A DNA stretch of 64,000 nucleotides from Flavobacterium piscisymbiosum. Lineage in GTDB: Bacteria > Bacteroidota > Bacteroidia > Flavobacteriales > Flavobacteriaceae. The stretch covers positions 5,146,001-5,210,000 of the forward strand of contig NZ_JAJJMM010000001.1 in NCBI RefSeq assembly GCF_020905295.1, read 5' to 3'. The first letter of the stretch is position 1. Every line of letters starts with the position of its first letter. This document shows, piece after piece, positions 1 to 64,000 of this stretch. Made by a program: the position numbers and the translations under genes. A model generated the notes under the pieces. It searched no databases, was not told the DNA's origin, and saw only the letters and a program-made list of their open reading frames with translations.

Positions 1-1471
1 CTACAAGAGATAAAGCAATAGCCTGGCCATTGTCTCCCGATGCATTTTTAATGGTTAAATTGGAGGCCGAAAAATCGTCCCCTTCAACCAAAATTGTATA
101 AGTAAAAAAAGTACTGTTTCTTCCTGTATTAATCTTCGAAAAATTATCATCAAAAGTAATAATGGTATTTTCCTTGCTTTCTCCAACTAGTGCTAAATGA
201 GTATTCCACTCGGGAATTCGGATCTTTTCATTGTAAATTCCGTTTTTTACAAACACAGTCACTTTTTCATACGGAAAAGAAGGACAAGCATTTATAGCTT
301 CCTGAATTTTTGTAAAATCGCCTGAACCGTCTAAAGCAACAGTAAAAAAGTTAGCTTTTTTTTTATCTACAGACGCTGCAGAAGTAAGTTTTACTCCGTT
401 TTTAATGGCCCATGCAGGAAATTTTTTCAATACTTCTTTTGGTGCATCGGTGTACCATGAATAGCCATTTCTGCGTTCTGCACCAATTTCATCAAGAGAT
501 TTTTTCTTAACTCCATCACGATCACTAAAAAATGGTTCATTATTATCCAGTTCCATAAATCTTGCCCAAATTGGTGCCGCATTTTGAGTGACAATCATAT
601 TCTTGTCTATAATTTTCCCTTCATCGTTTAAAATACGTTTCTCTTCAAGATTGGTGATTTTTGTTTTTTCGAACCAAGCGTGAGCGCTTTTAACCGCTGT
701 AATTATTTCTGCCGAAGGTTTTTCTATCGACATTAAAAGCAATACAATTTTAGCCGATTCATACCCGCTTAAAGATGCCAATTCAAAAGCTCTTGCGTTT
801 GCCGGAGCAAAAGTAACTTCATCGTGTTGTGCGCACCACGCGGTTAAAACTCCGTTTTGTTTGTATTGCGTTTTTAGGATACAATCAATTCCTTTATCGA
901 AAGATTTTTTAGCTTTTTCGATAGTTTCTTTTGAAGGTTTTATGCTATAAAAATCAGTATCGTCACTTACATGTTTCATGATGTTTAAGATATTCACCAT
1001 CGAATCATCATTGTATGTAATATGTGTATAATATCCCTTTTTTAATGGATAAAACTGAGGCCAGCCTCCATTACTATATTGTGCCTCAAATAAATAGTTT
1101 AAACCTTTTAAAAAAGAATCTTTATAACGCTCATCTTTAACCTGTGCGTACATTTTAGACATAAAAAGCATCTCCTGACAGGTTGCGCTGTTGTCTGTTG
1201 TAATTTCTTTTGTTGACTTTTTAAGCGCCTGTAAATCCTTTTTTTGCTGCGGGGTTAACTCTTGCTGCATCTGAATATTCTTTGGCCATCCGCCAATATC
1301 TCTTTGATACAACAAAACATTCTCTGCTATCTTTTTAGCTTCTTCTGTGCCAAACCAGCCAGCATCGCTTTTGCGAATAATATCCGGCCAGTTTTTATAA
1401 GTGTTTTGAGCATTTACAGCAAAACAAATACTAAATAGCACTAATACTATATATTTTTTTAATAAAACCAT
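1..1471 (-). CDS. Pectate lyase (PL10) fused to pectin methylesterase (CE8), 3' end outside window
   Basis: This is a secreted two-domain pectinase; only the first 490 residues are in the window. Residues 1-22 form a signal peptide ending AVNAQ. Residues about 25-345 match the PelA/Pel-15E (PL10) family: RDIGGWPKN near 57-65, TAWCAQHDEVT near 210-220 and ERRNGYSWY near 332-340. From about residue 375 a pectinesterase begins (VALDGSGDFTKIQEAINACP, then TIKNASGDNGQAIAL), read from the minus strand up to base 1. Demethylation by the CE8 part would expose polygalacturonate for the lyase part, whose 4,5-unsaturated products feed the neighbouring GH105 enzymes. It is the last visible gene of the leftward PUL, 103 bp after GH43. 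The ATG at 1469-1471 is the natural start. The fusion is clear; the missing CE8 C-terminus cannot be judged. Confidence 0.9.
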   Translation of the reverse strand, partial: MVLLKKYIVLVLFSICFAVNAQNTYKNWPDIIRKSDAGWFGTEEAKKIAENVLLYQRDIGGWPKNIQMQQELTPQQKKDLQALKKSTKEITTDNSATCQEMLFMSKMYAQVKDERYKDSFLKGLNYLFEAQYSNGGWPQFYPLKKGYYTHITYNDDSMVNILNIMKHVSDDTDFYSIKPSKETIEKAKKSFDKGIDCILKTQYKQNGVLTAWCAQHDEVTFAPANARAFELASLSGYESAKIVLLLMSIEKPSAEIITAVKSAHAWFEKTKITNLEEKRILNDEGKIIDKNMIVTQNAAPIWARFMELDNNEPFFSDRDGVKKKSLDEIGAERRNGYSWYTDAPKEVLKKFPAWAIKNGVKLTSAASVDKKKANFFTVALDGSGDFTKIQEAINACPSFPYEKVTVFVKNGIYNEKIRIPEWNTHLALVGESKENTIITFDDNFSKINTGRNSTFFTYTILVEGDDFSASNLTIKNASGDNGQAIALSLV

Positions 1472-1574
1472 TTGTATATTTTTATTTTCGTTGGATCGAT
1501 TTTTATTTTAATCTACAGCTTTTATCTCAACACTTAAAAAAAACGCTGAACCTTTGTCCCTTTGCACCCTTTTA

Positions 1575-3173
1575 TTACTTTGTTACTCTAAACCAATCTA
1601 CCGCAACATTTCCCGAATCATTTGTTACTTTTTCGCTCAAGGCAAAAAGACCGACTTTGGCACCAATCCATTTTCCTTCTTTCGATATAAATTCAGAACC
1701 AATCGATTCATATTTTTTATCATCTAAACTATAAAAGAAATTACAGATTCCGCCTTTTTTAATTTTTACCCTAAGATAAATAATATTGTTTTTTATTAAA
1801 ACAGGAGTGGTTTCGCTTTCAGCAACTTTTTTATCGAAAGTTCCTGTTTTCTGGTTCAAATATAATTTGCCATTATCGTTTCTTAAATTCAGATAACTAT
1901 AATCCAATCCCATAATGATTAGTCCAGTCGATTCGCCATTTAAACGTGTATTAAATGTCATTTTTGTCGTTACGGTAAATTCTTCGGCAGGAAATTTTTG
2001 CAGCAATAAATTAGGCGCTTCAAATATCTTATTGCTTTCTTTTATAGTTGGCAAACAAAATAAATTAAGGTATCCTAAACTTGACGGAAAACCCCAATTG
2101 GTTTGAGAATTCGCCTGCCATTGCCATTGCAAACCTAATTTTGGTTCATTAAACTCATCAGATTCTGCAGGAGTTTCTATTGGATGTTTCTTTCCTACGT
2201 TTGGTTTTTTGAATGTTGTAACTGGCTCCCCAATTCCGTTTTTATCAAAATCCTGTCCCATAACTGGCCAGTCTTTTTCCCATTTCATAGGCTGAAGATG
2301 TACAATTCTTCCGTAAGCACCTTTGTCCTGAAAATGAATAAACCAGTCTTCTCCGGTTTGGGTTTGCACCCAGGCACCCTGATGCGGACCATTTACGGTT
2401 GTTTTTCCTTGCTCGAGAACGTTCTTTTTTTCATAAGGTCCAAAAACATTTTTTGATCTTAAAACAGTTTGCCAACCTGTAGAAACCCCACCGGCAGGAG
2501 CAAAAATGTAATAGTAACCATTTCGTTTATAAAATTTAGGTCCCTCGATTGTACCTTCACTTTCATGACCGTCAATAACCATTACTTCGTCATTATTGGC
2601 AATTGTTCCTTCCTCGTTCATGCTGCAAACTACAATCAGACTTTTAATTTGCGCACGACTTCCTGCAAAGGCATGAACAAGATATACTTTCCCGTCATCA
2701 TCCCACAAAGGACTAGGATCGATAAGTCCTTTGCCTTCTTTTACCAAAAGAGGTTCAGACCATGGTCCTTCTGCTTTTTTGGCTTTAATCATGTAAATTC
2801 CAAAATCAGGATCAGGATAGTAAATATAAAATTCATTATTATGAAAAGTAATACTTGGAGCCCACACGCCATTGCCATGCTGTACTTTATTAAAAAAGTC
2901 AAACGGAGGCTGTTTGGGCAAAGCATAACTTAAAATCTTCCAGTTTACAAGATCTTTAGAATGCAAAATTGGTAATCCGGGAATACAATTAAAAGACGAT
3001 GCTGTCATATAAAAATCATCCCCTACTCGTACCACATCAGGATCCGAATAATCGGCATGAATTATAGGGTTTGTATACGTTCCGTCTCCATTATCCGGCA
3101 CCCAAACCTGAGCGAAATTCTTTTGTATCGAAAATAGGGCTAATAAAAGAAAGAGAGCTTTTATATTTTTCAT
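1575..3173 (-). CDS. Secreted GH43 family glycoside hydrolase (arabinosidase/xylosidase type)
   Basis: This is a probable exo-acting alpha-L-arabinofuranosidase or beta-xylosidase trimming side chains of pectin. The five-blade GH43 catalytic domain starts after a signal peptide (MKNIKALFLLLALF, cleavage near AQ). The three acidic residues typical of GH43 are visible: Asp in DYSDPDVV near residue 44, Asp in GLIDPSPLWDDDGK, and Glu in SEGTIEGPK. The last ~190 residues look like a concanavalin A-like beta-sandwich, common at the C-terminus of GH43 enzymes. An upstream in-frame TTG at 3195-3197 would add eight residues, but the ATG at 3173 places the signal peptide properly, so I chose it. It follows a GH105 gene in the PUL. 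Substrate linkage cannot be read from sequence. Confidence 0.85.
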   Translation of the reverse strand: MKNIKALFLLLALFSIQKNFAQVWVPDNGDGTYTNPIIHADYSDPDVVRVGDDFYMTASSFNCIPGLPILHSKDLVNWKILSYALPKQPPFDFFNKVQHGNGVWAPSITFHNNEFYIYYPDPDFGIYMIKAKKAEGPWSEPLLVKEGKGLIDPSPLWDDDGKVYLVHAFAGSRAQIKSLIVVCSMNEEGTIANNDEVMVIDGHESEGTIEGPKFYKRNGYYYIFAPAGGVSTGWQTVLRSKNVFGPYEKKNVLEQGKTTVNGPHQGAWVQTQTGEDWFIHFQDKGAYGRIVHLQPMKWEKDWPVMGQDFDKNGIGEPVTTFKKPNVGKKHPIETPAESDEFNEPKLGLQWQWQANSQTNWGFPSSLGYLNLFCLPTIKESNKIFEAPNLLLQKFPAEEFTVTTKMTFNTRLNGESTGLIIMGLDYSYLNLRNDNGKLYLNQKTGTFDKKVAESETTPVLIKNNIIYLRVKIKKGGICNFFYSLDDKKYESIGSEFISKEGKWIGAKVGLFALSEKVTNDSGNVAVDWFRVTK

Positions 3174-3199
3174 TTTGCTATATATTATGCTTTCCAATT

Positions 3200-3232
3200 A
3201 AACCCGACAGGTTTCTAAAACCTGTCGGGTTT
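3200..3232. terminator. Perfect 15-bp hairpin between GH105 and GH43 genes
   Basis: The arms AAACCCGACAGGTTT and AAACCTGTCGGGTTT are perfect inverse complements separated by three bases. A T-run follows on the plus strand only; on the coding (minus) strand there is none. It may therefore act as a processing or attenuation hairpin inside the operon rather than as a full terminator. A similar GACA/TGTC hairpin recurs at 42775-42807. Confidence 0.5.
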
Positions 3233-3293
3233 ATAGCGTTTTTTTTGTCAATTCGACGAAAGAGACAAACTGGTTGATTAACCTTAATAGAAA

Positions 3294-4514
3294 TTATCTA
3301 TTCAACTCTAAAGCAGCCAGAATAAAAGGTCCGGTAGCTTTAGGATCATTGTCTTTTTTCTTTTCGTTTACATAATATTCATATGATCCGTCACGATAAG
3401 GAGTTCCGCCTAAACCGGCAACCTGGCAAGCTTGTGTTAGTGTAATTCCACCATCGGCATCTACTTTTATTAATTTTTTCGTCAAACCGTCAAAAGCCTT
3501 GTTCGCTAATTTTTTATAGCTCGCAGGAAGATATCCTTTGTTGGCACCTTTTGCAAAAGCATAAGCAAACATTGATGATCCAGAAGCTTCAAGGTAATTT
3601 CCTTCTTTATTGCCTTTGTCTGTTACCTGATACCATAAACCTGATTTATCCTGATATTTGGCCAAAGCAGCCGATGCATTGTTCAGGTACTTTACCAATT
3701 CTTTTTGTTTTGGATGATCTTTTGGCATATAATCCAATACGTCAACTAGTGCCATAACATACCAGCCTAAAGCTCTTGACCAGAAATTTGGCGAATTACC
3801 CGTTTCTTTATTTGCCCATGGCATTTGTTTACTTTCGTCCCAGGCATGGTACAATAATCCGGTTTTTGGATCTGTTGCATGTGATTGAATTACCTCAAAT
3901 TGTTTTGCAATATCATCAAATTTATCTCCATTTTCGAATGTAAGCGTATATTGTGCATAAAATGGTTCTCCCATATATAAACCATCTAACCACATTTGGT
4001 TTGGATATATTTTTTTATGCCAAAATCCACCACTTTGTGTACGTGGCTGCTCCAAAATTTGTTTGCGCACTAACTGCATTGCTTTTAGATATTTTTCTTC
4101 TTTCGACTCCGCATAAATATTAAAAAGCAAACGTCCGGGTACTACCAAATCAATATTATATTTGTCTAATTCGTAGGTTTTAATAGTTCCGTCATTTTGC
4201 ACTAACTCATCTACGTAACCTCTTATGTACGTTTTGTATCTTGAATCCGGATTTTTCTTGTACAATTCTTCGATCGAATGCAAAACCAAAGCATGAACAT
4301 AATCCCATTTTGGCTTTTTCGAATCATCGATCATATAGGCTTCAGGATGGCGTTTCATTAAGGTCAAAGCCATTTTATCAGACCATTTTAAACTTTTAGA
4401 AATTACAATTTCTTTTTTTGCAGGTTCCTGAGAAGTCACTTTGCAACTTGTAAAGGCTATTAAACAAACTAAAACAACCGATGTAAAATAACTATGTCTT
4501 TTAGTATTTTTCAT
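3294..4514 (-). CDS. GH105 unsaturated rhamnogalacturonyl/galacturonyl hydrolase (lipoprotein), copy A
   Basis: GH105 enzymes (YteR/YesR family) remove the 4,5-unsaturated galacturonate left at the non-reducing end by pectate or rhamnogalacturonan lyases. The released sugar rearranges to 5-keto-4-deoxyuronate, the KduI substrate. The 406-residue protein has a lipoprotein signal (IAFTSCKV, Cys near residue 25) and an (alpha/alpha)6 barrel pattern: KWDYVHALVLHSIEELYKK, FWHKKIYPNQMWLDGLYMGEPF near 165-185, and FWSRALGWYVMALVDVLDY. The Asp in MWLDGLYM is the family's active-site region. It lies 22 bp after a paralogue (4537-5739), so the pair probably arose by tandem duplication and may differ in substrate or location: this copy has a lipobox, the other does not. 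Confidence 0.9.
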   Translation of the reverse strand: MKNTKRHSYFTSVVLVCLIAFTSCKVTSQEPAKKEIVISKSLKWSDKMALTLMKRHPEAYMIDDSKKPKWDYVHALVLHSIEELYKKNPDSRYKTYIRGYVDELVQNDGTIKTYELDKYNIDLVVPGRLLFNIYAESKEEKYLKAMQLVRKQILEQPRTQSGGFWHKKIYPNQMWLDGLYMGEPFYAQYTLTFENGDKFDDIAKQFEVIQSHATDPKTGLLYHAWDESKQMPWANKETGNSPNFWSRALGWYVMALVDVLDYMPKDHPKQKELVKYLNNASAALAKYQDKSGLWYQVTDKGNKEGNYLEASGSSMFAYAFAKGANKGYLPASYKKLANKAFDGLTKKLIKVDADGGITLTQACQVAGLGGTPYRDGSYEYYVNEKKKDNDPKATGPFILAALELNR

Positions 4515-4536
4515 TTTAAAATATATTTAAATTTTA

Positions 4537-5739
4537 TTATTTTTTTAATTCTATTGCACTCAGTAAAAATGCTGCCAAAGCCGGCGAACTATTGTCTTTT
4601 GCTTTGCTATTGGTATAATATTCATTTGTTCCGTCACGAAAAGGTTTTCCTCCTAAACCAACACTCGACGATACATTTGAGATCATTATTTCTCTATTTT
4701 TATCTTTTTTTACAAACGTTGCAAGAAAGGCATCAAAGGATTTTTGGGCAATCTTTTTATAACCTGAAGATAAATATCCTTTGTCTGCTCCTTTTGCCAG
4801 ACTATAAATAATCATTGCCGAAGAAGATGACTCTAAATAATTACCTTTCAAATCAGACTTGTCTGCCACCTGATACCATAAACCTGATGCGCTTTTATGT
4901 TCGACTGCACTTTTTGCTATCTGGTTCAAATAGTCTGCCAGCTTTTTATAATTTGGATTTGTCTTTGGATAATAATCTAATGTTTCTACCAAAGCCATCA
5001 TATACCAGCCTATACCGCGTCCCCAAATGGTTGGCGAGTTTCCTGTTTCAGGATTTGCCCATGCAATTTCTTTACTTTCATCCCAGGCCTGATACACCAA
5101 ACCTGTTTTTTGATCTACCAAATGATTTTGCACCAATTCAAATTGTTTGGCAATATCATCCAAAGCTTTACCTTTTTCATACTTGACTGTATATTGTGTA
5201 TAAAAAGGTTCCGCCATATACAAACCATCTATCCACATTTGATTTGGATATATTTGTTTGTGCCAAAATCCTCCACTTGCCGTTCTTGGCTGGCTCTCAA
5301 TCTGAGTTCTCAATTGCTCTATTACTTTTTGGTAACGATTTTCTTTGGTTTCATCATATAAAATAAACAATAATTTTCCCGGATTTATACAATCGATATT
5401 GTAATCTTTTATGTTGTAATCGGCAATATTTCCATCTGCATCTACTAATTCATCGGCATATTCTTTTATATAGTTGAAATATTTTTTGTCGTTTGTTTTT
5501 TGATATAATTTTTCAAAAGCAAACAATACCAATCCCATTTTATAATCCCATTTTGGCTTTTTAGTTCCGTCAATCTGCGAAGCTTTAGGATAGGTATTTA
5601 AAATAGTAAGTGCCGTTCTCTCTGACCATTTTAAATTGTCAGGAAGAACAGCAGTTTCATTCTTTTGGGCGATTGTTTTATTACTAATAATCAATAACAA
5701 AACAATAAGATTTATTTTTAAAAAAGTCGATCTAAACAT
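4537..5739 (-). CDS. GH105 unsaturated galacturonyl hydrolase, copy B
   Basis: This is the second GH105 enzyme, colinear with copy A along its whole length. Matching blocks include KWSERTALTILNTYPKA, KPKWDYKMGLVLFAFEKLYQ, FWHKQIYPNQMWIDGLYMAEPF and IWGRGIGWYMMALVETLDYYP. The conserved Asp in MWIDGLYM is present. The N-terminus is an ordinary signal peptide ending SNKTIAQ, so the protein should be periplasmic or secreted rather than lipid-anchored. An upstream GTG at 5773-5775 is open, but ATG at 5737-5739 gives MFRSTFLKINLIVLLL directly and is preferred. Its job in the pathway is to convert lyase-derived unsaturated oligogalacturonides into KduI substrate. Confidence 0.88.
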   Translation of the reverse strand: MFRSTFLKINLIVLLLIISNKTIAQKNETAVLPDNLKWSERTALTILNTYPKASQIDGTKKPKWDYKMGLVLFAFEKLYQKTNDKKYFNYIKEYADELVDADGNIADYNIKDYNIDCINPGKLLFILYDETKENRYQKVIEQLRTQIESQPRTASGGFWHKQIYPNQMWIDGLYMAEPFYTQYTVKYEKGKALDDIAKQFELVQNHLVDQKTGLVYQAWDESKEIAWANPETGNSPTIWGRGIGWYMMALVETLDYYPKTNPNYKKLADYLNQIAKSAVEHKSASGLWYQVADKSDLKGNYLESSSSAMIIYSLAKGADKGYLSSGYKKIAQKSFDAFLATFVKKDKNREIMISNVSSSVGLGGKPFRDGTNEYYTNSKAKDNSSPALAAFLLSAIELKK

Positions 5740-5910
5740 AAAATTATATTTTAGCACTTGATGTTTTTTTGCCACAGATTAAAAGGATTAAAAAGATTTT
5801 ATTTGAATTCTAAATTAAACTCTAACCTACCTATTTCTGTTATTTTCTCACACAGATTAAGTAGATTTTTTTTATCTTTCATCTTATATCTTTTATCTCC
5901 CAATCTTTTT

Positions 5911-6876
5911 TTAAATTTTACCTTTTTTGTTCAGTACTTCAAGTTTTTGATCTAAATACTTTACGAATTCTTCTTTTGATTTAATTCCGTTAGGCTCTTG
6001 TTCCCAGGCGCCTAAAAAGTAAAAAGAAGTTGCTTTTGTAGTAGGTTTAAAAACCAAAAGGTAATCTAAAGTGGTATCGGCAACATTTTCGATTGTATTG
6101 GTTTGATAAAAAATAGCCATTCCTAACTTATCCGGAACTAATGATTGCTCACCGTAAGTGGCCAAATACGCCCATTTTTTATTTTTACTTTCTTTTTTTA
6201 GTAATTCAGCATCTTTTTGCTTTACAATTCCGGTACAAATTCCTTTAATTTCTTTTGATGCCTGAATCGTGTGTTGCGTATAAAGCTGATCTGGTTTAAT
6301 GGTTAAAACTGATGTAAAATCGATTTTATCAGAAGCCGTTTTCCATCCGTAGTAATTCACTTTTACACCAGATTCATTCGTTTTGTTTACCACAGTTGCA
6401 ATGGTTGAGTCTACTTCACGGAAGTGTAATTTTTCATCATTTAAATAACGATCGATAGACCCAATTCCGATTCCTTTTCCGGCTTTAAGAATATCTGCAC
6501 CCCAATCGCTCATTTCGTGATACGAATCAAAATTATCCTGACCTACTAATGGCAAAATGTTTGCTGAAGTTTTCTTTCCAAAAATATCAATGGCATTTCT
6601 CCAATCCAGATACAAACGATATCCAATGCGGTTACTCTCCCAACCCGGACCTTCGTAACGAATATCAAAAGAATGATCTGTATGTTCCGGAGCTAATTTT
6701 AGTCGGTCGACATTTTTAAAAACAGTTCCTCCAATATATTTACGTCCTTCCCATTTCCCATCAGTTTTTGCAGATATTTCGGCATACGTTTTCGCTGTTT
6801 TAATGTCGTATTTTTGAGCATTAACCGCTGTAACTCCAACTAAAAATAAGGTTGCTAATGTGATCTTTGTTTTCAT
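5911..6876 (-). CDS. Secreted DUF4861 family protein of pectin loci
   Basis: This 321-residue protein has a signal peptide (MKTKITLATLFLVGVTAVNAQ) and a body resembling DUF4861: HSFDIRYEGPGWESNRIGYRLYLDWRNAIDIFGK, then YHEMSDWGADILKAGKGIG, and a C-terminal FYFLGAWEQEPNGI. In Bacteroidota this family recurs in pectin and rhamnogalacturonan PULs. The fold is thought to be beta-sandwich-like; its activity is not established to my knowledge, so I give none. It starts 11 bp after the esterase gene, which supports co-transcription. The 171-bp gap to GH105 copy B contains two degenerate CACAGATTAA-type intergenic repeats typical of flavobacterial spacers. Confidence 0.8.
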   Translation of the reverse strand: MKTKITLATLFLVGVTAVNAQKYDIKTAKTYAEISAKTDGKWEGRKYIGGTVFKNVDRLKLAPEHTDHSFDIRYEGPGWESNRIGYRLYLDWRNAIDIFGKKTSANILPLVGQDNFDSYHEMSDWGADILKAGKGIGIGSIDRYLNDEKLHFREVDSTIATVVNKTNESGVKVNYYGWKTASDKIDFTSVLTIKPDQLYTQHTIQASKEIKGICTGIVKQKDAELLKKESKNKKWAYLATYGEQSLVPDKLGMAIFYQTNTIENVADTTLDYLLVFKPTTKATSFYFLGAWEQEPNGIKSKEEFVKYLDQKLEVLNKKGKI

Positions 6877-6887
6877 TTTATTATAAA

Positions 6888-7820
6888 TTATTTGAATATT
6901 CTGTTTAAAAATTGTGTGGTATATTCTACTGTTTCATCCAACCAAGGCTGAAAAAACCAAAAGGAATGAGGTGAATTATGAATTATTTTTACTTCATTGT
7001 AAATCTTATTTTGATTTAAAATTGCAATCATATCATCTCGCCCTGCATGAAACCGGTCAAAACTGCTGTTGATAAACAGTGTTGGCGGTGTATTTTTATC
7101 AACATGACTTAATGCCGACGCTTGTTTCCAATTTTCCGGATTTTCCTCATAAGTTCCGTTCAACCAAAAAGCAGCCATTTCTCCTTCTTCTGATTCGGGA
7201 TGTTTAAAAGCCAATATTCCATCTACATCAATAATCGCCTGCACTTTCGAAGAAGACTTACTCTTGTATTTTGCATCTTCAAAAACTAAATTTCCATTTG
7301 TTGTACCAATCAAAGCTGCCATTTGGCCTCCTGAGGAGCATCCTAAAACGGCAATTTTGTCTGGATCTACATGAAATTTCTTCGCATTATCTTTTATAAA
7401 TTTAATAGCATTTTTTACATCATAAATCGCTTGCGGATATTTTGCCTCGAGCGATAATCTGTATTCAATTGCAAAACAAGAATACCCTTTTGAGGTTATT
7501 TCCTGTGCTAAAACCTGCATTTGATTTTTATTTCCTGATCTCCATCCGCCTCCATGAATCATGATTACGCCTGGATTATTTTTTTCCTTTTTATTAAAAA
7601 AGGCATCTAAATGTAATACTCGGTTTTTTTCCTTGTAATACACTATATTCTCGATCTGAACATCATTTTCTCCTTTATTTGCTTCGGCAATTTTTATAAA
7701 AGGATATTTCTTAATTAGTTTGACATAAGTACTTTTTACGGTATATGACGTATCAACACTATAACCTTGTGCTATAATCCCCTGAGAAACAAACAATAAT
7801 ACCAACAACATTCTTTTCAT
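6888..7820 (-). CDS. Secreted alpha/beta hydrolase, probable pectin/hemicellulose acetylesterase
   Basis: This is a 310-residue carboxylesterase of the BD-FAE/esterase-lipase type. Signs of the fold are the oxyanion motif IHGGGW near residue 90, the nucleophile elbow GCSSGGQ near 160, a candidate acid in NSSFDRF near 252 and the candidate His in NSPHSFWFF near 286. A signal peptide (MKRMLLVLLFVSQGIIAQ) sends it to the periplasm or outside. In this PUL the likely role is removal of acetyl esters from galacturonan or of feruloyl/acetyl groups from side chains, but ester specificity cannot be read. It is separated from susD by 100 bp containing a hairpin, and from the DUF4861 gene by only 11 bp. 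Confidence 0.8.
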   Translation of the reverse strand: MKRMLLVLLFVSQGIIAQGYSVDTSYTVKSTYVKLIKKYPFIKIAEANKGENDVQIENIVYYKEKNRVLHLDAFFNKKEKNNPGVIMIHGGGWRSGNKNQMQVLAQEITSKGYSCFAIEYRLSLEAKYPQAIYDVKNAIKFIKDNAKKFHVDPDKIAVLGCSSGGQMAALIGTTNGNLVFEDAKYKSKSSSKVQAIIDVDGILAFKHPESEEGEMAAFWLNGTYEENPENWKQASALSHVDKNTPPTLFINSSFDRFHAGRDDMIAILNQNKIYNEVKIIHNSPHSFWFFQPWLDETVEYTTQFLNRIFK

Positions 7821-7848
7821 TTCAAGCGAACTATTATTTCGTTAAGAA

Positions 7849-7875
7849 AGGAGTCCGATTCATGACCGAACTCCT
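7849..7875 (-). terminator. Hairpin after susD, probable intra-operon attenuator
   Basis: Nine-base arms AGGAGTCCG and CGAACTCCT pair with one G-U type mismatch across a nine-base loop, right after the susD stop. No long T-run follows in the leftward direction. Such hairpins between the abundant SusC/SusD part and enzyme genes can lower downstream expression or protect the upstream mRNA; that role here is inferred. Confidence 0.5.
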
Positions 7876-7920
7876 CTTAACTTCTTCAAAAAAACAAAAC
7901 CTCAAAGATTATAAAAATTA

Positions 7921-9615
7921 CTAATAACCAGGATTCTGAGGGAAATCTTTATTTTTATTCAAATCAATTGCTTTTTGAGGAATTGGTCTTAATAGTTTTT
8001 GATTCGGAGCAGTTCCAAAATCGGCTAATTTAATTTTATAATTATTGCCTGGTACTCGTGTTGTCAAGGTACCTGTTCGTTTTAAATCAAACCAACGATT
8101 ATACTCACCTAACATTTCTCTTGCTCTTTCATCCAAAATGTAATCGATATTAAATTCTGCAGGAAGGGCGCCAGTTACTCCTGCTCTGGTTCTCACGGCA
8201 TTTAAGCGTAATAGTCCCGTTGCAGGATTTCCTGCTTTAAGATAAGCTTCAGCAGCAATTAAATATGTGTCTGCTAATCTTGCCAGAATAATATCTCTTG
8301 TGCTTACAGCTCCAGTACCAAGTGGTGTCGATAATTCAGGATCATCAAATTTTTTCACAGGTATCGTACCACAATCATTAATCCATCCCGGAACAGCAAC
8401 GCTTTCTGCACCGTATTCTCCATATCTATGGTATCCTCTCGGGTCTCCATTTGGTCTATTAGGTTTTTGTAAATCAGGATGTGAAGCTATATAAGCAGCT
8501 CTTTGAGAGGGTGTATACCCTTTTGGCTCATAAAAATGCAATGTTTTTAATGTGCTCAAAGTACTACTTCTATAATAAGGAAAATATACAACAGTTGAAG
8601 ATACTCCGTTTGTAGTTTCAGTACCTGAATAAATTGTGGTCATAAAAGTTGCATCCCATCTTTTGTCATTTGGCCCCTCATAAAGATCTAAAGCGTACTG
8701 TGTTGGTAATAAATTTTGACTTCTTTGTGGCGCACCAACATTGGTACTTCCTAAATTAGAACTATAATAAGAATATTGTCTGTTACCAAGAGTGGTTGGA
8801 CTAGTACTTGTTGAAGCTTTGTCATATTGAACAGAGAAAATAGTTTCTGCATTTAGATCGTTTCCAGGTTTAAACAGTTGATCAAATGGCAATACTAATG
8901 GCTGTCCTGCAATAGCTGCATCTGCAAAGGCTGCCGCCTTAGCAAAATCTGTAGACTCCCCATAAGATTGGTACCCTCTTGTTAAATATACTTTAGCCAA
9001 TAAGTCATTTACAGCTCTCTTGTTCACTTTTCCTGATGTCGCATAATTTGCTATTCCTACATTTGCTAAAGAAGCATTCAAATCTTCAATAATTTGATTG
9101 TACACTTCTTGTTCTGTATTTCTGTTAAAAGATGTGTTTTCAGTACTAACTATATGATCATTAACAATAGGTACTCCTCCATAAGCCTGAACCAACAAGA
9201 AGTAAGCATTTGCTCTTAAAAATCGAGCTTCACCTACTAATACATTCAAATTAGATGTTTGCTCTGTAATTGTTGAATAATACAATACTTTATTTACTGA
9301 TTGTATTTGAGAATAACAAGATACATATAACTCTTCAACATTGTTAGATGAAGGTACAAGACTAGCATAATTACTTAAAGGCGATTCGGGATTAAAACCT
9401 TCAGCATACAAATCAGTCCCTCCCACAAAAAACCATGGATTATTTCCATAAATTTCTTTTAATCTTGCATAAGTAGAATTCACTAACAATTGAAATCCAC
9501 CTGAGGTTCTGTATGTTTCATCAGCCGCAGGATAAGACAAACTTTTTTCATCTATGTCACTACACGAAGTAAATAGTGAGGCAATTACTCCTAAAATTAT
9601 TATTATTTTTTTCAT
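7921..9615 (-). CDS. SusD/RagB family glycan-binding lipoprotein
   Basis: This is the surface lipoprotein that captures oligosaccharides and closes over its SusC partner. It has a lipobox (IASLFTSCSDIDEKS, Cys18) with acidic residues after the Cys, as in flavobacterial surface-exported lipoproteins. The SusD-like alpha-helical N-terminal half contains EARFLRANAYFLLVQAYGGVPIV. The RagB/SusD C-terminal signature is ILDERAREMLGEYNRWFDLKRTG followed by a terminal KLLRPIPQKAIDLNKNKDFPQNPGY. Its length (564 aa) is normal. It lies 11 bp after susC, the standard pairing. Given the surrounding GH28, PL10 and GH105 genes, the ligand is very probably homogalacturonan fragments. Confidence 0.95.
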   Translation of the reverse strand: MKKIIIILGVIASLFTSCSDIDEKSLSYPAADETYRTSGGFQLLVNSTYARLKEIYGNNPWFFVGGTDLYAEGFNPESPLSNYASLVPSSNNVEELYVSCYSQIQSVNKVLYYSTITEQTSNLNVLVGEARFLRANAYFLLVQAYGGVPIVNDHIVSTENTSFNRNTEQEVYNQIIEDLNASLANVGIANYATSGKVNKRAVNDLLAKVYLTRGYQSYGESTDFAKAAAFADAAIAGQPLVLPFDQLFKPGNDLNAETIFSVQYDKASTSTSPTTLGNRQYSYYSSNLGSTNVGAPQRSQNLLPTQYALDLYEGPNDKRWDATFMTTIYSGTETTNGVSSTVVYFPYYRSSTLSTLKTLHFYEPKGYTPSQRAAYIASHPDLQKPNRPNGDPRGYHRYGEYGAESVAVPGWINDCGTIPVKKFDDPELSTPLGTGAVSTRDIILARLADTYLIAAEAYLKAGNPATGLLRLNAVRTRAGVTGALPAEFNIDYILDERAREMLGEYNRWFDLKRTGTLTTRVPGNNYKIKLADFGTAPNQKLLRPIPQKAIDLNKNKDFPQNPGY

Positions 9616-9626
9616 TTTTTATTTTA

Positions 9627-12600
9627 TTAAAAGTTAACACTTAATCCTAATTGAGTAGTAATAGAAGATGGACGGTTAATACCTATCGCAGCTCCTGCCC
9701 ATTCAGGATCGTAACCATCAAAATCAGTAAAAACAAACGGATCTAAAACATTAATGAAAATTCTTAGATTACTAATTTTAAGTTTTTGCATCAAATCTGA
9801 ATTTAATGTATAACCTAATGAGATGTTTTTTACTTTTACGTAAGATGCATCTCTGTAAAATGCATAACCAACAAGACCTGTATTTGTTGTCTCGAGATAA
9901 GTCGCACCTGCTCCATTACCACCCGCTGTAGGACCAGGTCTTGGAGCATTATTTGAAGCATTTGGAGTAACACCAGCACCATTGGTTGGTACAAAATAGT
10001 CCATTTTTACCCTTTGACGGTTTCTGTCTGTAACATCTGTAAATTGTCTGTGAAAAGGACTATATACGGTTTGTCCCTGACTCGTAATAATCGAGAAATT
10101 GAAATCAAATTGGCCAAATGTCAGTTTAGAATAAAAACTTCCCTGCCATTTAGGAACGCTACTGCCAATTACAGTTTTATCGTTAGCATCAATTTTATTA
10201 TCACCATTCAGGTCTTTTAATTTACCATTACCAGGTTTAGCACCAAACAAAGCAGCTTGAGTAGCTTCGCTTTCTTGCCAAACGCCATCATAGACATAGT
10301 GGAAATTAGGATTTAATTCTGAACCAAGAATTAGATTATTCCCTATATCACTCGTTTCTTGGTAATTAATAGAAACTAATTCATTTATATTTTTACTAAA
10401 TATGAATGTTGTTTCCCATTTTAGTTTTTCTAATTGAATATTTTTAGTTGTCAACGAAACTTCAACACCTTTGTTACTAACTGAACCTACATTGTCAAAT
10501 GTTCTTGCGTAACCCGTTTCATAAGGAAGCTGTCTACTATTGATTACGTTAGTTGATAATCTGTCATAAACATCAACACTTCCTGAAATTCTGTTTTTTA
10601 GTAATCCAAAATCAAGTCCAAAATTTACTTCTCTTGTTTTTTCCCAAGCTAATTTTTTATTAGCTAAATTTTTTGATTGCCATCCTGCAACCAGATTCGA
10701 TCCGTTCGCATAGAATGTTTGTTGGTCTAAAAGTGCTTGCGAGGCATAAGCATTAACGTTGTCATTTCCTGTATACCCCAAACTAGCTCTTAATTTCAAG
10801 TCAGAAATAATGCTGCTGTTTTTTAAAAATGACTCTTTGCTAATTTTCCAGCCTAAAGCTACAGATGGAAAACTTTCCCATTGATTTCCTTTTGATAATA
10901 CAGATGAACCATCCCATCTGTTAGAGGCAGTTAATAAATATTTATCCTTGTAAGCATAATTTAAACGTACAGCATAAGATTTTAACTCGTTTTTCACATA
11001 AGGTGTTTCTGGTGTTGGGGCAACAAAAGAATAAGTTGAAGGTGATCCAGAACCAACATTGTATATCCCTGATTCAAAAGGCTGATTACTTGAATATAAG
11101 TATGAATTTTCATCCGTGTTGGCGTAAGTACTTTGCAATAATAACATACTAAAATCATGTACTTCATTAAAAGTATGCTTTAGGTCTAGCTGATTGTCCC
11201 AAGTATAATTGAAATTATTGTAATTTCTAATTGATGAAGAATTCCCTTTTACTAGAATTCCCTGATTTGTATTAGCGGTATTGGATATACCTGTAACAGA
11301 ATTTACTATACCTGCAGCAAAAGTTGTTTTAAAGCTTAACCATTTTAACATTTGGTATTGAAAATAAACATTACCTACAGTTTGCCATGTTCTTTCTGTT
11401 TGTGAAGAGTTTGCAATTTCCATTAATGGATTGACATTACCAGTTCTGTCTAAAATAAGGGTGGTATTACCAGGTTGCGTTATTTTACCAGGCTGTAATG
11501 TTAATTGTCCTACAATATCATTCCCGTTAGCATCAACGGCCCATGGAGATAAAAGTGTAGGTAGCCTAAATGCATCCTGCATTGCTAAATCACTACCTAA
11601 TTGGCTCACAATACGCGCTACAGTAATGTTTACACCTGTAGAGAATTTGTCATTTATTTTATGATTTAATCCTAACTTGAAAGAGTACTTGTCTGTCGAA
11701 TCATTATCAATAAGTCCTTCATCACTTTGCATACCAAGCCCTATGTTATAGCTTAAACCTGAATCGCCACGCCCCGAAATGTTTAAATAATTATTTTGTG
11801 TTGCACCAGGTTTAAGTATCGCATCAACCCAATCATAACTAAAACCTTCATTGTATCTTTTAACTAATAAAGGACTATTACCTGTAGAGGCAGTTGCAAG
11901 TGCCTGAGGTGTTTGCGAAGTTGCTGGATAAGATAAAAATGCAGATTGATTAAATGCATACCACTCTTGTGAATTCATAAATTTTGGTAATCTCGCAGCT
12001 GTTTTAGTTCCATATGATGTATTAAAACTAACATTAATTCCTTTTTTAGCTGTTGTTCCACTTTTTGTTGTTACAATCACAACACCGTTAGAAGCTCTCG
12101 AACCATATATTGCTGCAGAAGAAGCATCTTTTAATACATCCATTCTGGCAATGTCTTGTGGGTTTAAAAAGTCAATATTGTCCAGTGGTACACCATCAAC
12201 AACAAACAATGGAGTCGATCCTACACTTGTAGAATTAGTACCACTAGTATCAGATAGCAAAGAGTTGTTTCCTCTGATAACGATTTTGTATCCATCGCCT
12301 GCACGCCCTGAAGCAGAAGAAATTTGAACACCTGCTGTACTTCCTTGTATAGCTTCTAATGGATTTGTTGTATTTCTCTCAGTTATAGTCGCCGCACTTA
12401 TAGTACTTACTGTACCTGTAACATCTGATTTTTTCACAGTACCATATCCCACCACAACAACTTCATTAAGTGAGTTCGATTGTTCAGACAGACTTACGTT
12501 TACTTTAGATTTTCCTGCAACAGTAACTTCTTGTGTTTGAAAACCTAAATAGCTAATTATTAAAATGGCTTTATTACTGGTTACGTTAATTTTAAAACTT

Positions 12601-12803
12601 CCCTCAAAATCTGTAGAGGTACCATTTTTAGTTCCTTTCTCCTGGACATTTACACCTGGTAGTGATAATCCTGCAGCATCTGTAATTTTCCCTTCTACCA
12701 CAGTAGATTGAGCGTAGATTGTAGTACTCAACAGGAAATTCAGGAAAAATAAAAATACAAGATTGTATTTTATTTTTTTCTTCGATAATTGTTTAAAATT
12801 CAT
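9627..12803 (-). CDS. SusC/RagA family TonB-dependent outer-membrane transporter
   Basis: This 1058-residue outer-membrane importer has a long signal peptide ending TTIYAQ near 32 and a carboxypeptidase-D-like beta-sandwich (GKITDAAGLSLPGVNVQEKGT, about 35-115). The plug domain carries NEVVVVGYGTVKKSDVTG near 113-130 and the SusC signature DVLKDASSAAIYGSRASNGV. The beta-barrel ends in a C-terminal aromatic (QLGLSVNF), as for BAM substrates. TonB-driven import of galacturonide oligomers into the periplasm is the inferred role. It follows the GH28 gene by 36 bp and precedes susD by 11 bp, within one leftward transcription unit. Confidence 0.95.
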   Translation of the reverse strand: MNFKQLSKKKIKYNLVFLFFLNFLLSTTIYAQSTVVEGKITDAAGLSLPGVNVQEKGTKNGTSTDFEGSFKINVTSNKAILIISYLGFQTQEVTVAGKSKVNVSLSEQSNSLNEVVVVGYGTVKKSDVTGTVSTISAATITERNTTNPLEAIQGSTAGVQISSASGRAGDGYKIVIRGNNSLLSDTSGTNSTSVGSTPLFVVDGVPLDNIDFLNPQDIARMDVLKDASSAAIYGSRASNGVVIVTTKSGTTAKKGINVSFNTSYGTKTAARLPKFMNSQEWYAFNQSAFLSYPATSQTPQALATASTGNSPLLVKRYNEGFSYDWVDAILKPGATQNNYLNISGRGDSGLSYNIGLGMQSDEGLIDNDSTDKYSFKLGLNHKINDKFSTGVNITVARIVSQLGSDLAMQDAFRLPTLLSPWAVDANGNDIVGQLTLQPGKITQPGNTTLILDRTGNVNPLMEIANSSQTERTWQTVGNVYFQYQMLKWLSFKTTFAAGIVNSVTGISNTANTNQGILVKGNSSSIRNYNNFNYTWDNQLDLKHTFNEVHDFSMLLLQSTYANTDENSYLYSSNQPFESGIYNVGSGSPSTYSFVAPTPETPYVKNELKSYAVRLNYAYKDKYLLTASNRWDGSSVLSKGNQWESFPSVALGWKISKESFLKNSSIISDLKLRASLGYTGNDNVNAYASQALLDQQTFYANGSNLVAGWQSKNLANKKLAWEKTREVNFGLDFGLLKNRISGSVDVYDRLSTNVINSRQLPYETGYARTFDNVGSVSNKGVEVSLTTKNIQLEKLKWETTFIFSKNINELVSINYQETSDIGNNLILGSELNPNFHYVYDGVWQESEATQAALFGAKPGNGKLKDLNGDNKIDANDKTVIGSSVPKWQGSFYSKLTFGQFDFNFSIITSQGQTVYSPFHRQFTDVTDRNRQRVKMDYFVPTNGAGVTPNASNNAPRPGPTAGGNGAGATYLETTNTGLVGYAFYRDASYVKVKNISLGYTLNSDLMQKLKISNLRIFINVLDPFVFTDFDGYDPEWAGAAIGINRPSSITTQLGLSVNF

Positions 12804-12839
12804 AGTTTGGTTAAATAGTTTTGGTTAAATTGATAGTTT

Positions 12840-14279
12840 TTAATTTTTAATCGTTTCTACTCTTTTTTCATTCGCATTTGTATTTATAAAATTGATATTC
12901 TTTACATTTTTTAATAAGTAAGGTTCCCCTACTTTGGCTATTACTACATTTTTTAGCGTAATATTCTCGACAGGAGATTCCTCATATCCTTCGGCCCAGA
13001 CTCCGTATTTCCCGCCGTTTTTTACCGTTATATTTTCAAGATTGATATTTCGTACTGTAGGTATAAAATTTCCTGTTTGAGAACCGTATACGTTATAGAA
13101 CATGGTTACACGCAAGACACATTCTTTTACAGTTCCTACTTCAAGATTTCTCACATAGATATCTTCTACAATTCCTCCTCTTTTTGAATTGGTTTTAATA
13201 CGAATTGCACGATCCAGATTAGGACTGTCCATTACACAATTCTCTACAAAAACATTATTTACACCAGCAGATATTTCACTTCCCATCACAACTCCGCCAT
13301 GACCATCGATCATTTTACAATTCTGAACAATGATATTTTTACTTGGTATTGCCACTCTTCTTCCATCAGCATCACGTCCGGATTTTATGGCAATACAATC
13401 ATCGCCAGTATTGAAAGTGCAGTTTTTAATGAGTACATTTTGAGAATATTCAGGATCGCAGCCATCATTGTTAGGCCCGTGACTATTTACTGTTACGCCA
13501 TCAATAATGATGTTATTTGTTTTTATGGGATGTAAAATCCAAAACGGAGCATTTATTACGGTAATATCTTTTACTAAAACTGTGTTACATTCAAAAAACT
13601 CAATAAAATTGGGGCGTAAATAACGTCCTTCACCAAAAATACGATCCCCAACCGGAACACCTTTTTCTGCCATTTCAATTAAAACTTCGCGGTTTTGAGG
13701 ATCATTTTGAGAAGGAATTCCTTTCTTCCATCCGTAATCTTTTCCTCCGGACCAAATCCACCAGTTTGTATTATCAGCCTGACCATTAAGAGTTCCTTTT
13801 CCTGTTATGGCAACATTGGTTTTATTTTTGGCATATATAAGAGGAGAATAATTCATAAGTTCGGTTCCTTCCCATGAAGTATGAACCATCGGGTAATCTT
13901 TTGGGTTTATGCTGAAAAGTATTTCTGCATTATCTTCTAAATGCAAATTCACATTACTTTCTAAATGTATGGGGCCTGTCAGATATTTTCCATTAGGCAC
14001 CAAAACTCTTCCACCGCCATTGCCTGCACATGCCTTAATTGCTTTTTCGAAGGCCAGTGTGTTTGAAGTTTTTCCATCAGCAATGGCACCAAAATCATTT
14101 ATATTAAAAGTTTTATCAGCAAATTGAGTCTGAGGAATACTCTTTATAATTAATTCCATCTTTTTCCAAGGATCTGAATCAGAAACTACAGTAGCATGCT
14201 TTGCACATGACAACACTGTTATAGCCATTATACTGGAGATTAAAAAAGGTCTAAGTGCTATAATCTTATTTACAAACAT
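12840..14279 (-). CDS. GH28 polygalacturonase (lipoprotein)
   Basis: This is a right-handed beta-helix hydrolase of polygalacturonate, first gene of the PUL operon. The GH28 catalytic signatures are in order: NNDGCD (about 272-277, equivalent of NTD), GDDCIAIKSG (double Asp near 294), GHGGVVMGSE (catalytic-site His near 325) and RIKT near 361. The N-terminus is a lipoprotein signal (MAITVLSCAKH, Cys near 25), which suggests membrane anchoring. The family includes exo- and endo-polygalacturonases and rhamnogalacturonases; an exo-type releasing galacturonate would suit the downstream UxaCBA route. A LacI-type operator and a matched -7 box lie 44-65 bp upstream. Confidence 0.93.
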   Translation of the reverse strand: MFVNKIIALRPFLISSIMAITVLSCAKHATVVSDSDPWKKMELIIKSIPQTQFADKTFNINDFGAIADGKTSNTLAFEKAIKACAGNGGGRVLVPNGKYLTGPIHLESNVNLHLEDNAEILFSINPKDYPMVHTSWEGTELMNYSPLIYAKNKTNVAITGKGTLNGQADNTNWWIWSGGKDYGWKKGIPSQNDPQNREVLIEMAEKGVPVGDRIFGEGRYLRPNFIEFFECNTVLVKDITVINAPFWILHPIKTNNIIIDGVTVNSHGPNNDGCDPEYSQNVLIKNCTFNTGDDCIAIKSGRDADGRRVAIPSKNIIVQNCKMIDGHGGVVMGSEISAGVNNVFVENCVMDSPNLDRAIRIKTNSKRGGIVEDIYVRNLEVGTVKECVLRVTMFYNVYGSQTGNFIPTVRNINLENITVKNGGKYGVWAEGYEESPVENITLKNVVIAKVGEPYLLKNVKNINFINTNANEKRVETIKN

Positions 14280-14322
14280 TTGTGAAGGATTTATTGTTTA
14301 GTCTTTCAAACCATTACATATA

Positions 14323-14344
14323 TGTAATCGATTACACGAAAGTA
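14323..14344 (-). promoter_or_regulatory. LacI-type operator abutting a -7 promoter box for the pectin PUL
   Basis: The perfect 14-bp palindrome TGTAATCGATTACA lies at 14323-14336. Read leftward it is directly preceded by TACTTTCG (14337-14344), a one-mismatch version of the Bacteroidota -7 element TAnnTTTG. The same arrangement occurs at 24214-24235 and 25869-25890. An operator at this place would cover the transcription start and block RNA polymerase, so repression by the adjacent LacI protein is the natural reading. Confidence 0.8.
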
Positions 14345-14485
14345 TAAAATAAGTTCTTACACACCAAATTAATTAGTAAAAAATTTATATATTTAATTTT
14401 TATTATGAAATATAATTACACTTAATGTAAAAAAACCTATAATTTATTATCATTGTTGATCCGAAAACGTTTTAATTATAAATTA

Positions 14486-14535
14486 TGGTAATCGATAACA
14501 ATTTGTGTAACGTTATAAAAAAAAATGTATTTTTG
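14486..14535 (+). promoter_or_regulatory. Promoter of the lacI-type gene with a degenerate operator-like site
   Basis: TATTTTTG at 14528-14535 fits the -7 consensus TAnnTTTG, and TTTG at 14502-14505 fits the -33 element with a 22-base spacer. Immediately upstream, TGGTAATCGATAACA (14486-14500) resembles the pectin operator around its ATCGAT core, so autoregulation is possible. A further palindrome AAAACGTTTT lies at 14464-14473. The divergent promoter region shows nothing else. Confidence 0.55.
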
Positions 14536-14563
14536 TCTGAGATTAATCTGAAAACCTTTTTTA

Positions 14564-15592
14564 ATGAGCGAAAAAATAACTATTTACGATATTGCTGAAA
14601 AACTGAATATCACTGCCGCTACTGTTTCAAGGGCTTTAAACAACAATCCTAAAATAAAAGAAAGCACACGCGAGCTGGTTATTAAAACCGCTGCTTCGAT
14701 GAACTATAAGCAAAATAAACTGGCGTTGGCATTAAAAAGCGGACGTAGTAATAATATTGGCGTTATTGTTCCTCGTATAGACAGCAACTTTTTTGCATCT
14801 GTCATTAGAGGAATCGAAGAGGAACTTCATCCTCATGGTTATCAGGTAATCATTTGCCAGACTCATGAAAGCACGAAAAGAGAAAACGAAAACTTGTATA
14901 CCTTAATAGATGCTCAGGTAGATGGCATATTAATGTCTGTTACCGATGTGACCGGAGAAAACGATGGTGCATTTCATAATGTATTACAAAAAAATGTCCC
15001 TCTTATCTTTTTTGACAGAAGCAAACATATTGACGGCGTTAGCTCAGTAACCATCAATGACTTCAAAGGTGGCTACCTTACCACAAAACACTTAATCGAC
15101 GAAGGCTGTAAATCTATCGCTCATTTATCAGGAGATCAATCACTTGAGATTTTCAAAAACAGGTTTTTAGGATACAAACAAGCTTTACTGGATAACGGAA
15201 TGGAATTTAGAGAAGAATATGTAATCCCCGTTAAAAGTTTTGTTGATGCAGGAAAAGACGCAGTTGATATTTTATTACAATTAGAAACTCCACCGGATGC
15301 TATATTTTCATCCAGTGATTTCGCTGCTTTAGGGGCAATTCAAGAGCTACGATCAAGAAATATTAATATTCCTAAAGATTTTTGTGTAGCCGGTTTCAGT
15401 AACGAACCATTTACTAAATTCATGGAATTATCTATTACTTCTGTAGATCAGTCACCACTGGAAATGGGAAAAATGTCAGCACGTGTTTTCTTAGAACAAG
15501 TAGATAAAACCGACACTATAAAAATTGAAAAAAAGGTTGTTCTCGCTCCTGAATTACACATCCGTAAATCATCGTCAAGATCTAACTCATAA
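14564..15592 (+). CDS. LacI/GalR family transcriptional regulator of pectin/galacturonate genes
   Basis: This 342-residue repressor-type protein has an N-terminal helix-turn-helix and hinge (ITIYDIAEKLNITAATVSRALNN..., residues 4-60, with the AATVSRAL recognition helix). It is followed by a periplasmic-binding-protein-like effector domain (NIGVIVPRIDSNFFASVIRGIEEEL onward; PPDAIFSSSDFAALGAIQELRSRNINIPKDFCVAGFSNEPFTKFMELSIT near the C-terminal half). It is transcribed divergently from the PUL and stands between the PUL and the intracellular catabolic genes, both of which carry the same palindrome at their promoters. The inducer is probably a pathway intermediate such as KDG or galacturonate, which the sequence does not reveal. 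Confidence 0.92.
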   Translation: MSEKITIYDIAEKLNITAATVSRALNNNPKIKESTRELVIKTAASMNYKQNKLALALKSGRSNNIGVIVPRIDSNFFASVIRGIEEELHPHGYQVIICQTHESTKRENENLYTLIDAQVDGILMSVTDVTGENDGAFHNVLQKNVPLIFFDRSKHIDGVSSVTINDFKGGYLTTKHLIDEGCKSIAHLSGDQSLEIFKNRFLGYKQALLDNGMEFREEYVIPVKSFVDAGKDAVDILLQLETPPDAIFSSSDFAALGAIQELRSRNINIPKDFCVAGFSNEPFTKFMELSITSVDQSPLEMGKMSARVFLEQVDKTDTIKIEKKVVLAPELHIRKSSSRSNS

Positions 15593-15607
15593 TTTTTTTT
15601 ACCCTAT

Positions 15608-15637
15608 AAGTTCATTTAACAATGAACTTTTTTTTTA
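15608..15637 (+). terminator. Rho-independent terminator of the lacI-type gene
   Basis: AAGTTCATT and AATGAACTT form a nine-base stem with a four-base loop, followed directly by a run of nine T before ACCA. It ends the LacI transcript 16 bp after its stop codon. Confidence 0.85.
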
Positions 15638-15770
15638 CCATTAAGATATTAAGAAAATTAAGTTCAAAGCTCATATCTTAATAGTAAAGATTAAGTTTCA
15701 TTCTCTTAGAAAAAATTAAAAACCAATAAGCACAAAGCTTTATTATCTTAACATCTTAATGGTAAAAAAA
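15630..15770. repeat. Dispersed intergenic repeat, inverted pair I
   Basis: A 25-bp arm at 15630-15654 (seven T, ACCATTAAGATATTAAGA) is mirrored at 15746-15770 with one mismatch. The same sequence family forms another inverted pair at 20931-20961 and 21096-21126. This is a recurring spacer element in this genome, of unknown function. Confidence 0.7.
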
Positions 15771-15772
15771 CA

Positions 15773-15801
15773 AAAAAGCTCACTTTTCAAGTGAGCTTTT
15801 T
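15773..15801. terminator. Bidirectional terminator between lacI-type gene and uxaA
   Basis: AAAAAGCTCAC and GTGAGCTTTTT form an eleven-base stem with a seven-base TTTTCAA loop. A- and T-runs flank it on both sides, so it can end the leftward catabolic operon after uxaA and also rightward transcription. Confidence 0.85.
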
Positions 15802-15821
15802 GTTATATAGTTAGCTTTTAA

Positions 15822-17435
15822 TTAAAGCGAAACTCCTCTTTTCCAAGGAATAAATACATCTTGTTTCAATTGGTCTGCTTTTGTTTCCACGTTTCCGCTC
15901 GCCAATTCTATAATGTAATCTACTATTTCTGCTCCAACCTCGGTAATGGTTTTTTCACCAGTAATCACCGTTCCGGCATTTACATCGATAATATCAGACA
16001 TTCTATTAATTAATGCTGTGTTCGAAGAAATTTTCACAACGGGTGCAATCGGATTTCCCATCGGATTTCCTAAACCTGTGGTAAATAAAACAACTGTTGC
16101 GCCCGATCCAACCAATCCTGTGGTACATTCGGCGTCATTTCCTGGCGTATTTAAAAGATTTAATCCTGGTTTTGAAATATATTCTCCGTAATCTAAAACA
16201 TCTACAACAGGTGAAGTTCCTCCTTTTTTAGCTGCGCCAGCAGATTTCATTGCATCTGTAATTAATCCGTCTTTGATGTTTCCCGGAGATGGATTCATAT
16301 CAAACCCTGAACCTGCATCTACAACTGATTTTTCAAAAGCTTTCATTAAAGTTAAAAACTTATCTGCTTTTTCTTCATCAACACATCGGTTCATCAATTC
16401 TTGCTCAACGCCACATAATTCCGGAAACTCTGCCAAAATTGTTTTCCCTCCCAAAGCTGCAAAAATATCTGAAACAATTCCTAATGCCGGATTAGCAGAA
16501 ATTCCTGAAAATCCGTCAGACCCTCCACATTCTAAACCAATACTTAGCTTTGAAAGAGGAGCAGGTTTGCGTTCAATTTTGTTGGCTCTTTTAATAGCTT
16601 CATAAGAATCTTTAATCACCATTTGAAACATTTGATCAGTAGTTCCAATTTGTTGTTGCTCATAGATCAAAATTTCTTTATCACTATTCGGACTCATTTC
16701 TTTCAATGCCTTTTTAAAAATATCAACTTGCAAATTTTGGCAACCTAAACTTAAAACAGTTGCACCTGCAACATTTGGGTTGTTCACATATCCTGCAAGC
16801 AGTTTTGCCAACAATTCTGAATCTTGTCGAATCCCTCCACAACCACCTTGATGATTGATAAATTTTACTTCGACGTTATTTAAAAGATTTTCATTTAAAT
16901 TTTTATCCGAAACTTCTTCTACGCTTTTTTCTTCAATTAAAGAGCGTAACAAATTTTTATAAGAAACTTCTTTTTTAGGCATTAATTCATTTTCGAAAAT
17001 ATCTTTCAGTTTTTCGATATTTTTGTTTTCACAAAAAACCAATGGAAAAAACAACCAAACGTTTTTGGTTCCAACTTGCCCATCAGTACGGTGGTATCCG
17101 TTGAAAGTTTTATCTTTCCAACGATCTACATTTGGTGGAGTCCAACCTAAATTTCCGTTTTTACCAAAAACTTTTTCACTTTGATGTTTTACATTTTCGG
17201 TGGTAATTACTTCTCCTTTTTTTATAGGTTTGGCAGCTTTTCCAACCAAAACACCATACATTATAATATCATTACCAATTGTAAAATCTTTCTCTGCGAT
17301 TTTATGTTTTGCTTTAACATCAGTTGTTGGTGAGATGGTATTTCCTTCAAACATAATTTGTTCGTTTTGTACCAAATCGGTTAAAGCGACAATTACGTTA
17401 TCTGCCGGGTTGACTTTTATTAATTTTTTTTGCAT
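15822..17435 (-). CDS. uxaA: Altronate dehydratase
   Basis: It dehydrates D-altronate to 2-keto-3-deoxygluconate (KDG), the third step of galacturonate breakdown. The 537-residue protein has an N-terminal SAF-like domain (about 1-100, KHKIAEKDFTIGNDIIMYG...GEVITTENVKH) and the large UxaA domain. The latter carries DGQVGTKNVW, the Cys/Gly motif NHQGGCGGIRQ near 195, GLECGGSDGFSGISANPALG near 300, and TPGNDAECTTGLVGSGA near 430. Cysteines in these motifs are candidate iron ligands of this family. It is the last gene of the leftward block, 88 bp after uxaB and before a strong terminator. Confidence 0.93.
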   Translation of the reverse strand: MQKKLIKVNPADNVIVALTDLVQNEQIMFEGNTISPTTDVKAKHKIAEKDFTIGNDIIMYGVLVGKAAKPIKKGEVITTENVKHQSEKVFGKNGNLGWTPPNVDRWKDKTFNGYHRTDGQVGTKNVWLFFPLVFCENKNIEKLKDIFENELMPKKEVSYKNLLRSLIEEKSVEEVSDKNLNENLLNNVEVKFINHQGGCGGIRQDSELLAKLLAGYVNNPNVAGATVLSLGCQNLQVDIFKKALKEMSPNSDKEILIYEQQQIGTTDQMFQMVIKDSYEAIKRANKIERKPAPLSKLSIGLECGGSDGFSGISANPALGIVSDIFAALGGKTILAEFPELCGVEQELMNRCVDEEKADKFLTLMKAFEKSVVDAGSGFDMNPSPGNIKDGLITDAMKSAGAAKKGGTSPVVDVLDYGEYISKPGLNLLNTPGNDAECTTGLVGSGATVVLFTTGLGNPMGNPIAPVVKISSNTALINRMSDIIDVNAGTVITGEKTITEVGAEIVDYIIELASGNVETKADQLKQDVFIPWKRGVSL

Positions 17436-17523
17436 GATCGTTTTTTTTTAAGTAGCTAAGTTTTTAAGGTGCTAAGTCGCTAAGATGCGTCCCGAAAACT
17501 TAGAATTTTAGAAACTATTCCAA

Positions 17524-18966
17524 TTAATAATGTTTGCTAAAATTAGCAAAACCTTTTTCTATTCCGTATTCTTCAATTTCATTTAAGGCCAGTACCAAAG
17601 CCTCAGGTAAACCTTTCACCTGAGTTAAATCTTCACCCCAGAATTCAGTATTAGCCAATATTTTAGCTACAACTAGATCTGTAGCTTTTAATTGCCACGC
17701 GTTTTTAAATGCTTCAACTATCTCCGGAGAATCTTTTACAGGTAATGCTTCGTTATTCCAGGTTCCTTTGTAGAACTGAATTAAACTTGCTAACGAAAAA
17801 GTTAAGTTAACAGGCAATTTTTTATTAGCATTATAATATCCTAATAAACTAGGTAAAACTCTTACTTTGAATTTTGAAATAGAATTTAATGCAATATCAG
17901 CCAGCGCATGTTTGATAAATGGATTTTTAAATCGGTCCATTACCTCTTCAGAATAAGCTGTAATTTCATTTTTGTCCATATCAAGCGTTTCACTAATTTC
18001 ACTAATAACGCTGTTTACGAATTTTCCGGTAAAATCTCCGTTTACCGTTTCCATTACTAATTTATTACCATATAAAAGTGAAAAAGGAACCATTGCCGTG
18101 TGTGCACCGTTTAGAATACGAACTTTAATCATTTTAAAAGGACGTATATCATCAACGATTTTTACATTCAAATCTATTTTATCAAAAGGTAATTTTGCTT
18201 TTAAAGCATCGCCACCTTCAATAGCCCAAAGAAAGAAAGGTTCTGCAGCAACAATTAAATTGTCCTTATACTCTAATTTATTATTGTATTCTTCAATTTC
18301 AGCTCTTGGATATCCGGGAACAATTCTGTCAACCAAAGTACTGTGATACGTACAAGCATCTGATACCCAAGTTTTAAATTCATCCTCTAATTTCCATAAA
18401 TCAACATATTGCAAAATATATTTTTTAAGCGTCTCTGAGTTATAATCAATTAATTCACAAGGAATTATAGTTACTGCTTTAGAAGTATCTCCATTGAAAT
18501 GTTTAAATCTTTCATATAATAAAACCGTCAACTTTGCAGGAAATGAAACTGGCGGCTGCATATCCGGAGTATCACTTTCGATGAATTCAATTCCGGCTTC
18601 AGTAGTATTTGAAACAATAAACTGAAGTTCTTCTTCTTTGGCTAAAGCCAAATAATCTGCAAATTCAGTATACGGATTTATAGCTTTTACAATATTAGTG
18701 ATCAACTCAATATCCTGTATTTTTTCGCCTTTTTTAATACCATTCATAAACAAAGTATAAAGACCATCCTGATCGTTAATCAGGTGTACCATACCGTCTT
18801 TCAAAGGTTGCACCATTGCAATACCGGCATTAAAATCAACTTCTTTATTTAGTTTGTGAAATGCGTAATCAACAAAAGCTCTCAGGAAATTTCCTTCTCC
18901 AAACTGAACTACTTTTATTGGCTGTAATTTTTCTAATCCTGTATTTTTTCTGTTTAACTCTTTCAT
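17524..18966 (-). CDS. uxaB: Tagaturonate reductase (altronate oxidoreductase)
   Basis: It reduces D-tagaturonate to D-altronate with NADH in the cytoplasm. The 480-residue protein is of the mannitol-dehydrogenase/UxaB family: an N-terminal Rossmann motif (VVQFGEGNFLRAFVDYAFHKLN, residues 19-40), then KMIKVRILNGAHTAMVPFSLLYGN near 278-300, which carries the family's Lys-Asn-His active-site pattern. Its length is normal for UxaB. It sits between the KDPG aldolase gene (206 bp upstream) and uxaA. Mannonate or fructuronate dehydrogenases are relatives, but pairing with UxaA and UxaC makes UxaB the best call. Confidence 0.93.
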   Translation of the reverse strand: MKELNRKNTGLEKLQPIKVVQFGEGNFLRAFVDYAFHKLNKEVDFNAGIAMVQPLKDGMVHLINDQDGLYTLFMNGIKKGEKIQDIELITNIVKAINPYTEFADYLALAKEEELQFIVSNTTEAGIEFIESDTPDMQPPVSFPAKLTVLLYERFKHFNGDTSKAVTIIPCELIDYNSETLKKYILQYVDLWKLEDEFKTWVSDACTYHSTLVDRIVPGYPRAEIEEYNNKLEYKDNLIVAAEPFFLWAIEGGDALKAKLPFDKIDLNVKIVDDIRPFKMIKVRILNGAHTAMVPFSLLYGNKLVMETVNGDFTGKFVNSVISEISETLDMDKNEITAYSEEVMDRFKNPFIKHALADIALNSISKFKVRVLPSLLGYYNANKKLPVNLTFSLASLIQFYKGTWNNEALPVKDSPEIVEAFKNAWQLKATDLVVAKILANTEFWGEDLTQVKGLPEALVLALNEIEEYGIEKGFANFSKHY

Positions 18967-19172
18967 TTTAAATCTTTAAAGTGTTATAAATAACCACATT
19001 AAAACCTTATTAGCTTTTAAATCTTCCATTGTAAAAGAAACATTACACTTGTGTGAGGAAAGTAAATTTTGCTGTGAGGAATGACAAAATTTATTTTTCA
19101 AGTGTAATGCTCAATTACAATCTCTAAAATCTAAAAAAAACGCTTGTAAATAAGGATCGGTATGATTACTCC

Positions 19173-19844
19173 TTATTTATTTTTAATATTTTTGATGATA
19201 TCAAGAACCTGGCTTACTTTCGTTTTTAAGCCATCATAATCCTCTTTATCTAATATATCTTTCGAAATTAATTGTGAACCTAATCCCACACAAGTTGCGC
19301 CTGCATTTAACCAGGATGACAAACTTTCTACGGTTGGATAAACACCGCCTGTTGGCATAATATTCGTCCACGGGCAAGGTCCTTTTATAGCTTTTATAAA
19401 CTCTGGTCCGTAAATATCCGCAGGAAATAATTTTACGATTTCACATCCTAATTCTTCCGCTCTTGCAATTTCAGTAAGTGTTCCGCAACCAGGCGACCAA
19501 AGCACTTTACGTCGATTACAGGCTATGGCTATATCTTCTCTAAAAACAGGAGTTACAATAAAATTAGCCCCTAAACTCATATACAATGAAGCTGCTGCTG
19601 CATCGGTTATAGAACCTACACCCAACATCATTCCCGGCAGTTCAGCCAAAGCATATTTGTTTAAAGCTCCAAAAACTTCATGAGCAAAATCTCCTCTGCT
19701 GGTAAACTCCATTAATCGCGCACCACCATCATAACATGCCTTTAATACTTTCTTGCTTACTTCTATATCTGAATGAAAAAACAACGGAACCATTCCGTTC
19801 TCTTTCATTTGTAAAGCCACTTCAATTCTTGAATATTTTGCCAT
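19173..19844 (-). CDS. eda: KDPG/KHG aldolase
   Basis: A class I aldolase that splits 2-keto-3-deoxy-6-phosphogluconate into pyruvate and glyceraldehyde 3-phosphate. The 223-residue TIM-barrel protein shows GARLMEFTSRG near 41-51 (the Glu of the active site), GVGSITDAAAA near 76, and the Schiff-base Lys in EIVKLFPADIYGPEF near 138, followed by PTGGV. It starts 10 bp after the KDG kinase gene, consistent with sequential reactions in one transcript. The hydroxy-oxoglutarate activity of some homologues cannot be excluded. Confidence 0.92.
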   Translation of the reverse strand: MAKYSRIEVALQMKENGMVPLFFHSDIEVSKKVLKACYDGGARLMEFTSRGDFAHEVFGALNKYALAELPGMMLGVGSITDAAAASLYMSLGANFIVTPVFREDIAIACNRRKVLWSPGCGTLTEIARAEELGCEIVKLFPADIYGPEFIKAIKGPCPWTNIMPTGGVYPTVESLSSWLNAGATCVGLGSQLISKDILDKEDYDGLKTKVSQVLDIIKNIKNK

Positions 19845-19854
19845 CTTTTCTTAA

Positions 19855-20877
19855 TTATCTTGATACTAATGCAGAACCATCTCCATCTATCATATTTTCA
19901 ACTTCTTTTAAAGTAACCAGATTATAATCTCCTGCAATGGTATGTTTCAAACAACAAGCCGCTACTGCAAAGTCTAACGCTCTCTGGTTATTATTTTGAT
20001 ATTGCTGTAATCCGTAGATCAATCCACCCATAAAAGCATCTCCACTACCTACTCGATCCACAACGGGTGTAACTTCTTTTACAGCTGCATTATAAATTAC
20101 TTTTCCGTCAAATAAAATACCGCCAATTCTCTGGTGTGATGCACTTACAGAATAACGTAATGTAGTGGCTACTGTTTTTAAATTCGGAATCAAATCAAAC
20201 AGTTTCGTATACAAAACAGGAAGTGATTTCTCATCCTGATAATTCGGGTTAACCTTAGGTATTCCTAACATGAAATACGCCGTATCTATATCTCCTAAAA
20301 TAACATTGCTATACTTTAGCATTTCTGGCATAACATCACTTGGCGTTTTACCATATTGCCATAATTTTGATCGGTAGTTCAAATCGCAAGAAATAGTAAT
20401 TCCCATTTTATGCGCTACTTTAATAGCTTCTAAACAAGCTTCTGCAGCACTTTCTGAAATTGCCGGGGTAATTCCGCTCCAGTGAAACCATGTTGCACCT
20501 TCCAGGACTTTCTCCCAATTAATTGTACCTTTCTGAATAGTTGCCATCGAACTATGTGCACGATCATAAACAACATTACTGCCACGTGTTCCGGCACCGG
20601 TTTCAAGAAAATAAATTCCTAAACGTTCTCCTCCGTAAACTACGTTTTTAGATTCTACGTTCATTTTTCGCATTTCTTTTAATGCCGAAGTACCAATTTC
20701 ATTCTCAGGTAATCTTGTTACAAATTCTGCGTTTACGCCATAATTCACCAAAGACACACAAACATTAAATTCGCCTCCTCCGTAAGAAGCACCAAATGCC
20801 GTAGATTGTGAAAAACGTAAATGCCTCTCTGTAGAAAGACGCAACATAATTTCTCCGAATGCAACTACTTTACTCAT
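19855..20877 (-). CDS. kdgK: 2-keto-3-deoxygluconate kinase (PfkB family)
   Basis: It phosphorylates KDG to KDPG with ATP. The 340-residue protein has the ribokinase/PfkB fold: N-terminal GEIMLRLSTERHLRF, the substrate-side GGGEFNVCVSLVNYG near 33-47, and the PfkB signature 2 DRVGSGDAFMGGLIYG near 282-297 containing the catalytic Asp and anion hole. Its neighbours (KDPG aldolase downstream, UxaC/KduD/KduI upstream) identify KDG as the substrate; by sequence alone another sugar kinase would be possible. The 255-bp gap upstream is filled by an inverted repeat pair, so this gene may have its own promoter. Confidence 0.9.
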   Translation of the reverse strand: MSKVVAFGEIMLRLSTERHLRFSQSTAFGASYGGGEFNVCVSLVNYGVNAEFVTRLPENEIGTSALKEMRKMNVESKNVVYGGERLGIYFLETGAGTRGSNVVYDRAHSSMATIQKGTINWEKVLEGATWFHWSGITPAISESAAEACLEAIKVAHKMGITISCDLNYRSKLWQYGKTPSDVMPEMLKYSNVILGDIDTAYFMLGIPKVNPNYQDEKSLPVLYTKLFDLIPNLKTVATTLRYSVSASHQRIGGILFDGKVIYNAAVKEVTPVVDRVGSGDAFMGGLIYGLQQYQNNNQRALDFAVAACCLKHTIAGDYNLVTLKEVENMIDGDGSALVSR

Positions 20878-20930
20878 ATTATTTTTATTGTTTTACCAGT
20901 AATTTTTTTTTACCACTAAGAGACTTTTCT

Positions 20931-21126
20931 TTTTACCATTAAGAGATTAAGAAAAATTAAGCTTGATGGTTTGTTTTAGTCATCCCGATAGGTATCGGGA
21001 TAAAAAATTAAAATGATTTCTTAAATTAAATCCGCAAAATCTGCGTTTTGCTTTCTTTTAAAACTTTTAATCTTAATTTTCTATTCAGCATTCAACTTAA
21101 TTTTCCTTAATATCTTAATGGTAAAA
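20931..21126. repeat. Dispersed intergenic repeat, inverted pair II
   Basis: The arm at 20931-20961 (TTTTACCATTAAGAGATTAA and on) is mirrored at 21096-21126 with a few mismatches. The family is the same as at 15630-15770. Between the arms lies an 18-bp palindrome-like element TCCCGATAGGTATCGGGA (20983-21000), another spacer motif seen again at 52150-52165. This fills the kdgK-uxaC gap; no gene is visible here. Confidence 0.7.
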
Positions 21127-21132
21127 TTATTT

Positions 21133-22539
21133 TTAGAACTTGAAATATTCTTTTGCGTTGTTATATGAAATGTCTGAAACTAATTTTCCTATCCATTCCA
21201 TATCGTTTGGTAATTCTCCGCGTTTGATTTCGTCTCCTAAAAGATTACATAAAATACGTCTGAAATATTCATGTCTTGGGAAAGACAAGAAACTTCTTGA
21301 ATCTGTCAACATACCTACGAAACAACTAATTAATCCCATGTTAGAAAGGGCATTTAATTGTTTGGTCATTCCGTCTTTTTGATCTAAAAACCACCATCCT
21401 GATCCAAACTGTACTTTTCCGCGCACGCTTCCGTCATTGAAGTTTCCAATCATGGTTGCCATCACTTCGTTATCAGCAGGATTTAAGTTATAAATGATTG
21501 TTTTAGTCAATTTATCTTTACTATCTAATGCGTTTAAAAAGCTGGATAATTTTTGCGCCTGCGGATAATCTCCAATAGAATCCCATCCTGTATCCGGGCC
21601 TAAAATTCTGTGCATACGTGCATTATTATTACGCAATGCACCTAAGTGAAACTGTTGTACCCATCCAAATTCATGATACGTTTCAGATAAGAATAATAAA
21701 ACAGCGCTTTGGAATTTTAAAGCTTCGTCCGGTGATATAATTCTGTTTTCTCTTTTCTTTTTGAAAATAGTATTTATTTCAGATTCTGTAAATTCTTCAA
21801 AATAAATCTGATCTAAACCGTGATCACTTAATTTGCAGCCGTTTGCATTAAAAAACTCAATTCTCTTTCTTAATGCAGCCTGCAAATCAGCAAAAGTATT
21901 AATTGCAATACCGGACACATCCCCTAATGTGTCCAGATATGCATTATAACCATCATTAGAAATTAAGATGGCTTTATCAGGTCTGAAAGCCGTACTCATT
22001 TTAGTTCCGATAGGATTTTTTGTTAGTTTCTGGTGAAACTCTAAACTATCAATCGGATCTTCTGTGGTACAAACCAATTCAGCATTTACTTTTTTAAGCA
22101 GGTTTTGTGTACTGTATGCCTGAGAATTAATTTTCTCTGTCGTTTCTATATAAATTTTCTCTGCTGATTTTTCGTTTAGCAAATCATAAATATCAAAATA
22201 ACGGGCCAATTCTAAATGCGTCCAGTGATACAAAGGATTACGCATCGTGTACGGAACCGTTTTTGCCCAATTTAAGAACTTATCTTTATCTGAACCATTT
22301 CCTGTTACAAATTGCTCGTTGATCCCTAATGTACGCATCGCACGCCATTTGTAATGATCTCCGTTGATCCAAACTTGTGTTATATTATCAAAAACCTTAT
22401 CCTCGGCAATAAACTGTGGATTTAAGTGATTGTGGTAATCAATTATAGGTTGATTTTTTGAGTAGTTATGATATAACTCTTCAGCGAATTTATTTTCAAG
22501 TAAAAAGTTATCGTTTATGAATGTCTGATTTAAGCTCAT
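21133..22539 (-). CDS. uxaC: Glucuronate/galacturonate isomerase
   Basis: It isomerises D-galacturonate to D-tagaturonate (and glucuronate to fructuronate). The 468-residue protein matches the usual UxaC size. The amidohydrolase-superfamily H-x-H metal motif is in PIIDYHNHLNPQ near 31-42. Other family blocks are DHYKWRAMRTLGINEQFVTG near 61-80, QFHLGALRNNNARMHRILGPDTGWDSIGDYPQ near 295-325, and DSRSFLSFPRHEYFRRILCNLLG near 412-435. It begins the galacturonate branch in the cytoplasm and is 23 bp downstream of kduD. Confidence 0.95.
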   Translation of the reverse strand: MSLNQTFINDNFLLENKFAEELYHNYSKNQPIIDYHNHLNPQFIAEDKVFDNITQVWINGDHYKWRAMRTLGINEQFVTGNGSDKDKFLNWAKTVPYTMRNPLYHWTHLELARYFDIYDLLNEKSAEKIYIETTEKINSQAYSTQNLLKKVNAELVCTTEDPIDSLEFHQKLTKNPIGTKMSTAFRPDKAILISNDGYNAYLDTLGDVSGIAINTFADLQAALRKRIEFFNANGCKLSDHGLDQIYFEEFTESEINTIFKKKRENRIISPDEALKFQSAVLLFLSETYHEFGWVQQFHLGALRNNNARMHRILGPDTGWDSIGDYPQAQKLSSFLNALDSKDKLTKTIIYNLNPADNEVMATMIGNFNDGSVRGKVQFGSGWWFLDQKDGMTKQLNALSNMGLISCFVGMLTDSRSFLSFPRHEYFRRILCNLLGDEIKRGELPNDMEWIGKLVSDISYNNAKEYFKF

Positions 22540-22562
22540 GTCTTTTTTAATATAATTGAGAA

Positions 22563-23354
22563 TTAATCTTCGTTTGATGGTTTACCAATTGTAGCCAGAA
22601 TTCCTCCATCTACATACAAAATGTGACCGTTGACAAAATCACTTGCTTTTGAAGATAAAAATATAGCTGCTCCTGCTAAATCTCCGGGATCACCCCATTT
22701 TGCAGCCGGAGTACGGCTAATGATGAAATCGTTAAACGGATGACCGTCAACACGAATTGGTTTTGTTTGTTCAGTAGCAAAATAACCTGGCCCAATTCCG
22801 TTAATCTGAACGTTGTATTTTGCCCATTCTGTTGCCATGTTTTTAGTCAGCATTTTTAAGCCGCCTTTTGCAGCAGCGTAAGCACCAACCGTATTACGGC
22901 CTAATTCGCTCATCATCGAACAAATGTTGATTATCTTTCCTTGTCTTCTTTCGATCATTCCTTTAGCAACATGCTTAGATACTATAAAAGGACTTACTAA
23001 ATCAATATCGATCACTTCTTTAAAATCAGCAACTTCCATTTCGATTAACGGAATTCTTTTGATGATTCCTGCATTATTAATCAAAACAGCGATAGGACCA
23101 ACTTCACTTTCAATTCTCTGAACGGCAGCAATAACTTCTTTTTCATCGGTTACATTAAATTTATAACCCACTGCATTTATTCCTTCGTTTTTAAGCTCAT
23201 TTACAGCATCATCAATTTTTTGCTGAGAAGAGTTTCCGTTTACAACAATTGTTGCTCCCGCCTGACCTAATCCTTTTGCCATTGCCATTCCCAGTCCGTG
23301 TGTACTTCCTGTGATCAGGGCAATTTTTCCTTTTATATCAAATAAGTCTGTCAT
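22563..23354 (-). CDS. kduD: KduD-type short-chain dehydrogenase (2-keto-3-deoxygluconate forming)
   Basis: It reduces 2,5-diketo-3-deoxygluconate to KDG, the last step for unsaturated galacturonate before KDG kinase. The 263-residue classical SDR shows the nucleotide motif TGSTHGLGMAMAKGLG near 15-30, NNAGI near 92, catalytic Ser in NICSMMSELG, YAAAKGGL (Tyr-x-x-x-Lys near 160) and PGYFATEQTKP. It is separated from kduI by only 5 bp. Gluconate 5-dehydrogenase is a close relative, but the direct kduI neighbour decides the call. Confidence 0.9.
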   Translation of the reverse strand: MTDLFDIKGKIALITGSTHGLGMAMAKGLGQAGATIVVNGNSSQQKIDDAVNELKNEGINAVGYKFNVTDEKEVIAAVQRIESEVGPIAVLINNAGIIKRIPLIEMEVADFKEVIDIDLVSPFIVSKHVAKGMIERRQGKIINICSMMSELGRNTVGAYAAAKGGLKMLTKNMATEWAKYNVQINGIGPGYFATEQTKPIRVDGHPFNDFIISRTPAAKWGDPGDLAGAAIFLSSKASDFVNGHILYVDGGILATIGKPSNED

Positions 23355-23359
23355 AATTC

Positions 23360-24199
23360 TTATCTTAAATCAGTTATTTTACAAACATCCATATCTCCGT
23401 AATCTAAATTCTCTCCTGCCATTCCCCAGATAAAAGTATAATTACTGGTTCCTGATCCTGAGTGAATTGACCATGGTGGAGAAATTACAGCCTGATGATT
23501 GTTCATCCAGATATGTCTTGTTTCCTGAGGTTGCCCCATGAAATGACAAACTGCCTGATTTTCCGGAATATCCAAATAGAAATACACTTCCATTCTTCGA
23601 TCGTGTACGTGAGCCGGCATGGTATTCCAAACACTTCCAGGTCGTAACTCCGTCATTCCCATTTGTAACTGGCATGTTGTTACAACACTACCAATAATCA
23701 TTTGGTTTACGGTACGGTGATTAGCCGTTTCCATCGTACCTAATTCTAATTTATTTGCCTCTGCCAAGCTTACTTTTACCGTTGGGTAAGTAGTGTGGGC
23801 CGGTGCAGAGTTGATATAATATTTCGCAGGATTATTACTGTCGTCACTTTTAAAAATTACTTCTTTATTACCGCTACCGATATACAAAGCATCTTTAAAT
23901 CCTAATGCGTATGTTTTTCCTTCTACAACAATAGAACCGCTTCCTCCAACATTAATAATTCCGATTTCTCTTCTTTCTAAAAAATAAGATGCCTTAAGCG
24001 GATCGATACTTTCTAACACTAAATTACCTTTTACAGGAACTGCAGAACCTGCAATATATCTATCGTAATGAGAATAGGTTAGAACAATCTCATCTTCTTG
24101 CATTAAGTCATCAATTAAGAATTCACTTCTTAATTCCTGAGTATCATATTTTTTTACTGCTTCGGGGCTTGACGCGTATCTTGAACTATATTTTGTCAT
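23360..24199 (-). CDS. kduI: 5-keto-4-deoxyuronate isomerase
   Basis: It converts 5-keto-4-deoxyuronate, formed spontaneously from unsaturated galacturonate released by GH105, to 2,5-diketo-3-deoxygluconate. The 279-residue protein is the standard KduI size with a cupin metal site: MPAHVHDRRMEVYFYLD near 194-210 (two His and a Glu) and a later His in PPWSIHSGSGTSNYTFIWGMAGEN near 243. It is the first gene after its own operator-promoter element at 24214-24235 and starts a tight pair with kduD. Confidence 0.95.
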   Translation of the reverse strand: MTKYSSRYASSPEAVKKYDTQELRSEFLIDDLMQEDEIVLTYSHYDRYIAGSAVPVKGNLVLESIDPLKASYFLERREIGIINVGGSGSIVVEGKTYALGFKDALYIGSGNKEVIFKSDDSNNPAKYYINSAPAHTTYPTVKVSLAEANKLELGTMETANHRTVNQMIIGSVVTTCQLQMGMTELRPGSVWNTMPAHVHDRRMEVYFYLDIPENQAVCHFMGQPQETRHIWMNNHQAVISPPWSIHSGSGTSNYTFIWGMAGENLDYGDMDVCKITDLR

Positions 24200-24213
24200 A
24201 ATTTTTATTTTAA

Positions 24214-24235
24214 TGTAATCGATTGCACAAAATTA
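24214..24235 (-). promoter_or_regulatory. LacI-type operator plus -7 box in front of kduI
   Basis: Read leftward, TAATTTTG (complement of 24228-24235, exact TAnnTTTG) runs straight into TGCAATCGATTACA (24214-24228 region). The design is identical to the elements at 14323-14344 and 25869-25890. Transcription would start inside the operator, about 20-25 bp upstream of the kduI ATG. Confidence 0.85.
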
Positions 24236-24285
24236 GATTTTTATTTTAAATATACCTTTTTTAAACTTATAAAATTTTCTAAATA

Positions 24286-25761
24286 TTACAAACCAGTAAT
24301 TGGGCTGTATTTAGGAACTAAGCTTTTCATTACGACCCAACCTGTTAAGTAACATACTGCACAGATAGAGAAAATAATAAAATAGCCTGCTTCGATACCA
24401 TGAAAGCCCATAAATGACATATTGGTTTCTTTAGCATGATCAAACAATAATCCTGAACCTTTATTGATTATAGTAGAACCAACACCTCCTGCTAATCCTC
24501 CAATTCCTGTAATAGTTGCGATTGCTTTTTTAGGAAACATATCTCCAACAGTTGTAAAAATATTTGCCGACCATGATTGGTGAGCTGCACCTGCAATACC
24601 AATTATAATTACCGGAATCCAGTAACTTATATAACCTAAAGGCTGTGCAATTAAAGCCAATAAAGGGAAAAATGCAAAAATCAACATCGCTCTCATTCTT
24701 CCTTCGTAAGGGTTCATTCCTTTTTTCTCTACAAAATAAGTTGGCAGCCAACCTCCTACTATAGAAAGTAGGGTAATCATATATAAAACAAACAATGGCA
24801 AAGCAGCTTGTGTAGAATCCATTCCGTAAACAGAGCTTAAATAAGCCGGTGTCCAGAACAAAAAGAACCACCAAACACCATCGGTCATAAATTTACCAAA
24901 TGCAAAAGCCCAGGTTTGTTTGTATTTAAAACATTCTACAAAAGACACTTTTGTGGTTGTTTCAGGCACATAACCTACTAACTTACTATCTGCAATATCA
25001 TCTTGTTGAATATATTCTAGTTCTGCAGCACTTACTTTTGGATGTCTTTCTGGCTTATCATACATAAAAACCCAAAATCCCATCCATATAAAACCTAAGG
25101 CTCCAATAATAATAAAAGCCATTTCCCAACCGAATGATTTAGCTATAAACGGAATCGATATTGGCGCTGCTAACGCTCCAACTGTTGCACCTGCATTAAA
25201 AATACTGGTTGAAAATGCTCTGTCTTTTTTAGGAAAATATTCGGCTGTAGTCTTAATTGCTGCTGGAAAGTTTCCTGCCTCACCCACTGCCAGAATAAAA
25301 CGGGCAAAAATGAACAATGTAACACTTACATTAATCACCAATCCTGTATCCTGCACCAACTCTATAGCGTCTTTTGCGCCTTCAAATCCTACAAACCAAT
25401 TTCCTGTAATTATTCCTGCTGTTGCAATACCGCAAAAAGCATGTAAACAAGCACCTAAAGACCATATTCCGATAGCCCACAGAAATCCTTTTTTAGTATC
25501 AAGCCAGTCTACAAATCGGCCTGCAAATAACAAAGAAACAGCATAAAAAATAGAGAATAATGCTGTTATATTTCCATAATCATTATTTGTCCAATGGAAT
25601 TCCGGCGCAATAAAATCGCTCCATGTTAGTGAAAGTACTTGTCTGTCTAAATAGTTGATTGTGGTAGCAAAAAACAGTAAAGCACAAATACTCCAACGAT
25701 ACGTTCCTGTAGATTTTTTTTGGTCTTGGTTGGTAATAACTGTGTCTGGTGGTTGGTTCAT
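24286..25761 (-). CDS. MFS hexuronate transporter (ExuT-like)
   Basis: A 12-helix inner-membrane symporter of the anion:cation symporter branch of the MFS, likely importing galacturonate and related uronates. The first helix region reads YRWSICALLFFATTINYLDRQVLSLTW, typical of ExuT/GudP-type carriers, followed by GRFVDWLDTKKGF in loop 2-3, and RFILAVGEAGNFPAAIKTTAEYFPKKDRAFSTSIFNAGATVGALAAP near 155-200. An insert of about 40 residues after helix 3 (CGIATAGIITGNWFVGFEGAKDAIELVQDTG) makes it longer (491 aa) than E. coli ExuT; similar lengths occur in Bacteroidota. It is the first gene of the catabolic block and has its own operator. Confidence 0.88.
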   Translation of the reverse strand: MNQPPDTVITNQDQKKSTGTYRWSICALLFFATTINYLDRQVLSLTWSDFIAPEFHWTNNDYGNITALFSIFYAVSLLFAGRFVDWLDTKKGFLWAIGIWSLGACLHAFCGIATAGIITGNWFVGFEGAKDAIELVQDTGLVINVSVTLFIFARFILAVGEAGNFPAAIKTTAEYFPKKDRAFSTSIFNAGATVGALAAPISIPFIAKSFGWEMAFIIIGALGFIWMGFWVFMYDKPERHPKVSAAELEYIQQDDIADSKLVGYVPETTTKVSFVECFKYKQTWAFAFGKFMTDGVWWFFLFWTPAYLSSVYGMDSTQAALPLFVLYMITLLSIVGGWLPTYFVEKKGMNPYEGRMRAMLIFAFFPLLALIAQPLGYISYWIPVIIIGIAGAAHQSWSANIFTTVGDMFPKKAIATITGIGGLAGGVGSTIINKGSGLLFDHAKETNMSFMGFHGIEAGYFIIFSICAVCYLTGWVVMKSLVPKYSPITGL

Positions 25762-25868
25762 AGTAAAATTGAATTATAAAATTGATATTTTTTTTTGCAA
25801 TATTAATTTACTCATTGCTCTTAAAAGACAATAAAAATCAATCTGCCAAATCTAACAAAATAAAATAA

Positions 25869-25890
25869 TGTAATCGATTGCACAAATATA
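25869..25890 (-). promoter_or_regulatory. LacI-type operator plus -7 box in front of the hexuronate transporter
   Basis: Read leftward, TATATTTG (complement of 25883-25890, exact TAnnTTTG) is followed by TGCAATCGATTACA (25869-25883 region), the third copy of the composite element. It lies about 108 bp before the transporter ATG. The rest of the 25762-26204 gap is AT-rich without a gene. A rightward -7 candidate TATTTTTG at 26154-26161 would serve the next gene. Confidence 0.85.
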
Positions 25891-26204
25891 GTTTTAAATC
25901 TTTATATTCCAAATATATTAGATAAAAAATTATTTTAACTAAATAAATAAACATATAGAACAAAAAAGTCTATTCAAAATTACACATTAAACAATATATC
26001 TGTTAAAAGCAGGCATATGAAATTTGTCCTTTTTAGGGGGTAAAATTGTACTAGAATCAATACTTTCAAATCAATTAGCAATCCTGTAAGACATCTCAAA
26101 ATAAAAAGTTCTTTTTAACGTTTTTTGAGTTACAGATATAGGCGAAAAATCTCTATTTTTGAATTTCTTACTAAAAAATTACATTTAACTAATTCGTTAT
26201 ACAA

Positions 26205-27152
26205 TTGAAAAAATCAAAAAAACAGTTCCTGAAAAAATCGATTACAATTCTTGCCTTGTTTGCAAGTGCCACATTTCAGGTACAGGCTCAAAATAATGTA
26301 ATCATCCCGCTTTGGAATAAAATACCAGACGAAATCAAAGCAGCCGATTACAAAGAAAACGAAAGTATTAAGGATGGAAAAGTCCAAAGTACAAGTCTGG
26401 TTTCTGTTCCCACATTAAGTATCTTTTTACCTAAAAAAAGTAAAACCAATCAGGCCGCAGTTATCATTTTTCCTGGCGGAGGGTATCAACATTTGGCAAT
26501 TGATAAAGAAGGAACCAAAGTAGCCGAATGGTTTAATAGTCTGGGCATTGTTGGTATTGTAGTTAAATATCGACTGCCAAATGATAAGATTATGAAAAAC
26601 AAAAACATTGGCCCTTTGCAAGATGCCCAGGAAGCTGTGCGTTATGTGAGACAAAATGCTGCAAAGTATAATATTGATACTAATAAAATTGGAATTTTAG
26701 GATTTTCTGCTGGAGGACATTTGGCATCTACACTGGCTACACATTACGACGAAAAAACATATGAAACCACTTTTAAAGTCAGTGCCCGTCCAGATTTTTC
26801 TCTTTTAATCTATCCTGTAATATCCATGCAAAATGATATTACCCACAAGGGCTCGCAAACTAGTTTGCTAGGCAATAATCCTTCTCAGGAATTGCTTGAT
26901 ACGTTTTCGAATGAAAAAAGGGTAACCGCACAAACTCCGCCAACTTTTTTGGTGCATGCAACAGACGATACGACTGTTTTACCCGAAAACAGTATCAATT
27001 TTTACTTAGCGCTTAAAAACAATGGCGTTCCCGCTGAATTGCATATTTATGAAAAAGGCGGACATGGTTTTGGCCTGGGCATAAAAGATACCAGCAAGTT
27101 CTGGACTCGAGATTGTGAAGAATGGCTTAGAAGTCAGGGATTAACTAAATAA
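26205..27152 (+). CDS. Secreted alpha/beta hydrolase, probable acetylesterase
   Basis: This 315-residue secreted esterase of the BD-FAE/acetylxylan-esterase type has a signal peptide ending TFQVQAQ near 29. The oxyanion motif FPGGGYQHLA near 90 is followed by RLPNDK, the nucleophile elbow GFSAGGH near 164, the acid in HATDDTTV and the His in GGHGFGLG near 288. The start codon is TTG (26205-26207); no ATG exists nearby and the signal peptide begins directly after it. A -7 box at 26154-26161 stands about 44 bp upstream. Its location beside the hexuronate transporter suggests deacetylation of pectin or attached xylan, but it lacks the LacI operator, so regulation may differ. Confidence 0.82.
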   Translation: MKKSKKQFLKKSITILALFASATFQVQAQNNVIIPLWNKIPDEIKAADYKENESIKDGKVQSTSLVSVPTLSIFLPKKSKTNQAAVIIFPGGGYQHLAIDKEGTKVAEWFNSLGIVGIVVKYRLPNDKIMKNKNIGPLQDAQEAVRYVRQNAAKYNIDTNKIGILGFSAGGHLASTLATHYDEKTYETTFKVSARPDFSLLIYPVISMQNDITHKGSQTSLLGNNPSQELLDTFSNEKRVTAQTPPTFLVHATDDTTVLPENSINFYLALKNNGVPAELHIYEKGGHGFGLGIKDTSKFWTRDCEEWLRSQGLTK

Positions 27153-27300
27153 AATTAATAGGAGTATAATTTTTTACCCTCTCGAAGCATAGAAATAGTG
27201 TTATGAAAATGATTGACCTATCCCCGATAGTCCTGAGGCTTCGGGAGCAAATCCTTTCAGGATCAGGTACGGGATTAGCTTCAATGCATCAAATTAAAAA

Positions 27301-27330
27301 AAAAGGCAAAACTCATAAAGTTTTGCCTTT
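27301..27330. terminator. Bidirectional terminator between convergent genes
   Basis: AAAGGCAAAACT and AGTTTTGCCTTT form a twelve-base perfect stem with a CATAA loop, with an A-run before it. It separates the rightward esterase from the leftward PepSY gene. Upstream (about 27220-27275) are degenerate dispersed repeats containing CCCGATAG and GGCTTCGGGA. Confidence 0.85.
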
Positions 27331-27371
27331 AACCAACATCAAAAACTATAAAAAAACGGATTCCCAATCCG

Positions 27372-28805
27372 TTAAACTGACAATTCTTTCTCTAAGACTT
27401 GTTTAGCTTTGGTAATAGGAATTGCTTTTGTGGCAACTTTTGGAGATGCAGCTGGTTTTTTGCCAAATTTCTGTTTTCCCCACCAAATTAAAAATCCAGT
27501 AATAGGCAAACTGGCAGAGATTAGACTGGCAAAAAAAGCAATAATTTTCCCTGTAAGTCCCAGTACACTTCCTACATGAATATCATAATTCATTCTTCGT
27601 ATTTTGTCTGGTATATTAGCATCGATATATTTTCCTGAAAAAGTTGACTTTATTGAAATCTCTTTTAAAGTCTGCTGATCAAAATTATACCTGTCCATAT
27701 TATAGTAGGTGTTTTTTTGTTTGTAAACAAAAGCTCCAATAGGATCTGCTGGTTTGGCAGGAATAGAAATTAGAATTCCGGCTGCCTGTGGATTTTCTTT
27801 GTTCATCTTCAACAAAACTTTATCAGCCGTAGTAAGATTAAAAGTCCTAACATTTGTAGTGTCTGATTTTGGAGATTCACGGCTTTCGACTAATGGTTTT
27901 CCTCCGGATGTAACCCAGTATAGTGATTTACTCCACCAGTCAAAACTCCATACTAAACCGGTTACAGCAATAAAGAATAGAAAAATACAGCTGTAAAACC
28001 CAAGCACATTATGCAAATCATAATTGACACGTTTGAAACTGGCATCTGTTTTTATTTTAAAACTTTTATTAATAATGGACTTAATCCATTTAGTTGGCCA
28101 CCAAAGCACTATCCCTGAAATTAATAAAATAACAAAAATTATAACCGCCACGCCCACAATTGGCCTTCCTATATTATAAGGTAGCCATAAAGCTCGGTGA
28201 CCGTTTAATATCCATCTGAAAAAATCGGGAGATTCTCCTCTCGAAAAAGATTTTACATTTAATATTTCTCCGGTATACGGATTCATATAAATACTGGTAA
28301 AAACACCACTTCTTCTTTTTCTGGGCTTTTCTTCTTTTTCCCCTTTTTGCTTGCCTTTTCCTTGCGGTTTTAGATCAGATTTTCCTTTTTCACTCCCATT
28401 TTTAGCCGTGTCATTTTTAAAACTTCCTTTTTTTCCTCCTCTTTTATGTTCTCCTTTTTCGTCTTTGCTTTCTTTTTTCTCGATAAAATACCCCACGATA
28501 GCAGCATCCTCTTTTGATCCAAAAGTAACACTTGTGGCATGATTGCCTTTCATGGTTTTATCTGCAATTGTAACTAATTGCGAGGGCAATAAAAAAGCTT
28601 TTTCCTGAGGTTCTACAAAACGCCAGTCTTCGATAAAATCCTTAATTTCGTTTTCAAAAACATAAATACAACCCGTTAAACTAACAATGACCACAATAAT
28701 ACCGGAAGCCAGTCCGAGCCATAAATGCAACCAGGCCATAATACGCTTGAAAAGCGATTTTTTACTTTTTTTCTTATTTGTATTTGATTTTGAAAAAGAA
28801 AACAT
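27372..28805 (-). CDS. PepSY-associated transmembrane protein, probable iron uptake reductase
   Basis: This inner-membrane protein of the PepSY_TM family (PiuB/FoxB-like) has a first helix near 20-45 (MAWLHLWLGLASGIIVVIVSLTGCIYVFENE). A periplasmic PepSY region follows, with a long Lys/Gly/Glu-rich low-complexity insert (about 115-165, KGEHKRGGKKGS... to EEKPRKRRSG). Then come further helices with HRALWLPYNIGRPIVGVAVIIFVILLISGIVLWWP, DLHNVLGFYSCIFLFFIAVTGLVWSFDWWSKSLYW and IHVGSVLGLTGKIIAFFASLISASLPITGFLIWWG. The His residues at helix ends suit heme b or iron handling. An upstream TTG (28842-28844) is open, but ATG 28803-28805 is better. It closes the receptor-DUF4374-PepSY operon, a combination typical of siderophore or heme use. 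Confidence 0.85.
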   Translation of the reverse strand: MFSFSKSNTNKKKSKKSLFKRIMAWLHLWLGLASGIIVVIVSLTGCIYVFENEIKDFIEDWRFVEPQEKAFLLPSQLVTIADKTMKGNHATSVTFGSKEDAAIVGYFIEKKESKDEKGEHKRGGKKGSFKNDTAKNGSEKGKSDLKPQGKGKQKGEKEEKPRKRRSGVFTSIYMNPYTGEILNVKSFSRGESPDFFRWILNGHRALWLPYNIGRPIVGVAVIIFVILLISGIVLWWPTKWIKSIINKSFKIKTDASFKRVNYDLHNVLGFYSCIFLFFIAVTGLVWSFDWWSKSLYWVTSGGKPLVESRESPKSDTTNVRTFNLTTADKVLLKMNKENPQAAGILISIPAKPADPIGAFVYKQKNTYYNMDRYNFDQQTLKEISIKSTFSGKYIDANIPDKIRRMNYDIHVGSVLGLTGKIIAFFASLISASLPITGFLIWWGKQKFGKKPAASPKVATKAIPITKAKQVLEKELSV

Positions 28806-28880
28806 AATTAGTAGCGTATAAAAAGATAAATAAAAAAACCGCAAGCCCCGAAAGGCCTACGGTCCAAAAGAAACCAATTT

Positions 28881-30119
28881 TTAATATTTTAATTTTGCAA
28901 TTGCAGTAATCTGACCACCTTCAACTTTTATTCCTTTAGCAGCAACAGCAGTTGAGCCGTTGATTGTGTAAATCCAGTTTCCTTCAGGAGTATTAATACC
29001 AACAATAGCAGATGTACCGTCTTCGCTAACAAGATTATATCTTTCTACTGTTGTAAAACTAATTGTTTCAGGCGCATTAGTTACCCATGTAAAAGTTTGA
29101 TTGTAAACATCAGCAATTGCCAGTTTAGCAGCACCTTTATTAGTTCCTGCCGTACCATACATTTGTAGCAAAACTTTTCCTTTAGAGATATAGCTGGATG
29201 AAGCAATTTTATATCCTCCTGACTTTTCCTGTACATTAAAGAAATACGTTTTATCAAATTCAGTAGTTCCTTTTTTAATTTTTACCACAGCAGATGGTTT
29301 AGTCGAAGTTACAACAGAATTGCTTGTAGCAACTGCTCCTGAGAAACCGTAAGCATCTCCGTTTTCGTCCTGATACAATCCGTTTGTGAAATAACCTCCT
29401 AAATAACTGGTACGGTTATCCTTGATCACTTTTTCTAATTTAAGTTCTGGATATGTATATACCGCAACCCATGTACTGTCAGGGTTTTTAGTTCCAAAAT
29501 TATCAACTCCGTCACCTTTAATACTCATATAAGGCATATACACTTTTTCGCCCACCTGAGTTGCCCAGGTAAAAAAGGCTCTTTCACCGTTTCCTGCTAA
29601 TTTTTTCGTGTCTTGTTGCGCCTCACCTGTAATAAGTGATTTTTCTGCATCAATTTTATACATTTGAGCAATAGATGCCGCACCGCTTCTTGGAACTTTA
29701 ATCGTTAAAATATCCTTGTTTACAGCTGTAAAAACGTGTACCGTTTCTGCCTGAAAATTAGATTTCTTAATTAACTTTCCTTCTGCATTAAGGTTATAAG
29801 TTGTTACAGCACCAGGATTTCCTTGTCCGTATAATAAACTAAAAAAATTATTTTGCGCTGTAATGTAATAGCGGTAAGATCCGTCTTGTTCGATACCATT
29901 ACCGGTTGTAGTAATAGACCCTTTAGAAATATCATCAGCAGTTAACAAATAATCTGCAATTCCTGCTGCTCCCGTAGTGGCAGTAATTATATATTTTGTT
30001 TTTCCGGTGTCTACTCCACCGCCTGTTTCATTTCCGGGTTTATCAGAATCACTACTACAAGAGAACGTTGTAAAAGCTACTAAAGCTGAGAACAAAATTA
30101 ATTTGCTACTTTTTTTCAT
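28881..30119 (-). CDS. DUF4374 lipoprotein of iron uptake loci
   Basis: This 412-residue lipoprotein (VAFTTFSCSSDSDKPGNETGGG, Cys near 21 with acidic residues after it) is probably surface exposed. The body is a beta-propeller-like repeat protein with blocks such as YIITATTGAAGIADYLLTADDISKGSIT near 43-70, SYRYYITAQNNFFSLLYGQGNPG, and TYPELKLEKVIKDNRTSYLG. It resembles DUF4374, which is regularly encoded between a TonB-dependent receptor and a PepSY protein in Bacteroidota. That neighbourhood is reproduced exactly here, with gaps of 24 bp to the receptor and 75 bp to the PepSY gene. A ligand-handing role at the cell surface is inferred. Confidence 0.85.
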   Translation of the reverse strand: MKKSSKLILFSALVAFTTFSCSSDSDKPGNETGGGVDTGKTKYIITATTGAAGIADYLLTADDISKGSITTTGNGIEQDGSYRYYITAQNNFFSLLYGQGNPGAVTTYNLNAEGKLIKKSNFQAETVHVFTAVNKDILTIKVPRSGAASIAQMYKIDAEKSLITGEAQQDTKKLAGNGERAFFTWATQVGEKVYMPYMSIKGDGVDNFGTKNPDSTWVAVYTYPELKLEKVIKDNRTSYLGGYFTNGLYQDENGDAYGFSGAVATSNSVVTSTKPSAVVKIKKGTTEFDKTYFFNVQEKSGGYKIASSSYISKGKVLLQMYGTAGTNKGAAKLAIADVYNQTFTWVTNAPETISFTTVERYNLVSEDGTSAIVGINTPEGNWIYTINGSTAVAAKGIKVEGGQITAIAKLKY

Positions 30120-30143
30120 GTTATTATGGTTTGAATTATTAAA

Positions 30144-32537
30144 TTATTTACGTGATTTATCGAAAAAATATCTGAATTTGAGGTAAAAGCCACGACTTGG
30201 TTTTTGCAACGAAAAGTTGTCGTACAGCTTATTGTCTAATGCATTTTTACATTCAAAAGCTATATTGTATTTTCCGTCTGCAAGCGTGTAAACAATATTT
30301 ATATCGTGATTAAACTGTGTTGGAATATCCAGTTTACTAGACTGAATACCACGGCTTGGCCATGACAAATAATAATCATAGACATAAAGAAGATTGTATC
30401 CTACAGATAAATTATTTCCTTTTTTTATAAAATCATTAAAAAATATCGTCGCATCAAAATTTCCAAATAAATAGGGGATGTTTGGCACCCTGTCTTTGTA
30501 AAAAAGCGATACATATTCCTGACCTGGCTCAAATTTTGTCATGTTACGAAGATTTTGATAAGTCATATTTACACCTGCAGTAAATCGGTTTTTGTATGAA
30601 TATCGAATCTCTGTATCTACTCCGTAATTAGTCACTCGGCCCTGATTGACGTTGGTTTGCATGGTTTGATTTATATTCAGCTCAGAACGTATAAAATCTG
30701 TAGCATCCCGATACAAAAAGTTCAGATCAAATGTCATGGCATTTACTTTTCTAAAGCTAGTTTGATAACTCACTCCAGCATTAAAATTATTACTGGTCTC
30801 CGGTTTAAGGTCAAGATTTCCGGCAATATTTTCATTTACGTTTCCAAAGATTTCCTGTGGATTTGGTAAACGGTAACTTTTTTCGAAAGATCCTTTTACC
30901 TGCAAATTTTGTCTGATATAGTAGCTTGTTGCTCCACCATATCCCATTACAGAAGTATGGTCTACATACTGCTGGTATGCAATATCTCCGGTATTTCCAG
31001 ATGGGTTATAACTTCTGGAATAAGTCGTTTTTAGAGAATAATCTTTTAAGAATACAGATGTACTCCACTTCTCGTTATAATCAAACTTATAACCTAGTCC
31101 TATTACATTTTTTTGTGATTTTTTAGGTTGTTTGTACACTAAAGATTCAGGAACCAACTCATCACTTTCTTTACGATCAAAAGTGTTGAAGGTATTATTT
31201 AACATAAATGAATGTCTCTCGTTCAAACTATAAGTGGCATTTGCTGTAGCAATTCCGTTATTGTTTTTGAATTTACGCAACGTGCGACTGCGCTCTCCTC
31301 CTAAACCGTCAAACTTTCTGCTCTCGCCAAACCAGTTATATCTGATATATACGGTATCAATATTTTTTTCTTCTCCAAAATTAAAATTCCCCGTAAGGTT
31401 AAAATTCAACCCTTTTGTAAAAAGATCTTTAACCTGATATTTTACAGTTGGCATCAGGATATTTCCTTTTGAATAAACAGATCCAAACACACTTTCCATT
31501 CTTGCTCCTGTTTGAATGTCTGCTTTATTTTGACCTGCTGTAAGGCCAAATAACAATTTATCAGCATATTTTTTTCCAGTAATTCCAATGTTTACAACCA
31601 CAGTTTCGTTATGGTAATTATCATGAAATCTTCGTACACGCTGATTTGGATAATATTGACCCGAAAACAAATTGGCTGCATCAACATTGACCCAATAATT
31701 ATTATCAGAATAATTTTGAAAAGCATTTATTTCTGTCGTAAATCCGCTTTTAGCAGTATAACCCGCATTTACAGCAGAACGATGCGTATTAAAAGATCCA
31801 AAAGAATAAGATGCATCAACATAAGTTCTTGGTTTGCTATTTGTCACAATATTCACCGCACCTCCTAAAGCATCACCGCCCAGCCAAATGGGTACAACAC
31901 CTTTGTAAACTTCGACACGATCAGCAAGATTTACAGGAATATTATTCAGCTGAAAAGAAGATCCAAAATTATCCATGGGAACTCCATCAATAAAAACCTT
32001 GATTTGATTTCCCGAGAAACCATTTATCGAAAGTTCTGATCTTGAACCTACTCCACCAGCTTCACGGACACGAACACCGGAAACTCTGTCTAAAGCATGA
32101 GACAAATCAAGCGTAGTATTATGAAGCTTTTTAGCATCAAGAGCCGTTACATTATAAGCTTGTTTATTTACTTTATCGGTTGCTGTACGTCCTAAAACCG
32201 TAACACTTTCCAATTCGTTTAATTCATTTTCTAAGCGAACCTTAAAATTGACATCTGCCGATGAAACTTCAATATTTTTTTTATAGTTCGAAAAACCAAT
32301 TGCAGTGATTTTTAAAGTGTACTTTCCCGGCTTTATATTTTTGAAAATAAAACTCCCATTTTCATCCGAAATCATGCTGAAGTTCGTTTTTTCGATACTT
32401 ATCGTGGCATACGGAATTGTTTGTCCGGAATTTTCTGTTACCTCTCCAATGACGAAAAAACCCTGATTTTGCTGGGAATGCGATAAGACCGAAAAGAAAA
32501 AAAATATACTAAAAAATAAAAATTTGTGAGTTGTCAT
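30144..32537 (-). CDS. TonB-dependent receptor, probable siderophore/iron type
   Basis: This is a 797-residue outer-membrane receptor. It has a signal peptide ending SVLSHSQQ, then a carboxypeptidase-D-like domain (GEVTENSGQTIPYATISIEKTNF...GKYTLKITAIGFSNYKK, about 30-95). The plug (LDLSHALDRVSGVRVREAGGVGSRSELSINGFSGNQIKVFIDGVPMDNFG, then VEVYKGVVPIWLGGDALGGAVNIVT) spans about 140-235, and the barrel ends KFRYFFDKSRK. It is much shorter than SusC-type proteins and has no SusD partner, which fits metal-chelate import. It is the first gene of its operon with an exact -7 box (TACTTTTG on the minus strand, 32573-32580) and a divergent AraC regulator. The specific ligand is unknown. Confidence 0.9.
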   Translation of the reverse strand: MTTHKFLFFSIFFFFSVLSHSQQNQGFFVIGEVTENSGQTIPYATISIEKTNFSMISDENGSFIFKNIKPGKYTLKITAIGFSNYKKNIEVSSADVNFKVRLENELNELESVTVLGRTATDKVNKQAYNVTALDAKKLHNTTLDLSHALDRVSGVRVREAGGVGSRSELSINGFSGNQIKVFIDGVPMDNFGSSFQLNNIPVNLADRVEVYKGVVPIWLGGDALGGAVNIVTNSKPRTYVDASYSFGSFNTHRSAVNAGYTAKSGFTTEINAFQNYSDNNYWVNVDAANLFSGQYYPNQRVRRFHDNYHNETVVVNIGITGKKYADKLLFGLTAGQNKADIQTGARMESVFGSVYSKGNILMPTVKYQVKDLFTKGLNFNLTGNFNFGEEKNIDTVYIRYNWFGESRKFDGLGGERSRTLRKFKNNNGIATANATYSLNERHSFMLNNTFNTFDRKESDELVPESLVYKQPKKSQKNVIGLGYKFDYNEKWSTSVFLKDYSLKTTYSRSYNPSGNTGDIAYQQYVDHTSVMGYGGATSYYIRQNLQVKGSFEKSYRLPNPQEIFGNVNENIAGNLDLKPETSNNFNAGVSYQTSFRKVNAMTFDLNFLYRDATDFIRSELNINQTMQTNVNQGRVTNYGVDTEIRYSYKNRFTAGVNMTYQNLRNMTKFEPGQEYVSLFYKDRVPNIPYLFGNFDATIFFNDFIKKGNNLSVGYNLLYVYDYYLSWPSRGIQSSKLDIPTQFNHDINIVYTLADGKYNIAFECKNALDNKLYDNFSLQKPSRGFYLKFRYFFDKSRK

Positions 32538-32572
32538 ATCTTTAATTAGACTAATTATAAATAACTTTGGCG

Positions 32573-32640
32573 CAAAAGTACCATCAACAACTCGAAAAAA
32601 GATAGGGAAAAACGGATTATTATTTTGTAAAAACGGATTA
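32573..32640 (-). promoter_or_regulatory. Receptor promoter with a 21-bp-spaced direct repeat, candidate AraC site
   Basis: The minus strand reads TACTTTTG at 32573-32580, matching TAnnTTTG. Upstream of it the plus strand has AAAAACGGATTA at 32608-32619 and again at 32629-32640; the repeats extend to about 20 bases each with TATTTTG tails, exactly 21 bp apart (two helical turns). Direct repeats at this spacing suit an AraC-family activator. They sit roughly 40-75 bp upstream of the predicted receptor start site and overlap the 5' edge of the regulator gene. Confidence 0.7.
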
Positions 32641-32644
32641 TATT

Positions 32645-33676
32645 TTGAAGATCAAATCGAAAATTTTAGCACACGAAAAGTCACTTATTCAAATTGAAAT
32701 TGGTGACACTTATTACCCAAAAAATTATTTAACAGAAGAGAATGTAAATATAAAAAATGGTGATTCAGAACAAATTAAGAGCCATCATTTAATCACCGAA
32801 GGAATGGTTTTGCTTGATACACAAATGCTCTTTTCAACGCCTCAAACTATCATTTTTGAAATTGATGAAGAATCTGTGGTGATGAATTTTATTTACTGCA
32901 ATAACGTCGAAACTCATATTGATGAATTAGAAACAGAAAAATATTCAAAAAAGAATACTCATAATATATTTTACGCTACAAAATATAAAGCAACTATAAA
33001 AATACCTGCCTTTGAAGAAATTAATTACTTTTCTATAATCTTGTCAAAAGACTTTTATTACAATATCATCAATGAAGATTGGGAACTTCATGAGAAATTT
33101 TCAAAAAATATCCTGCTTAAAAAATCGAGCTATCTTACTTCGAAATATATTCCCTTTACGCCGGCAATTCAATGGGTGATTCACGAAATAAAGAACTGTA
33201 ACCGTCAGGGTGCCCTAAAAAAAATGTATATCGAAACTAAGATCAGGGAACTGCTTATACATCAGCTTGAAACAATCATTACCATACCCATACAAAAAGA
33301 TTTAATTGATGAAGACGATTACAATAAATTATTAGAAGCCAAACAAATACTAGACAACGATTATGTTCACGCACCAACATTGGCAGAACTTTCAAGGTTG
33401 ATTTCGCTAAATGAATTTAAACTAAAAAAAGGGTTTAAAGCTTGTTTTGGAACTACCGTGAAAAGTTATATTATTAAACTCAGAATGGAGCATGCCAAAG
33501 AATTATTTCAGAATAAAGCTTCGACAGTTAGTGATGTAGCATACAAATGTGGCTATAAAGATGTGTCTCATTTTTCGGCAGCTTTTAAAAACTTCTATGG
33601 TTTTTCACCTCAAAAGTTCAAAATCAATTGGGACCATATTCATTTTTGGATTACGGGAATTTTACTGTTAAGCTAA
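32645..33676 (+). CDS. AraC family regulator, probably of the adjacent iron receptor operon
   Basis: This 343-residue regulator has an N-terminal sensing region of no recognisable motif (1-230) and a C-terminal AraC double helix-turn-helix (about 235-330: DNDYVHAPTLAELSRLISLNEFKLKKGFKACFGTTVKSYIIKLRMEHAKELF, then VSDVAYKCGYKDVSHFSAAFKNFYGFSPQKFK). It resembles the PchR type that controls siderophore receptors. The start is TTG (32645-32647): a TAG stop lies in frame at 32603 and there is no ATG between. The direct repeats end five bases before this start, so autoregulation is likely. Its C-terminus carries about ten extra hydrophobic residues after the DNA-binding domain. Confidence 0.88.
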   Translation: MKIKSKILAHEKSLIQIEIGDTYYPKNYLTEENVNIKNGDSEQIKSHHLITEGMVLLDTQMLFSTPQTIIFEIDEESVVMNFIYCNNVETHIDELETEKYSKKNTHNIFYATKYKATIKIPAFEEINYFSIILSKDFYYNIINEDWELHEKFSKNILLKKSSYLTSKYIPFTPAIQWVIHEIKNCNRQGALKKMYIETKIRELLIHQLETIITIPIQKDLIDEDDYNKLLEAKQILDNDYVHAPTLAELSRLISLNEFKLKKGFKACFGTTVKSYIIKLRMEHAKELFQNKASTVSDVAYKCGYKDVSHFSAAFKNFYGFSPQKFKINWDHIHFWITGILLLS

Positions 33677-33683
33677 TAAAAAA

Positions 33684-33722
33684 AGGGTTTTCAGACTTTG
33701 ATTAACAAAATCTAAAAACCCT
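33684..33722. terminator. Long hairpin after the AraC gene
   Basis: Seventeen-base arms (AGGGTTTTCAGACTTTG and CAAAATCTAAAAACCCT) pair with two mismatches around an ATTAA loop, 7 bp past the stop. The T-run lies on the minus-strand side; rightward only A/T-rich DNA follows. The next 400 bp (33723-34123) hold no gene that I can support. Confidence 0.6.
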
Positions 33723-34123
33723 ATAAAAATTAGACTTTCTTGTATGTCTTGCAAACTTATACAAAGATAACCACTATGAAATGGTGTCAAATTTTCATTC
33801 TAAAAAAAATGTTTCTCCAAAAACAGTAACATAGAAATTAAAAAATGCTGTTTAAAAAGGCAAAAACAACGTCAATATCAATTTCTATAACACAAATCTA
33901 CAAGCTCCTTTAGAGAAAACATTACGGGTTTCCACATTTGGTACTCTTTTTTTTCTCTTATTTATAATCATTCAATTTTAATTTATTGTTTTACTTGACA
34001 TTACGCCTCTTTTTCAAACAATTATAACTTATTTTTTTTTTATAAAAATTATTATTTCTAAAAAAAATGATATAGAAATCCTACAGCTGAATCTCCAAAT
34101 TAGCTTTCAAAAATTGAAACTTA

Positions 34124-34460
34124 ATTTCTTGTCCTAGATTAAGCGACTACTTTTTAGCTTAGTAATACATTTGTCAAATAAATGAATCGTTCTTTTTAAA
34201 ACTGAATCTAAAACCTGAAAAACATACTTCGACTAAAGATTAATTTCTTGTCCTGGATTAAGCCAAGCTTTTTGAGTTAACCAATACATTTGTCAAACAA
34301 ATTATTAGTTCTTAAAAAAAGCTGCCATCTTAAACCTGAAATCATCAAATTGTAGAAAATTACATTTCTTGTCCTAGATTAAGCGAACAAAATTGAATTA
34401 ACGAATACATTTGTAAAACAAATTACAAGTTCTATCCAACTGAAAAATTAAAGCCTAAAA
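34124..34460 (+). repeat. Three tandem ~120-bp promoter-like units
   Basis: Units begin at 34124, 34243 and 34364 (spacing 119 and 121 bp). Each has box A (ATTTCTTGTCC, A or G at the next position but one, then GATTAAGC; 21 bases), a spacer of exactly 19 bases with unconserved sequence, and box B AATACATTTGT followed by MAAAYAAAT. Box B contains TACATTTG, an exact TAnnTTTG -7 element (34166-34173, 34285-34292, 34406-34413). It also contains the inverted repeat ATTTGT-N3-ACAAAT (one mismatch in unit 1). Weaker shared blocks AGTTCT and TAAACCTGAAA follow. No ORF is present. This fills most of the 33677-34517 gap. Confidence 0.85.
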
Positions 34461-34517
34461 AAAACTTAGTAACTTAATAACTCAGCCTCTTAGAAACTTA
34501 AACAAAAAAAAACGATT

Positions 34518-34832
34518 ATGAAAACTCTTGAATTCTTATTACTCGGAAAAAACGAAGCGATCCTGGCCATTTTACTTCGACTTGTAAATGCAGATGAAAA
34601 CTGGAACGCAGTTGCTTTTCATCACGAGAATGAAGCTCAGGAATACTTTCAAAATCACAAAATCGACATTGTTCTTTTGAGTTCCGGAATCGAAGATCAT
34701 GTCGAAAAAAAGTTCACTTCTTTTTGTTTAGAACAACAACCCGAAGTCGAAGTAATTGAACATTTTGGAGGAGGAAGCGGTTTATTAAAATCAGAAATCC
34801 TTCACCGATTACATCTAAAAGGAAAAATTTAG
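34518..34832 (+). CDS. Small receiver-like protein of unknown function
   Basis: This 104-residue protein has no signal peptide. Its pattern resembles half to two thirds of a response-regulator receiver domain: a hydrophobic first strand (EFLLLGKN), a helix (AILAILLRLVNAD), NWNAVAFHHENEAQEYFQNHKIDIVLLSSGIEDH where IDIVLLSSG takes the place of the phospho-Asp strand, and a Gly-rich C-terminal part (EHFGGGSGLLKSEILHRLHLKG). The acceptor Asp position holds Ser, so phosphorylation seems unlikely. It stands alone between the triple promoter array and its own terminator, with an AT-rich leader of about 100 bases from the last promoter box. I do not recognise a named family. Confidence 0.65.
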   Translation: MKTLEFLLLGKNEAILAILLRLVNADENWNAVAFHHENEAQEYFQNHKIDIVLLSSGIEDHVEKKFTSFCLEQQPEVEVIEHFGGGSGLLKSEILHRLHLKGKI

Positions 34833-34853
34833 GTAGCAGAATTTTCCTTTTTT
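34817..34853 (+). terminator. Terminator overlapping the end of the receiver-like gene
   Basis: The last codons (AAAAGGAAAAATT) pair with AATTTTCCTTTTTT after an eight-base loop, giving a stem with a small bulge and a terminal T-run. It makes the receiver-like gene monocistronic and separates it from the hydrolase gene. Confidence 0.65.
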
Positions 34854-34908
34854 AAATTCATTAAAAAGCTTTAAAGCATTTCATTCACGAATATCCAATA
34901 AAAAATTG

Positions 34909-34920
34909 ACGATATATCGT
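34909..34920. promoter_or_regulatory. 12-bp palindrome upstream of the isochorismatase-fold gene
   Basis: ACGATATATCGT is a perfect palindrome 141 bp before the next start codon. It is a candidate operator for the following three-gene set. No matching -7 element is evident next to it, so confidence is low. Confidence 0.3.
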
Positions 34921-35061
34921 TAGGAACTTTATTGCCTTTTTTGAAAAAACCTTTAAAATCAAAACATTACAAACAAAGCATTTAATCTGAATGCAAAACA
35001 CTGAAAATCAAATACAAAATATTTTAAAAAACCTTTTTATTCACAACAAAAATAAATTATC

Positions 35062-35751
35062 ATGAAAAAATTAATCCTTACCGCAGCATTATTATTTGTA
35101 ACTTTTATTGGATTCGCTCAAAAACCAAGTCCTGCACAATTAGATCCTTTCAACCACACATTAGTACTTATTGATTACGAAAGCCAAATGGCATTTGCAG
35201 TAAATAACATTCCAATCGATCAACTTCGTAACAACACCGCTTTAGTTGCCGGAGCTTCAAAAATATTCAAAGTTCCTACCATTGTAACAACCGTTGCAGA
35301 AAAGTCATTTAGCGGACCCGTTTTTCGTGAAATCGAAGAATTTTATCCAAAAGCTACTTCAAACTACATCGATCGTACTTCAATGAATACCTGGGAAGAT
35401 ATTCCTGCTCATAAAGCTATAGTTGCAAAAGGTAAAAAGAAACTGGTTTTTGCAGGTTTATGGACAAGCGTTTGTATCGTTGGGCCAGCATTATCAGCAA
35501 TCAACGAAGGTTATGATGTATATGTAATTACAGATGCAAGTGGCGATGTTTCTAAAGAAGCACACGAAATGGCCGTAACCCGTATGGTTCAGGCAGGTGC
35601 TCATCCGGTAACTTCATTACAGTATTTATTAGAATTACAACGCGACTGGGCTCGTCAGGAAACTTATGTACCTGTAACAGATTTAGTTAAAAAATACGGT
35701 GGTGCTTACGGTGTTGGTGTTCAATACGCTCACGAAATGTTGAAACACTAA
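35062..35751 (+). CDS. Secreted isochorismatase-fold cysteine hydrolase
   Basis: This is a 229-residue hydrolase of the isochorismatase/nicotinamidase superfamily (YcaC-like). Unusually for the family it has a clear signal peptide (MKKLILTAALLFVTFIGFAQ), so it should act in the periplasm. Visible motifs are the catalytic Asp region HTLVLIDYESQMAFAV near 33-48, RTSMNTWED near 113 and the nucleophile Cys in VFAGLWTSVCIVGPALSA near 148. The Lys of the usual Asp-Lys-Cys triad is not obvious at the normal position. It is followed by an amidohydrolase (47 bp) and a porin (3 bp later), suggesting breakdown of an amide- or ester-type compound outside the cytoplasm. The substrate is unknown. Confidence 0.82.
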   Translation: MKKLILTAALLFVTFIGFAQKPSPAQLDPFNHTLVLIDYESQMAFAVNNIPIDQLRNNTALVAGASKIFKVPTIVTTVAEKSFSGPVFREIEEFYPKATSNYIDRTSMNTWEDIPAHKAIVAKGKKKLVFAGLWTSVCIVGPALSAINEGYDVYVITDASGDVSKEAHEMAVTRMVQAGAHPVTSLQYLLELQRDWARQETYVPVTDLVKKYGGAYGVGVQYAHEMLKH

Positions 35752-35798
35752 TTAATTTTTAATTAAATCATTCAAAACCAACAAAAAATACCACAACC

Positions 35799-37586
35799 AT
35801 GAAACTCTCTTTCAAAATACTAGCTTTTCTTTTCATCATTTCCCTGCCTGTTTTCGCTCAAGGCAAAAGAGCCACACTTATCGTTCATCATGCTGTAATT
35901 CATACTTTAGACGATAAAAATACGATTGTAGAAGCAATGGCTGTTGCCGATGGAAAAATCCTTAAAACCGGAAAAAACAGCGACATTTTAAAACTAAAAA
36001 ACAAAAACACAACTGTAATAGATGCCAAAGGAAAAGTAATTATTCCCGGAATATTCGATTCACACATGCATATTATACGCGGTGGAAGATTCTTTAATAC
36101 CGAGTTGCGCTGGGATGGTGTTCGTACTCTAAAAAGAGCTTTGGCAATGCTAAAAGAACAAGCACAAAGAACGCCAAAAGGCCAATGGGTTCGCGTTGTT
36201 GGCGGATGGAATGCTTATCAGTTTGAAGAAAAAAGATTACCAACTTTAGCAGAAATTAATGAAGCTACAGGAGATGTTCCGGCATTTATTCTTCATTTAT
36301 ACGGTCACGCTTATCTAAACAAGGCCGGAATCGTAGCCTTAAAAATAGATGCCAATACACCAAACCCAAATGCGGGATTGATTGAAAAAGATGCCAACGG
36401 AAACCCAACCGGATTATTAGTGGCAGAACCAAACGCTTTTATTTTATACTCGACACTTGCTAAACTTCCGGAATTAACTGAAGATGAAAAATTCAATTCG
36501 ACTAAACAATTTATGACCGAAATGAACCGACTTGGCGTAACAGCAATTATGGATGCAGGAGGCGGATTTCAAAATTTCCCTGACGATTACGGCGTAACCA
36601 ACGGTTTATGCAAAGACAGCGATTTAACCATTAGAATGCCTTATTATTTGTTTGCACAAAAAGCAGGAACAGAACTAAACGATTATACCAAATGGATGCA
36701 GACTGTAGAAATTGGCGAAGGATGTGACGACGACGACCATTCTGATAAAGTAGAATACCATGTTCAGGGTGCAGGAGAAAATTTAGTAATGAGTGCCGGA
36801 GATTTTGAAAACTTCGACAAACCAAGACCTGAATTAAGCCCGGCGATGGAAGGACAATTAAAAGAAGTGTTGTCTTTATTGGTAAAAAACAGATGGCCGT
36901 TTAGAATTCACGCCACATATAACGAAAGCATCACCCGATTTTTAAATGTTATTGAAGACATCAACAAAGAAAATCCCCTAAACGGACTTTTATGGTTCTT
37001 TGATCACGGAGAAACGGTTTCTGTAGAAAACTTAAAACGCATAAAAGCGCTGAACGGCGGATTGGCAATTCAGCATAGAATGGCATATCAGGGAGAAAGT
37101 TTCATAAAAAGATATGGCAAAGCAGCAGCTGCAAACACAGTTCCGCTAAAGAAAATATTAGAATTAGGAATTAAAGTAGGAATGGGAACTGACGGAACTC
37201 GTGTAGCAAGTTACAATCCGTGGGTTGGTTTATATTGGTTAACTACAGGAAAAACACTGGGCGGTTTAAAATATATGAATGACGAAAATATAGTAGACAG
37301 AACAACGGCACTAAAATTATTTACCTACGGAAGCGCACAGTTAATCAATATCGAAAAAGACAGAGGAATGCTCACAGCAGATAAATTAGCCGATTTTGCC
37401 ATTCTTTCTGATGATTATTTTAACACGCCTGAAGAGCAAATTTTAAACATCGAATCGAAACTTACAGTTGTAAACGGTAAAGTAGTTTATGCTGATGATG
37501 ATTTTAGAAACTTTGCTCAACCTACTCCAAAAGCAATTCCGGATTGGAGTCCTGTAAACTATTTTGGCGGATATCAAAAAAACTAA
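35799..37586 (+). CDS. Secreted YtcJ-type metal-dependent amidohydrolase
   Basis: This 595-residue member of the amidohydrolase superfamily resembles YtcJ/AepA. It carries a signal peptide ending LPVFAQ. Metal-site and fold motifs: GIFDSHMHIIRGG near 85-97 (H-x-H), then QWVRVVGGWNAYQFEEKRLP typical of YtcJ, NRLGVTAIMDAGGGF near 240, the His-containing FRIHATYNES near 366, FDHGETVS near 405, and VGMGTDGTRVASYNPW near 465 with the metal-binding Asp. The C-terminal composite beta part reads KLADFAILSDDYFNTPEEQI. It lies between the hydrolase and porin genes and is only 3 bp from the latter, so it belongs to one operon. Specific substrate not inferable. Confidence 0.85.
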   Translation: MKLSFKILAFLFIISLPVFAQGKRATLIVHHAVIHTLDDKNTIVEAMAVADGKILKTGKNSDILKLKNKNTTVIDAKGKVIIPGIFDSHMHIIRGGRFFNTELRWDGVRTLKRALAMLKEQAQRTPKGQWVRVVGGWNAYQFEEKRLPTLAEINEATGDVPAFILHLYGHAYLNKAGIVALKIDANTPNPNAGLIEKDANGNPTGLLVAEPNAFILYSTLAKLPELTEDEKFNSTKQFMTEMNRLGVTAIMDAGGGFQNFPDDYGVTNGLCKDSDLTIRMPYYLFAQKAGTELNDYTKWMQTVEIGEGCDDDDHSDKVEYHVQGAGENLVMSAGDFENFDKPRPELSPAMEGQLKEVLSLLVKNRWPFRIHATYNESITRFLNVIEDINKENPLNGLLWFFDHGETVSVENLKRIKALNGGLAIQHRMAYQGESFIKRYGKAAAANTVPLKKILELGIKVGMGTDGTRVASYNPWVGLYWLTTGKTLGGLKYMNDENIVDRTTALKLFTYGSAQLINIEKDRGMLTADKLADFAILSDDYFNTPEEQILNIESKLTVVNGKVVYADDDFRNFAQPTPKAIPDWSPVNYFGGYQKN

Positions 37587-37589
37587 ATT

Positions 37590-38960
37590 ATGAACACACT
37601 ATTCCGATTATTGCTGTTTTTGGGATTCATTTCAGCCACAAATGCACAACAAAACCCCGTATTTCAAAAGTTGCGGTATGACGATGATGCTACTTATTTA
37701 CAAACAGATTCGGCCAAAAACGCATACGAGAAAATCAAATATATTCCGCTGAGCAAAAATAGCAATTACTTCGCCTCTATTGGCGGGGAAGCCAGATGGC
37801 AATATACTTATACTGTAAATGATAAATGGGGCGATGAATCTGACGAAGGCGACGGCTATTTACTTTCCCGTTATCTGCTTCATGCTGATGTTCATTTGGG
37901 AATTTTCAGAACTTTTGTAGAATTTCAAAGCAGTCTGGCAAACAGCAAAATAGATCCGAGTCCGGTAGATGAAAATCAGCTCGATATTCATCAGGCTTTT
38001 TTAGATATCGATTTTATTCATAATAAAAGCGAACAATTTACATTACGTTCCGGAAGACAGGAAATGATGTACGGTTCGCAGCGTTTGGTAGCAGTTCGAG
38101 AAGGCCCAAACAGCCGACTTGCTTTTGACGGAATCAAATTGTTTTATAAAAATAGAAATTGGCAGACCGATGCCTTTTTCACTCATCCGATCGCGAATAA
38201 AACCGGAACCTTTAATGATGAATTCAATGAAAATGCCAAATTCTGGGGAAGTTATACTGTGATTCATAAAGTACCATTTGTAGAAAATATCGATTTATAT
38301 TATTTAGGATTATGGAAGAGCCGTTCCGTTTTTGATGATGCTATTGGAGAAGAAACCAGACACTCTTTAGGAACCAGAATCTGGAAAAACAAAGGAAACT
38401 GGAAATACGATTTTGAAGCACTTTACCAATTCGGAAAAATAAGTGAGAAAACAATTTCCGCCTGGACACTTTCTTCTTTTGCCTGTTATACTTTTGAAAA
38501 TGTGAAATTCAGTCCCGAAATCGGATTGAAAACAGAAATTATTTCAGGAGATAAACATTCAGATGATAATCATTTACAAACCTTTAATCCCTTATATCCA
38601 AGAGGCGCTTATTTCGGATTAGTAGCTTTAATTGGCCCGTCTAATTTAATTGATATTCATCCGTCGATTAATTTAGAATTAACTAAAAAATTGGGTTTGG
38701 GATTTGATTATGATATTTTTTGGAGACAAACAATAAGCGATGGTTTATACGCGCCCAATATGCAATTATTGTATTCCGGAAAAGACACTACAGAACGTTT
38801 TATAGGTTCTCAATTGATTACAAATCTAGATTATGCTATGAATGACTTTCTTTCTTTTACACTTGAAACCGGTTGGTTTAATGCAGGTTCATTCTTAAAA
38901 GAGGTTGGTACAGGAAAAGATTATTTTTATGGGGCTTTGACTGCTCAATTTAAATTCTGA
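37590..38960 (+). CDS. Alginate-export-family outer-membrane porin
   Basis: This 456-residue beta-barrel protein has a signal peptide (MNTLFRLLLFLGFISATNAQ). The body matches the AlgE/alginate_exp type: FASIGGEARWQYTYTVNDKWGDESDEGDGYLLSRYLLHADVHLG near 60-105, LDIHQAFLDIDF, FTLRSGRQEMMYGSQRLVAVREGPNSRLAFDGIKLFY near 150-187, and alternating barrel strands ending GALTAQFKF with a terminal Phe. Despite the family name, many such proteins are general substrate channels, and there are no alginate biosynthesis genes here. As the third gene after two periplasmic hydrolases it probably admits their substrate. Confidence 0.85.
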   Translation: MNTLFRLLLFLGFISATNAQQNPVFQKLRYDDDATYLQTDSAKNAYEKIKYIPLSKNSNYFASIGGEARWQYTYTVNDKWGDESDEGDGYLLSRYLLHADVHLGIFRTFVEFQSSLANSKIDPSPVDENQLDIHQAFLDIDFIHNKSEQFTLRSGRQEMMYGSQRLVAVREGPNSRLAFDGIKLFYKNRNWQTDAFFTHPIANKTGTFNDEFNENAKFWGSYTVIHKVPFVENIDLYYLGLWKSRSVFDDAIGEETRHSLGTRIWKNKGNWKYDFEALYQFGKISEKTISAWTLSSFACYTFENVKFSPEIGLKTEIISGDKHSDDNHLQTFNPLYPRGAYFGLVALIGPSNLIDIHPSINLELTKKLGLGFDYDIFWRQTISDGLYAPNMQLLYSGKDTTERFIGSQLITNLDYAMNDFLSFTLETGWFNAGSFLKEVGTGKDYFYGALTAQFKF

Positions 38961-38975
38961 TTATTTTTACGTGAA

Positions 38976-39005
38976 TTTGACAATGAAATTTAAATTTTAA
39001 ATTTG
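38976..39005 (+). promoter_or_regulatory. Promoter of the 2H phosphoesterase gene
   Basis: TTTG at 38976-38979 and TAAATTTG at 38998-39005 form a -33/-7 pair with an 18-base spacer, 20 bp before the ATG at 39025. This is one of the cleanest Bacteroidota-type promoters in the window. Confidence 0.65.
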
Positions 39006-39024
39006 CGTAAAACCAGATGTAAAA

Positions 39025-39588
39025 ATGGAAAAGAAATATTCTGTTGTTTTTCATCCTTCAGAAGATGGAATTGAAATAATCAAAAAATTAAAATTAGAAT
39101 TATTCAATAGAATTGGATGGTACGGCAGCTGCAATTCTGTGGCACATATTACAGTTGGTGGATTTAAAGCAAATGAAAATCAACTTGCTAAGTACATACA
39201 AAAACTTTTGAAAGTCGCTGACACTTTAACTCCTGTTCAAATTCATTTAGATCATTTTAACGCTTATGAGGAAAGTCGGGCTTTCTTTATATCCCCGAGC
39301 GAAAATTCTAAAGCAGACCTAAAACCTATTATGAAAAAAATTCAGGAAGCACTTCTGATTGCCAGTAAGGACAGAAGCGATGACCCTCATATTTCAATAG
39401 GACGAAATCTAGAGCCCGAAAACATCCAAATTGCCCGTGATTTATTCACTACCATTAATATGGAGTTTTTATGTGATGCCATTATATTAAGAGAATTTGA
39501 TCCCATTAAAAGGCAATATTTTATCTTAGAAACTTTCCCCTTTGGCAGTAATCCTCAGCCGGAATTAATTCAGGGGAGCCTTTTTTAA
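39025..39588 (+). CDS. 2'-5' RNA ligase-like 2H phosphoesterase
   Basis: A 187-residue cytoplasmic protein of the 2H superfamily, defined by two H-x-T/S-x motifs. Both are present: AHITVGGF near 41-48 and PHISIGRN near 126-133. The spacing and overall length agree with the LigT/2'-5' RNA ligase group, which acts on cyclic or 2'-5' linked RNA ends. The biological substrate in bacteria is generally unclear. It has its own promoter and is followed by a long inverted repeat, so it is likely monocistronic. Confidence 0.85.
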   Translation: MEKKYSVVFHPSEDGIEIIKKLKLELFNRIGWYGSCNSVAHITVGGFKANENQLAKYIQKLLKVADTLTPVQIHLDHFNAYEESRAFFISPSENSKADLKPIMKKIQEALLIASKDRSDDPHISIGRNLEPENIQIARDLFTTINMEFLCDAIILREFDPIKRQYFILETFPFGSNPQPELIQGSLF

Positions 39589-39724
39589 CCGCAAGGTTCG
39601 CAAGGGTCTTAAGCAACGTTCGCAAAGCTGCCTTATTTAATCTCGCAAAGACGCAAAGTCACAAAGGCAATAAACTTTGCGACTTTGCGTCTTTGCGAGA
39701 AATTACTAGCGCACCTTGCGGTTA
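39586..39724. repeat. Nested long inverted repeat (large hairpin) after the 2H gene
   Basis: Outer arms TAACCGCAAGG (39586-39596) and CCTTGCGGTTA (39714-39724) enclose perfect 20-bp inner arms at 39641-39660 and 39681-39700, which continue inward with one mismatch around GTCACAAAG/CTTTGCGAC. The motif CGCAAAG recurs throughout. The whole could fold into a cruciform or a transcript hairpin of about 140 nt. Degenerate CGCAAAG pieces also occur at 52095-52180. Confidence 0.8.
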
Positions 39725-39768
39725 AATCTACCCAAAGCAAAGAACCTGAAACTAAAATCTATTTTTCG

Positions 39769-39776
39769 TATATTTG
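39769..39776 (+). promoter_or_regulatory. -7 promoter box that decides the start of the AraC gene
   Basis: TATATTTG matches TAnnTTTG. It overlaps the alternative TTG start at 39774, which would therefore not be transcribed; the ATG at 39795 lies about 12 bases after the predicted transcription start. Confidence 0.55.
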
Positions 39777-39794
39777 AATTTTACAATTCATCTT

Positions 39795-40718
39795 ATGAAA
39801 TCACTCGATTCATTTTATCAGGACATCACCGAAGGTTCTTCCATAGAACCAAGTTCATTATTACCCAACGACATCAAAAAAGAAATTGGGCATTTTAATG
39901 TATTTGACATTAAAGAACTTTTAGAACGTATGCAGGGAAAACCGGGAATGCCTTACGACAGAAGAGCTTATTACAAGATAAGTTTAATTCGTGGTAAGAA
40001 TAAAGCCGAGTATGCCGATAAAATAATCGAAATCGAAAAGCAAGGACTTTTGTTTGCTACGCCAAAAATCCCGTACAATTATGTGCCGCAAGACACCAAC
40101 CAGTCCGGGCAATTTTGTGTTTTTACGAGTGAGTTTTTATCCAAAAATAAAAGCGGAATTGACTTAGATGAATTGCCTATTTTTTCTTCAGACGGATATC
40201 CTATTTTTCAGCTTACAGATGAAGAAGTTGCAGAAGTTGAATTGATTTTCAATAAAATACAAAAAGAAATCAATTCAGATTATATTTACAAATACGATCT
40301 GATTCGTAATTATGTTGCTGAGTTAATTCACTTTGGTCAAAAATTACAGCCTATAACTGCTTTATATTCTAAGCATAATTCGGCGGCAAGAGTTTCTTCT
40401 TTATTTGCAGAATTACTGGAAAGACAATTCCCTATTGAATCACCAAACCAAAGATTAGAACTAAGAACAGCCAAAGATTTTGCAGAACGATTATCTGTTC
40501 ACGTCAATCATTTGAATAAGGTTTTAAAAGAAAACACCGGAAAAACCACCACTGAATTAATCACTACAAGATTAACGAATGAAGCCAAAATCCTTTTAAA
40601 ACAAACGGATTGGAACATCTCTGAAATCGCATTTTCATTGGGCTTCGAAGAGTTGGCGCATTTTTCTAATTTCTTTAAAAAACAAACGACATTTACGCCT
40701 CTTGCTTTTAGGAGTTAG
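39795..40718 (+). CDS. AraC family transcriptional regulator
   Basis: This 307-residue regulator has an N-terminal cupin-like sensing half (YYKISLIRGKNKAEYADKIIEIEKQGLLFATPKIPYNYVPQD, about 60-105) and a C-terminal AraC DNA-binding domain (about 215-307: LRTAKDFAERLSVHVNHLNKVLKENTGKTTTELITTRLTNEAKILLKQTDWNISEIAFSLGFEELAHFSNFFKKQTTFTPLAFR). This type is common in flavobacteria beside short-chain dehydrogenases and oxidoreductases. Two SDR genes follow on the same strand (41054 and 41919), which are plausible targets. The upstream TTG at 39774 is rejected because a -7 box covers it. Confidence 0.88.
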   Translation: MKSLDSFYQDITEGSSIEPSSLLPNDIKKEIGHFNVFDIKELLERMQGKPGMPYDRRAYYKISLIRGKNKAEYADKIIEIEKQGLLFATPKIPYNYVPQDTNQSGQFCVFTSEFLSKNKSGIDLDELPIFSSDGYPIFQLTDEEVAEVELIFNKIQKEINSDYIYKYDLIRNYVAELIHFGQKLQPITALYSKHNSAARVSSLFAELLERQFPIESPNQRLELRTAKDFAERLSVHVNHLNKVLKENTGKTTTELITTRLTNEAKILLKQTDWNISEIAFSLGFEELAHFSNFFKKQTTFTPLAFRS

Positions 40719-40787
40719 ATTTTAGATTTTAGATTTTAGATTTTAGATTTTAGATTTTAGATTTTAGATTTTAGATTTTAGATTTTT
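40713..40787 (+). repeat. 8-bp minisatellite, about nine copies of TTTTAGAT
   Basis: From the stop codon of the AraC gene onward the unit TTTTAGAT repeats about nine times without interruption. It lies outside coding sequence except for the last bases of the gene. Similar single copies (AAAATCTAAAATC) occur near 41883-41910. Slippage could change the distance to downstream elements. Confidence 0.85.
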
Positions 40788-40821
40788 GGATTGCGCAGAA
40801 TAGTTTCTCAAGAGTTTGTCC

Positions 40822-40900
40822 TCCTGAGCGAAGTCGAAGGATCTCATGCTGAATCCGTACAGTGCGTTCTACAGTGTGTGTCCTTCGACTTCGCTCAGGA
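40822..40900. repeat. Inverted repeat element with perfect 20-bp arms
   Basis: TCCTGAGCGAAGTCGAAGGA at 40822-40841 and its exact inverse complement at 40881-40900 enclose 39 bases. A related half element (CCTTCGACTACGCTCAGGA) occurs at 58202-58220. It appears to be a dispersed REP-like intergenic element. The gap 40719-41053 holds this, the minisatellite, and no gene. Confidence 0.8.
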
Positions 40901-41018
40901 AGACATAAAATGAGAATTGGAATTTGGAACTTCAAAAAATTGGAATTTAATTTCCCTCTGATTTGAATTTCGCAAACATCGATTTGATATTTACAATTCC
41001 CCATTCCTACTTCGCTCC

Positions 41019-41026
41019 TACCTTTG
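41019..41026 (+). promoter_or_regulatory. -7 promoter box of the first SDR gene
   Basis: TACCTTTG matches TAnnTTTG 28 bp before the ATG at 41054. The alternative TTG start at 41024 falls inside this box and is therefore unlikely. Confidence 0.5.
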
Positions 41027-41053
41027 TCTTATCAATTTAAAAGATCGAAAAAG

Positions 41054-41779
41054 ATGAACTTATCAAACAACAAAATTCTAATAACAGGTGGTGCAAGCGG
41101 TATCGGACTTGGACTAACCGAAAGATTTATTCAGGAAAACAATACCGTAATTATTTGCGGTCGACGTGAATCTGTTTTGAATGAAGTGAAAGCAAAATTT
41201 CCAACTGTAATTACAAAAGTTTGCGATCTTGCCATCGAAGCTGAACGCGTAGCACTTTACGAATGGATTACGGAAAATCATCCTGACTTAAATGTTTTAA
41301 TCAACAACGCAGGAATTCAAAAATGGGTTTCGGTTACCGATGCTGACTTTTATGAGAGCATGAAATCAGAATTGGCTACTAATATTGAAGCTCCTTTACA
41401 TTTAACATCACTTTTTATTCAGTTAAACTCACTGAATACCGTAATGAATGTAACATCAGGATTGGCGCTTTCTCCTTTTGCAAAAGTTCCGGTTTATTCG
41501 GCTACAAAAGCTTTTTTTCGCTCGTTTACTTTATCACTTCGCCATATGCTGAAAGCAAAAAATATTGAAGTAATCGAAATTATTCCGCCAGCTTTGAATA
41601 CAGATTTGGGAGGTGTTGGTTTGCACGACGCACATCCAAGCGTAAGTGATTTTATAGAATCTATTTTCGAACAATTAAAAGAAGGAAAAGACGAACTTAC
41701 TTTCGGAACCAGTGCAACAAGAATAAACGCAAGTGTACCGGAATTAAAAGCGTCGTTTAATGCATTACATGGGAATTAA
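41054..41779 (+). CDS. Short-chain dehydrogenase/reductase (DltE-like)
   Basis: A 241-residue cytoplasmic oxidoreductase with the SDR nucleotide motif TGGASGIGLGLTERF near 10-24, CGRRES (NADP preference suggested by the Arg pair), NNAGIQ near 87, catalytic Ser in MNVTSGLALSPF and YSATKAFF (Tyr-x-x-x-Lys near 152). It resembles the DltE/YwfD-like subgroup annotated as SDR family oxidoreductase. The substrate is unknown. A second SDR follows 139 bp later and an AraC regulator precedes it; the arrangement suggests a small regulator-controlled redox set. ATG 41054 is chosen because the upstream TTG overlaps the promoter. Confidence 0.85.
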   Translation: MNLSNNKILITGGASGIGLGLTERFIQENNTVIICGRRESVLNEVKAKFPTVITKVCDLAIEAERVALYEWITENHPDLNVLINNAGIQKWVSVTDADFYESMKSELATNIEAPLHLTSLFIQLNSLNTVMNVTSGLALSPFAKVPVYSATKAFFRSFTLSLRHMLKAKNIEVIEIIPPALNTDLGGVGLHDAHPSVSDFIESIFEQLKEGKDELTFGTSATRINASVPELKASFNALHGN

Positions 41780-41918
41780 TTAAAAATTGAGAATTAAAAA
41801 TTAAAAATTATTTTTTTCACGCAGATTTAGCAGATTTTTTTAATCTATAAAATTCTTAATCTGTTGGCGATCTATAATAATCTAAAATCAACAATCTAAA
41901 ATCTAAAATTTAAATAAA

Positions 41919-42683
41919 ATGGCAGTAAATACAAAAATAGCTCTTGTTACAGGTGGTAGCAGAGGTTTAGGAAAAAACATGGCAATCGCAATTGCAAAAA
42001 AAGGAATCGATGTTATCATTACATACAACAGTAAAAAAGACGAAGCTGATGCTGTTGTAAAAGAAATCGAAGCATTAGGTCAAAAAGCAGCTTCATTACA
42101 ATTAAACGTGGCTGATTCAGGTACTTTTGATGGTTTTTTCACCAATGTTTCAGAAGTTTTAAAAAGCACTTTTAAAACTGATAAATTCGATTTCCTTGTC
42201 AACAACGCAGGAATCGGAATTCACAATTCATTCATTGGAACAACAGAAGCTGAATTTGATCAATTGACTAATATTCAATTCAAAGGGCCTTTTTTCCTGA
42301 CTCAAAAAGCATTGAATATCCTCAATGATGGTGGTGGAATCGTGAATATTTCAACTGGTTTGGCTCGTTTTTCATTTCCGGGTTATGCCGCTTACGCAGC
42401 TATGAAAGGTGCAATTGAAACTTTGACAAAATATCAGGCAAAAGAATTAGGCGCAAGAAAAATCAGAGTAAATGTTGTCGCTCCAGGCGCTATAGAAACT
42501 GATTTTGGCGGTGGTGTTGTTCGTGATAATGAGCAAATGAACCAACAAATAGCATCAGTAACGGCTTTAGGAAGAGTTGGTTTACCTGATGATATTGGCG
42601 GTGTTGTTGCCTTTTTATGTACCGAAGAAGCACGTTGGGTAAACGCTCAGCGTATTGAGGTTTCTGGCGGAATGATGCTTTAA
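41919..42683 (+). CDS. Short-chain dehydrogenase/reductase (FabG-like)
   Basis: This 254-residue classical SDR shows TGGSRGLGKNMAIAIAKKG near 11-29, NSKKDEAD after strand 2, LNVADS, NNAGIGIHNSF near 93, the catalytic Ser in NISTGLARF, YAAYAAMKGAIETL (Tyr-x-x-x-Lys near 160) and the C-terminal GRVGLPDDIGGVVAFLCTEEARWVNAQRIEVSGG. The last part is typical of 3-oxoacyl reductase or glucose dehydrogenase relatives; a housekeeping FabG role is unlikely because it is not near fatty-acid genes. Two strong hairpins follow the stop. Confidence 0.86.
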   Translation: MAVNTKIALVTGGSRGLGKNMAIAIAKKGIDVIITYNSKKDEADAVVKEIEALGQKAASLQLNVADSGTFDGFFTNVSEVLKSTFKTDKFDFLVNNAGIGIHNSFIGTTEAEFDQLTNIQFKGPFFLTQKALNILNDGGGIVNISTGLARFSFPGYAAYAAMKGAIETLTKYQAKELGARKIRVNVVAPGAIETDFGGGVVRDNEQMNQQIASVTALGRVGLPDDIGGVVAFLCTEEARWVNAQRIEVSGGMML

Positions 42684-42723
42684 TTAATTATGAATTATGA
42701 ATTATTAAATAAGTCATAGCCCT

Positions 42724-42756
42724 AAACCTAACAGGTTTTAAAAACCTGTTAGGTTT
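42724..42756. terminator. Hairpin after the second SDR gene
   Basis: Sixteen-base arms AAACCTAACAGGTTTT and AAAACCTGTTAGGTTT are perfectly complementary. A short T-rich segment follows on the plus strand. Confidence 0.65.
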
Positions 42757-42774
42757 GTTACGTAATATAAAAAC

Positions 42775-42807
42775 AAAACCCGACAAGATTAAAATCTGTC
42801 GGGTTTT
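42775..42807. terminator. Second hairpin, shared by the convergent PepSY-like gene
   Basis: AAAACCCGACA pairs with TGTCGGGTTTT, and the inner AGATT pairs with AATCT, so nearly the whole element is base-paired. It stands 38 bp past the end of the leftward gene and is flanked by A- and T-rich runs, so it can act in both directions. Confidence 0.7.
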
Positions 42808-42845
42808 TCATTTAGAAATATATTGAGTTAGTAAGTATTCGAGAT

Positions 42846-43322
42846 TTAATCTTTTTCGACGATTACATCAAAACCACCATTTTTATCGAAAACAACATCA
42901 TAAAATTTAGAGTTTTTTTGTATTCCCACTTCATAAGTGGTTTTGTTTTTGTCATCTACCACGACGGCAATTTCTTTGATGGATTTGGCCGGATAATTTT
43001 TCTTTAAATAAGCCTGAGCTTTTGGAGGAAGTTTACTAAGCGGAATTTGAGATTCAAATGCTTTTAAAACTCCCAAATTATCGTAAACTGCCAAGACTTC
43101 TGTAGTTGCATTTGTTTTGAATTTTGCTTCGTAACGAATTTCATCATCATCGTCACCAACATATTTCAGGTTCCATACCGGAACTTTACCGGGATATTCT
43201 TTTTGAAAAGTAAACAATACTTTTTCTGGCGGAGTAACCACTTTATCTGGAGAAACTCCATTTTGTCCTAGTAAAAAACTACTATATAAAAAGGTAATAA
43301 TAAAGAAAAGGTTTTTCATCAT
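42846..43322 (-). CDS. Secreted PepSY-like protein
   Basis: This 158-residue protein has a signal peptide (MMKNLFFIITFLYSSFLLGQ) and two PepSY-like (BLIP-like beta-lactamase-inhibitor fold) repeats. One is FTFQKEYPGKVPVWNLKYVGDDDDEIRYEAKFK with EVLAVYDNLGVLKAFESQIP; the other is AQAYLKKNYPAKSIKEIAVVVDDKNKTTYEVGIQ with YDVVFDKNGGFDVIVEKD. Such proteins are abundant in flavobacteria and of unknown function, possibly periplasmic chaperones or inhibitors. It is monocistronic, convergent to the SDR gene and sharing its terminators. Confidence 0.75.
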   Translation of the reverse strand: MMKNLFFIITFLYSSFLLGQNGVSPDKVVTPPEKVLFTFQKEYPGKVPVWNLKYVGDDDDEIRYEAKFKTNATTEVLAVYDNLGVLKAFESQIPLSKLPPKAQAYLKKNYPAKSIKEIAVVVDDKNKTTYEVGIQKNSKFYDVVFDKNGGFDVIVEKD

Positions 43323-43469
43323 TATGGTTTTAAATCAACAATCCTTAAAATAACGTATTAAAATTACTACTTTATTTTGAAGTAAATATGAAATTGAAAA
43401 AAAATGTTAAAAGAAAGAGTAACATTATCCTAAATAAGCCGTCTTATATGAAACCAAAACCACAAAACA

Positions 43470-44186
43470 ATGAAATTTAGTTTTAAGAATTTCGAAAGTT
43501 CACCACAACTTTATGCCCGTATAGCCGGAATATTATATCTGGTTATTATTCTGATGGGAATTGGTGCTGAAGCTCTTGTTAGAAATAAACTTTTTGTTTC
43601 CGGAGATGCCAATGCGACTGCAAACAATATAATGCACGCTGACTTTTTATGGAAAATGGGAATTACAGCTGATCTGATCATGCATATTTGCGATTTGCCT
43701 GTAATGATCATTCTGTATTACCTTTTAAAACCGGTAAGTAAAAAACTGGCCTTGCTTAATTTATCTTTTAATTTGATACAAACTGCAGTTTTGGTACTCA
43801 ATAAGTTAAATCTTTTAGCTGCATTATTCTTTTTGGGAGATGCAGAATATCTTAAATCTTTTACGCCGGATCAGTTGCATACACTGTCTTATCTTTCGAT
43901 CAAACTGCACGACTTTGGTTTCGGCATTGGATTGATCTTTTTTGGTTTTGTATGTCTTCTTGAAGGATATTTAATTTTTAGATCAGTATACTTTCCTAAA
44001 ACAATTGGCGTTTTAATGTCAGTTGCAGGAATATGTTATTTAACGAACAGTTTTGTATTAATACTTGCACCACAATTTTCTAGTATAGCCTTATTAATGC
44101 CATGTTTACTTGCCGAATTATCATTCAGCTTGTGGCTTATTTTTAAAGGAGTAAATCTATCGATCTGGAAACAAAAAGTAGCATAA
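43470..44186 (+). CDS. DUF4386 integral membrane protein
   Basis: A 238-residue inner-membrane protein with about six hydrophobic segments. It opens with SPQLYARIAGILYLVIILMGIGAEALVR (helix 1), followed by LIMHICDLPVMIILYYLLKPVSKKLALLNLSFNLIQTAVLVLNKLNLLAALFFLG, LHDFGFGIGLIFFGFVCLLEGYLIFRSVYFPKTIGVLMSVAGICYLTNSFVLILAP, and a last helix near 215-230. The opening and the FPKTIGVLMSVAGICYL segment are typical of DUF4386. Function is unknown. Monocistronic. Confidence 0.8.
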   Translation: MKFSFKNFESSPQLYARIAGILYLVIILMGIGAEALVRNKLFVSGDANATANNIMHADFLWKMGITADLIMHICDLPVMIILYYLLKPVSKKLALLNLSFNLIQTAVLVLNKLNLLAALFFLGDAEYLKSFTPDQLHTLSYLSIKLHDFGFGIGLIFFGFVCLLEGYLIFRSVYFPKTIGVLMSVAGICYLTNSFVLILAPQFSSIALLMPCLLAELSFSLWLIFKGVNLSIWKQKVA

Positions 44187-44218
44187 TCATTTTATAATAA
44201 AGCCCGAATAGAAATAAA

Positions 44219-44249
44219 AAAGCCCACAAGAAAAATCATTGCAGGCTTT
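44219..44249. terminator. Imperfect terminator between convergent genes
   Basis: AAAGCCCACAA and TTGCAGGCTTT form an eleven-base stem with two mismatches and an AT-rich loop. It lies between the DUF4386 gene and the leftward LytTR regulator. Confidence 0.5.
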
Positions 44250-44291
44250 CATTTTTGAAATAGTTGAATTAGTAAGCACTTATTTCGGGTT

Positions 44292-44990
44292 TTATTTTTT
44301 TAACCTATCAGATAATTCTCTTTTATAGGTAATCCCAACGGGTAATTTTTCGTTTTTTATCACAACAAAATCTTTGTCTGTTGCTTCAATTTTATCCAGC
44401 GCTACAATATATGATTTATGAATGCGCATGAAATTTTTCTCCGGTAAACATTTCTCTAATTCACTTGTCGTAATCGATGCCAGATAAGTTCTTTTTGTAG
44501 TATACAATTTCACATAATTACCAAAACTCTGCGCAAACAAAAGCTGATCTAATTCGATATCCATCAAATAACCATCAACTTTTACACTAACAGAATTTAC
44601 GACTGTTTCTTCTGTTTTGGGTTTTACACTTTCGGTAGCAAAAAAACGATCAATTGCTTTTAAGAACCTTGGAAAATAAATAGGTTTCAAAAGATAATCA
44701 ATTACACCGTAATCATAACTTTCGAGAGCAAATTCAGAATAAGCTGTTGTTAGAATTGTTTTGGGATGTGTTGGAAGAATCTTCAACAATTCCATTCCTG
44801 AAATCTCAGGCATATTAATATCCAAAAACATCAAATCTACAGGATTTTCACGAAGATAATCCATAGCTTCGATCCCATTATAACCCTGAAAAACCAACTC
44901 TAATTGTGGATTTTGTTTGATATAATTCGCTAACACATAATGTGCTGCCGGTTCATCATCGACAATTATACATTTTTTGGATTCTCTCAT
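44292..44990 (-). CDS. LytTR family response regulator
   Basis: This 232-residue DNA-binding regulator has an N-terminal receiver (KCIIVDDEPAAHYVLANYI; phospho-acceptor Asp in VDLMFLDINMPEISGMELL near 55; Thr/Lys at TTAYS and YLLKPIYF near 104). Its C-terminal LytTR domain spans about 135-232 (KVDGYLMDIELDQLLFAQSFGNYVKLYTTKRTYLA, FMRIHKSYIVALDKIEAT). It overlaps its kinase gene by four bases and must be co-translated with it. The pair is divergent from the TolC-RND-adaptor operon beginning at 46193, which is a plausible target. Confidence 0.92.
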   Translation of the reverse strand: MRESKKCIIVDDEPAAHYVLANYIKQNPQLELVFQGYNGIEAMDYLRENPVDLMFLDINMPEISGMELLKILPTHPKTILTTAYSEFALESYDYGVIDYLLKPIYFPRFLKAIDRFFATESVKPKTEETVVNSVSVKVDGYLMDIELDQLLFAQSFGNYVKLYTTKRTYLASITTSELEKCLPEKNFMRIHKSYIVALDKIEATDKDFVVIKNEKLPVGITYKRELSDRLKK

Positions 44991-46027
44991 TCTACAAACT
45001 TTTTCAATTGTACTTTAAAATCTACAATATAAGTGTTCTTATCGTCCTGAATATCCAGTTTATAATTTTTTCCGTAAATCAAATTCAAACGTTCTATCGT
45101 ATTTTTTAAACCAATTTTGGTAGAAACCACATCTGTTTTTTTTGTAGGAATTGAATTGACAACATGAAGATGCAATTGTCCTTCTTCGACAGTTATAAAA
45201 ATCCTGACATAACATTTTTCAATCGCGCAGGTTCCGTGTTTAAAGGCATTTTCGATAAAAGCAATCAAGAGCATCGGCGAAATCTTATACGCATTTTCAT
45301 TATCGATTTTAAAATCATATGTTATTTCGCATCGATATCCAACACGTTCTTTTTCGAGCTGGACATAACTGTTTATAAACTCCAGTTCATCCTCAAGAGA
45401 AACACATTTTTTGCTATTACTTTCTAACTGATAACGCATTAACTGCGATACTTTCATGATTAAATCCGGAGTTCTTTCGGGAAATTCAAGACTAATTCCG
45501 TAAAGCGTATTAAAGGTATTGAACAAAAAGTGAGGATTTAGTTGTCCTTTCAGCGAGTTCAATTGCATTTCATTAAACAATAAGGTTTCATTCGTTTTTT
45601 TCCTGTGAATCCTATAGAATTTAAACACAATAATCGGGCTTAAAATACAAACCAAAGTTCCTAAAACACTTGCCAGTTGATACGCATAACTCCGTTGATG
45701 GGAGTTTTGATAGAGATGACAATTGCTAAACATATCCAGCATGGTGATCTCGTATAAAACGACCGAAAAGACAAAGACGCCAAAAAGAGTTAAAATGATA
45801 TAAGTTATAGGGCGTTGGGTTTTGAATAAGATGGGCAAAAGAAAGAAACGATTGAATTGTGCGTGCATGTATAAAACCAAGTAGAAAAAAACGCCCATTA
45901 ATATGGAAGTAAACGAACTAAATAACATCCAGTCATTTTTTAACGTGTAAATCGTAAATGAAAAGGCAACAACGGCAACTTCCTGCCACCATTTGTTATC
46001 CAATATGTTATCAAATTTTTTATTCAT
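44987..46027 (-). CDS. LytS/YehU-type sensor histidine kinase
   Basis: A 346-residue membrane kinase with about four N-terminal helices (EVAVVAFSFTIYTLKNDWMLF to YQLASVLGTLVCILSPIIVFKFYRI, residues 15-140). The His_kinase family phospho-acceptor block SLKGQLNPHFLFNTFNTLYGISLEFPERTPDLIMKVSQLMRYQLE (His near 161) and an ATPase domain with MLLIAFIENAFKHG near 250 follow; the latter is the N-box. No separate periplasmic sensor domain is visible, so the membrane part is the likely sensor. It overlaps the LytTR regulator gene by four bases. Confidence 0.9.
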   Translation of the reverse strand: MNKKFDNILDNKWWQEVAVVAFSFTIYTLKNDWMLFSSFTSILMGVFFYLVLYMHAQFNRFFLLPILFKTQRPITYIILTLFGVFVFSVVLYEITMLDMFSNCHLYQNSHQRSYAYQLASVLGTLVCILSPIIVFKFYRIHRKKTNETLLFNEMQLNSLKGQLNPHFLFNTFNTLYGISLEFPERTPDLIMKVSQLMRYQLESNSKKCVSLEDELEFINSYVQLEKERVGYRCEITYDFKIDNENAYKISPMLLIAFIENAFKHGTCAIEKCYVRIFITVEEGQLHLHVVNSIPTKKTDVVSTKIGLKNTIERLNLIYGKNYKLDIQDDKNTYIVDFKVQLKKFVE

Positions 46028-46192
46028 TTTTAATACTTAAATAGTCTACAAAGTACGAACAAAAATTTAATTTATTTTTCCAAAAAATGACGAATTCAAT
46101 TGGTCATTTATTATCGCAGTACATCATTTAAGATGACATATATCAGCTTAAGTCAAATAATTTTGTTCTATCAATTTCATACCACTAATTTT

Positions 46193-47578
46193 ATGTACTT
46201 CAGAAAAATTACTTTATTAGTTTTCTTGATTTTTGCTTGTGGTAGTTATGCACAAACCTTGTCTTTAAAAGAAGCCATTAAAACAGGTTTAGAAAACTAC
46301 GGTTCCATCAAAGCAAAAAGCAATTACACCAATGCTTCACGCGAGACGCTCAAACAATCCAAGCGTGATTATCTGCCCAATCTTAATTTATCGGCACAAC
46401 AGGATTACGGAACAATCAACGGGCAAAACGGTGCTTTGTACGGTTTTAATGGTTTAGGAACAGCTTCTTCCGGACCTGCATTGCCGGATCAAAACTGGAA
46501 TTCAGCTTTTGGTGCCTTGTATCTGGTCAACATGAACTGGGATTTTTTCACCTTCGGAAAAATTCAGGAAAAAATCAATTTGGCTAAAATCGATGTTCAG
46601 GCCAAGGAAAAAGATTTGAAACAGGAAGAATTTCAACAGGAAATTAAAATTGCTGCTGCTTATTTGAATCTGCTTGCCAGCCAAAGATTACTGATTTCGC
46701 AACAAAAGAATTTAAGCCGCGCCGAAATTTTCAAGAAAACTGCCGTAGCCCGCGTTAAAAACGGATTATTGGCAGGAGTCGATTCTACATTGGCTACAGC
46801 CGAAGTTTCGAAAGCAAAGATCTCTTTGAATCTGGCTAAAAACTTCGTCAAGGAACAAAACAATAAATTAGTTGATTTGATGGGCGTTGCGCCTCAGGAT
46901 TTCGCGACAGATACTTTGTTTGTAAACGATATCCCGAAAGAGGTTCTTAGAAGAACGGCAACTTCAGACAGTTTGCATCCTTTATTACAATTCTATAAAA
47001 CGAAAATTGATTACAGCAATCAACAAGTAAAATTATACAAGCGTTTTTATTATCCAACTATGAGCGCATTTGGTGTTTTGCAAACACGTGCCTCAGGTTT
47101 TAATAGCGACTATATTACAGATCAGAATTCATTCAACAGAAATTACTGGGATGGCGTAAATCCGGATCGTACCAATTATTTGGTCGGAATTGGAATTAGC
47201 TGGAATTTGACTACTCCGTTTAGAGCGAGCAAACAAGTAAGTGCTCAAAAGTATGTTTCGCAAGGTTTACAGGAAGAGTACAACCAGGCCGACAGAGAAT
47301 TAAAATCGCAATTGAAACTAGCCGACGATAAAATACAAATTACACTTGACAACTTTGCCGAAGCGCCAATTCAGGTCGATGCAGCCAAGAAAGCGTATTT
47401 GCAAAAATCGACTTTATACAAAAACGGTTTGACTGATCTTACAGATATTACTCAAACTTTATACACGCTAAATCGCGCCGAAATCGACCGAGATATCGTC
47501 AACAATAATGTGTGGCAATCGTTTTTGCTTAAAGTAGCAGCGACAGGCAATTTTGACTTATTTATAAATGAATTTTAA
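46193..47578 (+). CDS. TolC-family outer-membrane efflux protein (RND system 1)
   Basis: The trimeric outer-membrane channel of a tripartite pump. The ATG at 46193 gives a signal peptide (MYFRKITLLVFLIFACGSYAQ); an upstream GTG/ATG-type extension from 46100 would put 31 residues before it and is rejected. Two TolC repeats with long coiled-coil helices are visible (QEEFQQEIKIAAAYLNLLASQRLLISQQKNLSRAEIFKKTAVARVKNGLLAGVDSTLATAEVSKAKISL and the C-terminal counterpart TLYKNGLTDLTDITQTLYTLNRAEIDRDI). It is 10 bp ahead of the RND pump. TolC-RND-adaptor order differs from the common adaptor-first order. Confidence 0.88.
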   Translation: MYFRKITLLVFLIFACGSYAQTLSLKEAIKTGLENYGSIKAKSNYTNASRETLKQSKRDYLPNLNLSAQQDYGTINGQNGALYGFNGLGTASSGPALPDQNWNSAFGALYLVNMNWDFFTFGKIQEKINLAKIDVQAKEKDLKQEEFQQEIKIAAAYLNLLASQRLLISQQKNLSRAEIFKKTAVARVKNGLLAGVDSTLATAEVSKAKISLNLAKNFVKEQNNKLVDLMGVAPQDFATDTLFVNDIPKEVLRRTATSDSLHPLLQFYKTKIDYSNQQVKLYKRFYYPTMSAFGVLQTRASGFNSDYITDQNSFNRNYWDGVNPDRTNYLVGIGISWNLTTPFRASKQVSAQKYVSQGLQEEYNQADRELKSQLKLADDKIQITLDNFAEAPIQVDAAKKAYLQKSTLYKNGLTDLTDITQTLYTLNRAEIDRDIVNNNVWQSFLLKVAATGNFDLFINEF

Positions 47579-47588
47579 TTAGATCCTA

Positions 47589-50500
47589 ATGAATTTAATA
47601 CGTTTTGCACTCCGCAAACCCATCTCCATATTAGTATTGGTTGCGGGTCTATTTTTCTTCGGAATTGGTGCCATACAGGACATTAAGGTAGATATCCTGC
47701 CAAAAATGAACTTACCGGTTATCTATATTGCACATCCTTTTGGGGGTTATACGCCAGACCAGATGGAAGCTTATTTTGCTAAGACTTATGTCAACATTTT
47801 ACCTTTTGCCAATGGTGTAAAATCAGTAGAAACCAAAAATATTCAGGGGTTAATGATCATGAAATTAACTTATTATGAAAACACGAATATGGCTCAGGCT
47901 GCAGCCGAATTGAGTTCACTTTCGAACAGGATTCAGGCGGCGTTTCCTCCGGGAACCCAGCCTCCGTTTATCATTCGTTTTGATGCTTCATCTCTGCCAA
48001 TTGGACAATTGGTTTTGAGCAGTAAAATACGATCCAATAACGAATTACAGGATTTAGCCAACGTTTATGTTCGTGCTTCGTTTACTTCGATTCCGGGTTT
48101 ATTATCGCCGGCACCCTTTGGCGGAAGCCCAAGAACTATCGAGGTCAACGTAGATCCTGATTTATTGCGTTCGCACAATATGACGCCGGATCAGGTGGTT
48201 GAAGCGATACGTATCAACAACCAGACGGCTCCGTCAGGAAACGTGAGAATGGGCGATGTAAACTATATTACACCAACCAATAATACGATCAAAGAAGTTA
48301 AGGATTTCGAAAACATTCCGTTGTTTAAAGGAAGCGTTCAAAACTTAAAATTAGGTGATGTTGCCACTGTAAAAGATGGTGCCGATATTACGCAAGGTTA
48401 TGCGTTGGTAAACGGAAAACGTTCAGTTTATATTAGTATTGCAAAGGCCGGAGATGCTTCGACCTGGGATGTGGTTCAGAAATTAAAAGCTGAATTGCCT
48501 AAAATTCAAAGTACATTACCGGAAGATGTAAAATTATCATACGAATTTGACCAGTCGGTTTATGTAATCAATTCGGTAAAAAGTTTGATTACAGAAGGAA
48601 TTATTGGTGCGGTTTTAACCGGATTAATGGTATTGCTTTTCCTTGGTGATAAACGTGCGGCTTTAATTGTAATCTTAACGATTCCTATTTCGATTATCTC
48701 AGGGGTTTTATTCCTGAAATTATTCGGGCAAACGATCAACTTAATGTCTTTAAGCGGATTAGCATTGGCAATTGGAATTTTGGTGGATGAAAGTACGGTA
48801 ACTATCGAAAATATTCACCAGCATCTCGACATGGGCAAACCCAAGGCGCTGGCTATTTGGGATGCCTGTCAGGAAATTGCCTTGCCTAAATTATTGATCT
48901 TACTTTGTATTTTGGCGGTATTTGCTCCGGCATTTACCATGGTTGGTATTCCGGGAGCGTTGTTCTTGCCTTTGGCTTTAGCAATTGGATTCTCGATGGT
49001 AATTTCGTTTTTACTGTCTCAGACTTTTGTTCCTGTAATGGCAAACTGGCTAATGAAAGCACATCCAAAACACGAACATGGACCTAATATTACTGATGAT
49101 GAAGCAGAGTTTAACGATTGCGGATTAACACCGGAATCTGAAAAAGATCTGATCACGCAGAAAAAAGCCATGGTCGCAAAAGAAGATATCGACAATGACG
49201 GAAAAATTGGTGCTTTCGAGCGTTTTAGAATCCGTTTTATGAGAACGCTGGATCGATTATTCCCTTATAAAAAAGCAACAGCAATAATATATCTGGTTGG
49301 AATTACGCTATTGGCGGTTGTCTTTATCAATTTCATTGGAAAAGATGTTTTCCCGAAAGTAAATTCAAGTCAGTTTCAGTTAAGAATGCGCGCTCCCGAC
49401 GGAACCCGTTTAGAACGTACCGAAGAAAAAGCAATCATTGTTTTGAAAGAATTGCAAAAAATGGTGGGTAAAGAGCATATCGGAATCTCGTCTGTATATG
49501 TAGGTCAGCACCCTTCGCTATTCTCGATTAACCCTATTTATTTGTTCATGGCAGGTTCGCATGAAGCAGTATTTCAGGTAAGTTTAAAAGAGTATCATAC
49601 GGATATGGACAACTTTAAGGACGACTTTAGAGCCCGAATAAAAAAAGTGCTTCCGGATGTAAAACTTTCTTTTGAGCCAATCGAATTAACAGATAAAGTT
49701 TTGAGTCAGGGTTCCCCTACTCCTATCGAAGTTCGTATTGCCGGAAAAGACAAAAAACGAAATGAATTATACGCTACTCAAATTGTAGAAAAACTGAAAA
49801 AGATTGCTTATTTCAGAGACGTACAAATTGGTCAGCCTATTCATTATCCTGCAATGAATATTGATATTGACAGAACTCGTGCTGCCGAATTGGGCGTAGA
49901 TATGAATGATATTTCGAGATCGCTTGTAGCCTCGACCTCATCATCACGATATACTGAGAAAAATACCTGGGTCGATGAAAGAGCCGGATTATCATACAAC
50001 GTTCAGGTTCAGGTTCCGTTGAATCAAATGAAGAGTAAAACTGATATTGGAGAAATTCCGGTATTGAAAAATTCGCTTCGTCCTGTTTTAAGTGACGTTG
50101 CCAAAATTACACCCGGATTTGTAAGTGGTGAAAATGACAATTTAGGGGCTATGCCATACATTACCGTTACAGCCAACATTAGCCAGACCGATTTAGGTAC
50201 GGCAGTAAAAGATGTGGATGCAACTATCAGTTCGTTGGGAGAATTACCTAGGGGGTTATTCATTACTCCAATCGGAATGAGTAAAGTATTGGTAGAAACA
50301 TTAAGCAGTTTACAAGTAGGATTATTGGTTGCCATATTTGTAATCTTCTTAATGTTAGCCGCTAATTTCCAGTCGTTCAAAGTTTCGTTAGTAATTCTAA
50401 CCACAGTTCCTGCGGTAGTTTTAGGAGCCTTATTAATGCTTACTATTACCGGTTCTACGCTAAACTTACAATCGTATATGGGAATCATTATGTCGGTTGG

Positions 50501-50873
50501 GGTTTCGATCGCGAATGCCGTTTTATTGGTTACGAATGCAGAACAGTTGCGTAAAAAGAACGGAAACGCGTTAGAATCGGCTCGTGAAGCTGCGGCTTTA
50601 AGGCTTCGTCCTATTATCATGACATCAGTTGCGATGATTGCTGGAATGTTACCAATGGCAATTGGTCATGGCGAAGGTGGCGATCAGGTATCTCCGTTAG
50701 GTAGAGCTGTAATTGGCGGATTATTATTTTCGACTTTTGCAGTATTGCTTATCTTGCCATTGATTTTTGCCTGGGCACAAGAAAAAACAACAACACAATC
50801 TGTTTCTTTAGATCCTGAAGACGAAGAAAGCATCCATTATATCTCATCATTAAATCCGAAAAATGAAAAATAA
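47589..50873 (+). CDS. RND efflux permease with an EF-hand-like loop
   Basis: This 1094-residue inner-membrane proton-driven pump is of the AcrB/MMPL RND family. The two halves are similar: helix 1 KPISILVLVAGLFFFGIGA with the porter domain to about 330; helices 2-6 with LSGLALAIGILVDESTVTIENI (the conserved proton-relay Asp region near 405); the second half begins near 555 (YKKATAIIYLVGITLLAVVFINFIGKDVFP) and has MGIIMSVGVSIANAVLLV near 965. The central cytoplasmic loop (about 497-550) is long and holds a perfect EF-hand consensus loop at 533-544 (DIDNDGKIGAFE). The substrate class is unknown. Its stop overlaps the adaptor start by 11 bases. Confidence 0.9.
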   Translation: MNLIRFALRKPISILVLVAGLFFFGIGAIQDIKVDILPKMNLPVIYIAHPFGGYTPDQMEAYFAKTYVNILPFANGVKSVETKNIQGLMIMKLTYYENTNMAQAAAELSSLSNRIQAAFPPGTQPPFIIRFDASSLPIGQLVLSSKIRSNNELQDLANVYVRASFTSIPGLLSPAPFGGSPRTIEVNVDPDLLRSHNMTPDQVVEAIRINNQTAPSGNVRMGDVNYITPTNNTIKEVKDFENIPLFKGSVQNLKLGDVATVKDGADITQGYALVNGKRSVYISIAKAGDASTWDVVQKLKAELPKIQSTLPEDVKLSYEFDQSVYVINSVKSLITEGIIGAVLTGLMVLLFLGDKRAALIVILTIPISIISGVLFLKLFGQTINLMSLSGLALAIGILVDESTVTIENIHQHLDMGKPKALAIWDACQEIALPKLLILLCILAVFAPAFTMVGIPGALFLPLALAIGFSMVISFLLSQTFVPVMANWLMKAHPKHEHGPNITDDEAEFNDCGLTPESEKDLITQKKAMVAKEDIDNDGKIGAFERFRIRFMRTLDRLFPYKKATAIIYLVGITLLAVVFINFIGKDVFPKVNSSQFQLRMRAPDGTRLERTEEKAIIVLKELQKMVGKEHIGISSVYVGQHPSLFSINPIYLFMAGSHEAVFQVSLKEYHTDMDNFKDDFRARIKKVLPDVKLSFEPIELTDKVLSQGSPTPIEVRIAGKDKKRNELYATQIVEKLKKIAYFRDVQIGQPIHYPAMNIDIDRTRAAELGVDMNDISRSLVASTSSSRYTEKNTWVDERAGLSYNVQVQVPLNQMKSKTDIGEIPVLKNSLRPVLSDVAKITPGFVSGENDNLGAMPYITVTANISQTDLGTAVKDVDATISSLGELPRGLFITPIGMSKVLVETLSSLQVGLLVAIFVIFLMLAANFQSFKVSLVILTTVPAVVLGALLMLTITGSTLNLQSYMGIIMSVGVSIANAVLLVTNAEQLRKKNGNALESAREAAALRLRPIIMTSVAMIAGMLPMAIGHGEGGDQVSPLGRAVIGGLLFSTFAVLLILPLIFAWAQEKTTTQSVSLDPEDEESIHYISSLNPKNEK

Positions 50874-51948
50874 AATACAATTTAGCGCGCTGTTTTTTGC
50901 AGCACTATTTTTCCTTAACAGTTGTAATTCTAAGAAAGAAGAAACTGTTACTGCCGAAATTGAACCTAAAACAGAAACATTTTCTTTAGAAAAAGAAAAG
51001 CTAACTACAGAATTGCGTTTGCCAGCCGAATTAACCGGTTTTCAACAAGTAGATTTGTACGCAAAAGTAAGCAGTTTTGTAAAATTGCTAAAAGTAGATA
51101 TTGGTACCAAAGTAAAGAAAGGACAGCTTTTGATCGTTCTTGAAGCTCCGGAAATCAGTTCTCAACTGGCTGCAGCCGAATCAAGACTAAAATCGATGGA
51201 AGCTATTTATGCCACTACCAAAAGTACTTACAACCGTTTGTACGAAACGAGCAAAGTCGAAGGAACGATTTCTAAAAACGATTTAGAAATGGCCAACGGA
51301 AAGAAAAACTCAGATTACGCACAATATCAGGCCGCAGTTGCCGCTCACAAAGAAGTGTCGATTATGAGAGGTTATCTTGAAATCCGTGCTCCTTTTGATG
51401 GTGTTGTAGCGGCAAGAAACGTCAATTTAGGAACGTTTGTTGGTCCGGCAGGAAAAGGATCTGATTTACCTTTATTGACGATTCAGCAACAGGATAAATT
51501 ACGTTTGGCAGTTTCTGTTCCTGAGCTTTATACAGGATATTTACACAATGGTGACGAAATGAGTTTTAATGTAAAATCATTACCGGAAACTTTCAAAGCT
51601 ACCATTACAAGAATGTCAGGAGCTTTAGATCTAAAACTAAGATCTGAAAGAGTCGAAATGGACGTACACAATACGAAGAAAAACTTATTACCGGGAATGG
51701 TTGCCGAAGTACTTCTGCCGCTTAACGCAAAAGACAGCACATTTGTAGTTCCAAAATCGGCATTGGTGAGTTCTGCCGAAGGTTTGTATGTGATCAAAGT
51801 AATCAACCACAAAGCAACGAGAGTTGATGTAAAAAAAGGAAGAGAAATCGACGATAAAATCGAAATATTCGGAGATTTGAACCCGAAAGATAAACTGGTA
51901 AAAATTGCCAGCGAAGAAACTAAAGAAGGCGATATCATAAACGAATAA
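50863..51948 (+). CDS. RND periplasmic adaptor lipoprotein (system 1)
   Basis: This membrane fusion protein links the pump and TolC channel. The 361-residue lipoprotein (FAALFFLNSCNSKKEE, Cys near 20) has the usual biotinyl-lipoyl hairpin: VDLYAKVSSFVKLLKVDIGTKVKKGQLLIVLEAPEISSQLAAAESRLKSM near 62-110, the second half YLEIRAPFDGVVAARNVNLGTFVGPAG near 170-196, and a beta-barrel with LPGMVAEVLLPLNAKDSTFVVPKSALV near 270-300. It overlaps the pump gene by 11 bases. A strong terminator follows about 100 bp later. Confidence 0.9.
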   Translation: MKNKIQFSALFFAALFFLNSCNSKKEETVTAEIEPKTETFSLEKEKLTTELRLPAELTGFQQVDLYAKVSSFVKLLKVDIGTKVKKGQLLIVLEAPEISSQLAAAESRLKSMEAIYATTKSTYNRLYETSKVEGTISKNDLEMANGKKNSDYAQYQAAVAAHKEVSIMRGYLEIRAPFDGVVAARNVNLGTFVGPAGKGSDLPLLTIQQQDKLRLAVSVPELYTGYLHNGDEMSFNVKSLPETFKATITRMSGALDLKLRSERVEMDVHNTKKNLLPGMVAEVLLPLNAKDSTFVVPKSALVSSAEGLYVIKVINHKATRVDVKKGREIDDKIEIFGDLNPKDKLVKIASEETKEGDIINE

Positions 51949-52047
51949 CCTGCGTTTAGCTTTCTTATAGTAGTTTACCAAAAACTGTACGCTTAATGCG
52001 GCATTTTAAAATCTAATTTTAAAATGTGGATTACAATTTACCTCTTG

Positions 52048-52079
52048 GGCAGCACTCTGATAAAGTGCTGCCTTTTTTT
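52048..52079 (+). terminator. Strong terminator of the RND system 1 operon
   Basis: GGCAGCACT and AGTGCTGCC form a nine-base GC-rich stem with a seven-base loop, followed by a run of seven T. Confidence 0.9.
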
Positions 52080-52209
52080 ATGTTTAATTGTTTCGCAGAG
52101 ATTCGCAAAGATGGCGCAGAAATTCGCTGAGTTTTTTTAATCTCGCAATCCCGATAGCTATCGGGAGCTAAGGCGCAAAGTTTTGTAATTAACTATTACG
52201 CGTATTGTT

Positions 52210-52690
52210 GTCATTTCGACGCAGGAGAAATCCTCGCGAGAAACTCGACAAAGATTGACGATTTTGCATGCGTATGATGGATTAAAATCCATCCCTACAA
52301 TATAATCCGTTCCTCTGAAACTCTTTATAAAATTACGTAGGAATGATTTATTTTGTAGCAAAGTACCGAGACTTCGGAATTAATACCTTGAAACGCAAGG
52401 TAACCCCAATATTGTCATTTCGACGCAGGAGAAATCCTTGCAAGAAACTCGACAAAGATTGACGATTTTGTATGCGTTGAATGGATTGAAATCCATCCCT
52501 ACAATATGATCCGTTCCTCCGGAACTCTTTATAAAATTGCGTAGGAATAATTTATTTTGTAGCAAGGTCCCGAGGCTTCGGGATTAATCCCTTTAATCGC
52601 AAAGTAACCCCAATTTTGTCATTTCGACGCAGGAGAAATCTTCGCAAGTAGCTCGACAAAGATTGACGATTTTGCATGCGGAGTTATTTG
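52210..52690. repeat. 204-bp tandem repeat, about 2.4 copies, in a gene-free stretch
   Basis: Units begin at 52210, 52414 and 52618 with GTCATTTCGACGCAGGAG. They share downstream blocks AGATTGACGATTTTG, GAAATCCATCCCTACAATAT, CCGTTCCTC and TTTATTTTGTAGCAA. The third unit is truncated soon after 52680. Open frames inside (52158-52361 and 52380-52565, minus) are near-identical to each other because of the repeat, not because they are genes. The gap 51949-52892 contains, besides this, CGCAAAG-type debris (52087-52180) and the palindrome CCCGATAGCTATCGGG (52150-52165). Confidence 0.85.
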
Positions 52691-52777
52691 CGAGGATTTC
52701 CCGTTCCTCTAAATGACAGGCTTTGTGGTTATGTTCTTTTAAACCTTTTAATTAAATGAAAGCTTTTAGAATTTTTT

Positions 52778-52862
52778 AGGAGCTATTCCCTGCTATCATT
52801 CTAATCTTTTTTATCCGCCGAGGCGGGACAAAAAAGAATTCCCCCTTCTATCAGGACCTAGT
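52778..52862 (-). repeat. Dispersed hairpin-containing element, copy 1
   Basis: It starts AGGAGCTATTCCCTGCT and ends CTATCAGGACCTAGTT with a central hairpin CCGCC-GAGG-CGGG. An inverted relative at 58050-58130 shares both ends but has a different internal hairpin. Recurrent spacer element; function unknown. Confidence 0.6.
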
Positions 52863-52892
52863 TTTAATTGTAATAAATTCAGCACTTTTAAC

Positions 52893-53453
52893 TTAGAAAT
52901 TATACCCAATTCTTAAGTGTAAATCAACAGCAACTTCTCCCTTTTCATTATTTATTTTTTCTAAAAAGTACCTGTAACCAAGACCAAAACCAGTTTCATA
53001 ATGAAAATGATTTCCTAAGTTTCTACGAATACTCCATTTTGGAATAATAGAAATGTTTGTTATTGCATCAACATCACTATTTGAAATGACAAATAAATCA
53101 GGTTGATATTTTAAGTTTAATGCAATAAAATTGGCACTGTTGTTTGATGTTGTTTTGTTATTACGCACCCTTTTTTCAATATTGTAATAATATCTGGGCT
53201 CTAACGTAATTACCGGGACAAGTACAGTACCAATTTTGGTACCTGATGCTCCTGCAAAAAAGCCTGCATCAAGACCTAGTTCACTTTTTAATGATAAGTT
53301 AGAAATTAGTCTGGTTTCATTATTGACCCAAAAACCTAAAAAACCGGTCTCTGCTCCAAAAATCGATTTTTGTAATGTTACTTTATTTTGCGATATACTC
53401 TTTATCCCAAATGTTAATACGACTAAAAGAGTTATTATTTTTGATACTTTCAT
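52893..53453 (-). CDS. Hypothetical secreted barrel-like protein A
   Basis: This 186-residue protein has a signal peptide (MKVSKIITLLVVLTFGIKSISQ). The rest is alternating hydrophobic beta-strand segments (SIFGAETGFLGFWVNNETRLISNLSLKSELGLDAGFF, FIALNLKYQPDLFVI, HYETGFGLGYRYFLE) ending VAVDLHLRIGYNF. The terminal aromatic and the Gly/Tyr-rich strands suggest a small outer-membrane beta-barrel of 8-10 strands. I do not recognise a named family. It is the last gene of a three-gene leftward set with protein B (11-bp gap) and the lipoprotein. Confidence 0.7.
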   Translation of the reverse strand: MKVSKIITLLVVLTFGIKSISQNKVTLQKSIFGAETGFLGFWVNNETRLISNLSLKSELGLDAGFFAGASGTKIGTVLVPVITLEPRYYYNIEKRVRNNKTTSNNSANFIALNLKYQPDLFVISNSDVDAITNISIIPKWSIRRNLGNHFHYETGFGLGYRYFLEKINNEKGEVAVDLHLRIGYNF

Positions 53454-53464
53454 TGTTTACATTA

Positions 53465-54031
53465 TTAATAAATTTCTATTCCTATTTTAAATCCGGCACT
53501 TTCAATATTGTGGTAATTCATCGTTCGATTATCCTGCTTGATAAAAGTTTTATATAAATTTTGATGAGAATAGCATAATTCAAAATCCGCAAGTATTTTT
53601 TTTGCAATCACAAATCGATATCCAACACCTATGCGTAATAAAACACCAAATTTTTCTACATGTCCCAAATGTCCTCCAAAATCAAGAGAAGTTAAAAGGC
53701 TTTCTTTTGTGTCGTTTAAAACCCATTTAATTCCGCCAGTAATTGGGATATAATCAATTTTTGGCTGGTTGATAGATTCATAACCACTACTTGCCGTAAA
53801 AGCAAAACATTTAGAGATGTAATAGTTTAGGTGTACGCTTGTTCCTAATATTTTTGATTTCGTGCTAGTCTCAGATATTTCATCATGTTCTGATGGTATT
53901 TTAAAATCATATGGAAAAAGGATTAGCGCTGATGCAGCAACGCTAAATCCCTTATTTTTAAATTCTTTTTCCTGAGAATACACTATTATAGGAATTAAAA
54001 ATAGAATATTAAAAAACCATTTTAAAGCCAT
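53465..54031 (-). CDS. Hypothetical secreted barrel-like protein B
   Basis: This 188-residue protein has a signal peptide (MALKWFFNILFLIPIIVYSQ) and beta-rich segments (GFSVAASALILFPYDF, GTSVHLNYYISKCFAFTASSGYESIN, GGIKWVLNDTKESLLTSLDFGGHLGHVEKFGVLLRIGVGYRFVIAKKILADFELCY) ending SAGFKIGIEIY. Its architecture mirrors protein A without obvious sequence identity, again suggesting a small outer-membrane barrel. Its start overlaps the end of the lipoprotein gene by 23 bases, so the two are translationally linked. No family recognised. Confidence 0.7.
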   Translation of the reverse strand: MALKWFFNILFLIPIIVYSQEKEFKNKGFSVAASALILFPYDFKIPSEHDEISETSTKSKILGTSVHLNYYISKCFAFTASSGYESINQPKIDYIPITGGIKWVLNDTKESLLTSLDFGGHLGHVEKFGVLLRIGVGYRFVIAKKILADFELCYSHQNLYKTFIKQDNRTMNYHNIESAGFKIGIEIY

Positions 54032-55604
54032 GCCATGTTCCGTTTTTGTTTACCATTCCATATATATTTATTCCTGTTACTTTAGGATTTTTAAAATCAA
54101 ATTTTAAGTCATTAAAACCAGTTTTAACATTAAGATCGCCACCATTTCCAGCTCCAAAAGTGTACGTTATTTTTGGACTAACTACTGCCCAATCGAAAGT
54201 TTTTTGCCTGTCAGAACAATTAGTACAACTTGTTCCTAAATTATAATATTGTACAATAGTCTGACCTCTTTGATTTATAATCACTCCAATTTCGTTCATT
54301 GGTTTATTCAATGATTTCATTATTTTTTCAGCCTGCCCATATATTGATCCATAGAATAATTTTCGAATTTGGTATTCTGTGAGATCTTTACCTATATAGT
54401 CGGCGGCAACTTCAATTATCATGTCAAGTTTTTTGAATGGTAAATTTGGTATTGGTTTATTTGTTCCGGCATATATTGCATTATTATAGCTGTTTAAGCT
54501 TGTATAGAGCTTGCCAGTGTCGGTTACATAATAATTGGCTATCATACTGTTGCTGTTATTACTAAAAATCTTTGAATTATCAAAAAACCAGGTTACACTA
54601 TTTACTCCAAGAGCAACTTCATTTGTGTTTTCTTCCCTCCAAATTCCAGTCCAGCCTCGAAATTGATTTTTTACTTTAACTCCAATAGAATATGCTAAAA
54701 ATAGGTTTACATTATAATATTTTAATTTTACTCGACGTTTACTTTCGTAATTTGTTGTGCAGACTTTAGTTTTTCCGAAAAGATTTGCTAGCCAGGGACT
54801 CTTTGGATTGCATACTTCAAGATTATCTACAACATTGTTGAAAATAGGGCTAATAGAAGCCGTAAGAGATTCGTTTGAAATCGGTTTTGGTAAAGCGCTG
54901 GAATTATTTTCTGTTACTTTATCATCTACAAATGAAGTTATATTAGCTGTAACCTGTTTTAAACCACCATTAGGATTAAATTTCGGATAGCCATACACAT
55001 TCATTTCTCCAATTTCGCTTAGTGATTTAATTTGATAGATTTGCATGAAATGATAAAGTTCATATATTTTTTCTTTATTACAAAATAAGACTCCTTGATC
55101 TGTATATTTATAGATTATATCGTCAACTTGTATTTCTGCATCTTCGTTTAGAAGACTTAGGAATAACTCATCACCTATTATGTCCTCTGCTATATCGTAG
55201 TGGTCTATAATTGCCTCATCTAGTAATATCCCGTCTGCTATTTGAGAAGCATTTTTAGAATTTATAGATTTATTAATCAATTGCTGTTGTCTAATTTTCG
55301 CAAAGTGCTTTTGGACTTCTTTAACTTCTGTTTCATCATTAACGATAGGTTTTAAAGAGTAAAAGTTGTTTTTGTAGAATCTTTCTTCTAACATAGAGGC
55401 GATTGCATCATTACTTTCTTTTTTTGATGTATTGTAAAATTCTAAGAAAGCGGTTTTGTTAGCAAAAGATAGTCTTCCGTTCTCAATGTTAATTTTATCA
55501 ATCAAAGCTATTCTTTCATTTGATTCATTCATTTGATCTTTTTCACATGATAAACAGCAAGTTAGTATCAAAAATAATACTATAAATAATTTTTTATTCT
55601 TCAT
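54009..55604 (-). CDS. Uncharacterised flavobacterial lipoprotein
   Basis: This 531-residue lipoprotein reads MKNKKLFIVLFLILTCCLSCEKDQ, lipid Cys near 20 followed by Glu and Asp, so surface exposure is possible. The N-terminal part (about 30-200) is helical and charged (NGRLSFANKTAFLEFYNTSKKESND..., EVKEVQKHFAKIRQQQLINKSINSK). The C-terminal part has a Cys pair (GTSCTNCSDRQKTFDWAVVSP near 470) and ends NKNGTWHGFKMVF. I recognise the N-terminal style from many flavobacterial hypothetical proteins but know no function. An upstream GTG (55653-55655) is less likely than the ATG at 55602-55604. It is divergent from an XRE regulator and overlaps barrel protein B. Confidence 0.75.
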   Translation of the reverse strand: MKNKKLFIVLFLILTCCLSCEKDQMNESNERIALIDKINIENGRLSFANKTAFLEFYNTSKKESNDAIASMLEERFYKNNFYSLKPIVNDETEVKEVQKHFAKIRQQQLINKSINSKNASQIADGILLDEAIIDHYDIAEDIIGDELFLSLLNEDAEIQVDDIIYKYTDQGVLFCNKEKIYELYHFMQIYQIKSLSEIGEMNVYGYPKFNPNGGLKQVTANITSFVDDKVTENNSSALPKPISNESLTASISPIFNNVVDNLEVCNPKSPWLANLFGKTKVCTTNYESKRRVKLKYYNVNLFLAYSIGVKVKNQFRGWTGIWREENTNEVALGVNSVTWFFDNSKIFSNNSNSMIANYYVTDTGKLYTSLNSYNNAIYAGTNKPIPNLPFKKLDMIIEVAADYIGKDLTEYQIRKLFYGSIYGQAEKIMKSLNKPMNEIGVIINQRGQTIVQYYNLGTSCTNCSDRQKTFDWAVVSPKITYTFGAGNGGDLNVKTGFNDLKFDFKNPKVTGINIYGMVNKNGTWHGFKMVF

Positions 55605-55709
55605 AATTATAAATTTTTGGTTAGTTAATATTTTCAAAATTAAAACAGTAACCACTAATAATTTATAAGTTTTACTTTATAATTATAGCAATAAAAAATA
55701 AGTTATTTC

Positions 55710-55725
55710 TTATTTTTACAAATAA
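55710..55725. promoter_or_regulatory. Inverted repeat between the lipoprotein and XRE genes
   Basis: TTATTT-TTAC-AAATAA lies 5 bp before the XRE start codon in a very AT-rich divergent spacer. It is a candidate autoregulatory site of the XRE protein; with such base composition it could also be chance. Confidence 0.3.
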
Positions 55726-55730
55726 AAAAA

Positions 55731-56096
55731 ATGATTGGAGAAAAAATAAGGAAAATTAGAATTATTAAAGGATATTCTCAGGAATATATTGCTGATTTAT
55801 TAGAAATATCGCAATCTGCTTACTCTGATATTGAACGAGGTAAAACAAAAATTAATTTAGTAAGGTTGAAGAAAGTAGCCTTAATTTTTGAACTTGAGGT
55901 GAATTATATTATGGATTTTAATGACAATCAATTCTTAAGAAAGTCAATTCAAACTAGTTCAAAACAGATTGATAATGAAAAAGAAATGATTGTAGAGCTT
56001 TTTAATAAGGAGCGTGAATTGTATAGAGAACAGATAATTAATTTAAAAAATGAAATTGCTTATTTAAGAAGTAAATTAGATGAAAAAATACCATAA
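55731..56096 (+). CDS. XRE-family regulator with C-terminal coiled coil
   Basis: This 121-residue protein has an N-terminal HTH_3 domain (residues 1-65: IGEKIRKIRIIKGYSQEYIADLLEISQSAYSDIERGKTKINLVRLKKVALIFELEVNYIMDF). A C-terminal helical segment (about 80-118, NEKEMIVELFNKERELYREQIINLKNEIAYLRSKLDEK) has heptad-like spacing of Leu and Ile, so it is likely a dimer. It is divergent from the three-gene lipoprotein/barrel set and is a plausible regulator of it. There is no adjacent toxin gene, so an antitoxin role is not supported. Confidence 0.82.
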   Translation: MIGEKIRKIRIIKGYSQEYIADLLEISQSAYSDIERGKTKINLVRLKKVALIFELEVNYIMDFNDNQFLRKSIQTSSKQIDNEKEMIVELFNKERELYREQIINLKNEIAYLRSKLDEKIP

Positions 56097-56275
56097 CCCT
56101 TCTGGCGCAATCGTCTCTCTCGTGAACACAAAGAATGGCAAATAATCTAAAGAAAAAAAACTCGAGTTTAAAATCGAGGTTTGTCCATTATTTAATAATT
56201 CGAAAAGAAAACTCTACTCCAAATCCAAATAAGGATTCAACACTCCGCTCTGCGAAGTGTTCTCATGACAAGCTA

Positions 56276-56492
56276 CGCAAATGTCTCTGACTTTGCGCTT
56301 TTTTATTGTTTCTTAGAAATTGTAAACCTGATAAAAGTCTCCTGAATTTTTACGATTAGTTCTTATATTAAATTGATTTATTACAATAAGAAAACTATTC
56401 TAAGATAATTAGTTTTAAAGTCAGAGACTTTATGACATTTCTATTTTTCAGTTATATTTTTTTGAAATGGCGCAAAGTCAGAGACATTTGCG
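56276..56492. repeat. Inverted repeat pair with perfect 23-bp arms
   Basis: Arms at 56276-56298 (CGCAAATGTCTCTGACTTTG and on) and 56470-56492 are exact inverse complements, 171 bases apart. Just outside the arms lie two related minus-strand fragments reading LNPYLDLE-stop (ends near 56215) and LNPHLDVD-stop (ends near 56519), which look like leftover 3' ends of related genes. The 56097-56698 gap has no intact gene; it looks like recombination debris. Confidence 0.7.
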
Positions 56493-56663
56493 CAGCGGGG
56501 ATAAAATATAATAAAAAACTAATCCACATCCAGATGAGGATTCAAAACCACAGCTAATTCAATCAGCAATTAAAATCTCTCTTTCAAATTGTCTATTTCG
56601 TTTTGAAGAGTTTCATGTTCTCGCTTAATTATTATAAACGAATAAAACATAATCAAAAATTAA

Positions 56664-56671
56664 TATATTTG
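56664..56671 (+). promoter_or_regulatory. -7 box of the (AT)n lipoprotein gene
   Basis: TATATTTG matches TAnnTTTG and lies 28 bp before the ATG at 56699. It indicates that this gene is transcribed with a short leader. Confidence 0.5.
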
Positions 56672-56698
56672 GAAAAACTGTTTTAAGAACCAAATTAC

Positions 56699-57130
<432 letters not shown>

Positions 57131-57161
57131 CGTTTTACGCGCTATATAACTATTTAATTTT

Positions 57162-57198
57162 AAAAAAAAGCAAGACCAAAATTGATCTTGCATTTTTT
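57162..57198. terminator. Bidirectional terminator
   Basis: GCAAGA and TCTTGC, extended by A-run and T-run pairing on both sides, form a stem around a ten-base loop. It separates the rightward lipoprotein gene from the leftward DJ-1/PfpI gene. Confidence 0.8.
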
Positions 57199-57223
57199 GT
57201 AACATGATAAATGTAAAAAGAAA

Positions 57224-57772
57224 TTACACTGTCTGACGCTCGTGTTTTCCTTCTTTAATTTCTTCTACCATTTTTTTATTAAAAGCGGGCAAATCATTCG
57301 GGTTTCGGCTGGTAACCAATCCGTTGTCTACAACTACTTCTGAGTCTTCCCATTGTGCTCCGGCATTTATTAAATCGTTTTTAACAGAGAAGAACGAAGT
57401 TACTTTTCGACCTTTTAAAACATCTGCATCTACCAGAATTTGAGGACCATGACAAATAGCCGCTACTGGTTTTTTACTTTCAAAAAAGGAACGTACAAAA
57501 TTTACTGCAGCCTCTTCTCTTCTTAATAAATCAGGGTTTATAACTCCTCCCGGAAGTACCAAAGCATCGTAATCTGCTTCATTTGCCTGATCTAATACTA
57601 CATCAACATTATATTCCTTGCTCCAATTTCCGTCTTTCCAGGATTTGATAGTTCCAGATTTCAAACTGATGATATCTGCATTCCAACCTTGCTCTTCTAA
57701 ATAGGCTTTAGGCGATGATAATTCTGATTCTTCAAAACCGTTTGTGGCTAATATGGCTATATTCTTTTTCAT
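57224..57772 (-). CDS. DJ-1/PfpI family protein (deglycase-like)
   Basis: A 182-residue cytoplasmic class-I-glutamine-amidotransferase-fold protein of the PfpI/YhbO subgroup: NIAILATNGFEESELSSPKAYLEEQGW near 4-30 (Glu that supports the Cys), ADYDALVLPGGVINPDLLR near 68-86, and the nucleophile elbow PVAAICHGPQILVDADVLKGRKVTSF with Cys near 109 and His next to it. Homologues act as stress-related glyoxalase III or protein/nucleic acid deglycases. Monocistronic, with a 3' terminator shared with the lipoprotein gene. Confidence 0.9.
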   Translation of the reverse strand: MKKNIAILATNGFEESELSSPKAYLEEQGWNADIISLKSGTIKSWKDGNWSKEYNVDVVLDQANEADYDALVLPGGVINPDLLRREEAAVNFVRSFFESKKPVAAICHGPQILVDADVLKGRKVTSFFSVKNDLINAGAQWEDSEVVVDNGLVTSRNPNDLPAFNKKMVEEIKEGKHERQTV

Positions 57773-58049
57773 AATTTTAATTTTTAAAACGTTATTAATT
57801 TTGATTTAGTTAAAATTAGTAATTCCATTACAGCCAGCGAAAACAGACGATGTTAAACCTTTCTTTAAAAAAAGTTAATTAACTGAAATTCAAATTATTA
57901 TTAAAAATTAAATCGAAATTATATAAAAATAATGTCAATTTGGTTTACTATTTTATAGGATGAAAGTTTAGAAAATAATGAAATTACTTAGTATAAAATG
58001 AAAGCGGTTTTTTCTTTTAAAAAATAAAATCTTCTTATGGAACAACTGA

Positions 58050-58130
58050 CTAGCCCTGATGGGAGGGAAAATCCTTTTTCTTGCTCCTTTAGCAAGAAAA
58101 AGATTTGGAAGGACAGCAGGAATAGCTCCT
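58050..58130 (+). repeat. Dispersed hairpin-containing element, copy 2
   Basis: It begins CTAGCCCTGATGGGAGG and ends GCAGGAATAGCTCCT, the inverted ends of the element at 52778-52862. The central hairpin here is CTTTTTCTTGCT/AGCAAGAAAAAG (58074-58085, 58091-58102), unlike that in copy 1. A half copy of the 40822 element follows at 58202-58220. The 57773-58466 gap holds these repeats and no supportable gene. Confidence 0.6.
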
Positions 58131-58466
58131 AAAAAAACTTAAATTCCAAATTTTAAAATTCCAAATTCCAAAAGGATTTATTTGAGTTTTGTTTTCATAA
58201 GCCTTCGACTACGCTCAGGATGACAATTGGGATAAAAAACTAAATTATAGAAGACTTACTCTTTTTGAATTTTTGGGACTATCAGGATTATTATGGGTCA
58301 TAATTAAGTTGTTCTTTTCCTACAAGATTCAATTTTAACAGCGATTGCGATAATTAATTGCTATTTTTGATTTTCTCTTAAAAATACAATTCGTCAGGTA
58401 ATTTCAACTTTAGTTTATTTTTTAAATCCTGATTTATACAAAAACCAATTATAACAATATTAGATT

Positions 58467-59138
58467 ATGAATGTTCTACTCATTGAGGATGATAAACGCA
58501 TTAGCGAATTTATTATAAAAGGTTTAGAAGAAAATAATTTTACGGTGCATCTGGCTGAAACGGGCGAGATTGCACGGGATCTTCTTCAGCACGATACCTG
58601 GGATATTATCCTGATGGATATTATGTTACCGGGAATCGACGGAATTCAGCTGACGAAAATGATGCGTTTCAAGAAAATTCATACTCCAATATTAATGCTC
58701 AGCGCGCTCAGCGATACTGATGATAAAGTCAATGCGCTGGATTCCGGTGCCGATGATTATTTGGTTAAACCGTTTCATTTTAAGGAATTGATTTCGAGGG
58801 TAAATGCTTTGACGCGCAGAACTAAATTTAATTATGATAAAGTAGAAACTTTATACACCTTGGGAAGTTTAACCATAAACCCTGAAGAACATAAGGTTAC
58901 AGAAAATGATGTTTTGATTGATTTATCTCCGCGTGAATACAAATTGCTTTTATTTTTACTGGAAAACAGAAACAAGGTAATGTCAAGAACTCAGATTTTA
59001 AACGCAGTCTGGGGCATTAATTATGATAATAACACGAATGTTGTAGATGTTTATATTTCTTATTTAAGAAACAAAATCGAGCAAAATCATAAATTCATCC
59101 ATACCATAAAAGGAACCGGATATATGCTTAAAGAATAG
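58467..59138 (+). CDS. OmpR-family response regulator (CusR/CopR-like)
   Basis: This 223-residue regulator has an N-terminal receiver (NVLLIEDDKRISEFIIKGLEE; phospho-acceptor Asp in WDIILMDIMLPGIDGIQL near 51; Lys in DYLVKPFHF near 101). The C-terminal winged-helix Trans_reg_C domain (about 130-223) reads INPEEHKVTENDVLIDLSPREYKLLLFLLENRNKVMSRTQILNAVWG, then NVVDVYISYLRNKIE and IHTIKGTGYMLKE. The next gene is its kinase, 2 bp later. Four TCTAA repeats with 11-bp phase at the efflux promoter (60495-60532) are its probable operator. Confidence 0.93.
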   Translation: MNVLLIEDDKRISEFIIKGLEENNFTVHLAETGEIARDLLQHDTWDIILMDIMLPGIDGIQLTKMMRFKKIHTPILMLSALSDTDDKVNALDSGADDYLVKPFHFKELISRVNALTRRTKFNYDKVETLYTLGSLTINPEEHKVTENDVLIDLSPREYKLLLFLLENRNKVMSRTQILNAVWGINYDNNTNVVDVYISYLRNKIEQNHKFIHTIKGTGYMLKE

Positions 59139-59140
59139 TC

Positions 59141-60499
59141 ATGAAAATTCGCAACAGGTTTACCTTAATATCTTCTTTTACGTTTAGCGTTGTCTTTGTC
59201 ATTGCTTCTATTATTACGTATTTGTCTTTTTACAGTTATTCGGAAAAAATCATTTTTAATGAACTTCAGAAAACGTGTTTGCTAACTGGGATTTTTTATC
59301 TGGAAAAAGATGAATTACCGGAGAATCAGCATTTGATTATTGGACAGCAATTCAGGGAAAATTCACTTGAGATTATTTCGCGTGTTTATAACAACAAAAA
59401 TGAGATCGTATACGGCGATAAAACAGTCGACCAAAATATAAATGCAGAACGGCTGGATTACATTCGTAAGAATCGAAAATTGAATTTTAAATCGAATCAT
59501 CATTTTTATTTCGGAAGTTTTTATCATGATAATCAGGGTGATTTTGTGGTTTTTGTCAAGAAAAACGATCAGGAATTTAAAACCATTACCAACAGATTAT
59601 TAATCATTATGATTTTGGTTTTAATAAGCGGATTAATCACGATATATATTGTGAGCCGTTTGCTTTCGAATCTGGCGTATAGTCCCATAAAAAATATTAT
59701 CAATCAGGTAAATGAAATCGAAGCATCGTCGCTCGATCGCCATATTGTTTCGCCAAACACCAAAGATGATATTCAGGAACTGATCGAGACGTATAATAAT
59801 TTGTTTAAGCGACTATCGGATACTTTTATCATTCAGAAAAACTTTATCAATTATGTTTCGCATGAATTCAAAACACCTTTAACGGCAATTTCCGGAAACC
59901 TTGAAGTATTTGCTCAAAAAGACAGAACTAGTGTAGAATACAAAGAAATGTCTGAAAAAGTATTAGAAAACGTGTATCAGATCGAAGATACGATGAACAC
60001 GCTGATGATGCTTTCGGGATTGAGAAACAATACAGAACTCAATGAAATTTTCAGGGTCGATGAATTGGTTTGGGACATCAACGATCAATTGCCGGATGTG
60101 TATGAATTAAAAAGTTCTCAGATACAAATTGCTATTGAAATTGTCAATGACAAACTGCTTTCGATAAAAGGAAACAGTAATGAAATTAAGATTGCTTTGT
60201 ATAATATTATAGAAAATGCCGTAAAATACTCTAACGGAAATCCTATCAAAATAAGTTTGCTGCAACAGGATGATCAGCTTAAAATTGTAATTGAAGATCA
60301 CGGAACCGGAATTAGCGAAGAGGATTTAAAATTCATCAAACAAACCTTTTACAGGGGCAAAAATGTCAATGATATAAAAGGCAGCGGCGTTGGGCTTTCG
60401 TTGGCCAATATTATATTCAAACAAAATAATATTCACTTTACCATTACATCCAAAAAAGATGTTGGAACGACGGTAACCTTATTATTTCCGCCACTCTAA
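59141..60499 (+). CDS. Sensor histidine kinase (CusS-like)
   Basis: A 452-residue membrane kinase. Helix 1 (FTLISSFTFSVVFVIASIITYLSFYS, 6-31) and helix 2 (LLIIMILVLISGLITIYIVSRLL, about 150-172) enclose a periplasmic sensor of about 120 residues. Next come a HAMP region (SPIKNIINQVNEIEASSLDRHI), the H-box FINYVSHEFKTPLTAISGNLEVF (His near 242), N-box IIENAVKYSNGNP near 356, and G-boxes EDHGTGISEED and GSGVGLSLANIIF. It follows its regulator by 2 bp. The stop codon coincides with the first TCTAA operator repeat of the downstream efflux promoter. The sensed ligand is likely a metal ion, inferred only from context. Confidence 0.92.
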   Translation: MKIRNRFTLISSFTFSVVFVIASIITYLSFYSYSEKIIFNELQKTCLLTGIFYLEKDELPENQHLIIGQQFRENSLEIISRVYNNKNEIVYGDKTVDQNINAERLDYIRKNRKLNFKSNHHFYFGSFYHDNQGDFVVFVKKNDQEFKTITNRLLIIMILVLISGLITIYIVSRLLSNLAYSPIKNIINQVNEIEASSLDRHIVSPNTKDDIQELIETYNNLFKRLSDTFIIQKNFINYVSHEFKTPLTAISGNLEVFAQKDRTSVEYKEMSEKVLENVYQIEDTMNTLMMLSGLRNNTELNEIFRVDELVWDINDQLPDVYELKSSQIQIAIEIVNDKLLSIKGNSNEIKIALYNIIENAVKYSNGNPIKISLLQQDDQLKIVIEDHGTGISEEDLKFIKQTFYRGKNVNDIKGSGVGLSLANIIFKQNNIHFTITSKKDVGTTVTLLFPPL

Positions 60500-60573
60500 T
60501 CGTTTTCTAATGTAACTCTAACTCCTTTCTAACACACATCAAATTAAGGTTTAATATGCTGTAGATAGCTTTG
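60495..60573 (+). promoter_or_regulatory. Efflux promoter with four 11-bp-phased TCTAA repeats
   Basis: TCTAA occurs at 60495, 60506, 60517 and 60528, each exactly 11 bp after the last; the first covers the kinase stop codon. An exact -7 box TAGCTTTG follows at 60566-60573. Tandem repeats phased at 10-11 bp just upstream of the promoter are typical for OmpR-family regulators binding head-to-tail. Confidence 0.75.
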
Positions 60574-60597
60574 CAACATATTAAAAACAAACTTAAT

Positions 60598-61884
60598 TTG
60601 AAACGTATACTCTTAACTCTACTCGTTATTGTATCGCACAAAAGTGTGGCACAAACTGCTGCAATAAACGATACAATTGTTCTTTCCCGAACACAGGCCG
60701 AGGCTTTGTTTCTGGATAAGAATATTGCTCTTCTTTCTGAAAAACTAAACATTGACATTGCCGATGCGCAGGTGATTCAGGCTAAATTATGGCCGAATCC
60801 TACGCTGACGATTGGCGAGCTTAACCTTTGGCACAATGCTACAGCGCAGGAAGTTCCGCCGTTATGGGGCAATTTTGGTAAAACTACTCAGGTTACGGCA
60901 GAACTGGAACAACTCGTACAAACAGCCGGAAAACGTAAAAAGCTTATCGCGATGGAAAAAGTGAGCGCTGATATTGCTAAAGAATACTTTAAAACTTTTT
61001 TGCGTAATCTAAAAATCGAATTTAGAGGTAATCTTACTGAACTTCAATATACTCAGGCTCAGGAAGCGGTTTACAAAAAACAGCTTTCGTCGATGCAAAC
61101 CATGCTAAAAGGATATGGCAATCAGGTCGCTCAGGGAAATATTGGCCGTGGCGAATACATTCGACTAAAAGCATCTGAACTGCAGTTCTTAAAAGAAATC
61201 AGTGATTTAAAGAAAGAAAACAATTCACTACAAAAAGAATTGAAGGTTTTAATGAATCTGCCTGCTACAAGCTACATCAAACTTACAGATGAGGGTTTTG
61301 TTCCTGACAATAAAAATATCGAAAATATCAACTTAGGCAATCTTATGGCTTCGGCAATAGAAAATCGTCCTGATATTAAAGTCATTAAGTTAGGAAATGA
61401 TTACAACGATAATAAGTACAAATACGAAAAAGCAATGCGAACGCCAGATGTTACACTGGGCATTAGCTACGATCGTGGTGCCAGTACGATGAACGATTTC
61501 GTGGGACTTGGTTTTGCTTTGGATCTTCCGTTTTTTAATAGAAATCAAGGGAATATAAAAGCGGCTAAAATAGCAATCGAACAAGGTAAATTATTGACCG
61601 AAGAGAAAACGATTAGCGTACAATCTGAGGTTTTACAAGCTTATGAAGATTTAGTAGTAACTAAAAAATTATATGAAAGTGTCGAGGCTAATTATGAATC
61701 AGATTTAGATAAACTTCTCGAAAGCTACCGCAAAAACTTCATGCAGCGCAACACCAGTATGTTAGAATATCTTGATTTTGTTGATGCCTACTTAGACAAC
61801 AAATCGATCCTGCTGAATTCTAAAAAAGACCTGAACAAAAACCTTGAAGAATTGCGTTACATCGCGGGTCAGGAAATCAATTAA
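60598..61884 (+). CDS. CusC/CzcC-like outer-membrane efflux protein (system 2)
   Basis: A TolC-family channel of about 428 residues for metal efflux. An earlier TTG at 60571 lies inside the -7 box (60566-60573) and cannot be translated from that promoter. The TTG at 60598 gives MKRILLTLLVIVSHKSVAQ, a good signal peptide, and is preferred. Helical repeats typical of the OEP fold: LSEKLNIDIADAQVIQAKLWPNPTLTIGELNLWHN and the C-terminal LPFFNRNQGNIKAAKIAIEQGKLLTEEKTISVQSEVLQAYEDLVVTKKLYESVE. The phrase NPTLTIGE and the LPFFNRNQG block are CzcC-like. It is followed by its adaptor after 32 bp. Confidence 0.85.
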   Translation: MKRILLTLLVIVSHKSVAQTAAINDTIVLSRTQAEALFLDKNIALLSEKLNIDIADAQVIQAKLWPNPTLTIGELNLWHNATAQEVPPLWGNFGKTTQVTAELEQLVQTAGKRKKLIAMEKVSADIAKEYFKTFLRNLKIEFRGNLTELQYTQAQEAVYKKQLSSMQTMLKGYGNQVAQGNIGRGEYIRLKASELQFLKEISDLKKENNSLQKELKVLMNLPATSYIKLTDEGFVPDNKNIENINLGNLMASAIENRPDIKVIKLGNDYNDNKYKYEKAMRTPDVTLGISYDRGASTMNDFVGLGFALDLPFFNRNQGNIKAAKIAIEQGKLLTEEKTISVQSEVLQAYEDLVVTKKLYESVEANYESDLDKLLESYRKNFMQRNTSMLEYLDFVDAYLDNKSILLNSKKDLNKNLEELRYIAGQEIN

Positions 61885-61916
61885 AATCTAATTATCTAAA
61901 AATAATAACAAACATA

Positions 61917-63005
61917 ATGAAGAAACTTATTTTACTCCCGATACTTGGGTTAATGCTCGTTTACGGATGTGGCAAAAAAGAAGAAATCAAAGATACAAAA
62001 GAGGAAAAATTTTGTATCGACAAAGACTTAAAAGAAAAAATCACGATCGAACCGGTACAAAAACGTTCGGTTAGTGAATCGATAAACCTTACCGGAAATA
62101 TAACGTATGATGCTGATCACGTAGTGCAGTTTAATAGCCTTGTAGAAGGGATTATTACCAAAACTACTTTTTCATTGGGTGATTATGTCAAAAAAGGACA
62201 AATTCTGGCCGAGATAAAAAGTACAGAACTCAACAGTATGCAATCTGAAAGTAAATCGTTTCAATCGCAAATAGCGGTAGCACAACGTAATTTACAATCG
62301 ACCAAATCGATGTTTGAAGACGGAATCGCTTCTCAGAAAGATTTAATGCAGGCACAAAGCGAACTGGATGTTTTAAAATCTTCTTTAGAAAATGTAAAAG
62401 CCAATCTCGCTATGTTTAGCGCCAGCAGCGAAAGATCTGTTTTTTTGATAAAAGCACCAACTGAGGGTTATATAGTAGCTAAAAACATAAGCCCGGGAAT
62501 GCAGATTACAGATGGCAGCGAGCCACTTTTTACTATTTCTGATCTCAAAGAAATCTGGGTTTTGGTCAATGTATACACCAGTAATTTAAAAAATGTAAGT
62601 GAAAATATGTTGGTCGATGTTACGACACCGGCATATCCGGATGAAATTTTTAAAGGAAAAATAAAAATGATGGCAAAAGTTTTTGATGCTGATGAACATG
62701 TTCTGAAAGCCAGAATTGTAATGGAAAACAAAAACTTAAAACTAAAACCGGGAATGACTGCCGATATCATTATCGATAAAAGTAAAGGCGGAGAAATGTT
62801 AGTTGCTGTTCCTGCAAAAGCAGTGATTTTTGATAACAATCGCGATCATATCCTGATTTATAAAAACGATTGTACGATAGAAACCAGAGAAGTGAATCCG
62901 ATTATAAAAAACAACAACTGGATTTATTTTGATAAAGGAGTTAATGAAGGTGAAATGGTGATTACTAAAAATCAACTGTTAATTCACGAACGATTAAAAA
63001 ACTAA
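61917..63005 (+). CDS. CusB/CzcB-like periplasmic adaptor lipoprotein (system 2)
   Basis: This 362-residue membrane fusion protein has a lipobox (ILGLMLVYGCGKKEE, Cys near 18). It has the usual hairpin and lipoyl halves: VVQFNSLVEGIITKTTFSLGDYVKKGQILAEIKSTELNSMQSE near 68-110, a coiled-coil to about 160, and FLIKAPTEGYIVAKNISPGMQITDGSEPLFTISDLKEIWVLVNVY near 178-223. The barrel region contains LKLKPGMTADIIIDKSKGGEMLVAVPAKAVIFDN near 275-310. No N-terminal Met/His-rich metal-binding tail is seen, so Cu, Ag, Zn, Co or Cd cannot be distinguished. It lies between CusC-like and CusA-like genes. Confidence 0.9.
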   Translation: MKKLILLPILGLMLVYGCGKKEEIKDTKEEKFCIDKDLKEKITIEPVQKRSVSESINLTGNITYDADHVVQFNSLVEGIITKTTFSLGDYVKKGQILAEIKSTELNSMQSESKSFQSQIAVAQRNLQSTKSMFEDGIASQKDLMQAQSELDVLKSSLENVKANLAMFSASSERSVFLIKAPTEGYIVAKNISPGMQITDGSEPLFTISDLKEIWVLVNVYTSNLKNVSENMLVDVTTPAYPDEIFKGKIKMMAKVFDADEHVLKARIVMENKNLKLKPGMTADIIIDKSKGGEMLVAVPAKAVIFDNNRDHILIYKNDCTIETREVNPIIKNNNWIYFDKGVNEGEMVITKNQLLIHERLKN

Positions 63006-63039
63006 TTATTCCTAAAAACGGATAAACACCATACAAAAT

Positions 63040-64000
63040 ATGAAAAAATTTGTACAAGGACTGGTCGCTTTCTCGCTAAAAAACTCCCTTATAGTTTTTT
63101 TCCTGACAGCAGTACTACTAGTCGCCGGAATAGTCAGCTATATCCATACCCCCATCGAAGCTTTCCCTGATGTAACCAATACAAGGGCAAGAATCATTAC
63201 GCAATGGCCCGGAAGAAGTGCCGAAGAAGTAGAGAAATTCATCACACTTCCGATTTCGAAACAAATGAACACGATTCCTAAAAAAGCCGAAGTACGTTCT
63301 ATTTCGCTTTTCGGATTATCGGTTGTAACGGTATTATTTGATGATGATGTCGAAGATTTTTACGCACAGCAATATGCCTCAAATCGCCTTAACGGATTAG
63401 ATCTTCCGGAAGGTGCAGATGTTGATATTGAACCGCCATCCGGAGCAACGGGTGAGATATTCAGGTATATCATCAAAAGTGATTTACCTATTAAAGAAAT
63501 CAAAGCCATTCAGGATTGGGTAATCGAAAGAGAACTAATTGCTGTTCCCGGAGTTGCCGATGTGGTGAGTTTTGGTGGTGAAGAAAAAATCTTCGAAATC
63601 AAAATTAATCCAACCGAATTAGAAAACTACAACTTATCTGCACTTGATGTTTACGAAGCTGTTTCTAAAAGTAATGTAAATGTTGGCGGAGACGTGATTC
63701 AGCGTGGTGATCAGGCTTATGTGGTACGCGGAGTTGGTTTGATCAATAAAGTCGAAGATATTGGTAATATTTTAATCGAAACCAAAGGATCATCGCCCAT
63801 ATTAGTAAAACACGTTGCCGAAGTTTCAATATCTGCCAAACCAAGATTAGGTCAGGTAGGTTTAGATGGCGATGATGATGTGGTAGAAGGAATCGTGATT
63901 ATGTTACGCGGAGAAAATCCGGGTGAAGTAATCAAGAGATTGAAAGATCGTTTGGCAGAACTTAATGAAAGAGTGCTGCCAGATAATGTAAAAATAGTTC
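63040..64000 (+). CDS. CusA/CzcA-like heavy-metal RND permease, 3' end outside window
   Basis: The first 320 residues of an HME-type RND pump are present. The ATG at 63040 starts MKKFVQGLVAFSLKNSLIVFFLTAVLLVAG (helix 1), then SYIHTPIEAFPDVTNTRARIITQWPGRSAEEVEKFITLPI near 35-74, which is the CzcA/CusA signature. The porter domain continues with VRSISLFGLSVVTVLFDDDVEDFYAQQYASNRLNGLDLPEGADVDIEPPSGATGEIFRYII. The gene completes a CBA set after the CusB-like adaptor (34-bp gap) under control of the upstream two-component system. The family determines metal by residues in the missing part, so the metal is not assigned. Confidence 0.92.
   Translation, partial: MKKFVQGLVAFSLKNSLIVFFLTAVLLVAGIVSYIHTPIEAFPDVTNTRARIITQWPGRSAEEVEKFITLPISKQMNTIPKKAEVRSISLFGLSVVTVLFDDDVEDFYAQQYASNRLNGLDLPEGADVDIEPPSGATGEIFRYIIKSDLPIKEIKAIQDWVIERELIAVPGVADVVSFGGEEKIFEIKINPTELENYNLSALDVYEAVSKSNVNVGGDVIQRGDQAYVVRGVGLINKVEDIGNILIETKGSSPILVKHVAEVSISAKPRLGQVGLDGDDDVVEGIVIMLRGENPGEVIKRLKDRLAELNERVLPDNVKIV

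Follow-up and report, generated by a model that had tools for sequence, protein, structure and literature searches.

A putative Crp/Fnr-type promoter repeated in tandem upstream of a gene for a pseudo-receiver-like protein in Flavobacterium

What is the output of three promoter-like units that stand head to tail in front of a small gene of Flavobacterium piscisymbiosum? In the window, by which we mean the whole stretch of 64,000 nucleotides that was analysed, the units start at 34125, 34244 and 34365. Each consists of the 19-mer TTTCTTGTCCTRGATTAAG (box A), a spacer of fixed length and the element TACATTTG. A first-pass annotation had described three tandem promoter-like units with constant spacing here; they are found where it placed them, and the distance from TTAAG to TACATTTG is 22 nt in all three. 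The features are as follows.

34125 to 34143, + strand: box A of unit 1, TTTCTTGTCCTAGATTAAG, a putative Crp/Fnr-type operator with its palindrome core at 34128-34143 (from sequence)
34166 to 34173, + strand: -7 element of unit 1, TACATTTG (from sequence), with the predicted transcription start near 34180
34180 to 34207, + strand: presumed transcribed leader block of unit 1, a diverged form of AAATTAcaaGTTCTgtcAAAAactgAaa (from sequence comparison)
34244 to 34262, + strand: box A of unit 2, TTTCTTGTCCTGGATTAAG (from sequence)
34285 to 34292, + strand: -7 element of unit 2, TACATTTG (from sequence), with the predicted start near 34299
34299 to 34326, + strand: presumed transcribed leader block of unit 2 (from sequence comparison)
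34365 to 34383, + strand: box A of unit 3, TTTCTTGTCCTAGATTAAG (from sequence)
34406 to 34413, + strand: -7 element of unit 3, TACATTTG (from sequence), with the predicted start near 34420
34420 to 34447, + strand: presumed transcribed leader block of unit 3 (from sequence comparison)
34464 to 34499, + strand: octamer repeat of the CTTAG type within the gene's long leader, belonging to a dispersed genome family (from sequence and genome search)
34518 to 34832, + strand: gene of a 104-aa pseudo-receiver-like protein, probably served by the array (from the open reading frame, homologue loci and a structure model)

Tandem Repeats Finder delimits the array at 34116-34433 of the window (period 121, 2.7 copies, score 323). 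With up to three mismatches, the box A 19-mer is found at exactly three places in the window, against a mean of 0.08 and a maximum of 1 in 100 shuffles. The whole genome (6.49 Mb) holds six such places, namely the three units with 0 mismatches and three others with 3; the reversed 19-mer, used as a control, gives 13. Within two mismatches the 19-mer occurs nowhere else in the genome. A DNA search of the genome returned 23 places, one being the locus itself, one a match to the leader of unit 1 and 21 matches to the CTTAG filler downstream of unit 3, and since none of them matches box A, we rejected the idea that box A is part of a genome-wide repeat. The filler consists of degenerate octamer repeats, (ACTTAGNA)n, at 34464-34499 in the long leader of the last unit; the pattern ACTTAGNAACTTAGNAACT, with up to two mismatches, has 216 matches dispersed over the chromosome (reversed pattern, 7). 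Two other tandem repeats are seen in the window, one at 52208-52680 (period 204, 2.3 copies, 90% matches) and a perfect heptamer repeat, TTAGATT, at 40715-40786 (10.3 copies).

The same promoter is found in front of homologues of the 104-aa gene in related species. A scan of genome contigs for box and -7 element gave 46 stretches, 38 of them titled Flavobacterium. A homologue follows directly downstream of the unit or units in 38 of these stretches. Set aside were one stretch that ends before the gene (L068), two in which the promoter precedes an FMN-reductase-like gene (L049, L077), one in which it precedes an rpsO-like gene (L053) and four with no credible unit or gene (L051, L055, L056, L075). 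A search with the 104-aa protein in 397 genomes of the genus, partly the same genomes as in the scan, found a match in 145. Ninety-three hits had at least 60% identity, and 92 upstream regions were fetched, one hit at a contig edge being left out. Box A and the -7 element are present in all 92. The number of units is one in 55 loci, two in 9, three in 12, four in 8, five in 5, six in 2 and eight in 1; multi-unit loci (two to eight) make up 37 of the 92. The upstream region is truncated in three of the single-unit loci, among them G672, which has two further boxes at the end of another contig.

The distance from box to -7 element, for which 20-23 nt was allowed, is 21 nt in 128 of the 186 units and 22 nt in the other 58. 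The -7 element is exact in the three window units, and no called unit departs from it by more than one mismatch, although unit calling demanded a match to both box and -7 element and so inflates the conservation of both. Of the 55 single-unit loci, 30 have a box that begins 61-64 nt ahead of the ATG, with about 18 nt from the end of the -7 element to the ATG; three boxes with 3-4 mismatches (L238, L250, L251) were accepted solely for standing at 61-64 nt. The remaining 25 have the box 90-163 nt before the ATG. At least two CTTAG or CTCAG words occur between the last box and the ATG in 44 of 59 long-leader loci.

Homologues below 60% identity gave 56 hits in the genus search, of which 18 upstream regions were read; 14 of the 56 hits were among the 20 loci of 5 kb treated below. 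Two of the 18 (L257, L271) have a unit within 1300 nt upstream of the gene, and in the other 16 no unit was found within this range. In twelve of the 16 (L259-L270) a related box, TTGTCCTAGTTCAAT or a form that differs by one base, lies some 1460-1500 nt upstream of the gene, and CAAYTTTG follows it at 21 nt. In three such loci read at length (L275, L276, L277) this promoter lies between the Crp and pirin genes of a Crp-pirin-YceI-104aa cluster.

A search of Flavobacterium for box A, spacer and box B was the check that the first-pass annotation had proposed: copy number varies from 1 to 8, with the same gene downstream. Random drift of the boxes and of the spacer length, looked for as the contrary outcome, is not what the relatives show. 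Position, near-fixed spacing and the 92 homologous loci strongly support its two suggestions of a promoter with a regulator site and of promoters stacked in front of the protein gene at 34518. The best reading of the array is such a stacked promoter for the 104-aa gene, rather than a set of free-standing RNA genes, and the simplest reading of its history is one ancestral promoter, multiplied later.

We consider it likely, on sequence comparison, that the array is a stacked, activator-dependent promoter of Crp/Fnr type and of variable copy number which serves the 104-aa gene. The promoter region of this gene would have been multiplied in tandem, each unit being a complete activator-dependent promoter with a palindrome, a spacer of 21 or 22 nt of free sequence, a -7 element (TAnnTTTG) and a short conserved leader. 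A dimer of the Crp/Fnr family would bind the palindrome at about -42 and activate transcription. Transcripts started at each unit would read through into the gene (no terminator-like site is found between 34100 and 34520), and more units would give more or steeper induction. Unequal recombination among the units would create and remove copies.

The repeats could instead be a neutral by-product of slippage or recombination, with the unit nearest the gene alone at work. The middle units of an array are almost identical, as a recent expansion predicts (0.95 identical in the spacer). In addition, single units are the commonest state among the 92 loci, and a group of 27 sampled loci on the gene tree has single units only. 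Against this, upstream units keep their box and -7 element while their spacers drift: first and middle units of the same array are identical to a fraction of 0.90 in the box, 0.94 in the -7 element, 0.81-0.84 in the leader and 0.64 in the spacer, the last from pairs of equal length with 18 of 57 pairs left out for unequal spacers. Homogenisation can also make copies look constrained. Decayed copies are rare. A nhmmer profile of upstream units, built from the units themselves, gave 194 hits, 187 of them on called units, and the other seven are two units without box A (L198, L200), one cut by a contig end (L188) and four weak hits. Furthermore, arrays are found in loci from 76 to 98% identity, and the gene tree (200 nt, with 44 of 89 inner branches open) needs at least eight changes between single and multiple units. 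From segment divergence, rare decayed copies and these tree changes, the arrays look long-lived, gained or lost several times, with their upstream units kept intact. A neutral origin, with one working unit, is unlikely in our judgement.

Box A has the form CTTRTYCT-AGATTAAG, an imperfect 16-bp palindrome. Self-complementary positions number 12 or 14 of 16 in 120 of the 186 units and 8-10 in the other 66, and 1.2% of control windows, some of which overlap boxes, reach at least 12. Box A is a putative Crp/Fnr-type palindrome with its centre near -42, reckoned from the -7 element. An earlier placement at -33 holds for the proximal arm, which overlaps the -33 region, but not for the centre of the palindrome. 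In class II activated promoters of the Crp/Fnr family the dimer is centred near -41.5; the FNR box is TTGAT-N4-ATCAA and the 'dehalobox' of CprK is TTAAT-N4-ATTAA. The array palindrome is similar in length and half-site spacing, its centre lies about 30 nt before the -7 element at near-fixed spacing, and related operators are linked to Crp/Fnr genes. It differs from these promoters in its half sites (TTRTYC/ATTAAG), in a Bacteroidota -7 element in place of the -10, in the repetition of the whole promoter up to 8 times, and in that binding is predicted. The housekeeping promoter of Bacteroidota consists of -33 TTTG and -7 TAnnTTTG. Array units carry its -7 element, whereas their -33 region is taken by the proximal arm of box A, with no separate conserved TTTG.

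An inverted repeat, ATTTGT-N3-ACAAAT, had also been reported over the -7 element. Units 2 and 3 carry it without a mismatch and unit 1 with a single one, but in relatives it is weakly conserved. The arms match at a mean of 3.5 of 6 positions in the last units of the 92 loci (at least 5 in 13%) and at a mean of 3.9 in all 186 units (at least 5 in 27%); the true offset was the best of seven tried, the others giving 1.7-2.9. With so weak a signal in relatives, we rejected it as a conserved repeat.

Similar operators are found elsewhere in the genome. The pattern CTTRNNCTNNNTTAAN + spacing + TANNTTTG occurs at 8 places, namely the three array units and five others, and the reversed pattern at 0. 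The five non-array sites read CTTAATCTA(G/A)(G/A)TTAA(G/C) and all lie 22 nt from TAnnTTTG. They precede a dioxygenase-like/GNAT gene pair, a YceI gene, a pirin gene, a pirin-OsmC-GNAT operon and an alpha/beta hydrolase gene. The names pirin, GNAT, DoxX, DJ-1, LigT, ring-cleaving dioxygenase and rpsO are our own assignments, presumed from the sequences; family matches were obtained for YceI, OsmC, isochorismatase, amidohydrolase and AraC (32645), and weak ones for FMN reductase and glyoxalase/dioxygenase. Among 23 non-array operator sites the spacing is 22 nt in 19 and 21 nt in 4. The left arm differs between the array boxes (TTRTYC) and the regulon palindrome (TTAATC). Seven of the eight loci L247-L254 (63-67% identity) have a TTAA left arm, for example TTAATCTGGATTAAG, and these putative boxes bridge the array form and the regulon form. 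With pirin, YceI, OsmC, dioxygenase-like, FMN reductase and GNAT genes as its members, the regulon may respond to stress of an electrophile or redox type. Related operator-promoter units also stand in pairs, 81-100 nt apart, before a YceI gene (L284), before a pirin-like gene (L294) and downstream of a Crp/Fnr gene (L283, L289), so that doubling recurs in this promoter family.

Which regulator would bind these sites? We propose a Crp/Fnr activator, most likely the protein predicted at genome position 2158772-2159344, which is the best candidate because of the operator linkage of its orthologues. This subfamily has a match at E 1e-70 in 264 of the 397 genus genomes. In 26 of the 27 genomes listed with both coordinates, the orthologue is followed on its own strand, no more than 8 kb downstream, by an operator of the form CTTAATCTAGRTTAAG, and in 7 of the 27 the distance is within 200 bp; in the 27th genome, orthologue and operator are on different contigs. 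All seven adjacent loci have the order Crp, operator, pirin, mostly followed by GNAT, OsmC, small protein MDPK..., FMN-reductase-like or YceI genes. Operator places are listed for at least 48 genomes, 25 with the place of the orthologue also listed, 16 with an orthologue but no listed place, and 7 (G022, G172, G020, G587, G593, G576, G629) in which no candidate orthologue was found at E 1e-70. In the present genome no operator of this form was found within 1.5 kb of the candidate gene, the nearest being 5.8 kb away.

Linkage is also seen with other Crp/Fnr genes. A Crp/Fnr-like gene lies beside or in the 104-aa gene cluster in 13 of 20 homologue loci of 5 kb (homologues with 33-67% identity in the alignment, or below the cut), 10 of the 13 having been checked by BLASTP, and boxes such as TTGAACTAGTTCAA or TTGTCCTAGTTCAA occur in these Crp-linked loci. 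The linkage argument draws mainly on these 20 loci and the 27 genomes above. Where a Crp gene adjoins the 104-aa gene in diverged species, it is accompanied by a palindrome of its own, TTGAACTAGTTCAA, and 8 of 10 such genes are most like another paralogue of the present genome (L162, 42-47%). Outside the genus, four genomes have an operator match. In L128 and L130 it immediately follows a Crp/Fnr gene; in L126 it is one gene farther on, after both Crp and DoxX-like genes. The match in the fourth genome (L129), with no gene of at least 60 aa starting within 260 nt, was taken as chance. In the clade of the window itself, the Crp/Fnr gene is not beside the array. Given the differing left arm and the 31 cNMP_binding matches in this genome, another Crp/Fnr paralogue may be the regulator. 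L160 and L162 were rejected for this role, each having a different perfect palindrome right downstream. Perfect but different palindromes, TTAAACTAGTTTAA and TTGAAGTACTTCAA, are seen beside or near other Crp/Fnr paralogues (C1:4173312, 4182259, 4187128, 33107; L162, L125, L160). This suggests putative Crp/Fnr subregulons with distinct operators within one genome, in which each subfamily seems to have its own site.

Box A might otherwise be the operator of a repressor or of another regulator class, such as the AraC protein next door or a MarR/HxlR-like protein, in place of a Crp/Fnr activator. Upstream there is an AraC gene (32645-33676) and downstream an AraC-like open reading frame, recognized by eye (39774-40718), and a similar AraC-like frame is near the gene in L047, L072 and L076. 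However, an activator on the face of RNA polymerase would agree with the form of the palindrome and with the 21 or 22 nt that separate it from the -7 element, the operator is linked to Crp/Fnr genes inside and outside the genus, and the different palindromes downstream of L160 and L162 speak in the same direction. We set box A aside as an AraC site on palindrome and linkage, and we hold a regulator of another class to be quite unlikely.

The -7 element is followed by a leader block, AAATTAcaaGTTCTgtcAAAAactgAaa (GTTCT...AACTGAA), of about 28 nt at the presumed transcript start, and the block AAACCTGAAA is common to two of the three window units. Short conserved blocks downstream of the start had been noted before, and the related arrays bear this out. 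GTTCT is kept in 28 of 37 picked upstream units across species and in 20 of 37 last units of arrays, but in 2 of 25 single units with a long leader and 0 of 30 with a short one. Conservation is higher in this block than in the spacer and exceeds what a promoter alone would require. Possible explanations are a role at the mRNA 5' end, a second site, and shared ancestry.

It is quite improbable, in our estimate, that two functions are combined here, with promoter copy number acting as an evolvable rheostat and each upstream unit releasing a trans-acting short 5' RNA with the conserved segment AAAUUACAAGUUCUGUCAAAAACUGAAA, so that the array would serve as a multicopy locus of regulatory RNA as well as a promoter stack. 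Very unlikely is the reading that each unit is a gene of a small regulatory RNA, the array a set of paralogous genes of this kind and the protein gene merely downstream. The transcribed block conserved in upstream units, and its lower divergence than that of the spacer within arrays, agree with this part of the first-pass annotation; the array lacks a terminator-like site, an Rfam match and a convincing structure. At gathering score, no Rfam match was found in five array loci, and the window has sub-threshold matches only, which led us to reject a riboswitch or known RNA. Nine leaders of 40 nt were folded and showed no common structure, with energies from 0 to -4.8 kcal/mol. Of 37 upstream units, 26 have a 4-bp stem from GTT, and shuffled tails gave a mean of 10.8 and a maximum of 17; the count in the units is inflated by relatedness, which the shuffle test ignores, and we rejected this hairpin as too weak. 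Furthermore, in the 30 single-unit loci with a short leader, the same box belongs to an ordinary mRNA promoter that ends about 18 nt short of the ATG.

The component parts of the stacked promoter are already known. What appears to be new is the reiteration of a whole promoter to as many as eight complete, well-kept copies. Several promoters in series also feed one gene in the tandem promoters of rRNA operons and in animal rDNA, where the repeated spacer promoters are copies of the gene promoter. Unlike these cases, the array copies look activator-dependent and belong to the gene of a 104-aa protein, and related species have between 1 and 8 of them. If our reading is true, dozens of related species differ naturally in how many copies (1 to 8) of one activator-dependent promoter precede the same gene, and they offer a ready test of how whole-promoter repetition affects expression level, noise and induction. 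It would also provide an operator and a likely Crp/Fnr regulator for a pirin/YceI/OsmC/FMN-reductase regulon in Flavobacterium, which a conserved pseudo-receiver protein would join.

The AlphaFold2 model of the 104-aa protein has a receiver-like fold (pLDDT 87.9). The best Foldseek hits are PorX and then other receivers, and Spo0F (3q15_D) has a TM-score of 0.78 on the query. Sequence matches to receivers are weak (best E 0.18), and the window protein has no Pfam or NCBIfam family above the cut-off. The phospho-acceptor aspartate is absent in all 33 aligned members, LLSS, LLGS, LLSC and the like replacing the LLD of Spo0F, and H82 and GGGSGLL are invariant. As modelled, the protein is a conserved pseudo-receiver. 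Isochorismatase, amidohydrolase and porin-like genes follow its gene at 35062-38960 of the window, and in L280 the 104-aa gene and a Crp/Fnr gene have similar isochorismatase and amidohydrolase frames next to them. In L047, L072 and L076, LigT-like and AraC-like frames directly follow the 104-aa gene.
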